This document shows positions 1-64,000 of a stretch of DNA of 64,000 nucleotides, piece after piece. The position numbers and the translations under genes were made by a program. The notes beneath the pieces were generated by a model. That model was not told the DNA's origin. It searched no databases and was given only the letters and a program-made list of their open reading frames with translations. The stretch spans positions 1 to 64,000 of the forward strand of contig CALSFV010000141.1 of the NCBI GenBank assembly GCA_943737045.1, in the 5' to 3' direction. Source of the stretch: Parapristionchus giblindavisi. Its lineage: Eukaryota; Nematoda; Chromadorea; Rhabditida; Diplogasteridae. Within the stretch, counting starts at the first letter, position 1, and every line of letters starts with the position of its first letter.

Positions 1-431
1 ACTAATCTAGACTATATTATATAGAGAAATTCAATTTATTTAATTCAAAATTCTCATATTAATGTAAACAATTAGAGTGCGAATAATGTTTTTTTTACTT
101 TTCGAAATGTCCGGATTTCAAAAATAAATTTTCCAGTAAAGTAAAGCGTGCCAGTACCACAAATAATATAACAGAATTTTCATTGATGCGATTTATTGTT
201 GGACATTCAGAAAATTCAGAATTTTAAATTTCTATGCGAGGAATATCCCTGATTAGGACTCAATGATGTTATCTTGGAGTTACAGTAATCCCATTTGATA
301 TGATGGAGCAAATAATGAATTGAATGAATAAATGAACGAGAAGAGGAGGTTAGACTAGACAATTGAAAATGATATCGAGTGATCTTAAAACACGTTATCA
401 CCATCAATTTGCATGAGAAGGTGATAGTAGA

Positions 432-437
432 GGGAGA

Positions 438-484
<47 letters not shown>

Positions 485-512
485 AGGGAGAGAGTGAGGG
501 AGAGGGAGAGAA
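432..512. repeat. (GA)n microsatellite
   Basis: A purine-rich tract of GAGAGA with interspersed GGGAGA units runs for about 80 bases. It is simple sequence with no coding signal. Confidence 0.9.
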
Positions 513-1555
513 AATGAAGTCTCTCTCATTCTATTCATTACAATGAGACAATCGCACTACACATTACAACAGTTGTCTAGTCTCAAATATAAATTTAAAT
601 GAATTCAAGAGAATTTTTTAGTAAATATTGATTATTTTATGAAAGTTCCTCGTTTTAAACAGAGTAGTGCTTAAGAATAATAAAAAGAACCCAATCATGC
701 CAAATTCATCATTACATTTGCATTACGTGCTTACACCCTCCGTCGCCTCGGATGACCACGGCAAATGTAATGATGCAAAAACATGAACCTGAAAAATGTT
801 TTTGTACAAATATTTAAGATGTTTTAGTTAAGTTTCGTAACAAAAGTTGTTCTAGTTACAGTAAACTATTTCACTTGAGGGAGATACTTAGCGATTTGAC
901 CGTTATAATCAAGAATGAATTGTCACTTCCGATGAAGGCAAAGGCGCGCTTTTCAAAATGATTTTTGAATTTGGATATCTCGAAAATAAGATTGTCTTAT
1001 TCTAGATTTCAGTGGAGAGTCATGATAAAAAATAATAGACTACGGTCTCTTTAACGATCTTCTTTACTTCCTAATTTATTCATGAAAACTTCCACAATTA
1101 TCCATCTTTAATGGAACTTCTATATGTAATGTAATGTAGTGTTCAATAAAGTATTTGGAAGAGACGTGTAAAGTATGACAAATTGAAGATATTTCTACTC
1201 CCGATGGATATCTTCTTAATCTTCCTACAATATCATAAACAAAGAATCATTACAAACCAATATCGTCTAAACAATCACTGCATATTAAAATTCTCACTCT
1301 TCAAAATAAAATATAATTTATTGTTTGTGATGGAATGGACTATAATATTCAACATGTAGAAAATATGAAATGATATGGGGAAAGAAGAATAAATTGAGAG
1401 GATTACTGTAAGAGATAGATGTAATGATAGAAAAGAGAAGAATAGTGTCAATAGAAGGAATTGAACATTTTGCATCTATCAATTTCTCTTTTACTCTCCA
1501 TATATTTCCATATTCTTGTAGCGCTAGAGCGATTATCAAAACCGGAATCGTTGAC

Positions 1556-1572
1556 GAGAGAGGGAGGGGAGA

Positions 1573-1614
<42 letters not shown>

Positions 1615-1677
1615 GGGAGAGAGAGAGGGAGAGAGAGAGAGAGGGAGAGAGAGGGAGAGAGAGGGGGGAGAGAGAAA
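1556..1677. repeat. (GA)n microsatellite
   Basis: A second and longer GA/GGGAGA tract of about 120 bases. All six-frame open frames over it are low-complexity repeats. Confidence 0.9.
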
Positions 1678-2067
1678 ATGTGGCAAGTTCACTCATCAAT
1701 CTATCTTCAAATCACACCCCAACATTCTCTTTCTGCCTTATAAGCAATGCACGAAATATTATAGAAACTAATGTGAACTATAGAAGGAAGATAGGATATG
1801 GGATACAATACCTATTATATTTATTCTAATTTAATTCATCTTTCAACGGTTTAAGAAAAAAATTACGTAAAATGGAAAGATCAAAGATTAAAGATCAAAG
1901 ACTAATGATCAATTTACCGAATGAAAGAAAATGATTGACATATGGTAAAAGCTACGTAATACGTACAGTTTGTAATGAGCACAAAATGGTAATTATACTA
2001 TAAACTAATGAATAACATGAAATGAATGATCTACAAAGAATCAATAATCAATCAATAATTATATTAT

Positions 2068-4679
2068 TCACAGATCATTGGAGGATTGAATTCCATTGAG
2101 TTGAAGAGTTAAACGATCATCTATCTCTTTTCGAAGCTTCTGACGATAATTCGAGAACCAAATACGAACAACCTTAAATATTGATTATTGATATCGATTG
2201 ATTCAGTATTGATTGATATGTCTTGAAAGGATGAAATTGTAGAAACTGTATGATTCAGAATTGTGATAATGTTTGATCTATTGAATCGAAAGGAAACATT
2301 TGAATGAATAAAGTATAGAAGAGTAAACTAACATCAGGAGGTAATCCAAGTCTATTTGAGATGTCAATCATTGTTACTTGATTAGGACGACAACATTTAT
2401 TGAATTCTTCACGTAACTCAAATAATATTGATTCAATTATTGATACTACTGATTAATCAATCGACAATATTGATTAATAAATCAAAAATATTGATTGATA
2501 ATATTAATTGAACTATACAATATTGATTTATGTATCAAATAATGTACCTGTTTGGATTGGTTCTCATCGAAAAAGGTTCTTTTCCTTCTATTTTTGCCAA
2601 CGATCTCTTCATCTTCAGGAGAAGGGGAGGCATTCTTAAGAGAAAATGATTGATTGACTTATTTCAATAATAATAACTTTTCTTTTTTTAACGATGCACG
2701 TTTATGAAAATGAAGAGAGAGATATATTAATTGATCGATATCTATACCGTATATAGTCCGTATAAAATGTATTTGTACAATTGCATTGCTACTGGCTGCT
2801 AAACAGAGAAAGAACTATCGATCTCCCCACTTTTTGCTCCTTTCCTTCCTCGCTCTCTCTGATCTACTTACTACACTTGTGCTCTGTCTAAACATAGAAG
2901 CACATTGTGGCTGTGGCTGGATACTCTCATACTAAATAAACAAGTGTATTTTATACGGTCAATACCTTAGAGTCTTGTTCATTATTATCGATTGATTGTT
3001 TACCATTGATTAGATTATATTCAGCCTCGATAATCCATTCCTGATAAGAGAAGAGTTACAATAAGATAATCTTATTATTTAAATATTCAAATTAGCGCTC
3101 TCACATCAGATAAATTACTCTAGTTACCTTCCCCAAGTCCTTTCTATTAATATTATTATTTCTCCTATCGCTTCTATATTTGCTGTCACACCTGTCACAG
3201 GTGTATCAAATAAATAAATAAACATCGAATATTCTCTCTCTCCTATGTGACATACAAAACAAATTTCCGTTTTTCTTTCGGAGATTTCATTGTTCTAATG
3301 ACTCATACAGTACAGCACATTCTCCCAGTTAAAATGCGGTACGCGAGGTGACCCCGGGTGACTTCTCATATCCCATTGAATTATTACTCTGTGAATATTG
3401 AATATCAGGTGTCGAAGTTATTTTTGTTGTATTACTCTGTGTCTGAACTATTTTATCACATAAAGTTTGGAATTTAAAAAAATAAATAGCTTGATAAAAT
3501 AAATACTACTGCAAATTACAGTATAACTCGATTAGGGCTGCTACGCAGTGTGGCGAATCGTGACAAACTTTTTCCCCTTATTTTTTCGTGTTTTTTAAAC
3601 GTTTTTCTTTGTTCATTTCATTTATTCCGACCTTAATTTTGTATTATGCGCATGCCTGTTTGCGGTTGATAGTGGAGAGGGCATGCTGCGCACTTCTGGT
3701 TGAGTTTTTTTAACGAAAACACGTTTGCCCTGATGAAAAGGCTTATCTTTCTGATTGCTTGCTGTGCTCATACACAGACACAGAGTAACACAACAAAAAT
3801 AACTTCGACACCTGATATTCAATATTCACAGAGTAATAATTCAATGGGATATGAGGAGTCACCCGGGGTCACAACGCGTACCGCATTTTAACTGGGGGAA
3901 TGTGCTGTACTGTATGTGAACATCTAGTATGGATTGTTTAATATGGGATAATAAGAAGACGAATTGGACAGACAATGAAGGATACAAACCTTGAGAATTG
4001 GATAAAGTTTGCACATATTCTTGTATGATAGATTAAGTGCTTCGAATCGTGATATAGTAGTCTGAGAGAAGTCTGTCCCATATCTCTTACCCAAAGCTTG
4101 ACCAACGTCTCCTTGAGTAAATCCTACAATGATCGTTATAAGTACATCTTGCGCAACAGTGCGACCTTTCGAAGACGTCAATCCTCCACAAAAAATTATA
4201 TGAAGATAATAAAAAGTGAGAGAGATATGGGGAAAATACTAACCCAACTTGATTCGTTGCCTTTTGAATATATGAGAGAATGTCTCGAAACAGTCCAGAT
4301 CATCTCTTTCTGCTTTGGAAATCATTTCAATAGCGGCTTTCAATGGTTCCTTAATTGAATATATTTATGAAATAAACCAATCAATCAATAAACATACACA
4401 ATCATTATCAAAGACTTTTCTCTTGAGAGTAAGAGTTCGAGTCGCTTGAGCAGGAGTCAGTGTAGAATTCAGGTAAATATTCGATGATAAACCTTCAGCC
4501 TATAATTAATCAATAATATTAAACTTACAAATTTGCAATATCCCATAAGTAATCTTGTATTTAAGTAATACTGTGCTAAAAATTCAAGATAAAACCTGTG
4601 TATTGATGAATGAAGGATCCATTTCGATTCCTTTGTATGGGGAGATGTTAAATTCTTTTAATAAACTCGATTCCACCAT
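2068..4679 (-). CDS. ceh-18: POU-homeodomain transcription factor (class II, CEH-18-like)
   Basis: Eight minus-strand exons join in frame: 4596-4679, 4398-4499, 4244-4349, 3990-4123, 2966-3040, 2548-2634, 2333-2416, 2068-2172. The third and fourth encode a full POU-specific domain, including [19 protein letters not shown] and [19 protein letters not shown]. The TQGDVG and [11 protein letters not shown] variants are those of class II (Oct1/2) rather than class III POU proteins, and CEH-18 is the class II member in C. elegans, so the symbol is an inference. A linker follows, then NRRKRT and a homeodomain ending in [12 protein letters not shown]. Expected role is sequence-specific DNA binding in the nucleus. 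The start was chosen because ATG follows directly on an acceptor (TTCAG|G), consistent with trans-splicing. The recognition helix is unusual: POU-typical WFCNRRQ is WFSNYRQ here. The gene shares a 450-base divergent promoter region with eIF2A, and a 613-base MITE sits in its fourth intron. Confidence 0.88.
3304..3916. mobile_element. MITE with 142-base terminal inverted repeats
   Basis: Left arm 3304-3445 and right arm 3775-3916 are near-perfect inverted copies (about five mismatches), beginning CATACAGTACAGCACATTC. The roughly 330-base centre has no coding capacity. It lies within the long POU-gene intron (3041-3989). I could not find a convincing target-site duplication, so no superfamily is assigned. 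Confidence 0.85.
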
Positions 4680-5133
4680 CCTGAATCAAATGAATTATAA
4701 AACAAACCGATAAAGAAGCAATTTAACGAGAGACATTAAGGCGATTGATTGCAAATCAAAAAATAGTGAAATAATTTCTAAAAGTGCGCAGATATTGGGT
4801 GGGTGTTAGAGGGGAATCTTGTTAAAAAGCGCATATAGGTCACCTGATTCGATAAACACTCAATTTAGTGTAAATTAAAATAACTAATAGCATAGACCAC
4901 ACACGATGAAAAATAAACTAAACCTACCGCTGGAGGGTACGGTATCTTGATTTTGAACTCCCGGCTGTGGTGCTAGGTACAGTAATTTCTCTCTTATTAG
5001 ATTTGCCGGATCTCGAACTTTCCGGTTCTCTGTAATATGAATTTCCTAATTATTATTTTTTGCTTTACTTCGTTTTTGGCTTGTTTCAGGTTTCAATTTT
5101 GTTTTATTGTCGTTGGTATTTACAGGGAACATC
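4680..5133. promoter_or_regulatory. Shared upstream region of divergent POU and eIF2A genes
   Basis: These 454 bases separate the start codons of two head-to-head genes, so both promoters must lie here unless further 5' exons exist. The eIF2A ATG at 5134 is preceded by a TTTACAG|GGAACATC acceptor at 5125, the expected position for spliced-leader addition. No TATA box stands out. Confidence 0.5.
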
Positions 5134-8100
5134 ATGGGAGAGAACATCATCTATGCCTGTGAGTTACTTCTTCACTTTACATTGTTTTAACATTCACATC
5201 ATTTCATCAGCATCTTGAAACATGCCCTAATTTTATGTGTTTCTCATTCCAGATCGTGGAAGCACGGGTTTTGGTGTTCGAAGGGGTATTAAACCTAGCG
5301 AAGCCGTCTTCGAAGACAAGGAGTGAGTATAATCTTTTCATCTTCTTAAACTTTACTTGAATTGTCTTATTTGGATTTTCTTTCATGTTAATTTGACTTT
5401 TTTGCAGAAATCCTAAAGTGAATCCTTGCCGCGTTTTCGAGTGGAGTAACACCGGGCGATACTTTGCTTATTGTGACACAGTCAAGTAAGAGATCATTAC
5501 TTTCTGTGTCCGTGAAATGAAATCCTTTGTTGATTGTAATTTGTAACTCGACATCAATGATGGAATGATTAAGGACATGTGTGATAGAATCGACAACAGG
5601 TCGAGTTGTGCTCTCAGCTGATTTAAGAAGAACAACGGAGATGATGTTCTCTCCGAAAGATTCTCTCTTTCTCACATGGGAACCGTATACTGCCTACGTT
5701 AGCAAAGTACGTCGTTGTGCCTTTCCTTACTTTGCTTATGTATGATTGATACTCATAGAAACTTATACGCCTTTTACTATATTCAAAAGATTTATTTAAA
5801 TTTACGATGGTTTAAAAAAATGCCAATCGTTTAGTAACACATTTAATGGAAGTGATAAAACATATTAGAGATCTAATTTATTGTGATTTTACTGTTTTAT
5901 GGATATTTATTGATTGTTCAGGGTGGAGAGAAGAAAACAGCCGAACCGAATCTTCGTATATGGAATCTAAATAGTGGAGAACATGTATCTACTCTCACTG
6001 CACAGAAACAGGTAAAGATAGGTATTGATTGATTCATGAGATATCAATATATAATGTATGTATATAATGTATCAATATATAATGATATAATGTATTCAGT
6101 CATCATGGAAACCTCAATTCTCGGATGATGAAACAGTTGCATTGAGATTGATTGGATCCGAGCTTCTAGTTCATAGAAATAATCTATTCGGTTAGTTATA
6201 CAATTTACATTTTCGGGTTCAGCACTGTTAAGATAACTTTGCACTGCATTTTTTGACAATGTTATATAATAAGTTATTGACTTACAGAAAAATACGATAA
6301 GAAGTTAACGATTTCTCGTATGGAAGGATTCGCTCTTTCTCCTGGACAAAATCTTCATGTTGCTGTATATAGTGGAGCTCATGGAGTTGGTTTGCAATGA
6401 AACTATTGAAACAATCACCCCTTTTGTCGAGAAAAGTTGAAACATTGAGACCATGGCTGTTATTATTCACTTTGTATTTCATGTTTCTTATATCTTATGA
6501 GATGACTATGTAGTGAATTGAAATATTCGATATAAACTATTTTTTATTTATTTATTTATTATTATTTAAGGGTCAACCAGCCAACGTTCAAGTTCGTCGT
6601 TTGGATGATAACTTCTCTATTGTATGCAATAAGACCTTCTTCAAGTCTGATTCAGCCAAATTCAATTGGAATGCTAAGGGTACGGTTTAAACTAATTATT
6701 TTGTCACAATTGTATATTGGTTGGCTTTTTTACCTTTAAAGACTCTTAAGATCAAGTAGCGTAGGCTTATCTAAACTGATTTTTAAAAATTACATGGTTT
6801 AAAAATCGGGTTATTTTGATTGTATAATGAGAATACCATTATGATATCCTTATTTAATAGTGTTCTCTTCTAGGTACTGGTCTTCTTATTCTAACAGCAG
6901 TTGATGTTGATACTGCCAATAAGTCATACTATGGAGAACAAAGTATTCATCTCGTCAATGTTATCACTGGTACTGTACTATATATTGATTGATTGATTGA
7001 TCTATTCATTCTAAATCATTATGAATTAACAGGTGATGCATGTCAAGTTCCTCTGGGTAAGAATGGACCAGTCTATCAAGCTAAATGGAATCCAAATGGA
7101 CGTGAATTCGCTGTCTGCTATGGATTCATGCCTGCTAGAGTATCTTTTACCTTTTACTATTCTAAACGTATATTCAATCGATAGTTGATTATCGATTAGT
7201 CAACCTCCATGTACAACTGTGATCTCTATAGGTGACTCTGTATAATCTTCGTGCTGAGGCTGTCTACAATATGGAGGATGGACCTCGTAATGAGATACAC
7301 TACAATGCATTCGGTTGGTTTTGCTGCCTTCAATCGAATCTTGCATCACTGAAGTTCTCTTTACATCTGGATGAAACATGTTTCTTGCAGGTTCGGTTCT
7401 TCTCGTCTGTGGATTCGGTAATCTTGCCACCGGAAAGATGGAGTTCTGGGATACGGAAAAGATGAAACTGCTCGTCGATGTGAGTTATTCAATGATCTAA
7501 TCCATACGTGGGCTGGCATTGCCGCTGGAAATGAAAATCGGGGATCGGACGCTAAAATTGGGGGGTCGGAAGCAAAAAATGGAGCATTTATACGTCATTT
7601 TGAGTGATTTTTTTTGGAAAATCGGGGGTGTATTGCCGCTAGCGGCAGTGGTGCCCACGTATGATCTAATCGATGATTAATTATTTATATTCTTCAATAT
7701 AAAGTAAGCTTATTGATTAATAGTATGATACATGTGTAATGGTGTTATTGTTCAGTAACCTCTATGTATACATATTTGATTGCAGATCTCCGTACCGAAT
7801 ACAACATATCTTGAATGGGCTCCAGATGGACAACACTTCATCACAGCTACAACATGTCCTCGTCTTCGTATTGATAATTGTTATCGTCTATGGCATTATA
7901 CTGGTAGACTTCTAGCTGAGATTCCATATGCTTCACCTCAAGAAGAACTATGGCAGGTTATTGATTGAGAGAATAGTAGTCAGAATAGTTTATTGATTGA
8001 GTCATTGTAGGTTGCATTCCGTAAACTTCCCGGAGTCTACAATCCATTCCCTGTAAAGGAGTTGACCAAGGAACAGAAGGTATTCGATTATTGATTTATT

Positions 8101-8647
8101 GGTTTCTATTTATTCAGTTCATGTTTCACTATTATCTAGTCTATGAATAAATATTATGAGATCAAATCGATATAGGAAGGAGCTGGTCTCCTCGTGAAGA
8201 GTCGTGGTCCTGATGGTTCACCTGCTGTACCAGCTGGAGCTGTTGCCAAGGCTGGAGCTTATGTACCTCCTCATCTTAGAAAAGAAGGTACATACAATTT
8301 GTGTTAGATATCGATAATGTACGAGAGATGTATTAAAATAATCGATAATGGAGTGTAACTGTTATTGAGTGATTATGTATTGACAGGTAGCAATAAGGGT
8401 TCACTCGGAACGGCATCTAAGCCTTCCATGAGTGAGAATGAGAGGAAGATTAAGAATCTGGAGAAGAAGGTTTGATATTCATGATTATTATATCGATTAT
8501 ATATCATTTAATCGTCTTGAGGTGGCTGATATTGAAGCTCTGAAGAAGAAACAAGAATCAGGAGAACCACTTGAATTGAATCAATTAGATAAGATTAAGA
8601 AGGAAGCTGAACTATTGGCACAGATTCAAGCACTTAGAGTTAATTGA
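5134..8647 (+). CDS. eif-2A: Eukaryotic translation initiation factor 2A (eIF2A)
   Basis: Seventeen exons: 5134-5158, 5253-5322, 5408-5485, 5574-5706, 5922-6011, 6100-6190, 6288-6385, 6571-6679, 6874-6969, 7033-7139, 7232-7313, 7391-7479, 7786-7956, 8011-8079, 8176-8287, 8387-8469, 8522-8647. The joined frame gives a WD-repeat beta-propeller followed by a charged helical tail, the eIF2A layout. Diagnostic stretches are KSYYGEQSIHLVNV, WNPNGREFAVCYGFMPA, LEWAPDGQHFITATTCPRL, YRLWHYTGRLL and the linker AGAYVPPHLRK. The C-terminal LNQLDKIKKEAELLAQIQAL resembles the family's basic helix. eIF2A is a monomeric cytosolic factor able to bring initiator tRNA to the 40S subunit, mainly in non-canonical initiation. 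Intron 12 contains a 161-base hAT-type MITE. The length, near 550 residues, is normal for the family. Confidence 0.95.
7503..7663. mobile_element. hAT-type MITE with perfect 8-base target duplication
   Basis: Termini CATACGTGGGC and GCCCACGTATG are perfect 11-base inverted repeats, flanked on both sides by ATCTAATC (7495-7502 and 7664-7671). An 8-base duplication with CA..TG ends is characteristic of hAT elements. At 161 bases it is non-autonomous. It sits in an intron of eIF2A. A related element lies at 29027-29217. Confidence 0.93.
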
Positions 8648-9628
8648 TTATATCCATCTATTTCATATTATTAACCATTTATCATTTCATTTAAATCATT
8701 CATCTCATTCATGAATATTTCGAATATGGTTTCGTCTGTTCTTTCTTATGATTAGAGAGAAAAGATATTGGAAATATTTATGATTTATTTTGTTGTCCTC
8801 GTTTCTTCATTTAAAGAATTCGATATGCTTAAATTCTTAATCGACTTAATTGTCTCCTCGTTTTGTTTAGTTGTTGAATATTGATAATTGTAATAGTTTC
8901 ATTGTCCCCCGGTTATCACTTCCATTCATCCCCCATCCTATTCAATCAATTGATCATTCATATACTATACCTGTTGTATTGATTCACAATTGAATCAATG
9001 TTTACTCTCCCAATAAATGTTGTTTAGACAATTACGAGTCTAGCGAAACATTCTGAAGTACAAGAATGATTCATACAGTATAGTATAGTTTATTGCAAGG
9101 ATACTTGTGAATTGTGCAGACAAAAAATCGATATTCTGTGAAAATACTGTACAGCATTTAGCAGATAATGTGTGAGTCTGGGATTTTGACATCGAACCTT
9201 TGTAATGAGTCTGAATACTATTTAATAATAATAATAATAATAATATCACTTCAGTGTGATACCTTCAATATAATATCATTTCACTGAACTAAATCAAAAA
9301 GAGAGTATTCATCCATTCCAATGACTAAACTGTAGTAGATGTTTCATTGCAGTATATTCATGAATGTCTTCTCCGATAGTTTACATCTAAACAATCATTT
9401 TACGTATGACCCTATCGAACATCTCTATCATTCTCTCTAATTCTCTTCTCTTCCTCTTATCTATCTCTTCTATTTGTCAATCTACTATCTTTTTGTCATT
9501 CCAGCTTGAATCATATCATCCATAAAGGAGTCGCATAACCCATGACAACTTTGTCTCCACAAAACCGGGAAGCGCCGAAAAGTTAGTTTTCGCGTTCTTT
9601 CTACCATAAGCTATCGTAGTTGATGCAG
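8648..9628. other. Intergenic region between eIF2A and DNase II
   Basis: About 980 AT-rich bases between two same-strand genes. An AATAAA near 9012 is a plausible poly(A) signal for eIF2A. A short (TAA)n run lies near 9226-9245. No exon is supported on either strand. Confidence 0.6.
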
Positions 9629-11476
9629 ATGGTATATCTCTTGGTCGCGGCTCTAATTGCCGGATCTCTATCGATTACGGATGCGGCGATCTCATGCAAG
9701 AATCTACAGGGAAAAGATGTCGATTGGTCGGTTTATGATATTGATTAATAGCGAAAAGAAGTGATATACCGTAATCATTGAAGGTTCATGGTCTACAAGC
9801 TTCCATCTGCAACCAAAGATTCATCTTCTGGACGCAATTTTGCTTATCTTGATAAGGTAATCGATAGGAGCAGGATTACGGTAGCTTGATTAATCGATTG
9901 GTTATTCAGGCGAATCCCAATTGGACCATTTCATCGGAACCTATTGAATCAACGAAGAGTGCGGTAGGAGCAACGATTGGACAAATATACGGTGGAAATG
10001 ATAAGGTATACTGTAGTTTGTTGAATGATACGGTAGATTATTGATTGACCTTCAGAAGATCTTTTATGCCATGTATAATGATGATGCTCCCAACACCGAC
10101 AAGACTGAGGGATACCGTGGACATATCAAGGTTTGATCTTTGATCTCTGACTTGATTACCGTAGTCTGATCTTTAATCTAAGACTAAATACCGTAATATG
10201 ATCTTTGATCTCTTTCAGGGAGTTCTCGCTTTCGATTCCACTACTGGTTTCTGGATTCAGCACTCGATGCCCAACTTCCCTCCTCCTCCAACTGGTTTGA
10301 TCTTTGATCTTTGATCTCATTATCCATAATTCTTTCGTTCAGAGGACTACGATTACCCTGAATCAGCAACAAAGTATGGTCAAACAATGATATGTATGAC
10401 AATGAAGACTGCAGATCTTGGAGATATCAGTTAGTTAATCTTTCTACTCATAATAAGAACTATGTAACTTTAAAAAAACTTATTTATTTCAATCTAATCA
10501 ATCAATAAATGTAATTCGAATGTGATTCAGTTGAACAACTTCGTTACATGATGATCAGCGCTTATTCATTCAATATTCCTTCGGAATTCGAAACCAAGTT
10601 AGACTATCTTGTTTGTGGATTTACTTGATCTATTAATTGATAGATTCGACCAAGCCAAATCCGTCATTGTTGGTAGAACTTCACTAAACACAAGAAAGGA
10701 GAAGGTAATCTATCAATTATCGATTGATTTATTGATCTACCCAATCGATTGAAGGAATATACATCTAAGAAAGAGCTCAAAACAGCCGGTGGACAGGCAT
10801 TCACGTCATTCGCCAAACATCGTCTATTCAATGCTGGTGAAGATTGATCTTTGATCTTTCATTATCTTGTCTCAAATGGAGTGATTTTTGATCTTCCACT
10901 CTTTTAGTCTGATCTTCGTACTTTGAACTAATTACCTATATTGGATTTAATGCCTGATCTTTGATCTTTGAGATCTTTGGAAGGATTTCATAGCTAAAGA
11001 AGAGAAGGTAGCGATGTCAGTAGAGACTTGGTTGAATGGAGCAGCCAAGAATATGGATTCAACTTGTTCAACAGATGTTACTGTATGTTCAACTTAAAAT
11101 CGATAATTGATCTTTTGTAATATAGGTTCTCGATATCTCTTCAATTGATCTGAATGGTAATACATTCAAATCAACAAAAGATCATTCTAAATGGGGAGCC
11201 TCTAATACTTCCTCTAAACCATTGATTTGTGTAGGAGATATCAACAGACAGGTACATTACACACTATACCATAAGAGTACAGTAACCCACACATCTATCC
11301 TTATGCACATCAGTAGAATGACTTGTTTCAGGAATCACAAGCGGCCCGTGGCGGTGGAGCACTCTGCATTGAAGACGCCAAGGTACGTTCATATCGGTGC
11401 TAAACACCGCAAGTTTCGTTCTTTATAGGTGTGGAAGTCGTGGAACGGAATAATCGATACGACGAAGCCATGTTAA
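9629..11476 (+). CDS. Secreted/lysosomal deoxyribonuclease II
   Basis: Thirteen exons: 9629-9726, 9784-9855, 9910-10005, 10056-10130, 10219-10294, 10343-10429, 10531-10597, 10644-10704, 10755-10836, 10973-11082, 11126-11251, 11332-11382, 11429-11476. The N-terminus (MVYLLVAALIAGSLSITDA) is a signal peptide, followed by the DNase II opening ISCKNLQGKDVDW and FMVYKLP. Further family blocks are YRGHIKGVLAFD, FWIQHSMPNFP, FDQAKSVIVG, FTSFAKH, the catalytic HxK site in KDHSKW, and ICVGDINRQ..ARGGGALCIED. DNase II hydrolyses DNA at acid pH without metal ions, leaving 3'-phosphates; the nematode paralogs NUC-1, CRN-6 and CRN-7 degrade DNA of dead cells and food. I cannot say which paralog this is. 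The acceptors of exons 8 and 10 were chosen to keep the conserved frame. A degraded copy of exon 11 lies downstream at 11701-11791. Confidence 0.94.
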
Positions 11477-11519
11477 ACAATCACATTTATCTCAAGCGAA
11501 TAAATTATTATGAGTATCA

Positions 11520-13772
11520 TTAACTTTGTCGAGCGAGTAATTTGTCAATTGTAACAGCAAAAGTCTTAGCAAATGAAAGAAGAGAAGCATCTCGAGGAGA
11601 ATCATTTAATGATAATGAACATTCATTCATAGATATTGTCTCATATAATGAAGTTAATGTTGATGACATCTGAAATATATGATCTTTGATCTTTCATATT
11701 ATATGGTTCTCGACATCTCTTCAATTGATTTAAATGGCAGACATTCTAGTAAACTTAAGATCATTCCAAATGAGGAACACATTGATTTATCAATTAATAT
11801 TCAATATTCCCAATTGGATTCGGCAAGGATATTGTAAATAAACAATATTAACCTGATTTGTATTATCTTGTATGATATTGGATAGAAGTGAATTCATAGC
11901 TCCTAATACTTTATCATGAGGTTCATCACTTGATCGAGTTAGACGAGATGTCATATCTGCACTTTGTAATACTCGATTACGGTAGAGATAAGCACGAGGA
12001 ACATCCTACAAGTAGATTAGATCAGATTATCGATTAATCGATAGAGAAAGATACCTTATCCAATGGAATAAACTCATATTCCTTCTTACATTCTATTGAT
12101 TGAGAGGCACTAGGACTCGGTTCAGGAGGTGGTGAATTCTAAAAGAATACTGTATTTATTGATTTTCATTGCTAATCAAAACATACCGTAGCCGCTTTAT
12201 TCTGATCTAGCGGTTCTGTCTTGATTTCCTTCTGATTGTTGAACAAATCGATCTGCAACAGTCGTTATCGATTGATCAGAGTATGAATACTTACCGTATT
12301 ATTAGCCGAAGTCCAAGAACCTATCCGTTGGATATCCAGACTGTTTACTCCATTGATATTTTCGACTAAACTATTCCGTGACTTCCTTTTCGTTGTATCC
12401 GACCTTTTCTTCTCAGACCTCTTAGAACTAGTAGATGGTTCATTTGTATCGATTGATTGACGAATCTGAATCGATAATTACTGTAGTCTAACAATGGAAT
12501 CGATACACTATGATTACTGAACTAGACTGAATTGAAAACAATGTATAATTCAAGTATAATCAATGTATATTCTTTAATATGTATAACAAATATCTAAAGA
12601 TATTGACCAAATACCATAACCGATTGGTTGCATTTACTGAAAATCAATAGTAAAGACAAACCTTTTTATTCGGTGGTTCACTTCCATTGTTTGATTCATC
12701 AGATTGATTAGAATGAATACTCATTGATTGATTAGATTCAACTATTGATTGATTAGCCTGTTGAAGAAATGAAGCAAGAAGAGCAAAAGATTCTTCAACG
12801 ATAGGCTCTTCTTTCACTTCATCTTTCATTATCTAAAACAACATTCATACATATATGTACATCTTTATTTATTGTAAGTATACAAGATAATCGAAAGGTT
12901 GTTCATCAATTGAATTTCAAATAGACTTGTACATCTACCACATACATATAAGAGTCATTGGTATTCGAAGTTCATAAAGTTTGGCAAATGAACCGTATAT
13001 CAATATAAACTTAATATACTTACATTATCGAATATCGGCCATGGATGAATATTACTCAGTGATGTTGATGGTTGTTCATTCATTGATGAGAACTAAAAGA
13101 ATATATCATAATAATAATATCATATACGATACAGAAAGGCTACTATTATATGAGATATCACTAGTGATTCAAATAATTTGATGATAACCTACTTGATTAG
13201 CAACCATAGGAGACATCGCAATCGCATCTTGCCAACTCTTCTGTAATGGATTACGGTAACTAATAGTACTAACTATGTATACGATAGTTATATAGATTAC
13301 GGTATATCCTCTAACATATCGATGTGATATACCTCATTACATTTAGCTGTATTTATAAGAAGTCCATGAATAGAACGTAGATGGACGTAGTAATTACTTG
13401 TACGGGTTTGTTTACGAAGTAATCCCTCCCTGATATTGATCGATTTATTCATTATATTATTGATTAAGTGATCATATCAATGATTGATTAGATTATAAAT
13501 TCCATTAGTGATCGAGATGATTCTATTGATTCATTTCATGATATTATATCATATATTGATAAGATTACGGTAGTGTAGATTAGATAATCGATTTGATTAA
13601 ATGAAATCACTCACCGTCCCGTTTCAACACATCGTAAACATCGGATGTAGTCCGCTTTATCGGGAACCTAATTAATATATTATATTAAATAATATTTAAA
13701 TATAATAATTGAACGATTGATAGATTAAGAAGTAATAGAAACCTCTTGGAAATGTTCAGCTATCCGATACAT
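11520..13772 (-). CDS. BED-type zinc-finger protein, copy 1
   Basis: Eleven minus-strand exons join in frame: 13743-13772 (first, ATG just after an acceptor), 13615-13667, 13333-13429, 13193-13240, 13024-13092, 12662-12832, 12295-12465, 12187-12252, 12055-12138, 11853-12005, 11520-11669. The N-terminal region holds one BED-like finger: IRCLRC (CxxC), then TSNYYVHLRSIH (histidine pair) about 20 residues later. The middle is Ser/Asn/Gln/Lys-rich and probably disordered. Two C-terminal blocks, YRNRVLQSADMTSRLTRSS and SPRDASLLSFAKTF, recur in the paralog at 16965-18312 but match nothing I recognise. BED fingers bind DNA and occur in chromatin-boundary factors and in domesticated hAT transposases; no transposase catalytic core is visible, so a transcriptional or chromatin role is inference. 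The 5' start is less certain than the rest. Confidence 0.72.
11701..11791 (+). pseudogene. Relic of DNase II exon 11 inside a BED-gene intron
   Basis: This plus-strand stretch, within the last intron (11670-11852) of the minus-strand BED gene, closely matches DNase II exon 11 (11126-11251). Shared blocks include GGTTCTCGA.ATCTCTTCA, ATTGAT, AATGG and AAGATCATTC.AAATG. Even the GATCTTTGATCT run before it recalls the DNase II introns. Substitutions and indels have broken the frame. It looks like the edge of an old partial duplication of DNase II. Confidence 0.8.
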
Positions 13773-14589
13773 ATAGTAGAGACTGAAAGAGAATATAATA
13801 GAATAGTTGATTGAATGAATGAATGAATCGACCCTTCTTCTTCTTCTCTATTACTCTCTTTCTCTATTCTCTCTTCTATCGCCTTATCTCTCACTACTCT
13901 TTTGATTGACAGAGAGAACGAGTGCGTAAGGGCCGAGGCAATCAGAGAGGAGAGGAAGGGAGGGAGAGGGAGGTTGAGAGAGGGAGAGGGAGAGAGGAGG
14001 ATGGAGGGAAGAGAGGGAGAGACAGATGGGTAGATGATGATTTGTGCGTACATATATAAGAGAATGAATGAATGAATGAATGAACGATAAGAAGAATGAG
14101 AATGAATAAGATATTTGATTGATTGATTGTCTTGATAGTCAACACATATATACTAAAACATCTCAAATTGTATACACGAAAATCAGAAGAGAAGAATATA
14201 AGAAAAGTACTAAGCCTCACAATGGAAAGATAATCAAGAAAACAAGGAAAAAGGGTGAATACAAATTAATTACGCTAGAGAGAATTGATTGAAAGCTGAT
14301 CAAAATTACAGTAATCAACAATTTTCAAGAAACAGGCTTCTATCAAGATGGATGCTACGTATTGATTAAATTATATTCGAATTCTATAGTTTTAAATATA
14401 AAATGTAATTTTTGTTTAGTTTTTCAACGTTTAAAAAACATATTGTAGGAGGGATCGTATCACAAATAAATCAAAAGAGAAAGGAGAATTCCTAATAATA
14501 AGATAAGAATTGAATTGAATAATAAGATGGAGGATAAGACGATATAGTAGTATGTATAAAAGAAGAGAAGAGAGGTTATATTCAAGTAG

Positions 14590-14870
14590 ATGAGGAGAGT
14601 GGAGAGGGTAGGGGAGAGGGAATGAGGAGGGAGAGGGAGAGGGAGAGGGAGGAGAGGAAGAAGGAAGATGGGAGGGAGGGGAGAGAGAGGGAGAAGGTTG
14701 GAGGGAGAAGAGAGATTCAAGTGGAGGAGGAAAGTGGAGAGAGGGAGAGATAGATAGTATGAATGGGATATGCAGAGGGAGAGGGGAATGAATGAATGAA
14801 TGAATGCATGAATAGCTAAATGAATGTATGAATGAAAGAGAGAGAGGGAGAGAGGGGGGGGGAGATGGGG
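14590..14870. repeat. Purine-rich simple repeat (GGGAGA/GAAT)
   Basis: A mix of GGGAGA, GAGAGG and GAAT tandem units covers roughly 280 bases. The long minus-strand Pro/Ser/Leu open frames across it are simply the translation of TCCC/CTCT repeats. Confidence 0.85.
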
Positions 14871-16003
14871 AGATGGGATGGATGTTACTGAAGTAAGAAG
14901 TAATGAGAAATGATGCCATAAATGTATATTTAATATATATCTTAAATATATCTGATTAGTTATTCATTGCCACTAGATCTTTAATCCATAAATCTTTCCT
15001 AAATTTGTGTGTAATAAAAATTTTTTAACCCCTATATAAAAGATCGCAATTAGACCAATTTACTGGGATAGGTTTTTTGAAATTTGTTCTATCAGGATGT
15101 TGTGCCGATTATACCAGATTCCGGCTACTGGGGTTTTCGACCACGGCGGATCGAATGGCACTGGTCCCGAGCCGATCCGGAGCCGTCTTTTAGGTGAAAC
15201 GCCGGCTCTCGGGTTTTTTGCACATTTTGGCGCCAAACTTGATACTAAATGCATCAAAAATTGCAAGTTGGGGTATGGAACTGACCACAAGACTTGGGGC
15301 AATCTAATTTGTATTTTTACCGATTTTTCCCATTCACGTTTTTTCCGGAAATTCCGGTCAAAGCTGGCGGAGAGCAAAAAAAGGCGAAAATCAAAATGCC
15401 GCAATATGATTGCTCAAAAACTGTTCAGACGATTTTTGAGATTAAGACTTATGTTGAACAACTTTTTGCGGCGCATCTTATGGTGCTAATGTCGTTTCGA
15501 TTTGCATATGGTTTTGATGACGAAATAGGCCTGTGAAGAAAACCGGGAAGTAGGTTTTTCGCAATTTTCACCCATTAAAAGTGATTTTCGCGTCCCGGCT
15601 CCTGAAAGTAAATTGTACAACTCGATGAGGCGCAACTTTTTGCTTCCGGACCCTACTCATTCGGAGCAATATTCACGGAGCTGTGCGGTCGCGAAAAATG
15701 GTCGATTTTTAATTTTTTCAAAAAACTCAAATTTCGCACCTTTTTTATTCAACCTAACTATGCTCATGTTGTAGCGCTTGAAAAACTGATTTAGAAAAAC
15801 TATGTCATTCGACCTCCGCATGACTTCTTTGTACCGCGAAAAATCGCCGAAAAGGTGCGAAAAGACGATTTTGCCAGTTTTCTTGGTAGAATTTATTTTC
15901 ATTTTTGTTTTAGGCGTTTTATATGGCAAAGAAAGATGTAGCACGGTTCTTTGCGCGTCGATTGGTGTATAATATGACTATGTTTAGTAAATAATATCAT
16001 TCG

Positions 16004-16070
16004 TGGCGTCGAGGTAAAGAGGTAGCACTCTAAAAACTCCGAGCGGGTTCGAACCCCGGTTCGATCCAAA
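16004..16070 (+). other. tRNA-like Pol III promoter module
   Basis: TGGCGTCGAGG fits a tRNA A box, and GGTTCGAACCC about 45 bases on is a perfect B box. The flanking bases do not pair into an acceptor stem and no anticodon arm is convincing, so this is not a working tRNA gene. It is more likely a tRNA-derived part of a SINE-like repeat, within the odd GC-richer block around it. Confidence 0.5.
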
Positions 16071-16511
16071 ACTTTTGCTGATTTTTCCTGACTGAAGTAA
16101 AGTATTCTAAGGTAGTTTTTCGTGTTAGGAATGATGAAACAAGTTGTTTTGAGTCATTCTGAGCAGGAAAACATGTCATGCATGACTCTTAACTCTTACC
16201 TCGCTTCAATTGATATCTGTTGCGACATTCATTCAGTTCAACGAAATTTTTCGATAATAGTGAGACAAACATTGATCCTCAGACATCAGGAAAATGTCGG
16301 AAAGCTTATGAACGAGTCCACGAATGAGTTTCTTGTCAAACAATATAGAAAATGGGGGGTTGGGGGGGTGTCCCCCCAAACAATCAAAAGGTCGAGCTTG
16401 CTTTGCAAATAGTTTTATGTTGTCGTTTTTTCATATATTTTTTCGACAAATCGTCTAATAAGTCAGGAAACAAGATTAAAGTGTCCATACTTGGCGACTC
16501 AAGCAGTCTAT

Positions 16512-16538
16512 GCGGAAGGGTGCGCAGCGCCCTTCCGC
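16512..16538. repeat. GC-rich perfect hairpin
   Basis: GCGGAAGGG and CCCTTCCGC face each other across a short GC loop. A run of seven G's and a matching C run (16352-16378) lie nearby. Such hairpins are common at ends of small repeats; no function can be read from it. Confidence 0.6.
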
Positions 16539-16964
16539 GCTAGCGAAATGCTCCTCCCGCGCTAAAAGTATAAAACGCTCAGAAGTAAACAAAATTAATG
16601 GATCCCTCTAGCACTGCTAGTTACATTTAATAAGGTATTTCTTCAATCAAATAAGTGGGGAATCTCGGGAAGAATCTCATTTATTGATTTAAAAATTATT
16701 AATCGATGTATATTCAATAACTACAGTACTCTAATCCATTCTGAACATTGATTGCTTATATCTCATCAAACACAAATCTTTAATGATTCAATCTCTATGT
16801 CTCAACCATAAGATAACAATCTCTCATGACCTCTTCTATCTTCACAACAATAGCTTGGTATTAGCTCTTTATCGATGGTAATCAGTGATCAATAATTTAG
16901 AATTCATATGATAACAAATATAAGAATAGAAGAAGATACATCTTATTATACTTCTTCATTCATA

Positions 16965-18312
16965 TCATTTCTTCAATAGAATTTTCTCCATGGTTACAGA
17001 GAAAGTCTTTGCAAATGAGAGAAGAGCCGCATCTCGAGGTGAATCTCCCATATCTGTCTCATTATCGATTATTGATTGATAGAGAGAAGTCAATGATGAT
17101 GTCATCTGCAATCAATAACTACCGTAATCTATATTCAATCATAAACCAACATCGCTCTTATCATCTTGAATAATATTGGATAGAAGTGAATTCATAGCTC
17201 CTAATACTTTATCATGAGGTTCATCACTTGATCGAGTTAGACGAGATGTCATATCTGCACTTTGTAATACTCGATTACGGTATAATTCCACTCGGGGAAC
17301 TCCCTGAATCACAATACAATTATCGATTTCACACTTCAGATGTTCCTACCGTCATAACAAAGTTTATCTTGTTATCATTTCCTTTCGATGTGGAAGGTTC
17401 TGAACCACCAGAATTATACGACTGTAATATCGATTGATTAGATAGAAGTCATCTACAGTATACTACCGTAATTGGATCCTCTAAGTCTACGGTAGATGGG
17501 CGAGGAGGTATTGATTGAGTAACAATCTGTGGTCGAACAACGCCGGATGTAGTAGAGTGAGCATTCGTGGATGGAATTGCATCAACCACTCCAGGTTGCA
17601 ATCGATAATGAGCATATACCGTATCCTGCACATTCAGATTTCCACTTGAGCCTTCATTCATAATGATTTGTTCATGTGGTTGAGGAGTTATGAATTCGTC
17701 TTGACGCGGCTGAGAAAGAATACTATAATATCCGATTATGAATCGTTGAACTTACTCTTTTAGAAGGTGTAGGTCTTTCATCTTTAGGAATAACAGACAT
17801 AAAGAGTGGATTGAGTACTTGAGGAGAAACATTAATAAGAATATCATTATATGAATCATCTTCTCGTTTTATCGATTCTTCTCTAGGTGGCTCAAATCAA
17901 TCAATTAATATTAAATCAATCAATAATCATTTGATTACCGTATCATTGACAATCTCTTCCGGTTCAGCACTAAGACTAAGACCATTTGTGAATGGTGCAG
18001 ATCCACGATCCTCTACATTCATATTATGATATCTTTTTAGATGAGCCCAATAATTACTCGTCTTCGATGCTTTCTTCACTGATCCACCACTGAAAATGAA
18101 TATTATCGATTAGATTCAGGAGATTAAAATGTCTCACGTGCTTCCAGCATTCAAGCAATACATGCATCTTAAGTATCCAGGCTTGATTGGATCCTAGAAT
18201 TATATAAACATTGAATATTTCTAAATAAAATTGAACAAACATCAATAAAGTGTTGATAAAGACGTTGTAGAGTCGCATCAGTCATACGACGTGTAGTGGG
18301 TTGAGAGTCCAT
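16965..18312 (-). CDS. BED-type zinc-finger protein, copy 2
   Basis: Eight minus-strand exons: 18241-18312, 18138-18193, 17939-18089, 17756-17890, 17467-17709, 17350-17421, 17151-17303, 16965-17105. The second and third encode a BED-like finger: YLRCMYC (CxxC) followed by TSNYWAHLKRYH with the paired histidines. The acidic/Ser/Pro-rich middle is probably disordered. The C-terminus carries the same two blocks as copy 1 (YRNRVLQSADMTSRLTRSS and SPRDAALLSFAKTF). Domain order, strand and the last two exons match the gene at 11520-13772, so the two are tandem paralogs. The middle has diverged heavily while one 110-base exon tract is identical (see findings). A DNA-binding role is inferred from the finger only. 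The start, MDSQPTTRRM, is the first in-frame ATG. Confidence 0.78.
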
Positions 18313-18768
18313 AACCGACTAAACGAAGAATCAATGAATAAAATGAGAATAAATTAATGAAATGAGGAATAATAGAGAAGAGAAGAATGAGTATGGGACT
18401 AGCTCTCTTCATTCATCATACTCTCTATCATTCTCTCATCGTCTAACACTCTCTCATTCTCATATATTCTCTCACAATCAATGACTAGTCATAGGAATAG
18501 AAGGAATATACATTTGACAATAATCAACGAGATCATATGTAAAATGATTCTGATTGAATTTAAATAATATTCACTTTATTCAAATCAGAGAAAGACATGC
18601 ATTTGTTCTATTTTTATCTTCAGAATGTTTTTTATAAACGAATTGGAGAGAGAGAAAAGAATAAAGCACGCAAAATAACTGGGTAAAAAAGAATGAATAT
18701 ATGTATGATCCTTTTGGCAAAATGCTAAATTCACCCTTAATGAATAATACAGTACATACATATAGCCC
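18313..18768. other. Upstream region of BED copy 2, up to the giant element
   Basis: AT-rich sequence with no exon seen. It should contain the promoter of the minus-strand BED gene. A tract rich in TCTCTCATTC-type repeats lies near 18400-18470. Confidence 0.4.
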
Positions 18769-19082
18769 GGTCGTTTGTGCACGTGCTCTGCTGCGGGTCG
18801 CATTTCATTAATTTCCTTAGCATATGGATTTTTTTCTATTCTCAACGTCTTAATCATGAGTTTCAGTGATAAAAAGTTCTTTTAATGACTAAAGAAAATG
18901 AAACAAATTTTTTATCTATGAGAAAAAACAACTAAAAGGCAAATCACACTGGTCCGAAAATGCTAATTGTATGTAAGTATTATTTTACCGGAAAGGTATA
19001 CTGTACTATTTGCATATCGAACGTACTCCCGTTTTTGAACGGGCGATCGCCGGGAGATATACGGGCGCCCGGTGGGCGAAAT

Positions 19083-19240
19083 ATCGCCCGCGGGCGATTT
19101 GAGGGCGATGTGCGGGCGAACGCCGGGTGTTAGATCGCCCGCGGGCGATCAGCTGGTGATATTAGTGACTCCGATCGCCCGCGGGCGATCTTACTGATCG
19201 ACCGCGGCACATTTTAGGGGAGGATCGCCCGCGGACGATA
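19083..19240. repeat. Subterminal palindromic repeats GATCGCCCGCGGGCGATC
   Basis: Four copies of a perfect or near-perfect palindrome begin at 19083, 19133, 19173 and 19223 (the last with one mismatch), spaced 50, 40 and 50 bases. They lie just inside the inner TIR of the giant element. Regular spacing in helical multiples and dyad symmetry suggest binding sites for a dimeric protein, by analogy with the TNPA sites of En/Spm. Confidence 0.85.
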
Positions 19241-19653
19241 GTGGAAATTGCGCCGGAGAGGGAACCGGGAAATAGAAATAGCGTGTGTGTGTAAAGGAGC
19301 TGAACCCGGATATTTTTTGAATTTTCGAAGTGCGGTTGAATTTTAATTTAGATTAGTCGTTTTACTTATTTTATTGCAGGATATTGAGATTGTTTAAACG
19401 GTGAATTTGATGACCTGTGCGCGCGTCTAGAGTAAGAGTTGTTATGGGACCATATTGTATATCTGCTGTTGTTTCATGAGTGTGTCTTGTTGTTTATGCG
19501 TATTTCTCTTTAATTTTTTACCCGCACCTGACGTGTTTAAATATTAATAATCGTTTTTCAGTGTCTAGGTGGTGGGTCCGATTGACTGTCCGAGAGTCTC
19601 GGAGCGACAGAGTGCCCGATCAGCCCTCGTGACACCATCATCCATCAGGTAAA

Positions 19654-19696
<43 letters not shown>

Positions 19697-19697
19697 G

Positions 19698-19744
<47 letters not shown>
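19654..19744. repeat. (ATT)n microsatellite
   Basis: About 90 bases of ATT trinucleotides with single interruptions, directly after the donor site of the first leader exon. Confidence 0.95.
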
Positions 19745-19746
<2 letters not shown>

Positions 19747-21069
19747 TTCATTCATATCAATCCATTAGCGCTCATACTTATACCTGCTAATAATAATATC
19801 TTTATGTGCGTTTCATGTAAGAATGATAACACATGTATGATGATACATAGAGAAATGCAATAGGGACACATAAATACAATACCACAACGAGGTAGTAAGG
19901 TTTAACTAATAGATAATGATGATAAAACTTTAATTATAAAGCATAGGTAGAAATACAATTACGAAAGATTTTGACATTGGGACAAATTATGGCAGAATTA
20001 GGCAGTAAATTACAAGAATTGACAACTCTGTTCGAGATAAAGTACAAGAAACGCCTGGATTTACAATTATATTTGACAAGTTGAAAATTATTTCTGCGAG
20101 AGGAGTTTCTATTGTAGGAAAATGATAATCGGAAGATAGATGAATTGTCAAATTCTATGAGTCTATTAAGTGCCTTATAAGTGAAACATAAATCAATAAG
20201 TGCGCGTCTACGTTCAAGTGGTTCGAGATTTAGATTTTGCTAGTATTTATATTTATTTTTTACCCACACCTGCCCGGTTTAAATATTAATAATCGTTTTT
20301 CAGTGAATCGATCTCGGTTCTGAGTGGCGCGAGCACCCGATCTACCGCCGTCGCACCATCCATCGATCAGGTAAATATTATTATTATTATTATTATTGTT
20401 ATTATTATTATTGTTATTATTCATTCATTCATTCATTCATTCATATCTATCCATCCATTAGCACTCATATTCATTGCGCCGCTAATATTTATTCTTATAT
20501 TAATTCTCATTGTTCATTCATTCATTCATTCATTCATTCATTCATATCCATATTTATAATCGTATATTAATAATCGTTTTTCAGTGAATCGATCTCGGTT
20601 CTGAGTGGCGCGAGCACCCGATCTACCGCCGTCGCACCATCCATCGATCAGGTAAATATTATTATTATTATTATTATTGTTATTATTATTATTGTTATTA
20701 TTCATTCATTCATTCATTCATTCATATCTATCCATCCATTAGCACTCATATTCATTGCGCCGCTAATATTTATTCTTATATTAATTCTCATTGTTCATTC
20801 ATTCATTCATTCATTCATTCATTCATATCCATATTTATAATCGTATATTAATAATCGTTTTTCAGTGAATCGATCTCGGTTCTGAGTGGCGCGAGCACCC
20901 GATCTACCGCCGTCGCACCATCCATCGATCAGGTAAATATTATTATTATTATTATTATTGTTATTATTATTATTGTTATTATTCATTCATTCATTCATTC
21001 ATTCATATCTATCCATCCATTAGCACTCATATTCATTGCGCCGCTAATATTTATTCTTATATTAATTCT

Positions 21070-21165
21070 CATTGTTCATTCATTCATTCATTCATTCATT
21101 CATTCATTCATTCATTCACTCATTCATTCATTCACTCATTCATTCATTCATTCTTTAATTCCTTC
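21070..21165. repeat. (ATTC)n microsatellite
   Basis: ATTC tetranucleotide repeats closing the tandem leader array; shorter runs sit in every 281-base unit. Confidence 0.95.
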
Positions 21166-21390
21166 ATTCACTCTGTGTGTACTTTTAGAGTTGAGTTGAG
21201 TAAGTGAGTAATAGTTGTTGTGGGACCATATTGTATATCTGCTGTTGTTTCATGAGCGTATCTTGTTGTTTATGCGTATTTCTCTTTAATTTTTTACTCG
21301 CACCAGCCCGGTTTAAATATTAATAATCGTTTTTCAGTCAATCGATCTCGGTTCTGAGTGGCGCGCGCAGATCACAACCCTCCTCGAACC

Positions 21391-24300
21391 ATGATGCCGT
21401 CAAGTATGTCTTACATTTGAATGTAGTGTAATGCTCAGTTTCGGTTTATGTGAAGCATAAAGACCATAGATTCATTTCATCATATATTATTTATAAGCAG
21501 AGTTTAGTCGCTTAATGGAAAATGTTTTTTAATCATTCCTAATCATCGCACTGTTGGATGATATGGAAGATGTGAGCAATATAAAAATCTTTTGCAGGCT
21601 CGAGATGTGTTTGTGGAGATTCCTTCTTGCATGCATTCGGCTGTCCGCTCGCTGGTACTGTTTTCTGACTATCATTGAACAATTTTGCATTACAGTAAAT
21701 ACTACTAATATTATAATACCATTCTGTTTACATTATAAAAACGGTTTATTCAGCTGATGCTGAGACACGAAGAGGAGATAATTTGTCCATTTCTCTAAAG
21801 CGAAAACTGGTCTACAGGCCGACAGAGGATGGGGAGCGTGAGTTGTTTGTTTCACAACAAATAATCATTTTCGTACATATATGTACGGGGTTCATGGAGC
21901 TCCGTTCTACAGGGGCACTCGTTGGGAAAACCCTAGAAGAGATTAATTTTTCAAGGGTATTCGAAAATATTAGATTTTACCTAAATTTCATTTACTTTGC
22001 GTATCCTTAACAATTTTCGGAAATCCTTACTTTTACAGGGAGCACGCCTATGTCGGCATGTATGCTTTCAAAGTAAATGACTCTTTCGAGTACGCGCAAA
22101 TACGTCTTAAAGGGATGGTTACACCTGATTTTCTTTTCATTCCTTGAATTCCGGATTGAGTTCCTCAACGCGATAACTCTACACCAGATATAAAAAGTAA
22201 TTTGTAAAGGTCACTAACAAGGGCCGCACTCGACGCCGGTCAATAATTCCTTATAAAAGGGACACTCAAGGGCGCTGACCTAATTCAACGGTGTCAAACT
22301 CACCACTATCTCTGGTTTATCTAGGTTGACGACAATATTTCTTTTAGAAATTATATTTATAAAACCATATATATTTATAAAAAAATATTATTTTGCAAGG
22401 GTATTTTAGATTTTTGTAAATGTCATGGGCAAACCTCGCGGTTACAGTTCCAAACGCGAAAATTGCCGATTATCTTATTTTATCTTTACATCTACAATGT
22501 CCAAATGCTAGGATTACTGTCATATCACATTCACCACAACTCTCATGGTTGTACTGTGAATTTTATTTTTTATATGAAATTTAAAAACTACAGTACGTCT
22601 CACTGTGGTGCATTATGTTTTATTTTTTTAAAGTTTGTGGTGTTCAAATAAGATGATACTTAATCGTATTAGTCATCTAGTCAATGATTAATTGCTTTAA
22701 CTGATATTAACTATGCTTGTTTGGTTCTTTAGATTAATTTATGATCTCTCATTGTAGATGCGGAGACGTCTTATGCAGAGTGTGATGCAGATGCGCCTGC
22801 GGATGGAGATGTGTACGATGGTTAGTACATTCCCTTTTTGTACTGCTTACTGTATATATCTCCATGTAATGTTGATTTCTTTGTGAATGTGCATGTTTTA
22901 ATGTGACCTGGTAAGGAAAACAAGTTGATCTCATATAAAAGAATAAATACATGTATAAATCATAAATCAAAAAATTGTCATGTTATAAAGATAAATCCTT
23001 TTTTTGGAAACCACTTCAACTTTTATGTTTTTTTAAAGCTAATCAACATGAGATTAACTTGTTTAACTATTTCCAGTCGTTTTTTAGCACGCCTGATCTC
23101 TTTAAGCAGTTTTGTTATAGGTGATGCCATCGAATCGTCGTCGGTTTGTAAAGAAGAAGAGGGTGACGTCGCCGAGAGTGACGAAGAAGGAGAGGGAGCA
23201 ATGGTAGTGAAAAGTAAGCGATTTTTTTTAAATCGAATTTTCTTATCTATTGTTTATTTAAGGACCAGCATCAACACATGAAAGAATTGTTATCGATTCA
23301 TGCAACTGTGCACACTTTGCGTGGAGTTCTCGGGAATACGAACATTCACAGTTTTCGCATCCAGATCCGCTATCTCATCGCGATATCGTAGTTGCATCAA
23401 AGCGAAAGTTCGATGCAGCGGGTATGCGTGAGCAACATTTATGTGCCTCTTGCGGAGCTGAGCGTTCGTCATCATTATCAGCTTGCCCCACCCCGTGCAG
23501 GTACGTACCATGCTCCTTTATCACAAATTATTTATAAAATGGTCCTGAAGATGAGACGGAAAAAATGCGTTAATTCCCCCTAATGTTCGTACACATATTG
23601 TAGAAGTCGTTCAGTTGAACAACTTTTCCATCTGACATGTTGTCCGAAACTCGTGTACAAGAGATGTACAAACGGGTTTAATCCGCTCAAAACTACAATA
23701 TGTGTACGAACGTGAGGGGGTATGAACACAAATTTTTTTCGTCTCATCTTCAGGTCCATTATTTTCTGCCCACATCTACCCACATCTTGTAATTTCAGTA
23801 GCCCTCAGTTGTTAAGCCTTTCATCCTTGCCATTTCGTTCGCTCTATACCGATGTCGTAAAGCGAAATGCGAGTATGATAGTGCAAGAGCATCAACGGAT
23901 TCAGGAAAGGTATATGACGTCTCCTCAACATGTACAAGTTGTTATCTGTAATTCTCCCGTCTTTTGCGCATGTATTCTCGTTTTTTTTCAGAAATTCGGC
24001 TACAATAGCAAGAAGTTGGGTGCCGATCGACCTTTCGGAATGCGAGGCATTCAAAGAAGCGATGGAGACTCGTGCAGAGTTCGACCTTGGCGTCATTAAA
24101 ACTCCTCTACTGTTCAACACCGACGGCACTGTGAAAAATGGACTCGGGTAGGTAGAAGTACCGTTAATTATCATTCTAAGGAATAACTACTTTCAGAAAA
24201 GCTCTTTGGCCGGTGTTCGTTTCGTTGGCCTCGCTACGTATGTCCGAACGGGCACGGCCAAGCAACGTACTGTTCTTGAGACTAGCTACGCTGTCTTCGT

Positions 24301-26562
24301 CGTTCTCAACTCAAGCTGCCGACCTCCTCGTAAGAGGTAATAGCCTATCTTTATCGAGATATGTGAGGAGAATGGAATAAAATCTGCTTTAGGTCTCCAC
24401 GACGAAGTCCTTGAATGCAAAGTGAGATTTGAGGTGGATAATCGAATGTATACGTTCAAACCTACATGGATGGGTGCAGTGCTGGATAAGGCGGTAATGA
24501 ACACTTAATGTTGAATTAGCATTTTGAATTTTGATGCATTCAGGCTCTGATAAAGGTCTACAATCTAGCATCATGGACAGAGGGTGCTGGCGCCAACGCA
24601 TGTAATGCATGCACGGTAGCCGCTGTCCGTTTGGCACGTCGATCTGTCTTCCCTCTGAATATGGGGAAAGGCGAGTAGCTTCATCCCCAGGCATTCCTAA
24701 TTGTAATTGTTCTCAGGGATGAGAACAACAGCGGATGTGCTGTCCTCGGCTGCCGCTCGTACTCATGGTGTTCGAAGTGAGTTGAAACGTGTTCATTAGC
24801 CATTACTATAATATCAATATATTAAGGTCTCACGGAGACACAGAGGATGATTCCGATGAATCGTTGCACGAACGATGTTCTCCATGATGAACTACTCGGC
24901 TACGTGAAGGACTTGGTCCATTGTACGTGTTTTTAACGAGACATATCGCAATGCCCTTTCGCTTAGGTGTGCTCTCGAGGAAGAGCTCACGCCCCCTTAC
25001 GCAGCTTCCGATGAAGCCGGGCACGAGCCAACTGGTCCAGGACACTGTGTGTGGTGTACGTCTACCATCGTCCGCTCTCCATGGATTGTGTACCCCCGCT
25101 ACCGTAGGATCAAGGTCGATGACAGGAATTGAGTATCTTCAGGTTTTGTAATTTGTTTTGTTTTGCATTAATTACTTATTCAATTTCAAGTTCTTCTTGG
25201 TCATTCTACCACCGCTGTGCTACTGTCGTTTGTTCGCTTGCGACCGAGTTACTACAATTATTCTCCTTCTATGTGTTCGACTTCACATATTAGGTTGGTA
25301 CATTTATGAGGGAATTGTCATTTTAGCGAGAGAAGTGACATAGGTTTTTTTGATATGTTACGTCATATGTCAGTTTCTTCAGACTGGCTCTTTTAGTACA
25401 ATGCTCCCATTCTTGCAGGTGATCCTCGCAAAGCGGCTCAATTCTATTTGTTGCTGGGAGATGTAGTTGATGCGCTGAATGAGATGTGGGTGCCTACATT
25501 AGGAGAGGAGACGCTCACCCTAAAGAATCACGTTCGTTTTTAGCAGCACTTGCTTTAAATATCCAAGTACACTCTTTCAGAGTGTACTTGTCCACTCGCA
25601 TAAGAATCCTATAGGCCCACTGTTTTCTGCCTCGTCGTCGATGTTTGAGTCCCTCAATAGAATAGTCAAAAAGGGAACGATAATGTCTTGTCACGTGAGT
25701 GCTATTCATAAAAGGTAAATTTATAAGTAAAAATTCCTTTCAAACAAACTTTTTTTTTGCAGAGCAGTTCTTCTATCCAAGATGACCGATGAACTGACTG
25801 AGATCGCTAGTGATCAGGCGAGTCCAATGCAGCACGCGGCGGAAACGTTGCTCAAGGAATATTGTGGGCGCACTGATCGCGAAGAAGGAGGAACAGTGAG
25901 TCATTAATAGCTGTTTTATTCGGTGTTATTACATTTACCTTGCCTCTCCCCAATCATTGCAAATGTAACACTTCATTATTTTTCGTTAATGTATCCTCTT
26001 ATTTTTTCCAGAGAAAGATGCGCGGAGCTGTCCCATCTTGCAAGCTGGACGAGTGGAATCACCATTGTCAATATTTCATATCCCAACACGACACTGGATA
26101 TGAGTTATGGTTTGCAACTAGCTCTATTTCCATTTAACAACATGTTTACACAGGCCTAATGCAATCGTCGAAGGGAAGAAGATACATTCTTATCTTCTCG
26201 ACTACGGTAGGAAAAGCTGCAACAGCATCATCTCCTACGAGAATGGTGTGGGAGTCAAGTGGGCTCGTGTTGTGTTAGTGGGCTACAAACCCGGAAAAGT
26301 CGTAGTTCTCGCTCAATCGTTCAAAATCGGACGAGTACTTTCGACTTTGGTGGGAGCACTTGAGAAAGATCCTCTTTTTTCTCATGTGGCTAATGTTCTC
26401 AGTGAATGCGAAGATGTTCACATCCTCCGAAGAGTGTTGCCCGTCCAGAATTACCCCTATGTACAGTTAGAGTCTAAATCAATCACTGGTCACGGCATTA
26501 AGGTTTGCATAGAAAGTAGAGAATACATAGTCGCCTCTCCTTTTATTAATACTCGAACGTGA
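21391..26562 (+). CDS. DDE transposase of CACTA/EnSpm-like (CMC) type
   Basis: Many small exons read through in frame: 21391-21403, 21598-21654, 21754-21837, 22758-22820, 23121-23213, 23263-23500, 23799-23909, 23992-24147, 24197-24336, 24393-24493, 24544-24670, 24717-24776, 24827-24922, then 25419-25531, 25581-25714, 25763-25895, 26012-26109, 26154-26562. Early exons give an acidic N-terminus and a Cys cluster (DSCNCAHF, LCASCGAE, CPTPC). The core has TPLLFNTDGTVKNGLGKALW with the probable first catalytic Asp, a second Asp in VLDKA, and GAGANACNACT with a CxxC. The later GPLFSAS..FESLNR block is typical of CMC-type transposases, as is a C-terminal GHGIKV segment. Exon 11 ends at a GC donor (AAAG|GCGAGT). 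The join across 24923-25418 is unresolved: the exon starting at 24967 reaches a stop in the expected frame, so a cryptic intron or a disabling change is possible. Base composition is more GC-rich than host exons. Confidence 0.72.
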
Positions 26563-26770
26563 TCTATGCAAAGATGTCGTTGTATGTTATTATTCAATTA
26601 TATGTATTCAAGTTTTGTTGTTATGTGATTAATGATGATGATCTTATTAAAGAAGTGTTTTTTCGTCACATTTTGTTATTCATATCCGGCTATCCGTCAT
26701 TTGGCGGTTTCACATACTTTTTAAATATCAATCGTTACTTTCAGTAGTTATTATTTAGCCAGACTTCGCC
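26563..26770 (+). promoter_or_regulatory. Short spacer between the two transposon genes
   Basis: About 208 bases separate the transposase stop from the next ATG on the same strand. A TATTTAG acceptor-like site lies 12-18 bases before that ATG. Spacing and acceptor would suit an operon-like transcript resolved by trans-splicing, but a separate promoter cannot be excluded. Confidence 0.35.
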
Positions 26771-29690
26771 ATGACCACTGCGCTCAAGAGCCTATTAAAT
26801 GGTGGATTCACTTCGGTTAGTTTATTTCTTTCCCGCATTATGTGATCCCATTGTAAATTCAGGGTGATATGTTGGATACATATCTGCACATCGAGAAAGA
26901 CGAATATTTCGTTGAGGTGAATTTCGTTGTCTAAAGAATGATAAATCAATGTATGCATTGCAGAATCCTCGTCTGAAACTCGTGAGATCCATGCTGAAGT
27001 CAATGCTATCAAGAGGAGTCGATCTCGTGAGTCTCGTGGTTCTCTTAAATGATAAGCTTCTGTGATGAATGATAAATGATATTTTCAAGGAAACTATCAT
27101 CGACGATATTGTGGATTTGGAAGTGAGTAGTACCGACAGCGCGTCGAATAGTTCTGTGAAAAGCACCGAGGGCACACTGAATAGTCCATTGGTAAGCCCC
27201 GTGGTGTCGTAAATGATATAATACACAACTTAGGAGCCGGAAACAATCCTTGAAGATAAAGAAGGAGATGATGATGCAAGTGGAATCAATACTTCGATGA
27301 GGGAAAGAAAGGTAATTGCATTGTAAAGATAATTCGTGTAATATAATAGATCTGTGCGGCGAAGGTTTAATAGTATAGAATCGGTCGCCGCGGGCGCATG
27401 GTTTTGCCCTCCTGACACTTTTCCATATTTCTAATTTTTCAGCCATTTTTAAAACTTTTACACCTCTTAGAATGACAAAGTTAACGAGGGAGTAATCGAG
27501 GAAATTTGATATGTTTGAAAATGGTATTTTTTATGATATTTCAATGAAATGCTGCTGTCAAAGTTATAAAAATGGGTGAAAAAATGAGAAATATGGAAAA
27601 GGGCTAGGAGGGCAAAACACAACGCCAGAGGCGACCGATTCTATACTATTAAAGTACCGCCATGAAATATGCGGACAATATCACATATTTCACATTAAGC
27701 GAATGTGTGGTCTCAGCCCACTCACCTCAGTACCCAAGGTAGCATCCGAACAAGTGAAGAAAACCAAACCGTCTGTAGCAGGAAGAGATGAGGTGTGCTG
27801 ATAAATTGCATTTTTCTCGCAATATTGCACCTTCATTGACCAATACGATATCTCATTTCAGGTCTCGATTGAGACTGTACAAACGTTCTCCCTGTCTTTG
27901 AAGAGACTGTTATCGATATCGAGAAAACAAGAAGGCGTCGCCGAGGTAATAGTAATAGACTCAGCTATTTTAGTCGGGCCAACAATTTATTCGAGAGTGA
28001 AAGTTGATCCAATAATTTGGTTCTTGAACTTCACTTTGTTCAAAGTGGGGCTGTTAATTAAGCCATTTTTAGCCAAACTTGGTTAAAAATAGGGCCTAAA
28101 CAACAGCCTATATTACTGTACCATACTGTGATTTTATTACTGTTTTCATTACTATCATTTTACGTTTCCCACGAAGCACTTCGTGGTGAAGTATTTTATA
28201 ACGTATGCATGTATCGTGGATGTGGCGTATTGCGGAAGACAAAACAAAACAAAACGCAAAACATTTCAGCAATTTGGTCAATCGCTAGCTGCAGCGCCCT
28301 CACATGATGTGAGCACGTTTGAAGGAGGAAGTGTGGAGGAGAGGATTCAAGGGTTGCTGACGATGGTGAGGTTTTCTGTTTTTACCCTTTGAAATAACCC
28401 AATCGGAAAATGTAGTGTAGAAAGTTTTCGTTTCAGCAACAGATACAAGCAGGATACTTGTCGTCCATGACCTCAGATATGAGACAGCAGGCCGCTGACA
28501 CAAAATCATCTGCAGACGTATTGGTAAGCTCTTTTAAATTAAATCAACTTGGTTTCATGTCCAGGTGTATCTAAGAATCTTGATTACTTTCAGCGTCTCT
28601 TCCGTCTCTCACCTGAAAGACTTCTCGACAGTAATGGAAAGATGATGATATTCGAGGTGCCCATGTTGTGTGGACCTGAGATGGTCGACTTAGCTGATGT
28701 AGCCTTCTCACACATAAATAAGATAAAGAACACCAAAAAGGACATCATGAGCATGTACAGATCCCTCATGTACTCATTCTTTGATGAGGTAAACAAAAAA
28801 TTAAAATTTTAGGCAAAATGTTTTGCTTTCAGTTACTCCCTGAAGATCTGCGCCATACACTTTCCCTTTGTAGAGGAAAAGGACTGACTCCACTGAAAAA
28901 CTCTAAAGCTTACGGCGCCATATTAGGTTCGTGAATCCTCCTGAAATGTAATACGTGGGCAAGGTTTGAACCGACCGTATTTTGCACGTGGTATTAAATA
29001 TAAACAGAGCGAGAGAGGACGCTGAGCATAGGTGGGCGGCTGAAAACGAATATTTTTTGGCCTTGCCTTGCCTTCCCATGGGGGTCTTGCGCATAGCCTT
29101 GTCTTGCGAAAATCGGACAATTTCCAGTCGAATTCGTCAAAAAATAGCCATGCGCACAGCCTTGCCTTACCCTTTCCCGGTTTGCGCACAGCCTTTCCCC
29201 CAGCGTGCCCACCTATGACGCTGAGTATCATTCATACCATTTCAGAGGTCACTCGTATTGTAGCAGGGGCTAAGGAGGATGCTGGATTCGCTGCCCAACT
29301 CGAAGAGGAGATAAGGAAAGCAGCGTGAGTTTATTTTGAAATTTCGTTTTAGACAAGGGGAAAGAGAGGCTGATCGGGAAATTTTGTTGCTTTAGTCCTT
29401 GAACTAAATTTTACAAATCTATAAATGACCTTTTCCAGACGGCGGTACAGAGAGAACCATGCTGACAGAAGAGATAATGTTGATTCAGAAACCGCTGCAG
29501 CTAAACAGGTATATACCCAAAACTCACTTGACAACTTTGTGATTGTGAAGCCTTCAAATTTGCATCCAAAACATGATCATTTTAATAAATTTTGGTAATG
29601 TCAAATGTTCCGTATGATATGACAGTAAATACATGAAAAACAGTTTGTCATCCAAATATGGTATTCTTTCAGTTATCTCCGTCCTCGTGA
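26771..29690 (+). CDS. Transposon-encoded protein with C-terminal BEN-like domain
   Basis: Fourteen exons read in frame: 26771-26815, 26863-26916, 26964-27026, 27090-27191, 27234-27311, 27655-27792, 27862-27945, 28270-28365, 28437-28523, 28594-28788, 28833-28926, 29246-29324, 29439-29508, 29673-29690. The N-terminal half is short, acidic and Ser-rich, without recognised domains. A helical Gln-rich stretch (28270-28523) precedes a compact region with MYRSLMYSFFDEELLPEDL and GKGLTPLKNSKAYGAIL. That resembles a BEN domain: a paired hydrophobic/aromatic start, a Leu-Thr-Pro-Leu turn, and a final AI helix. BEN domains bind DNA and recruit chromatin factors, and also occur in viral and mobile-element proteins. 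Placed directly after a transposase, it may act like the TNPA accessory binder of En/Spm; that is inference. Two MITE-like insertions lie in its introns, one supplying a splice acceptor. Confidence 0.68.
27364..27655. mobile_element. Foldback MITE in an intron, ending at a splice acceptor
   Basis: Arms of about 90 bases (27366-27455 and 27566-27654) are inverted copies, including AATAGTATAGAATCGGTCGCC and GTTTTGCCCTCCT. The right end, CTATTAAAG, provides the acceptor used for the exon starting at 27655. No clear target duplication was found. Confidence 0.75.
29027..29217. mobile_element. hAT-type MITE with perfect 8-base target duplication
   Basis: Termini CATAGGTGGGC and GCCCACCTATG are perfect 11-base inverted repeats flanked by ACGCTGAG on both sides (29019-29026 and 29218-29225). 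The termini differ by one base from those of the element at 7503-7663. It lies in an intron of the BEN-like gene, nested inside the giant transposon. Confidence 0.95.
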
Positions 29691-31948
29691 TCCTCGCCCG
29701 AATCGATTACTCATGCTGTTCGCCTCCCGTCTGATATCTACTACTAGATCTGTAAATATTGATTTCTTTTCCCCCACTTTACAGTATTTCTTATAGTTAT
29801 TAATAACTTTTAACGTAGTAATAACTAGTAAGTTAGGATATGTTAATTTGATCGTTTGTTAAGTGCTTTTACGTGTTGTCCTATCCTTTTTTTCTAGTTT
29901 TTTTTTAGTGAATTAGTTATCAATTAGTGAATTAGTTAGTTGTGAATCAGTGAATTATGACATTTTAGTTTTATAGTGAATTAGTTATTAGTGAATCAGT
30001 GAATTATGGAATTTTAGTTATATAACTAAAACTAGCATTAAGTTATAACAAGTTATAGGTTAATAATTACTTTACTAGCTGTTTAGTTTCGTTTAGCTAT
30101 TTATTAGTTAGATTAAATTAAATTGATTGTTTGTTATTGATCGTTTGTAAATCAATATTATTCTTATTTTCCAAATTGCATTTCTTTGTCACACTTGAGT
30201 GAATTGTGTTGATTTATTTTAAAGAAATGATAATTTATGTAATACAAAAAGAATAAATCTCTTTTGCTTTATAATTATGTTTCATATTTATGAGTATTTA
30301 TCACTGGTTGTATACCAGTACAATATCTTCTATTTTCTATCTTCTTCTATCTATCTTCGTCTATCTTCTTCTTCTTCTAACTATCTTCTATCTTCTATCT
30401 TCCAGACCTTATAATCAAATGTATGTAATCGATCAATACTGCTTACAGGAGGCCGAAAGAGGTGAGGTAATCATAACGCGCTTTTATTAACATTTTGAAA
30501 ACATTGTCCTTTGAAAGTAGAGGGAATAGTATGCGAAAAACGGGCATAATCGTTCTATGTAATAAGATTTCACAATTGTAATAGTGTGAGGGAGAATGAA
30601 AGAATAGTGAGAAATAGAAAGATCAAAGATGAAGTCGTGCACACGACTTCAGCACAGATGGTGAGAGAAGGGAATATTGAATAAAGTTTGAGATTGAAGA
30701 TCATTGATTGATTGATGTGATTATAGATGGAGTATTATTAACATCAGATGTATATTTTCTCATTTATCAACAACATTAAATGATAATGGAGAATGTATCT
30801 CAAATTAATCGGTATAAATTTCGTGAGTTTAAATTTATTGACTACGTTAATCTATAATTATATATTCTATATAATTATTATATATTCTATATAATTATGT
30901 TAATCTATAATTAATTAATTACCTTTATCAAACAAGCAAATCTTTCATTCAAACAATTACTGCTTTTGAAATGAAGATTGTTTCTCTATCTCCATATCTA
31001 TCAATCTTCATATTCTACTATTCATATTGACTAGGTTTGTTACTTATTGATGATTATCGTTAATAATAATATGAATACTAAAGGATGAAATTAGGACCCA
31101 TATCTACGACATTATCAATTAATATGGAATACATAATATTTAATTAAAATTTGTTATGATATGAGTGAAGACGATATTATCAAGGGATTTAAAGGTATAT
31201 AAAAGGCAAGGTATTTATTTAAATATGTATAAAAGTTGCATAAAATATATATGTATAAAATATATATATTACAATAAATTCAAATATATTACGTTACTGT
31301 AAAAGTATTCCGTCGTTCACATACTTAGGCTCTCGTAGCTTTTGTATATGGTTATACCTTTGTTAATAGGCCAAGACTCATTCGCACCCTCCAGGTAAGT
31401 GTTCTTTTATTAGACATTAAAGGAAATCACGAATATTAATGTGCTATAACTGCAGATATTACTTGATATACTGTAGAGTGAAGGAGCACTGTAATTGATA
31501 TAGATTGTTTTCATTGTTGATCTTGTACAATCTCATATTGAAATATGACTGAATCTCAAATCGAGTCAGGTAATGGGTTATTAGTTTAAGAGGACTACAG
31601 TATAAATGATTCTTCTTCACGGTTCAGCTATTGTATGTACAGCAGCTATAGAAGATCCAGCAAGATGATCATGATTCAGGATGAAGTGAGGTAAGAATAC
31701 GGTAGTTAATCATTGATTAATGATTTATTGACGAGTTTTCGTTCGTTCCATACTATGGAACGAACATCATAATCTCGACACTAAAATATAATATAAAATA
31801 TATCCTTTCTCTGTAAATCGATATTTGAGATGAAAAAGACTAATGTACAATTATGTATGTCTTGTAACAAATATTATTTTCTTTACTAGTTACCAGTTAG
31901 TTTACTAGTTAGTCTTTAATTTCATTAGATAGCGAGTTTTCATTGCAG
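29691..31948. other. Gene-free stretch after the BEN-like gene
   Basis: AT-rich, with degenerate short repeats of GTGAATTAGTTA type at 29905-30020 and a CTATCTTCT run at 30330-30410. No exon is supported. From about 31395, splice-like sites and sequence resembling the hairpin units downstream begin to appear. Confidence 0.5.
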
Positions 31949-32136
31949 CTTGGCCCCGGTTCCCCCGAGAGGGACACGAGATGGGCGGAGAGGGAGCCCA
32001 GGTTACTGTAGAATCAGGGATTGAATGAGTACCGCTGGTACAGTTAGGTAAGCTCATTCGGTCGCGCATTCTACAGTAGACCGAGGAAGAGGCCTCTGAT
32101 ATGGATGGGAGAATGGACAAGGAGAGGCCTGAAGAG
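31949..32136 (+). ncRNA. Repeated exon-like unit A with hairpin
   Basis: Bounded by TTTTCATTGCAG and GTGAGAGATAG, this unit opens with a CCCCGGTTCCCCCGAGAGGG core. It then folds a hairpin at 32005-32077: ACTGTAGAA and TTCTACAGT close the base, TGAATGAG and CTCATTCG close the top. The apical segment is a variant of GTACCACTGGTAC. All three frames carry stops, so it looks non-coding. It is the first of a family of seven exon-like units in the 3' part of the giant transposon. Confidence 0.65.
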
Positions 32137-32224
32137 GTGAGAGATAGTCATTTGGTACTTGTGTATCACGTAGTAATCGATGATTGATTGGGTCATAACC
32201 GTAACCAATGATTTTTCATTGCAG

Positions 32225-32280
32225 CTTGCCCCGGTTCCCACGAGAGGGACTACAAACGGCGCCATAAGTGGCCAGAAGAG
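32225..32280 (+). repeat. Short exon-like unit B without hairpin
   Basis: Same acceptor context (TTTTCATTGCAG), the CCCCGGTTCCC.CGAGAGGGAC core and a GCCAGAAGAG|GTGAGA donor as its neighbours, but the hairpin segment is absent. Confidence 0.6.
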
Positions 32281-32539
32281 GTGAGATATAGCCGTAGGGA
32301 ACTTACCTTATATGCAGCTACCAATATCAGATTGGGTCTGAACAATACATTTTGTAGAACTCACATTTTGTGTACGGGCCAGCATATAAATTGGTCGGCT
32401 TGGAAATAACGAGTCACTTTACCTCTTATTTTGCAAAAAAATACACAAAAAAAGAAGAATGATCAATAACATAGTTCTTAAATTGTGAGCTGAACAAAAA
32501 CATATGGTTAAAGCCGTAACTAAGAATTTTTCATTGCAG

Positions 32540-32730
32540 ATTGGCAGGTTCCCCCGAGAGGGAGACGTGATGGGACGGAGAGGCAGCCCCGGTTACTGTA
32601 GAAGTTGCGAATGAATGAGTACCACTAGTATAGTATGGCAAGCTCAAACAATCGTAATTTCTACAGTGAATCGCGGAAGCAGCCTGTGCCCGATATGGAC
32701 CGGAGAATGGACAGGGAGAGGCCGAAACAG
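32540..32730 (+). ncRNA. Repeated exon-like unit C with hairpin
   Basis: Same flanking splice signals. The hairpin at 32595-32667 keeps the ACTGTAGAA/TTCTACAGT base and the GAATGAGTACCACTAGTA apical region, while the middle of the stem differs from unit A with G-T wobble replacements on opposite arms. Confidence 0.65.
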
Positions 32731-33106
32731 GTGAGAGATAATTATTCGGTTCTTGTCCGATACGTACGTACCGATATCTGATTGGGTCTGATTGGGTGTA
32801 TGCGGCGATTATCTATATCCTTATTATTATTATACATTATATTATATCTTTTATTATTATATATCGGTACTGGTCTGATAGGTAGCAACCGAGATCAGAT
32901 TGGGTGAGAACCGTAACCATAGTTCGAGTAGCTAGGTTATCGTTTTTCAAAATCTGCTCAGGTCTTTTGATTTTTGTGAAATTTTGGCTCAAAATCCGGT
33001 CAGATTTTTCGATTTTTGTGAAATTTTGGCTCAAAATCCGGTCAGGCTTGATACTTTGTAACATACTTTTCGACCTATGACCGTAACCAATGATTTTTCA
33101 TTGCAG

Positions 33107-33172
33107 AAGGGCCATTTCCCCCGTGTGGGACCCGAGATGGATCGGACAATGCCCAAAAAGAGGCCAGAAGAG
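33107..33172 (+). repeat. Short exon-like unit D without hairpin
   Basis: Acceptor TTTTCATTGCAG, diverged CCCCCGTGTGGGAC core and donor GAAGAG|GTGAGAGATAG; no hairpin segment. Confidence 0.55.
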
Positions 33173-33462
33173 GTGAGAGATAGTAATTCGGTATTGATCT
33201 GATAGCATACATTGCCAAATCCTCGCAGTGCGATGATTGACCCACTATATAAGGCCCATTTTAGGCCACTTGATAAAAAAAGGAAGCTAAAAATGATGAT
33301 TTTTAAGCGAAAATAATGAATTTTGTGAATAAACCCACCCTATTTCGAGAATTGACCCACTATATAAAAATAAACGGCGAGGATATCGAAAATGTATGAT
33401 CTGATAGGTAGCAACCGAGATCAAATTGGGTTGGAACCATAACCAATGATTTTTGATTGCAG

Positions 33463-33656
33463 ATTGGCCCGGATCCCCCGAGAGGGACGCAACGAGATGG
33501 GTGGAGAGGGAGCCCCGGTTACTGTAGAATCAGGGACTGAATGAGTACCACTGGTATAGTACGGCAAGCTCATTCAGTCTCGACTTCTACAGTTAACCGC
33601 GGGTGCAACCTCCCCCTTGGACACGGCGGAGAAGATGCCAGGACAGGCCGAACCAG
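33463..33656 (+). ncRNA. Repeated exon-like unit E with hairpin
   Basis: Hairpin at 33521-33593, the cleanest copy: ACTGTAGAA/TTCTACAGT at the base, GACTGAATGAG/CTCATTCAGTC at the top, with a small internal loop. Pairing can extend outward through CCCCGGTT and AACCGCGGG. Splice-like flanks are as in the other units. Confidence 0.7.
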
Positions 33657-33903
33657 GTGAGATATAGTACATACGTTTTCATGCCCTCACAGCGTGAGGA
33701 TTGAGCCACTATATAAGGGTAATTTTTTATGTGAAACATTACAATGTAAACGAAAAATAACGATTTTCCACTATATTTCGAACTCGACCCTCTATAACAG
33801 TCTGGTGAGGGCGCCGAAAATGTATGATATAGTAATTCGGTCTGATAGGTACCAACCGAGAACAGATTGGGTTGGAACCGTGACTAGTGATTTTTCATTT
33901 CAG

Positions 33904-34040
33904 ATTTGCCCCGGATCCCCCGAGATGGACATTGTATGGGCGGAGAGGGAGTCCCGGTTACTGTAGATTCAGGGACTGAATGAGTACCACTGGTACAGCA
34001 AGGCAAGCTCATTCAGTCGCGTAGTCTACAGCAGACCGAG
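33904..34040 (+). ncRNA. Repeated exon-like unit F with hairpin
   Basis: Acceptor TTTTCATTTCAG, the same core, then a hairpin at 33960-34032 with TGAATGAGTACCACTGGTAC and AAGGCAAGCTCATTCA. The usual GTGAGAG donor is missing, so this may be a terminal exon. Confidence 0.6.
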
Positions 34041-34128
34041 GAAGAAGCCTCTGGAGCTATGAAGATTATTATTGTGTTGTTTTCTTTGTATTTCTTTGTT
34101 TTGTTTTTCTTTCTTCTTGCAATCCGAG

Positions 34129-34208
34129 GTTGCTTTATAATTTGTGATTGAATGAGTACCACTGGTACAGCAAGGCAAGCTCAAACAGTCACAATTTATA
34201 TAGCAAAC
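34129..34208 (+). ncRNA. Hairpin copy G with rewritten lower stem
   Basis: The apical region GAATGAGTACCACTGGTAC..AAGGCAAGCTCA is nearly identical to the other copies. The lower stem is a different but still complementary sequence (GGTTGCTTTATAATTTGTGA against TCACAATTTATATAGCAAACC). This supports the structure rather than the stem sequence being maintained. Confidence 0.65.
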
Positions 34209-34275
34209 CAAGGAGCCCCCGGCATCCTGGACCCCCTATACCATATTGCCCGCGGGTGAACGTCAGCACATCCAC

Positions 34276-34393
34276 GGGCGATCGTCGGGCGTTAGCCGGA
34301 CGATCACCGGTCGATAGGCGGGCGCCCGCCGGGCGCCCATCCGGCGCCCGCTTATCGACCGGCGATCGCCCGGCTAACGCCCGACGATCGCCC
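34276..34393. repeat. GC-rich subterminal hairpin at the right end of the giant element
   Basis: A stem of about 50 bases (GGGCGATCGTCGGGCGTTAG against CTAACGCCCGACGATCGCCC at its base) encloses a GC-rich loop. It abuts the right inner TIR. The left end has spaced palindromes instead, so the two ends are not symmetrical. Confidence 0.85.
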
Positions 34394-34647
34394 GTTCAAA
34401 AACGGGAGTATGATCGCCGTAAGATATTTTTGAAAGTTTACAGTATTCCCGCAGCGGAGCGCAGCACGTGTACAAAACTCGACCGGGCTGTCCTGTATTT
34501 AAAATTATGTTCGAGTGTTCGCGCGCTAAAACATCTCAAGTTGACTTGTCGACCGTTAAAACAATATTAATATGACAAATATGAAATTATTTATCCAATT
34601 TAGTCTATTCTCTTTTTATTTTTCTATTCCTCTTTCCACACGAGCAG

Positions 34648-35233
34648 TTGATTCCATTTGAAGTGTATCTTTCGAATATCTTATTAGAGATAATGGATGT
34701 AGTGATAGATATATCCACACCTAGAGATGCTAAGAAGAAGAAGAATGAGAGTAAGAAAGAAATCCGTTGTCTTCCTAAATGTATGAGAAAGGCTATCGAA
34801 CGTCTACGGGAATATTATAAAGAAGTTTGTCTTTGATATTTCATTCAAATTATATCACTCCTTGATTGATTACAGAAGACAAAGAACTCTAACTTCAATC
34901 GAGGCATTCAATTTGTTCTTATTGGGGCTCATTTCAGTCAACAAAATCGAGTTAAAGTAAGTACTAGTCAAACAATGATAATTAATCATTATCGATTCGT
35001 TTCAGCAGAGTTGGTGTAATGGATTGATTGGATTACTCATACTTACAGCAATTCGTAAGTTATTGACCTTGATGGAAGAGATAAGATCATTCGAAACTCT
35101 TGATATTATATAATAGCTTGCACAGAGAGAGAATGTTCAGATTGATTTGGTTTATTTCTTGATATGCAATCCTTCTCTTTCAGTCATAATATATATTCCT
35201 ATTCGTACTTATCGACCTTCATTATGGTATTGA
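34648..35233 (+). CDS. Small single-pass membrane protein, 5' end unresolved
   Basis: Four exons join in frame: 34648-34824, 34876-34956, 35006-35054, 35184-35233 (stop TGA). The first begins right after an AGCAG acceptor with LIPFEVYLSNIL, continues with a Lys-rich segment (DAKKKKNESKKEIRCLPKC) and a helix (MRKAIERLREYYKE). The third and fourth exons fuse into one hydrophobic helix (GLIGLLILTAILIIYIPI) with a short tail. I recognise no family. A start codon is missing: either a 5' exon lies upstream, possibly beyond the giant transposon, or translation begins at the internal ATG at 34693. A signal-peptide-like frame just upstream (MKLFIQFSLFSFYF) is offset by one base and would need an intron I cannot find. 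Confidence 0.5.
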
Positions 35234-35332
35234 TAACGAATCCGTTATCTATGGATAACAATCAGCATAAACAAATCAACGATAAAGATTATTTACATAA
35301 AAATTCTAGAATCGCACATCCAAAAATGACAA

Positions 35333-35436
35333 AAAATTTGGAACGCTTCACGAATTTGCGTGTCATCCTTGCGCAGGGGCCATGCTAATCTTCTCTGTAT
35401 TGTTCCAATTTTAGTATATGTTCATTTGGAATGAAC
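35333..35436 (-). ncRNA. U6: U6 spliceosomal snRNA
   Basis: The minus strand reads a 5' stem-loop (GTTCATTCCAAATGAAC), then ATATACTAAAATTGGAAC, the invariant ACAGAGA box, AGATTAGCATGGCCCCTGCG, and GATGACACGCAAATTCGTGA, ending GCGTTCCAAATTTT. This is a complete U6, about 104 nt, differing from the vertebrate body as nematode U6 does (GGAACAATACAGAG). U6 pairs with U4, then with the 5' splice site and U2 to form the splicing active site. The T-run at the 3' end is a Pol III terminator. Confidence 0.97.
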
Positions 35437-35458
35437 GAGTGGTTGCATTCGTGAGGAG

Positions 35459-35469
35459 GTTATATAGCC
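35459..35469 (-). promoter_or_regulatory. TATA box of the U6 gene
   Basis: Minus strand GGCTATATAACC lies about 25-30 bases before the U6 start, the normal place for the TATA element of a Pol III type 3 promoter. A proximal sequence element is expected near 35490-35505, but I cannot identify it securely. Confidence 0.7.
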
Positions 35470-35639
35470 AGATGAGAGCGCGCGGCGCACACGAGACGGG
35501 TTAGAGTCAGTGCACAGATAGCAGAAGTAGGCGGAGTCTAGATGCTCACTCTCTCTCGCTTGAGTCTCTAGTTGTTTGTGGTCACATGTATTTTCTGCAG
35601 AGCTTCTTCTACAAGTCACATCCACACTTCGTTCCAAAT

Positions 35640-36900
35640 ACTACTTTATTGATTACTTTATTCATTTTATCATAGTGACCTATCCTTACATCATATAATA
35701 GTCTATCTTATCCTGAATCATGGTTATTGAATCCATCCCAGTTATAGATTACATCACGATGACCTATTAGACTTCATTAGACTATCAATTTCATCTTCTT
35801 ATATGTTACATATCATAGTTGGTCTTCGAATGATATCCTCTTCCTTCTTCATTCTTCCTATTGTTTATTACATTTGGTGCAACTGTTGCGGGCACGTGTT
35901 CTGCCCGTTCTTATACCTTTTTGTCTTATTGTCCATCTATTCCTCCCCCCATCCCTATCTTTCTCCCCCTCTCCTCTCCCTCTCCCCCTCCTCCTCTCCA
36001 ACCTCCTCTACCTCTTTCTCTCCTTCTCTCTCTACCTCTCCCTCTCTACCCTCTCGCATATCTTCCAGTATCACGTTATATTCACATTTGCACCATTATT
36101 GTCTTTAGTGTCAACTTCATTCTTTTCATTCTTTCTATTCTAATTATCTATTTATTCATTATTTATTATCATCTGCTATATTGGGATAATTGGATTAATC
36201 TTTATTAGATTTAATCAGCTTCTCTGGAGTTCAAAATGAATCAAAATGATAAGACCCAAGAGATTTCTTCTTTATCGTTCGTTTATTTCTTCTTCTTCGT
36301 TCTATTTCTCCTTCACTTCTCTAGTATTGACCAACAACCAAGTAAACAACTCCCGCCTGGTCTCATAGTTTCTTTCTCTCTCTCTACCTCTTGGCTTGCT
36401 TCTCCTCTCCCTCTCCCTCTCCCTCTCCCTCTTCCTTATCTGTTTAACTACACTAAATCACTCATATGTTTCTTCGCTAAACCATTCTCGTGACAGAATT
36501 GAGTTTGCTTACTTCAACTGTTCGTCTTAATTGTTTGTATCATTGTTCCTCTTCTTCTCCTTATCTTCCTTATTCTTCTTTATCATGAGTTTCAATTATC
36601 TAAATCAATCAATACTTTATGTACTGATATTGTATCTCGATCGAAAATCTTTCTCACTAGTCGAGAATGTTTTGGAAGAAACATGTTGTTTCATGGTATA
36701 TATTTCCTGTATGAAATTATCTTAGAACGTGATTGAACTCTGTATCTATCAAGTGTTGTTTTCCTTATTCTTGCACTTTGAACCTCTCATTTCTTACACG
36801 ACTAATTCCATCATTCCGCCCTATCGTCACTTTTGATTTTCTCGCCTCGTTTTTTCTAGTTTTGTATGATGGTTCGATATTTGATCTTTGATCTTTGGAG
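35640..36900. other. Gene-free stretch upstream of the transhydrogenase gene
   Basis: Pyrimidine-rich simple sequence (CTCCCC/CTCTCC, about 35935-36060, and CTCCCT near 36405-36430) within AT-rich DNA. The open frames here are low-complexity Ser/Pro/Leu. GATCTTTGATCTTTGGAGATAG immediately before the NNT first exon serves as an acceptor. Confidence 0.6.
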
Positions 36901-36911
36901 ATAGGTACCAG

Positions 36912-42621
<5,710 letters not shown>

Positions 42622-43342
42622 AAAGATGATTAGAGATCAAAGATCAAAGATCAATTTGATTGTAGTAATATGTATATTTTCACCTTGATATCATGACATG
42701 GTTGTCTACTTTCACTTTTCACTCTGTATAATGTATATGAAGTCTTGTATAGTTTATCCTTCATAGTACATACAACAAAAATGAAAATAGATTCAAGAAG
42801 AAAGATTCAAATGAGACCAGAAAAAACTTTCCATCTTATTATTTTCAAGAAAATACAAAATCAGCAATTAAAAGGTGATTACAATATCAGATTATCGATT
42901 TTTAAAAACTACTTTATTATTATGAGGGTAGATCATTTATTCTCTTAATGGATCTCTTCATTCTTATTCACTTGTATCAATGGAATTTCTTCGAGATTCT
43001 TCTCATCCTTAAAATTTATATTGTCGAAAATAGGATATCATTCCATTAAATAATAAGTCATCGCGAAATCTTGTTCTTTTTTTCTCCATTTTTTCATCGA
43101 AATTAATTTCGCACAATTTTTTCGAAAAATAATTTCAAAGTGATCGGCTATTTATAGTTATGTATTTATATTTATAATAGTAACAAAATTAATATTAATA
43201 ACATATAAAATATTGATTTTTAAACCTTTCTAATCTGATTGCACATATATGCAATGAATATGAAGAATATAGATGAGATAAGAATAAATGAGATGAGAGT
43301 AATCAATGATATTTCTCCATCGAAGACGATTGACATATCTAT
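42622..43342. other. Intergenic region after NNT
   Basis: AT-rich 3' flank of NNT with a GATCAAAGATCAAAGATCA run at 42634-42652. No exon is supported. Confidence 0.6.
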
Positions 43343-44990
43343 CACGGGTCTCCTGTAAAAGTGTATGAAAATTAGAACCTTTTTCGACAGAAAAAAATTG
43401 ATTTCCTCCGTTTTTATTGATTGTTGTTAGACTGGCCTAACTGAGTGCGAAAACAACATTTTCAAATTTTGTTTTTCAGAATTTGCATATCTATGCAATT
43501 TGTTTCCTGTAAACTTCAGATGAATGTAACTCGCTTCATTTTTGAGCAATCGTGTAAAAATTTTTTTTCAATCGGTTGCTATTGACCTCGTCTACAAATA
43601 ACTCAATTGAGGATATGGTCAGAAATGTTGTTTTTCATGTGTTATTGCATGAAAACTGTTTTTTAGCATGAAAAATGAGACGTTTCTCGAAAATTTTCTC
43701 TAAAGGATAAGAGTTTTATTGCAGATTCGGATTACCCGTCCCCAAATTGGGGTATCCTGATATATCATTTAACCCAACTCTGTCCCCCCAATAGTGCTAC
43801 TGTATATCGTTCTGGACTTAGCGCAATTTTCTCTCAAATCGCATTTTTGGCTGTAAATCAGTTCAAACTTATGTTAATGTTCTGATTAGCATATTTAAAC
43901 CCTGTATCTCGACCAACCTTACAAAATTGTCTTAATGGTTCGAATTCACAACAACAATCATTTTCTAGATATGAATCGAAAACTGATTTTATTAACGACT
44001 TTTCGATTCTTTCGTTGAAGATCTTTGTTTATACTTTATTTCAATTTACACTGTTTTTATTTATCGTTTATTGATATTAGTTTATTGATCGTTAAGGTCG
44101 CAGAAACTGTTTGAATCAAGAATATCCGTCGAAAAACTCTGAGAAATCACTGTAGATCATGTCATAGATGGCATCCGAGGGTATCACTCTCTCATCCTCG
44201 GCCACATCCACTTCCTCCTCAATAAGCAAATCTTCTTCGAAATCCTTCTCCATATCATCCAAAAGCGCTCTTCTTCTTCTGCTATTTATTCCTTAAGCCT
44301 CCATTTCCTTCTTCTTAGTAGCAACGAGAGGAAAGGCGAAAAATCGTTAATAAAATCAGTTTTCGATTCATATCTAGAAAATGATTGTTGTTGTGAATTC
44401 GAACCATTAAGACAATTTTGTAAGGTTGGTCGAGATACAGGGTTTAAATATGCTAATCAGAACATTAACATAAGTTTGAACTGATTTACAGCCAAAAATG
44501 CGATTTGAGAGAAAATTGCGCTAAGTCCAGAACGATATACAGTAGCACTATTGGGGGGACAGAGTTGGGTTAAATGATATATCAGGATACCCCAATTTGG
44601 GGACGGGGAATCCGAATCTGCAATAAAACTCTTATCCTTTAGAGAAAATTTTCGAGAAACATCTCATTTTTCATGTTAAAAAAACAGTTTTCATGCAATA
44701 ACACATGAAAAACAACATTTCTGACCATATCCTCAATTTAGTTATTTGTAGACGAGGTCATTAGCAACCGATTGAAAAATTTTTTTACACGATTGCTCAA
44801 AAATGAAGCGAGTTACATTGATCTGAAGTTTACAGGAAACAAATTGCATAGATATGCAAATTCTGAAAAACAAAATTTGAAAATGTTATTTTCGGACTCA
44901 GTTAGGCCAGTCTAACAACAATCAATAAAAACGGAGGAAATCAATTTTTTTCTGTCGAATGGTTTCATACACTTTTACAGGAGATCCGTG
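43343..44990. mobile_element. Large foldback element with about 650-base arms
   Basis: Left arm 43343-44006 and right arm 44337-44990 are inverted copies with few differences; the ends read CACGGGTCTCCTG and CAGGAGATCCGTG. CTAT occurs on both sides (43339-43342 and 44991-44994), a candidate 4-base target duplication. The 330-base loop carries an open frame on the minus strand, listed separately. There is no transposase, so it is non-autonomous. Confidence 0.9.
44116..44278 (-). CDS. Captured acidic open frame in the loop of a foldback element
   Basis: Reading the minus strand from an ATAGCAG acceptor-like site at 44279, 54 sense codons precede the stop TGA at 44116-44118. The peptide is very acidic and non-repetitive: RRRALLDDMEKDFEEDLL, then EEEVDVAEDERVIPSD and a C-terminus YSDFSEFFDGYS. 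It resembles the last exon of an ordinary protein rather than random translation. I do not recognise the family. Its place between perfect foldback arms suggests transduplication of a host exon. Whether it is transcribed is unknown. Confidence 0.45.
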
Positions 44991-45359
44991 CTATTAGGGG
45001 AATTGATGAGAAGAATAGAATAGAAATACACTAATTACAGTATCCAACTTGGTAGTATTGGTTGATGAAGAAAGTGGATGAATGGATAGATGAAGAAGAT
45101 ATAAAGGAATGTAGACAGAATACATAAATCAGTTTACCTATCCATTGTTTCATTCCAATAAAAGCTACTATTATCCGGAAAGAATGTGTAAATGTACAGA
45201 TGATTTTGCACCTTTTCTAATTTTGTCCATTTTAATATGCACAATATGATTTCATATTCATAAGAGTTCTGATCTATCATTTCATTCGGTTTTCTTGTCC
45301 TCATTCGAAGTGGTCGAATCATCAACTTTCACTCTTCTCTTTGTGCTATAGTTACTTCT

Positions 45360-47718
45360 ATGGATGTGTAAGTATACTATGTATTTACAATACTATTTAT
45401 CAATTCCTTTCATTGTTTCTTTATTATTCTTTAACTATGAATATGGCATCACCATTATCATGATCATCAATCTTTTCAATGCATTCCTTTTTTATTTTGT
45501 CATTCCGCATTTTCATTATTACTATAATTGAAGTGAGATAAGTAATAATATAATCTAGATATACTTCAACACTTACTCGAGCTCCTCTTGATCCTCGTCC
45601 CCATGTTCTCGAACTAACTCATTCATCTGCACTTCGAAGTGTATCTGTTACTGTTAAAGTACCTAGACTCTCCAAATATGTTTGTTATCTATTCATTAGA
45701 CGATATATTGGTTGGCAATATTCAGGAGGCTAAATCATTATCGATTGATCATTCTACATTCACAGTAGGAGAAATAGATTATGGTCATCCCAATATATCA
45801 TCTTTTTTTATTGTTGGAGATATCATTGAGCAGGTGCGTTCCATTATTTTTATTCCATTTTTTCTTGTTTAGTTATTTTAACATTATTAATGAAGACATC
45901 AATATATCGCACGTATATCAATCAATTTTTTAGATCAATAATGTTAAACCTTCAAATGTATCCAATATCATTCGATCACTAACTTCTGATGGAGAGGTAC
46001 ACTATTAATACCATCAATCATTATATATTCATTCCATCACAGAATACGGTACTTTTGAGACGACGTGCCTTTGCCTCTCCACCTGACAGTAAACGATTAC
46101 AGTATGCTCTATCTGTGGTTTGTTTATTGATTAACATTAATTACTCATTCAATCGATATTTCAGTTGGGAATTAGCGTACAGAAGAAGAATTCTTATCAA
46201 GTTGTTACGTGTACAAAGGTAGATCGATTATTGATTAATTATTGATTATTCTTATTTCTTCAGACACCAGGAGATTGTTTTCTAACGACTTCATTCGGAT
46301 TAGTAGCTGAAAGTATCTCTATAGGCAAAGGAAACGGTCACAAATTTATCATTGCTGAGGTTCCAAAGTTATTATGATCAAAAGAGATCTATCATAACTT
46401 TTATGATCGATAAATTAGATAAATCGATATTTCCATTAGATCTACAGTAACACGGCCGCTGAGAAATTCTTCGCTATAGGAGACGCTCTGATCGATTTTC
46501 GTGGTCAACCTATTCTACCTAAAGCTGAGGATCTGAAACAATTGAATATAAATTTTCTGAAGTAAGATCTATTTTATCATAGATCTAAATTATTGATTGA
46601 TTGATTAAGAGATGGTGAGATCAATGTATTGATTGAACGTCCTATTACTGAGAAGAACAAGAATGTCGTTGCAAATAGTATAAAATCTCATTTGGTATTC
46701 ATCTTTCATCGTCATTTTTACTTTCTTTATTATCATTTCAGCAACGTCATGAGATTGCTCCGATGTCTGAAGAAGTTATTAATATTGGTCTCAAGGCAGC
46801 TTTCTACCATAGTCTTCTATGGAAGTATACTGTAATCTATTCCCATATCGATTAATACCGTACTCTTTCATAGACAATTGGTTCCTATATCGATATTGAT
46901 TCGTAATAATGAAGGCACGAAAGATGCCACTCCTGAAGATAAGAAAAAGGAATTTTCATTAGATAAAACCGCGACGATAGAATCGCTTAAGAGGGTAGGA
47001 ATCTTAAAATAAAAGAAATATTTTATATGTATATAAATAGTCTTTAAAATATTTTCTTCCACGCCTACACTTATGTTGCTCTTTTGATAGAATTATGCTA
47101 AGGTACAGTGAATTTAGAACAATTTTATCTGCAATATTTAATTTAATTTAAAATTTCAGACTCCAGTGTTGAAACCAAATGGAAGGAAAAATGAGCCGAA
47201 GAAACCGGGAAATAGAAAGAATAAGGGTGCAGAAACTACCGAGATGACTGCTGAAGAACCGACTGAAGAAGGAATCACTCAAATATCTAAAGTTACTGAA
47301 GAAGGAATCACTCAAATATCTATTGGTAAAAAATCTAAATTAAAAATAAATTAATATCATAATCAATCGATAATCGCTTAGTTGAGAAGAATGATAGAGT
47401 CCAATTGCCATCAGTCGAAAAGAATGATAGAGTGCAATTGATCGCAGACAAGTCTTATCAAGAGATCACATCTGATGTGGCTCCTGGCACGATACTAGAG
47501 GTATTCTCTAATCTCATTACGGTAGGAGTGATTTATTGATTGATAGCACACGGGCGACAAGCATACATCATCTGATGATTCGATTATTGATAAGAAGAAA
47601 AGTATTAGAAAGAGGAATAAGGTATTGATGATGAATGTTTAGCCTTTCTATTTCTAACTTTCAGAAGCCATCGAAAAGAAGAAGATTATTCTCTCCGATA
47701 CGATTAAAGTTCCGATAA
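45360..47718 (+). CDS. Protein with two PDZ-like domains and a basic C-terminus
   Basis: Fifteen exons: 45360-45367, 45559-45658, 45726-45833, 45934-45996, 46043-46117, 46165-46218, 46264-46359, 46440-46561, 46610-46694, 46742-46824, 46874-46994, 47160-47325, 47382-47500, 47547-47621, 47665-47718. The first PDZ-like unit is recognised by SSFFIVGDIIEQINNVKPSN, the GD-I--INN pattern of the beta-C/alpha-A region, and the second by AAEKFFAIGDALIDFRGQPI. A conserved-looking helical segment (VINIGLKAAFYHSLLWK) follows. The rest is charged and repetitive, with GITQIS and EKNDRVQLP each present twice, and ends in a Lys/Arg-rich KKPSKRRRLF that could be a nuclear signal. Small PDZ-like proteins of this layout occur as families in nematodes; partner and role are unknown. 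The start uses an 8-base first exon with a GTAAGT donor. Confidence 0.75.
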
Positions 47719-48522
47719 CATTGTATCATTAGATGGATCTTATTCATTTATATTGATCCAACCTATCAATAATGATGTAAAATTGTGAAATAAATCATTA
47801 TGCAATGGATACAAGTATAATCAATATATATTTATGAATTGTACAGGATAACCGAAAGGGGAAATGTTACTGTATGACTGGAATCTATCGATTTATTATG
47901 ACTACAGTAGATAGAGTGAATGACTATGAATAGTATTATGAATAGATACGATAAATGAATAGACACCAAAATAAATTGATTGATCAAACAAATAAAAAGG
48001 TTAAATGTGAATGGAAAAATTCCAAATAAAATGCCTTCTATAGTAAGTGAGAACAAATGAATGGAATGATGGAAATAAACGTTATTTTGAGTATTCTTGC
48101 ATATTGATCTAAACAAATGCTATTATACAGTAAGTATATGAATATTGATTGAAGTAGTATGGTCAACAGTGGGGGCAAGCACCATGGATACGGTATAAGG
48201 GGATAACTTGCATTGTGTACGCAGAGAGTACTGTATCAATGAACAAAATGGATAGTACCCAATCGATAATCGATAGATACCATGTATATCATCTATGTAG
48301 AAAAGTAGCACACAATAATATATAATAACTAAAAGATATATATGTAAAATGGAATATGAACTATATAATATATGATTAGTATGAAATAATCTATTATGCA
48401 CCTATAGAGACAAGTAGAATGAAATATAACCGAATGACATCAAAAAACAATCAGAGTAGATAGAATGATAGAGTATTTACAGGGATTACAGTATACCATA
48501 GTACGGTAGAACGATAGTAGTA
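47719..48522. other. Intergenic region between convergent genes
   Basis: The plus-strand PDZ-like gene and the minus-strand membrane-protein gene converge here. AT-rich, with no exon seen. AAATAAATCA near 47788 may serve as a poly(A) signal for the PDZ-like gene. Confidence 0.5.
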
Positions 48523-51500
48523 TCATCGTTCATCTTCATGCTTGGATGAGTCAGTATTGAGAGGTAACATTTCCGATGAGTGCTGAATGGAAGAAATTTA
48601 AAAAAAAATTTAAGCATTACTTTAACTATTAGGATTCTAAATAAAATAGTGTCTAATGGATTGGTAGGCATCTGAATCGAAAGTGATATAACCAGACGAC
48701 GTAAATGGCATAGGTTGAATAGCTACGCTACACATTTTCAAAATGCGGTCAGTTTTTTTGTTGATTTTCCGGAAATTTTCGGCGCAAAATGAGGTCAGGC
48801 TTCGTAGTTTGTAACGTACTTTTCGACCTATAGTACATGGTTATTCCTGGATTATATTATCTACTTATGAGATTAATTAAATATCAGACACTACAACCTA
48901 ATATCATTATCATTAACATACCTTATCTTGTAGTTTATCATTTGATAGACACAAAAGTCTTCCAGCAAAGAGTACGGTAAGAATAGCAGCAATCAATTCA
49001 ATACATGCACCTACAATCAATCAATCTCATTACTGTATCTATCATCCCTAGTAACTCACATGCAATTAATCCTGCATCTAACCGTACATCCGTACCCAAT
49101 CGAGTCATCTGACTTAAAAGATCAAAGATCAAAGATCATCATATGCTCCGATTGAATTACAGTACCTCTTCTGATTATCTGTTAGTCCATCTCCACATAG
49201 AATCTGACATCTTGAATTGGAAGGCATAGATGTTGCTAATAGATGCCAGTCACATTCACCGAAACATGAATGCTGAAAGAGATTATGGTAATCATTCAAA
49301 GATCAAAGACCAATAGTTATTATACACAAGAAATCTTTTTTTTAATTTTCAAATATACCAAATATTTCCATATACATTATATACATATACATATACATCA
49401 TTGTTTTCTATTCTAATTCATTATACAGTATGATGTTGTTCAAGTATCGTAAATGGTAAATGAACTATTCCCACGCCATTTCTCAATCCATAACTATATA
49501 TATTCTCTCAATGTTATCATAAACATTCCATTTCTCACATTATTATTTCCGATAACCATCTGTCTTTTATTCCTAAATATTTGTTGAGTGTATACACTAT
49601 ATATCAATGAGAGAAGATTAGGGTTCTATTACACATCAAATCTCTTCTTCATTCATATAACTCATCATGTCCCATATATTGAGAAGACTTCATCAATAAC
49701 ATATCTCAGTCTAAAGGAACAAGAACTCACAAGATCGCTTATATGAGAACATTAGATTATAACTATTCATCCTACTATATGTCATATGACATCATTCAAT
49801 CCATTCAAATATCTCATATAAACTTCACTCCCTCCTACTCTATCTTCCTTTCTTTGCATGAGATTGTGAGTCTATAATGAGAGGGATAGAGTATCTTCAT
49901 CCATTCCTTCAGATGGCTTCTCACTCTATCTCATTCGTAGACCAAGACATAGAGATAGAATAGAAAAGGGAAGAAGAAGGGATTGATTGCATCATCATCA
50001 TCCCTTTCATATCATAATGTATTCAATCAGAGTATTCTCATTTCATGTCTCCATCTTATCTTTTCATTCCTTCACTTAATCCATCCATTCCTTCCCTCTT
50101 CTTTGTCACCAATAAAGACATTCCATAATAGAAAGTCCCAGTCAGAAGTATAGAAAGGTTGGAGATTGTGTCAAGGAATTTAGAGAGGCAATAAACACAT
50201 AGAGGTTTCTTCTTGAAGGGAAGAATATAATAGAATGAAGAATCAATGTCATTCTATTCTTCTTCTTCTTCCTTTAGATACATTCTTGATGAGATAAACG
50301 GTGACGAAGAACTTTATTCATGAGAAGAGAAGACGATAAGAATAGAATAGATGAAGAGACATTCAGTAATCCTTCTTTCAATCTTTCATTCCTTCCTATT
50401 TCTCCCTACTATTTCTATTCTAGAGAATAAACAACAACTCAACGGGTCTTAATATATGCAGGGTCAATCTTTCTTACCAAGTATACTAAAGTCTCTCCAA
50501 TCTCAATATATGTATATCCATTCCATTTCAATACCTTGGATGTATATTCTGTATACACTTACAAGGGAACGATCCCAACTTGTCCTGACCATATGAGATG
50601 GCAATAGCATGAATAGAATCAGTTTTCGATGCTGATTACGAATCCGTTTTCAAACGTTGCCCAATCGAGCTGAAATTCGAGAAAATCGATATTGAAAATC
50701 GTCTAGTTGATTCGGAAATTAGTGTGGATTTCTACACAAACCATCCTAATGAGTTCATGAGCTCGTATATCAATTATCCAAGCAACTGCTGTTGTGATTT
50801 AGTAGATAAGGTAGATAAGATGTGTATTTTCGAATCAACTAGACAAATTTCAATATCGATTTTCTCGAAGCTCAGCTCGATTGGGCAACGTATGAAAGCG
50901 GATTCGTAATCAGCATCGAAAACTGATTCTATTCATGCTATTGCCATCTCATATGGCCAGGACAAGTTGGGAACGTTCCCTTGTTAGAATATAATTCAAC
51001 CTCGATAAGAGATATAGAAGAGGGAGGAAATAGACTAATATTCAAAGTACCCATATTGCACCTTCTTCATCCATGATTTCATTTCATTCTTCACCTGATG
51101 TTTGGTCCTTTCCACACCCCAATGCTCACAACTTGGTAGCTTCATGTTACTTTACAGTCATGTCCACATTTGCTTGAAACTACAGCTACAGTAGACGATT
51201 CATTTTCAGGAACAAACAAGTGGGCGCGTGAAAACAATTTCTTTTTTACCATATCCTTGCCAATTATCACAATCTCTTATCTTATCATCGAGTCTAGACC
51301 ATAAAGGGAAACATTGATTGCACTGGGATTTCCCATATTCCATCATGATTATAATATGAACGAAGACGTCATTTGTAGTATGTATAGACACTTCAATGAG
51401 ATTCTTCATAATCTCTTCAACGTCGACGTCATTCAACTAGTCATACTCTGGCTAGGTCTTCTACTCTTTTATTCCGATCGTGTATCGTTTGTATACGATT

Positions 51501-53161
51501 AAACATATCTTCTTCTATATTGTACAAGTCATCATTACTCTTATTAACATCAATATCTCATTCAGACTAACTAATATCACTAATTGCTCATTAGATTCAT
51601 ACACTTCATTAATTTCAATACAACCATATCAGAACACAGCAGATGAACCATTCCGAGTTTGTACAGAAAAAGCCGTGAACCGTTGATCCTTCTCAGAATC
51701 AAAATATAGTTTCAATATCAAATAAAACGATAAATCGTCGAGACCAAAATCTCTCGCCGAATTTCAGTTATAATGAGTATTTTGCAACAGTAACCCGTGA
51801 AACAAAGAATTTGTTCGTATTGAAAAGAGACCATAAAATGACTGCTGAATTCATCTATTTGAATGACAATATAAAGTGTGTATTGTAGTACCTGATAGAA
51901 ATGTATATCAAAGCTACTAGCAATGATTATACATGGAACGAATATGACTGTAGCATGGAGGGACATTAGAACGAAAGCAGCAATGAACGCACGACGAGAT
52001 GATAGAACTCCTGCCAGACCAACCATACTGTAATATATTATATATATTATTGATTATTATGTCAATAAAACATTCTAGACTACAGTACCTTAGATCAGTT
52101 CACGTTAACCTAATCATACATAAATTATAACAAAAAGTATATTATATTTATAGATAGATGAATTGTGAAATGGTCTTTCTAATCGGTAGCTAGGGACGAT
52201 TACGTCATATGTTACTTCCCCTATAGAAGACATTCACTATGGAAATAGAATTGAATAAAAATAGAAAACATAACCGAGTAATCTAATAATAATAATAACA
52301 TTTGTGACATTCCAAACGAAATAGAAGGCTCATTAAATGTACTATCTACTACGTGAATATCTGAATCTGTCTACAGTACCCAATCTTGATATATTATCAA
52401 TTTGTGATAAGACAAAGTCTAGAATATATGCATAATACCGTAGTATTTCATATCAACTAGGCATGTTTTAAGAATGGTTTGCACATGCAAAGTACTCATA
52501 TCACATTGAATTGTTTGATCAATTATAGAATATTTACAAACTACAATAGATAACTACAAAGCAGACACAAATCATATATTTCTTGTCTTAGGTAATACAA
52601 ATATACTTTTATACCATGATATATAACTGAATATACAATTGTAGTCAGTTTATAGTGCATTCATATGCTAAAATGTACACTTTAATAAATAAATAAAATA
52701 CCCAGTAAGTAGGAAGTAGACACTACAACATTCTTCCAATCCTGATAATCGTAGAGTTTTTATCCTTGATGACATATAATCAGCCAAAGTAGCCAATGTT
52801 AACATGACAAAACCGAGAATACATTGCAGTTGTGAGAGTAACTGTAATCACAAAAATGATTATATAGTATCATTGATTGGATGTATGATAAGATATGATT
52901 TGTTCAATCCAATTTTAAGTCATTCATAATATCATTCCTTTATTAAATTAAGATATTAATTACGAGATTCATAGACATAATGGTCTATTATTTACTACTT
53001 CGTTACTTCATTATAAATATAAAAATGATAAATAAAAGATGAAATAGGATAGAAGGAGCATGTGTAGTCACAATTAGTAGATGGAAAACACAAACCTTGA
53101 CAGCTGAGAGCAATTTAGAGGATGTATTAAATGACTTTTGTGCCTGTTTAAAGACATTCAT
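48523..53161 (-). CDS. Four-helix membrane protein of unknown family
   Basis: Seven minus-strand exons join in frame: 53096-53161, 52702-52841, 51892-52027, 49166-49272, 49060-49112, 48922-49010, 48523-48582. A short N-terminus (MNVFKQAQKSFNTSSKLL) precedes TM1 (LQCILGFVMLTLATLADYM), TM2 (VYFLLTGMVGLAGVL), TM3 (AFIAAFVLMSLHATVIFVP), a Cys-bearing loop (HSCFGECDWHLL..CQILCGDG), TM4 (GLIACACIELIAAILTVLFA) and a short acidic tail. Four helices with a cysteine-rich loop between TM3 and TM4 is a tetraspanin/TM4SF-like layout, but no CCG signature is present, so I do not assign the family. The 2.6 kb intron between TM3 and the loop contains a foldback MITE. It is head-to-head with the AGFG gene. 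Confidence 0.75.
49273..51891. other. Long intron of the four-helix protein gene
   Basis: This 2.6 kb intron holds TATACA/ATACAT and pyrimidine-rich simple sequence and one foldback element (50562-50983). A minus-strand open frame at 51206-51436 is not needed for the host gene and has no clear splice sites. Confidence 0.6.
50562..50983. mobile_element. Foldback MITE with TTA duplication (Harbinger-like)
   Basis: Arms of about 160 bases (50562-50724 and 50820-50983) are inverted copies starting CAAGGGAACG. TTA flanks both ends (50559-50561 and 50984-50986), which fits the TWA target choice of PIF/Harbinger elements. The roughly 95-base loop has no coding signal. Confidence 0.85.
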
Positions 53162-54663
53162 CTGAAATAGAAAACAATTGTATATGAAAATGATGAGAAT
53201 AGGTACAACTTATGGAATAGTGGGAAGGCGGAGTTTGAGAGAAGAAGAAGTAGAATAAAGGAGAAAGAGGAGAGAATGGGACATTGAAATAAGAAAGAAG
53301 AGAACGATTGAAGAAAAGAATAAGAGAATAAGAAGAGAAGAAGAAGAAGTGGATATACAAGTGAGAAAGAAGAAGAAGAAGAAGATAGGAATGAATGCAT
53401 CGATAATAAAGATGAATCCGTCCCTTCTTCACTCAATATGATGAGAAATGAATGAATAGATGAAGAGTGAACGAGAAAAGTGCTAAAGAAGATAGAAAGA
53501 AGAACGGGAATATAAAGAGAAAAGATATAGAAGAGGAGATAAAATAATGATGATCCAAAAGAAACAGATATAGCCATAATCCGAGTAAAATATGATAGAG
53601 ATAGGAGTAAGCAGGTGCAGACGAGTCCGATCGGGTGCAATTATAACAAGTAGCGATCTAGACTAGAACATAGGATGGAAAGAAGGCCAGTGAGTTCGAT
53701 GTGAGAATGTTCATCATAAAGACAATCAATGTGAGAAGATCGATTGAACTTAAATAAAATTATGGAAATAAAGAAATATATGAATGTAGATGGAACACGA
53801 AAAGTTACGACTGTTTAAAGTTCACATGGCTACAAAAGGGGTAGCGCGCGTTTATGGTAAAACAATTCAAAGGTGGAGAATACGATTATAATAATGAAAT
53901 GTTTCTCATTTAATATGGTGACCAGATATAGATAGATAGATAAATGTAGATTACAGATGAAAATGGACGAGAGTGCAAACTTTTGAGAGGCAAGAAGAGA
54001 TCACGCACAAAAAATGAGACGAGACCGAAACAAGATTTACTAATCCGAAAGTGTAGAATAATAAAATAATAGCAGAAAGTTTAGCATTTGATATGATGAT
54101 CATCATCATGATGAAAAGATTTAAATCGATCGATTAATCGATACATATAGATGGTACGCGGAAAAGTGCCGACCGGGCAAACTTCAAGGAGGCAGAAAAA
54201 AGGTCGCGCACAAAAATGGAGGGTCCAACGATACGGGATACACTAATTAGATTAGTGCACTAATTAGTGTACACTGCGAAATCATGAGCTCCGGAAGTCC
54301 TGTCTACCAAATAGTCTGATGCTAAAATTCGACGTTTCCTAACAACCGGGACCATGACCAGGTTTTAGTATATAACAAAATAAGCTGGAGTGTATATTGC
54401 CTGGCTCTTATACGGAATGTTAGCTTATGTTAGAAAAAAATGACTGCTTCAAAAAATCAAAGGGTTGGACTTTGAATCGAATTAAAATTCATGAACTATC
54501 TGAATTTATGTTCATTGATTAATCTTAATGAGCAAGCTTGATTACTTGCATTTCCACATTGTTTCAATGTTTCAAGATGCATATAACAGTTTAGATGTTT
54601 CGCAGTCATTGATGATCAGTTATATTCATATCATATGTTTATTATGTTATTACTTCAGATAAT
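53162..54663. promoter_or_regulatory. Divergent promoter region of the membrane-protein and AGFG genes
   Basis: About 1.5 kb between two head-to-head genes. A GA/AAG-rich tract (53240-53540) is followed by three diverged copies of an approximately 80-base sequence (near 53790, 53945 and 54145), and a perfect 11-base inverted repeat with two TAATTA cores (54240-54270). The AGFG ATG at 54664 follows a TTCAG|ATAATA acceptor, so trans-splicing is likely there. Confidence 0.5.
54240..54270. promoter_or_regulatory. Palindrome with paired TAATTA homeodomain-type sites
   Basis: ACACTAATTAG and CTAATTAGTGT are perfect inverted repeats nine bases apart. TAATTA is the core bound by many homeodomain proteins. 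Position about 400 bases before the AGFG start suggests a regulatory site, but this is only a sequence match. Confidence 0.4.
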
Positions 54664-57600
54664 AATGTCACAAACAATACCGCTCTCCACTACGAACAAG
54701 AAAAGACAGGATGAGAAGAATGGAAAGGCTGTCAAGTGACTTTCTTTCCTATATTAATCATTGATTTATAAATATGGGCTGCTGGTATCATTATATTATT
54801 ATAGAGAATTGTCACAACAACCAAAGAATCGTAATTGTGTTGAATGTGGAATGAGGGGTCCAACATATGTGGATATGACTACTACTTCGTATTGCTGTGC
54901 TACCTGTGCAGGTGTACTGTAAGTCTCTCTTCTCTTTCGGAAGACCGATTATAATTGCCTACTTGTTATCTAAACTTTATTCCTTATATTAGACGTGGTC
55001 TGAATCCTCCTCATCGTATAAAATCGATAACGATGGCAACATTCTCGCAAGAAGACGTTGATAAGCTAAGATTAGGAGGCAATGAACTCAACGATAAAAC
55101 ATGGTTGGGTATGTACTTTCATTATCCATTAATAATTATGTTTTTATGATTAAAATGGAAAGAAGCTATGAGTACACTTTAGTTTGTATATAAATATTTC
55201 TACATATTGACTTCTATCATTGTCTTTTATCAATTATAGGATTGTATTCGGGTGCACCGGATCGAAATTTCGCTACTAAAGAAGATCGGACAAAGTTCAT
55301 CACAGATGTGAGTCAGATTGTCGTTCATTCATGATTAATCGTTAGTTTAAACAAGATATTCATTCAATCTCTATGAGATTCTCTTTCTTCATTGTGTTCA
55401 TTCGTATCATAGTCCATATTCTTCAATTAAGGGCTGTAACATTTCATTTATTCCTTAACCACAATAATAGTTTAAAATGAATGAACAAAAATTTTAAAGA
55501 AAGTCTTATCGCCAACCCTGGTGGTATGCAAATTTTTTTTGAGCTCGGTATGGAGCTCCAAAGATGGCCCTTTTTCAGAGTTTTTCGACTATAGCTGGAG
55601 ATCCGTTGAAGGAAACAGAAAAGTCACAAGAGCAACCCTTGCATCAATTTGTATGAGGATCATAATGATGATTAGGGTAATATAAAAAGACGTGTTAGTC
55701 GAGAGATACAAATATTATTTTAATTCAACCAAAAATGTAAGAGCGGAGACGAATAGGGCGCGTAGATGCGGTCATGATAGACTTGCAAAAAATTTTCGTG
55801 AGAAAAAACCTCCCGCAAAGCAAATTATGATTTATTTTTTGTGGGGTTTATTTAAAAATTCGCGAGGTCTCCACACAACAAATCCCAATGGGTTCGTTAA
55901 CTCATCTATCAAACATCTTATCAACGGCCTGTGTAGTGTAGCACAGTACACGGCGGTTCATTGGAGGGAAATCCCTACATTTAACTTTGGCTTGAAGCCT
56001 CCCGCATTACGAAAAATCGGCAAAGTTGTTTTACACCGGGTGGGATTCGAACCCACGAGGTTCGGATCGCCAGACAAAAGTTCTAACCACTAAGCCATCT
56101 CGGCATGCTACATAACTCGTAGAACTCGATGATGAACGCATTTGGGGGGGAGGGACCGCAGCGCGTCGTTGAGCGCGTCGCGTCGCTCCCTCCCCCTACG
56201 CTAACTATTACCGTATATAATAATGAACTTTCGTGGTAAGACATTTGTTGAACAATTTATCCTGATTTTTAAAAACTGCGAGTCGCTCTTAACTACTGTC
56301 CTTGAACCGCCGTGCAGTATTCTGGTCCAAGCCATTTTTCTTCGAAAGCAAGACAAAGGAGAGACCATTGTATTCGAGAGAGTTTGTATGTTGAGCGATC
56401 GTTCTTGCTTTGAAAGTCATGAGAACGCTGTGGTAGTGGATGAGGTGTCTGCATTCACTTTTGGATGTCATGGGTTCGATCCCCCTTGCAGCACTTTTCT
56501 TTTGCTGATTTTGTTGCCGTAGGAAGATTGACATGTTTTACAGTTGATTAGGAAATCGGTTAATAGAACACACTTTATTTTATCCCCAAGTGTGAACTTT
56601 AACAACAAAAGGAGTGAAACAAAGACGATTTTGATTTTGTTGATCTCCAGATTCTTCTCCATCCTATACTGCATCCGAATCCTTAGGGCCTTTTGACGGC
56701 ATAGAAGAGAGCGCTAGCAAGGATCAAAGAGATCCATTAAAAGTTCACACTTGCGGATAAAATAAAGTGTGTTCTATTTACCGATTTCCTAATCACAGTA
56801 AAACATGTCAATCTTTCTACGGCAACAAAATCAGCAAAAGAAAAGTGCCGCAAGGGGATCGAACCCATGACAACCAAAAGTTATTGCAGACACCTTATCC
56901 TCTACACTATACAGGCCGCTGACTAGACGTTTGATAGATGAGTTAACGAACCCATTGGGATTTGTTGTGTGGAGACCTCGCGAATTTTTAAATCGACCCC
57001 CACAAAAAATAAATCATAACTTGCTTTGCGGGAGGTTTTTTCTCACATCAATTTTTTTGCAAGTTTATAATGACCGCTTCCACGCGCCCTATTCGTCTCC
57101 GCTCTTACATTTTTGGTTGAATTAAAATAATATTTGTATCTATCGACTAACACGTCTTTTTTATATTACCCTAGTCATCATTATGATCCTCATATAAATT
57201 GAGCAAGGGTTGCTCTTGTGCCTTTTCTGTTTAATTCAACGGATCTCCAGCTATAGTCGAAAAACTCTGAAAAAGGGCCATCTTTGGAGCTCCATACCGA
57301 GCTCAAATAAAATTTGCATACCACGAGGGTTTGCCCATTATTCTAACATATCGAGAGGTACTCAAAAATGTTATTATCTCAAAAATTTTTTTTGCTGTAC
57401 CGGAGCCTGTCCGACTCTTACGCAAACGGGCTCATATCCTTTGTTTTAAAAATCTCAGCCATCCATATTTCATTGTGAATGATACTATTAGTGGATGATG
57501 ACTGAATGAATGTTGTCTAGTCATAATTAATCATGGTGAGTCTATATCATTATAGAAATATGAACGTAAGAAGTGGTATGTGTCAGCAGAGGAAGTAGCT

Positions 57601-60600
57601 AAACAAGAAGAATTAATAGAAAGAGCAAAGGAATCAAGAAGTGTTCAATTGAAGAGTAATACACATAGAGATGATCCCGTATGTTTTTACCTATTTTCAT
57701 TGTATTTTTAAAGTGTAAGATATCCCGAAATTTCTATCTGCACGTTTCTTCCTGTAAGATCAAGACAACTATTCTGTCCTTGTTAAAATAAAATAACAGA
57801 TACTTAAGTTAACTTGAGTTTTGTCAATTTCCATAGACTCTGTGGTTACATGAATCGTATTGTATCATATGATCTCTATGGATATCGATTGATTAATATT
57901 TAGTTGGATATCTTCTCATCATTATCATTAGGAGGTGAATCCTCTCAATCACAACGACCTCCTCCATCAGTTTCATTAGATTCTGTATTCTCTCCACCAT
58001 CTATGATGGATTGTGTACCTATGAATAGGTATTCATTCATTCATCTATTCTTTATATTTGATCATTTCATTTAGTTCATAACCTTAATCAATTTACTCTA
58101 GTTAAAAATATTAAATTAGATTGCTTAAGTTATGTTTATTATCACATAATATGTTTTGAAATTTTCTTTCCATCGATAAGTCTTTAAAAAGCAAGTATTT
58201 TTTAATTAGTAGGATAGATGGCAATATTCCTCTATTGTAATTATAGACCTCGAGACTTCGATGATCCTCATCCATTTTCTCCACCAGCTTTCATGGCTCC
58301 TCCACCACCATTACCAGGAGTTGTATCACAATCAATAGCTCATATGCATCCACTCAATCAACCTACACATATGCCTGCAAGGTTTATTATCATGATACAC
58401 TCATTTCATATCTTTTTCTTTGTGTAGCCATCACATTTGCTTTTTTATATTCAACCTCATGTGATAGTAAATGCATCAAAATTCGAAATATGGTTGTGAA
58501 AATTTGAATGTAGGGAGACTGTGGCAAAAACAGTCTCGACTATAATGACTTTAGAATGAAATATGAAATGAGTGTTCTTATTTCAGTTTTGCCTTTGGTA
58601 GCCCTCCATCTGGTCTTGTCCCTCAACAACCTCAATTCAATATGAACAATGATCAATCTCATCGACATCCTCCTCCATCTACCGTATCCATATCATCTAC
58701 CGTACCTCCATCACAATCAACTCCTATCAAGATAACTTCTCCTATTGATCCATTCTCACCATTGTCTGCCATTGCTAAGCCGTTCCCTCAGGTATCATTA
58801 CATTACATTATCTACAGTATCATCTTGTTCATCTACAGTAATCCTCTTTCCATTCAGGAGTCAATCAAACAACCAACCATTGCTCCAACTACAACAAGTG
58901 CATTCAATGGTTCATCTACAGTAGCTCCATCATTTGATCCATTTGCATCTTCCAATCCATTCGCTTCTTCAACTCCATTTGGAGCTCCTCAACAACAGGC
59001 TCCATCTCCTGTCGATCCGTTTGGAGCTCCTCAACAGCAAGCTCCAGCTCCTGTGGACCCATTTGGAGCTTCTCAACAGCAAGCTCCAACTCCTTTCGAT
59101 CCTCTTGGAGCTCCGGTGAGTGTACATTATTGTTGATGATGTCTTACTCATATGATTGCTGTTTCATGTATCCTAATGTTAATTTAATTTGGCATACATT
59201 AAAAATGTGGCAACATTTGAAACAGCAAGTCAATGAGATCGTGTCGGGAAAAGGGGAGGAGGAGAAGTGCAGATCGTAGATAGACTCGTTCAAGAAAATG
59301 TTTTATGAATGATAAAAATGTTGATAAGTGAATGATATGATTATGATTATGATTATAGACAACAAACTTTGCTGTGAAATTCGATGGTGATACTCCTACA
59401 TCATGTACAACATTGAAGGCATCAGCTACATTTGATGTATTCAACTCTCATAATAATGGTCAGAATCACTTATCTATTCTTATATTGATTCATTCATCGT
59501 CCTATACTCAATGATCTCCTATATTATTTTTTATTTATTACTATTACTATTATGGTATAATACTCCTTTTATAGGTGGAATTCTACCCAAATCTCAGACA
59601 ACAACAACACTTCCACCATCATCTCAATCAGATCCATTCTCATCTATATTCACTTCAACTCCTACTCTTCCTTCAACTCAACCATCAATGACGTCATCAC
59701 AACCTCCAGTTCACAATACTCCAGTTGTATCATCTACAGTACCTATATCACAACCACAACCTCCTCCTCCATCAACAGTTACTTCTACAGTAATGAATAG
59801 TGGAGGAGATAAATATTCTGCTTTGGCTGAACTTGATGAGGTTAGTCTATAATGTATTTCATCTGAATCATCGAGGAGATGGTTAGTCCATATGGATATT
59901 TCATTTTTTGTGTTTCAAAGTAGGACTTTCATTGAAAGATATCATTGATATTGATGAAGGTGATAGTACTTTGTTTCAGTTATTCCATTCGGGTGGTGAC
60001 TCCACAATATCAAATGGGAAACCTTCATGGATATCTACTGGTATATACAATAGTTACTATTATTGTCTTATCATTTTATATCTATCTTTATTTATTTTAT
60101 TCTTTATCTTTCTTTCATGGTAATTGTTCAATGTTTGCACCTATATGTATGATGTCTTTCTATCCCACTTTATGTTTATGGATTGACTATCCTCATAGGT
60201 TTCTCAGCTCCTCCTCTAACAAAGGCTCCAGCCTTTCCTTCATCATCAATGACATCTGGAGGAGGAATGGGATCAGTTCCACGTAGTTCAACACTTGGAG
60301 CTATATCTTCATCTATCATATCTCCATCATCATCAACAACTCCATGGATGGGATGTGGATCATCCACTATGATCACATCTGCATACTCACATTGTGAGCT
60401 TTTCTTACACATATATCTATGATGAAACATGAATCAATCTTGATACAATGAATATGATCCAAAGAGTATTTATCAATCTAATATGTATTCATTATATCTC
60501 GATTGTTTATCTTTCTATATAGTCATATTATACACTAATCATTGATCACCCACTCTCATACCTTTCATCTATCCTATACTCACTCACCAACACAATTGTA

Positions 60601-63540
60601 CCACTTGAACACTATGGTCACGGGTGGTTTGTCTTCAATATACCTTATCGTATATGGTGTTTCTATATGGAAAACATTAAAGAGAACGTGATATTTGTAG
60701 TATATTTCATTATATTCAATTCCATCAAAGTGGTTTTATTAGTATGACTGTATGGAATTAGTGTAGAGCATCTATTCCAATATTATTCATTGCAGCATCT
60801 CTTCAATCAACTCAACCATCAATTGGATCATCTACACTTATGGGTAACAATACTTCTATCTCTACTGTTCCATCTGGAATACCTCCCATGGGAATGGTAA
60901 GTACTATTCAACTTTGATATAATGTATCAATTGTTTATTTATTGATATGATAGAAGCGCATATGTAGGAACAATGGTGATATGGGTGTTACACTAATTAA
61001 TGAGTATGGATGGGAGAGACGGTACTGTCGATTTGTGTCAGAGGGATATTATTGTATCTCATTACAGGGACAAGTACCACCAATGGGTCAATCATCTCAA
61101 TATGCTCAAGCTGCGGCTATGACTGGCAATCCATTCGCTTCATTTGCACCTAAGGTTAGATCGAATTATTGATTGATTTGTATTGATCTCTAAATAGAGA
61201 TTGAGAAGAATATGGTAATATTTAGATGATTTCGTAATAAAAAGTAGTCATAGTAAAATGCAGATAACTTAGTAATTCTTGTCATGGTTGGTGTGAGTAT
61301 TGATTATTTCGTAAGTGAAGCCAATTAGTTGTGGACAAGATTTAGATAGACAGATGTTAGTTTATCAAAACGTTTCGGCGAGAAATCACCATCTTCAGTT
61401 GAAATTTAATACCTACAAGGAAGACTGATGAGTGATAAAATCGAACAGGGTCTAGAGTGAATCAAGGATGAACGAGTGAATGAATGGATAAGGGATATGA
61501 TAGTGAATGAGGGAAATGGAGAGGAGATAAGAGGTAAGAGAGTAGGAAGAGAGGGAGAGAGGTCAGGGCGCTCATGTATTCAATGAAGGAGGAAGATCAA
61601 TGGTGGCAAGTGTGATAGGGGCTTGTTCTTTGGACTGTTCTAACCGGGAATTAATAGATGGATTAAGAGATGCAATATACATCGCCTCAGCAATTTGTCG
61701 ACGAGAGGGGTTGGGTTCTCTGTGAAGAATATGACCAGTGAGGGTTAGTGGGGCACCGTTATGAACAGTTAATGAATGGATAGAAAAAGCACTGGATGAG
61801 TATGAGGGCATAGAGGGGTTAGAAGCAGCTCTACGATGTTCAGCTGCTCTACAATACAAGGGACGACCCGTGTGGCCAACATAAAACTCGTTACAAATAT
61901 CACAGGTGATCTTATAAACAATACCAGAAAAATGACAGCAAACATCCTTAGAATGGGGGCAAAAGATACAATTGGTAGGGTATCGACAAGAAGGCTTATC
62001 TAAGTATCTATTATTGGAGAGCATCGAAAGTAATGAGGGAGGAGGTTTCTCGACAATACGAACATCAATGTTGGCCTTTTTGAATGCCTTTCTTACATCA
62101 TTAGTGAAAACGTCAGAAACAAATGGGATTGAAAATATTGGAGCATTTGTTTTCACATTTGAAACGGATGATTTTTGAAAGGTACTTCTTGAATATCGAT
62201 TGAGAGCATATCCATTCTGTCGACATATATCTAGAGCCTTATATCTACTCTCATTATGAAACTCCTTAGATGATACAGATAATGCAGTTCGAATAGTTGA
62301 AGATACAATATTCTTTTTGATATGATGAGGATGATGAGATTGAGAACTGATAAGAATGTTCATATTAGATGGTTTACGATACCATTTAGTAAGAAATCGA
62401 CCAGAATTGGCATCCAAACATATTTGTAGATTTAGAAATGGCAGCCAATTATTAGTAGGCTTCTCTCTTGTTAAACGAATATTTGGAGAGCCCAAAAATA
62501 TTCAAATTGTTATAAATAGAATCCATATCTTCACGTGACAAAGCAATTATAATATAGTCATCAATATATCGTCCTATCCATACAATACCAGTGCGAATAC
62601 ACCTTTCTTCAATAGAATGCATATAAAGAATAGCGAGAATAGGTGCCAGACGGTTGCCCATTGCTAGGCCTCTCTTTTGACGATAGATAGATGAATCAAA
62701 TGTGAATATGTTACACTTCAGACAATTCTTCAATATAGTACCAATCTCCGAGATAGAAAATCCATATAAATGTAATGATGATGAATTAGTTGATAATAGT
62801 GAAATAACTGCACTAATGGCATCATCATTCTCAACGTTAGTATAGAGCGATTCCACATCGAAACTTTCGAGAATATAATCAATGTTGGGAGTAACTTGGG
62901 ACAAATTAGAGACAACTTGAGATACTCGGGAAAGATGGCATGGAACAAAATTGAGTAATGGGGACAATATGCTAGCTAGAATCCAACTTATACGGTCTGT
63001 TGGTCCTTGAGAACCAGATATGATTGGCCTTATCTTATACAGTTTGGGATCATCGCCTATCAAGGTGACGTCCATCATCTCCTCTCTGTTATCTCCTCTC
63101 CATTTCCCTCATTCACTATCATATCCCTTATCCATTCATTCACTCGTTCATCCTTGATTCACTCTAGACCCTGTTCGATTTTATCACTCATCAGTCTTCC
63201 TTGTAGGTATTAAATTTCAACTGAAGATGGTGATTTCTCGCCGAAACGTTTTGATAAACTAACAGTAGTCATAGTGATGAATGAAATGTAATGAGTGGAT
63301 GGTGTGGATGAGAGATTACGTTTACTTTCTCTTTAGATCTCTTTGTTTGTCTTTTCTCTTTTTAGCTACGATTACCGTAATCTATCCGATCCATGTTCTA
63401 TTGATTTGATGAATATATGAATGAATGAATGAATATAGTAATTACAGACTGATATGACAATACAACAACAACCTCAATTAGGAGGAGGAGGAGGTGTACC
63501 TAATAATTCAAATCCATTCTGGAATCCATTCTTAAGTTGA
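54664..63540 (+). CDS. AGFG1: AGFG-type ArfGAP with FG/NPF repeats
   Basis: Sixteen exons: 54664-54735, 54805-54918, 54993-55108, 55240-55307, 57556-57678, 57904-58028, 58247-58381, 58587-58791, 58858-59115, 59359-59458, 59575-59840, 59980-60040, 60199-60393, 60796-60897, 61068-61154, 63448-63540. The N-terminus is an ArfGAP zinc finger, NCVECGMRGPTYVDMTTTSY followed by CATCAGVLRGLNPPHR (Cx2C-x16-Cx2C), then DKTWLGLYSG and KYERKKWYVSAEE. The rest is low complexity, Ser/Pro/Gln-rich, with repeated DPFGAPQQQAP, FASSNPF and the AGFG-type KYSALAELDE motif, ending NPFWNPFLS. AGFG proteins bind Eps15/EH-domain partners through NPF and act in clathrin adaptor trafficking; the founding member is the HIV Rev-binding protein Hrb. 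Note the arginine-finger region is RGLNPP as in AGFG. Two large introns hold a foldback element and a Penelope-like element. The acceptor for the exon at 59980 was chosen by frame. Confidence 0.92.
56034..56104 (-). other. tRNA-derived module (SINE-like) in the secondary insertion
   Basis: The minus strand begins GCCGAGATGGCTTAGTGG (a perfect A box) and has GGGTTCGAATCCCAC, a perfect B box with a five-base T stem. The 3' end does not pair with the GCCGAGA 5' end, so no acceptor stem forms. It is a tRNA relic or SINE head rather than a working tRNA. Confidence 0.6.
56142..56212. repeat. Long GC-rich hairpin in the secondary insertion
   Basis: A G-run followed by GAGGGACCGCAGCGCG pairs with CGTCGCTCCCTCCCCC across a short TTGAG loop. 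It recalls the G/C-run hairpins in the 15-16.6 kb block, suggesting a related repeat. Confidence 0.65.
56428..56494 (+). other. tRNA-like module, left inner arm
   Basis: GTGGTAGTGGATGAGG resembles an A-box region and GGGTTCGATCCCC is a B box. It is the inverted counterpart of 56845-56915. No acceptor stem forms, so it is not a functional tRNA. Confidence 0.55.
56845..56915 (-). other. tRNA-like module, right inner arm
   Basis: On the minus strand, CCTGTATAGTGTAGAGGATA is followed about 40 bases later by GGGTTCGATCCCC. The better preserved of the two arm copies, it still lacks a paired acceptor stem. Confidence 0.55.
61361..61400 (-). ncRNA. Hammerhead-like ribozyme core, sense copy
   Basis: The minus strand reads CTGAAGA (fits CUGANGA), a stem II of GGTGA/TCGCC around a TTTC loop, then GAAAC. 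A short stem III (GTTT..AAAC) and a TA cleavage dinucleotide can follow. It is in the sense orientation of the retroelement, at its 3' repeat. The stem I partner is not clear. Confidence 0.55.
61572..63078 (-). pseudogene. Penelope-like reverse transcriptase / GIY-YIG endonuclease, frameshifted
   Basis: Two overlapping minus-strand frames (62452-63078 and 61572-62495) together make one polyprotein. The first has reverse transcriptase motifs: SFDVESLYTN (with the metal-binding Asp), RQKRGLAMGNRLAPILA, and RYIDDYIII (the YxDD box). The second opens with the thumb-side LPFLNLQICLD and WYRKPSN, then a Cys-rich linker (CIFCPHSKDVCCHF) and a GIY-YIG nuclease (GIVYKITCDICNEFYVGHTG, then the Arg and EH positions). 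The frames part near 62487-62505 at a T5 run followed by GGG (minus strand), so translation needs a single-base shift: either inactivation or programmed frameshifting. No upstream N-terminal part is visible before 63078, so the element is probably 5'-truncated in coding terms. Confidence 0.9.
63218..63263 (+). ncRNA. Hammerhead-like ribozyme core, inverted copy
   Basis: Same CTGAAGA (63221-63227), GGTGA/TCGCC stem II and GAAAC (63243-63247), with GTTTTGATAAAC as a possible stem III, here on the plus strand because the terminal repeats are inverted. Confidence 0.55.
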
Positions 63541-64000
63541 ATCAATCATTTTTCATCTTTCAATATCTTCATGCTAATATATAATTAGTCTTGTATTATT
63601 TCTTCATTACCGTAATGTATGTAGCTCCTCCCCTTTTTTCATTTGTGCTTATTTGTGATAATATATCTATCGCTATTGCTTTTTTATCTTTCATCTTAAT
63701 CATATTAGTCATGTATCTGCTTTCGCTTATACCGGTGATGATCATACTTCTATTCATACTTGTTCTATCACTTATTCAGCATTCTTTTCATCGAAGCTCC
63801 GCCTCTTTTAGTCTCCTTCATTTAATACTTAATAGATGTCCGCTACTTTGCCTATTAATACTTTGTTACGGTGTTGATACAGTACATTATATTCATTCCC
63901 TTCCCCTGTACCGTATTCTATGAATACCGTAGTTCGCTTTTATCGTGCATGTACGCTACTCCATGTGAGACAATTATTGCTTTTCATGTATATTTCATCT
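63541..64000. other. 3' flank of the AGFG gene
   Basis: AT-rich sequence following the AGFG stop codon, probably 3' UTR and flank. The plus-strand open frame at 63591-63923 is hydrophobic low-complexity without splice support. I see no other gene. Confidence 0.5.

Follow-up and report, generated by a model that had tools for sequence, protein, structure and literature searches.

Two same-strand, spliced genes and a repeated hairpin tract lie between two pairs of inverted repeats in the window, a 64,000-nucleotide stretch of a Parapristionchus giblindavisi contig, which raises the question of whether these parts form a single mobile unit and, if so, of what kind. The preliminary description had placed the element at 18769-34487 (15.7 kb). 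Both pairs of inverted repeats are indeed present, but the outer pair (18769-19023 and ~34450-34487) does not belong to the mobile unit: both of its halves are within an older host repeat split by the insertion, the left part of which (18764..19023) and the right part (34411..34489) remain outside the element. In the empty-site comparison, the joined junction was spanned by 39 other copies of this target repeat, aligning 35 bases beyond it. A search of the host genome for other copies of the ends found 11 with both ends, 3.6-5.7 kb long, which defined both termini and the target site duplications (TSDs) and set the element at 19026..34408 on the plus strand (15,383 bp, CTCCCGTTTTTGAACGGG...CCCGTTCAAAAACGGGAG), so that the longer extent is rejected.

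Compared end to end, the copies have the termini CTCCC...GGGAG, and the matches of other copies in DNA searches start at 19021-19026 and stop at 34408-34414. The left terminus is followed by G+C-rich subterminal repeats (CGGGCGATC / GATCGCCCGCGGGCGATC; 19026..19240, plus strand), and the subterminal repeats of the right terminus (34244..34408, minus strand) are in inverted orientation with respect to these, with 61-nt arms at 34274-34334 and 34335-34395. Read end to end, 11 of the 12 family A copies have a perfect 2-bp TSD, including the window copy, which is flanked by TA at 19024..19025 and TA at 34409..34410. The duplicated sequence is not strictly TA (TA in seven copies, AT in two, TT and CA in one each), and the remaining copy, L025, lacks a 2-bp TSD (GA/TG).

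Ends without the interior had been held to count against a single unit, and such copies exist: coding sequence is absent from ten of the 11 shortened copies, and L025 keeps 154 nt of it, corresponding to only the first three transposase exons. Yet the single-unit reading stands, as these copies look like ordinary internally deleted derivatives and give no evidence against it. One could also imagine two unrelated host genes trapped between repeats, with the 15.4 kb segment immobile as a unit, a reading that would fit the single gene-bearing family A copy found in the assembly, namely the one in the window. However, the precise ends with their TSDs and the empty-site comparison speak against it, and it is already contradicted by a second, multi-copy family (family B) that carries both genes between related ends, which makes it highly improbable. 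The interior genes were not found alone elsewhere, a result that had also been named as adverse to a single unit: in the host genome, with all 45 of 45 candidates scored, ORF2 matches at E<=1 are confined to the window element and the 12 contigs that contain B copies, and a further genome search likewise gave no gene outside the elements among the 57 of 144 candidates scored.

Family B elements are 17 kb long and carry the two genes in the same order and on the same strand as in the window element. The transposases of the two families share 52% amino acid identity over the aligned core and the ORF2 proteins 44%, the B homologue of ORF2 having 299 aa and 11 exons, with no counterpart of ORF2 exons 5 and 6 in its model. 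Silent sites appear near saturation between the two ORF2 genes, as 38 of 55 four-fold sites differ. Within family B, the three copies compared are 99.9% identical, so the family appears recent enough for an activity test. Its termini are CTCCC...CCGGAG, and TSDs (TA/TA and TT/TT) were identified in the only two B contigs, of 12, that have unshared flanks; the flanks of B copies appear to be mis-joined in this assembly.

The two same-strand, spliced genes of the preliminary description were confirmed as gene models, and both models are intact. The transposase gene (21391..26562, plus strand) comprises 20 coding exons for 843 aa: 21391-21403, 21598-21654, 21754-21837, 22758-22820, 23121-23213, 23263-23500, 23799-23909, 23992-24147, 24197-24329, 24359-24493, 24544-24670 (with a GC donor), 24717-24776, 24827-24922, 24967-25142, 25191-25293, 25419-25531, 25581-25714, 25763-25895, 26012-26109, and 26154-26562. 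Exons 1-4 are less certain because they fall outside the core aligned with family B. The model starts within the last of four 5′ exon-like units with splice-site-like borders (19562..21403, plus strand; 87, 67, 67, and 67 nt), which contains its ATG, and the three 67-nt units are located in 281-bp tandem repeats. A MITE-like repeat is nested in one of the introns (23538..23760). The DDE-transposase-like motifs noticed earlier in this protein are borne out: D212, D307, C329-x2-C332, H534-x4-H539, and E557 (791-aa numbering) occur in the order D, D, C(2)C, H(4)H, E and are identical in families A and B, the choice of D residues and of the H pair for these roles being made by their order and by analogy with CACTA motifs rather than by structure. 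D392, in LHDE, is conserved as well. Pfam matched DUF1258 under its gathering score in both families (E=6e-4 in A, 0.0046 in B) and reported no Transposase_21 in either protein. PDB and NCBIfam searches gave no useful match. With residues 190-640 as query, no homologue was found in the protein database at E<=10, nor at E<=1 when the query included B, with about 8000 best candidates scored in each case.

The second gene, ORF2 (26771..29690, plus strand; 14 exons, 362 aa), has exons at 26771-26815, 26863-26916, 26964-27026, 27090-27122, 27234-27311, 27700-27792, 27862-27945, 28270-28365, 28437-28523, 28594-28788, 28833-28926, 29246-29324, 29439-29508, and 29673-29690, and an inverted-repeat insert with 94-nt arms (80% complementary) is nested in one of its introns (27366..27653). 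A query including the B protein found no homologue at E<=1 among the about 8000 best candidates scored in the protein database. The BEN-like block previously seen at the end of this protein did not hold up: Pfam gave no BEN match at E<=10 for the A or B ORF2 or for excised regions, while a control consensus scored E=1.4e-14, and no BEN chain was among the matches listed in a PDB profile search. A hand-picked C-terminal region of ORF2 (A and B) did align by hhalign, in a plausible register, to a BEN set made of two PDB fragments and a BEN consensus (P=0.0012, at a probability of only 19%), and the real score exceeded all 200 column shuffles when the comparison was run separately under other settings, the scores for this region being 21.8 and 14.9 under the different settings. 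However, the whole ORF2 against the two PDB BEN fragments alone gave P=0.37, with 67 of 200 shuffles equally high. A BEN-domain DNA-binding protein thus seems an improbable identity for ORF2. Searching the host genome for BEN gave zero matches, a result that carries no information because the controls gave none either. An accessory role of ORF2 in transposition is plausible. Maize En/Spm has a transposase, a second element-encoded protein (TNPA), and subterminal repeats, all of which have counterparts here, although the gene models of the window element are separate and non-overlapping and the likeness drawn here is one of arrangement.

These features place the element close to the CMC superfamily (CACTA/EnSpm, Mirage, Chapaev), on the Mirage/DUF1258 side. 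C(2)C and H(3-4)H between the second D and the last E are given as a CMC hallmark (PMC12730594, in the section considered), and this is the arrangement found around the three acidic residues here. The 2-bp duplication falls within the 2-5 bp range of the superfamily, and the subterminal repeats and internally deleted copies are also CMC-like. DUF1258, matched weakly, represents the Mirage group, close to Transposase_21/CACTA, according to the relevant part of PMC3985635. Unlike CMC elements are the second gene with no homologue in the database searches, the conserved hairpin array, and the CTCCC termini of both families, whereas CMCT elements have CA..TG in most cases (PMC12730594, same section). 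Animal TRC elements, as portrayed for SmTRC1 in the portion of PMC1636069 used here, are similar in being CACTA-related, with 2-bp duplications, CCC-core termini rather than CACTA, internal tandem repeats, and truncated copies; that portion describes one ORF with a Transposase_21 domain in SmTRC1 and no hairpin array. The ESTA elements of fungi share an EnSpm-like transposase and 2-bp, often TA, duplications (PMC12730594, same section); in contrast, the TSDs of the window family are not strictly TA, and Pfam reported no TET/JBP domain in the transposase or in ORF2. Rather than founding a new kind of element, it seems to add a new variant to a known superfamily.

The repeated hairpin tract reported in the 3′ part was confirmed as a series of exon-like units at 31949..34222 on the plus strand, analyzed for covariation, borders, and reading frame. 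It holds five hairpins (31990-32095, 32580-32685, 33506-33611, 33945-34050, and 34117-34222) and two hairpin-less units (32225-32280 and 33107-33172). Both gene-bearing families have such hairpins, as do two further related loci and all eleven shortened family A copies. In one place, the hairpin was also found apart from a complete element: its unit has been amplified into a tandem array of ~27.5 kb (on C92) where element-terminus-like sequence recurs, apparently because a transposon end seeded a satellite. A known RNA was rejected for the tract, as the seven Rfam matches in 29700-34500 (E 0.23-7.9) are all below gathering scores. The hairpin alignment took 39 of 135 rows, leaving out opposite-strand rows, those with a score equal to that of a taken row (presumed identical), and nine low-scoring rows in plus orientation (47.7-65.3 bits); 37 rows are distinct, and 27 of these were used for the covariation test. 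In these 27 rows, 90.1% of 999 cells are paired. Two-sided changes occur in 48 cells, against 18.1 +/- 3.4 after shuffling (0 of 500 shuffles as high), and in 14 of 37 pairs, against 9.2 (3 of 500), and no shuffle of 500 reached the covariation score, figures to be read with the structure having been derived from five of the 27 rows and with related rows being able to beat such shuffles even without structure. The structured-RNA tract of the preliminary description therefore stands as a conserved, covarying hairpin array, whose action as RNA would be a further step.

Most of the hairpins examined are in exon-like units with splice-site-like borders, CATTGCAG/ and CAG/GTGAGA (slash at the border). 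Among the ten hairpins of the window and family B, six have both borders, two the acceptor only, and two neither. The terminal hairpin of the window (34117-34222) has neither border, and 33945-34050 lacks the donor. This count, to which the B terminal hairpin was added separately as it was not found by pattern, gives a less selected view than the larger, pattern-picked set of exon-like units, where border conservation is partly by construction because the patterns required AG and GT borders. Protein-coding cassettes were rejected for the hairpin-bearing units, whose length is divisible by three in 10 of 26 and not in the other 16; of those in the window, three are complete, and each of these has a stop in every frame. 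This rejection does not extend to the hairpin-less units, which may have a coding origin: 11 of 14 have a length divisible by three, and the two window units each have two or more open frames.

Judging from sequence comparison, base pairing in the hairpins has been kept by evolution, probably as RNA. Alternatively, the hairpins may act as DNA, as subterminal binding sites or cruciforms for the transposase or ORF2, with the splice-like borders being part of the sites, a possibility that we take seriously while leaning against it. As expected for cis-acting transposition sites, they lie in the subterminal region on the right and none of the 11 shortened A copies lacks them; in A as in B, one hairpin has its end within 190 bp of the right terminus. 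Palindromes also fold on both strands, and the minus strand has a slightly lower energy in one of four hairpins. However, the plus strand has the larger |z| in all four hairpins folded, and six of the ten hairpins are flanked, at nearly constant distances, by sites resembling splice acceptors and donors. In addition, non-Watson-Crick cells read on the plus strand are G-U in 130 and A-C in 32 of 1369 (19 vs 9 pair columns), and still 96 vs 32 (18 vs 9 columns) when one nearly invariant U-G pair (34 of the 130) is removed, an excess that is no formal test, as the cells are related and a transcription-linked mutation bias is a possible cause.

Altogether, the locus is likely to be a CMC-superfamily (CACTA/EnSpm-Mirage-like) DNA transposon that has ORF2 as second factor and whose conserved hairpin array is probably transcribed. 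Its observed ends, 2-bp TSD, deleted relatives, two intact gene models in family B order, and compensatory hairpin changes argue for this reading. Less easily accommodated are the DUF1258 matches below the Pfam cut-off, the failure of each protein search to find a homologue among its ~8000 best candidates, termini unlike those typical of CMCT, the two window hairpins with incomplete or no borders, and the L025 flanks. In such a transposon, the DDE transposase would cut at CTCCC/GGGAG and mobilize the deleted copies, while ORF2 would serve as a second transposition factor, in the position of TNPA in maize En/Spm. ORF2 might bind to the hairpins or to the G+C-rich subterminal repeats. The 3′ units would be transcribed on the plus strand and spliced into an RNA with several hairpins, which might act in cis on the element mRNA or be bound by an element protein.

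In this genome, ORF2 turned up in these elements and nowhere else, and it may thus represent a new class of transposition factor. The hairpin array, conserved and covarying within a cut-and-paste transposon, hints at a signal acting in cis, as RNA or DNA, that the usual CMC picture does not include. More speculatively, and on balance we would bet against it, the transposon could encode a dedicated spliced non-coding RNA of tandem, expandable exons, most with a ~90-nt hairpin whose apical part is strongly conserved, working with ORF2 in transposition or its control. If so, a structured RNA would be coupled to the CMC transposase of a eukaryote, an arrangement that would be new.

The mobile element in the window, now placed at 19026-34408, lies inside the span of 18769-34487 given in the preliminary description, the outer parts of which do not belong to it. 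In a DNA search of the host genome, the left-end query (18769-19260) matched 11 other places at 88-100% from 19021-19026 onward, the portion before this being a different repeat with matches mostly at 81-83%; the right-end query matched 11 other places at 93-100%, the matches stopping at 34408-34414. Read end to end, the 12 copies of this family (family A) fixed the termini as CTCCC...GGGAG, with a one-base change in one terminus (CTCCCC instead of CTCCCG) in six of the other copies. A perfect 2-bp duplication flanks 11 of the 12 (TA in seven, AT in two, TT in one, and CA in one), the sole exception being L025, a shortened copy. The window copy measures 15,383 bp and the other 11 measure 3,572-5,744 bp; compared with the window, ten of these short copies wholly lack the coding sequence of both genes, and L025 retains 154 nt of it, the first three transposase exons. 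This is a well-delimited CMC-type DNA transposon, and its transposon nature is near certain.

For the target site, the two flanks were joined with a single TA (361 nt, junction at 262) and searched against the genome, 40 of 921 candidates being scored. Among these, 39 places besides the window align across the junction at 79-84% identity, starting at query positions 1-33 and ending at 297 of 361, 35 bases beyond the junction, and these repeat copies carry at their ends a separate, inverted match to a right-flank piece (about 299-353). The element therefore inserted into the interior of an older repeat, to which the outer inverted repeats, formerly taken as the element's own, belong. Elsewhere in the window, Pfam recognised part of a reverse transcriptase (RVT_1, E=5.5e-8) on the minus strand at 62452-63108, and a PNTB_4TM match (4TM region of pyridine nucleotide transhydrogenase, E=2.9e-11) on the plus strand at 39665-40084, downstream of the element, is likely a host gene exon.

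Hand-made splice models gave a transposase of 843 aa in 20 exons and a second gene, ORF2, of 362 aa in 14 exons, both free of internal stops. Least certain are the first four transposase exons, although the window peptide SRCVCGDSFLHAFGC has the counterpart SVCKCGDSFLHAIDC in family B, a second, related transposon family with both genes. Apart from one GC-AG, the introns are GT-AG; in the shortest case (24330-24358) the intron would span only 29 nt, and two repeat insertions in the gene region are both intronic and spare the exons. CMC transposases are marked by C(2)C and H(3-4)H between the second catalytic D and the last E (PMC12730594). The transposase carries the motifs NTDG (D212), LDK (D307), CNAC (C329, C332), NHSVLVH (H534, H539), and MFESLN (E557), to which we presumptively assign roles by their order and by CACTA motifs. 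These residues are identical in family B. Pfam gave a single match in each protein (A and B), to DUF1258 and below threshold. DUF1258 corresponds to the Mirage group (PMC3985635), and CACTA-related elements that combine a CCC core with 2-bp duplications are already described from animals (PMC1636069), as in the window element with its CTCCC and 2-bp duplication. The CA..TG termini usual in CMC elements are missing. Because of the motif order, the sub-threshold DUF1258 match, and the duplication, we would file the element under CMC.

When the host genome was searched with protein queries, 57 of 144 candidates being scored, family B came to light on 12 contigs, with the transposase and ORF2 in the order and on the strand seen in the window. 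Three B copies compared are 99.9% identical across ~17 kb. The copy at C275:233252-250231 (16,980 bp) has the duplication TA/TA and that on C368 has TT/TT. Among the ten remaining contigs (C487, C661, C71, C228, C354 and C98, C306, C469, C450, C144), one left flank is common to five and one right flank to five, and in nine the shared flank reaches the contig end 2.0 or 6.1 kb off. The assembly has probably been joined here through the identical ~17 kb repeat, and the target duplications of these copies are therefore unreadable. On C275 the first copy seems to be followed by another B-like one (250232-267219), with one of the contig's two ORF2 matches at 261093 and, at 267200-267219, a right end; no separate left end is among the matches listed.

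Families A and B share 52% identity in the transposase core and 44% in ORF2. Because the ORF2 differences amount to 41.5, 34.4, and 63.9% at the successive codon positions and affect 38 of 55 four-fold sites, the protein appears to be held by selection. At E<=1, the genome yields matches to ORF2 nowhere but in the window element and on the contigs with B copies. ORF2 had been described as BEN-like. At E<=10, Pfam reported a BEN domain for neither the A nor the B protein, whereas a BEN consensus used as control scored 1.4e-14. Profile comparison with BEN was positive only for a hand-picked ORF2 region and that consensus (P=0.0012; in a separate run, 0 of 200 shuffles attained the real score); the whole ORF2 against two PDB-derived BEN rows gave P=0.37, with 67 of 200 shuffles as high. 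On these comparisons, a BEN identity for ORF2 is unsupported, though conceivable.

The repeated hairpin tract of the preliminary description was borne out. Five hairpins lie in the window, and each of the 11 shortened A copies has homologous ones, as do family B and the loci L080 and L081. Across 27 hairpins, 90.1% of 999 cells are paired (shuffled 84.6 +/- 0.5, 0/500), 14 of 37 pairs show two-sided change (9.2 +/- 1.6, 3/500), in 48 cells (18.1 +/- 3.4, 0/500), and the covariation score is 0.220 (0.144 +/- 0.007, 0/500; slid structures 0.036-0.071); the number of further pair types stands out less (32 versus 29.5, 56/500). The four hairpins tried had folding z-scores of -5.1 to -7.9 on the plus strand, compared with -2.4 to -6.5 on the minus strand, and in three of them the plus strand had the lower energy. 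Upstream of 8 of 10 hairpins (window and B) is a TTTTTCATTGCAG-like acceptor, and in six a GTGAGATATAG-like donor follows downstream as well. The same borders flank units of 56-68 nt that lack a hairpin, and the 5' side of A holds similar repeated exon-like units; in B, one unit of this kind was found. The stretches separating the 3' units contain a TATA-like motif, CCACTATATAAGG (window 33242-33254 and 33706-33718; also B, L080, and some A copies), a possible promoter.

A 29-base hairpin-top pattern occurs at 182 places in the genome (reversed control, 0). Of the 100 listed, 52 form a ~27.5 kb array on one contig of the host genome G000 (C92, 242,078-269,555) at a spacing of 415-619 bp, and the other 48 lie on contigs bearing element ends or genes. 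At a distance of about 200-310 bp from the C92 hairpins, the terminus-like ATCCCCTTTTTGAACGGGCG recurs, with one mismatch to its search pattern; the array is apparently a satellite that arose from the right end of an element. L080 (C57) and L081 (C21), which have the same hairpin units, and contigs C18, C60, C94, C219, C222, C224, C398, and C446 bear right ends resembling the window's at ~73%. No transposase match at any of these is among the matches listed (57 of 144 candidates scored), and together they are likely a third element group.

Among the listed titles and abstract openings of open-licence literature on BEN and transposons, DUF1258, EnSpm accessory proteins, Mirage/Chapaev, and non-coding exons or hairpins with transposase, no transposon with this gene and hairpin arrangement is described. 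A conserved hairpin array stands in a CMC-type transposon, beside a companion gene without recognised identity. The hairpins may act as RNA, and a function may likewise be proposed for ORF2; both proposals deserve to be tested.
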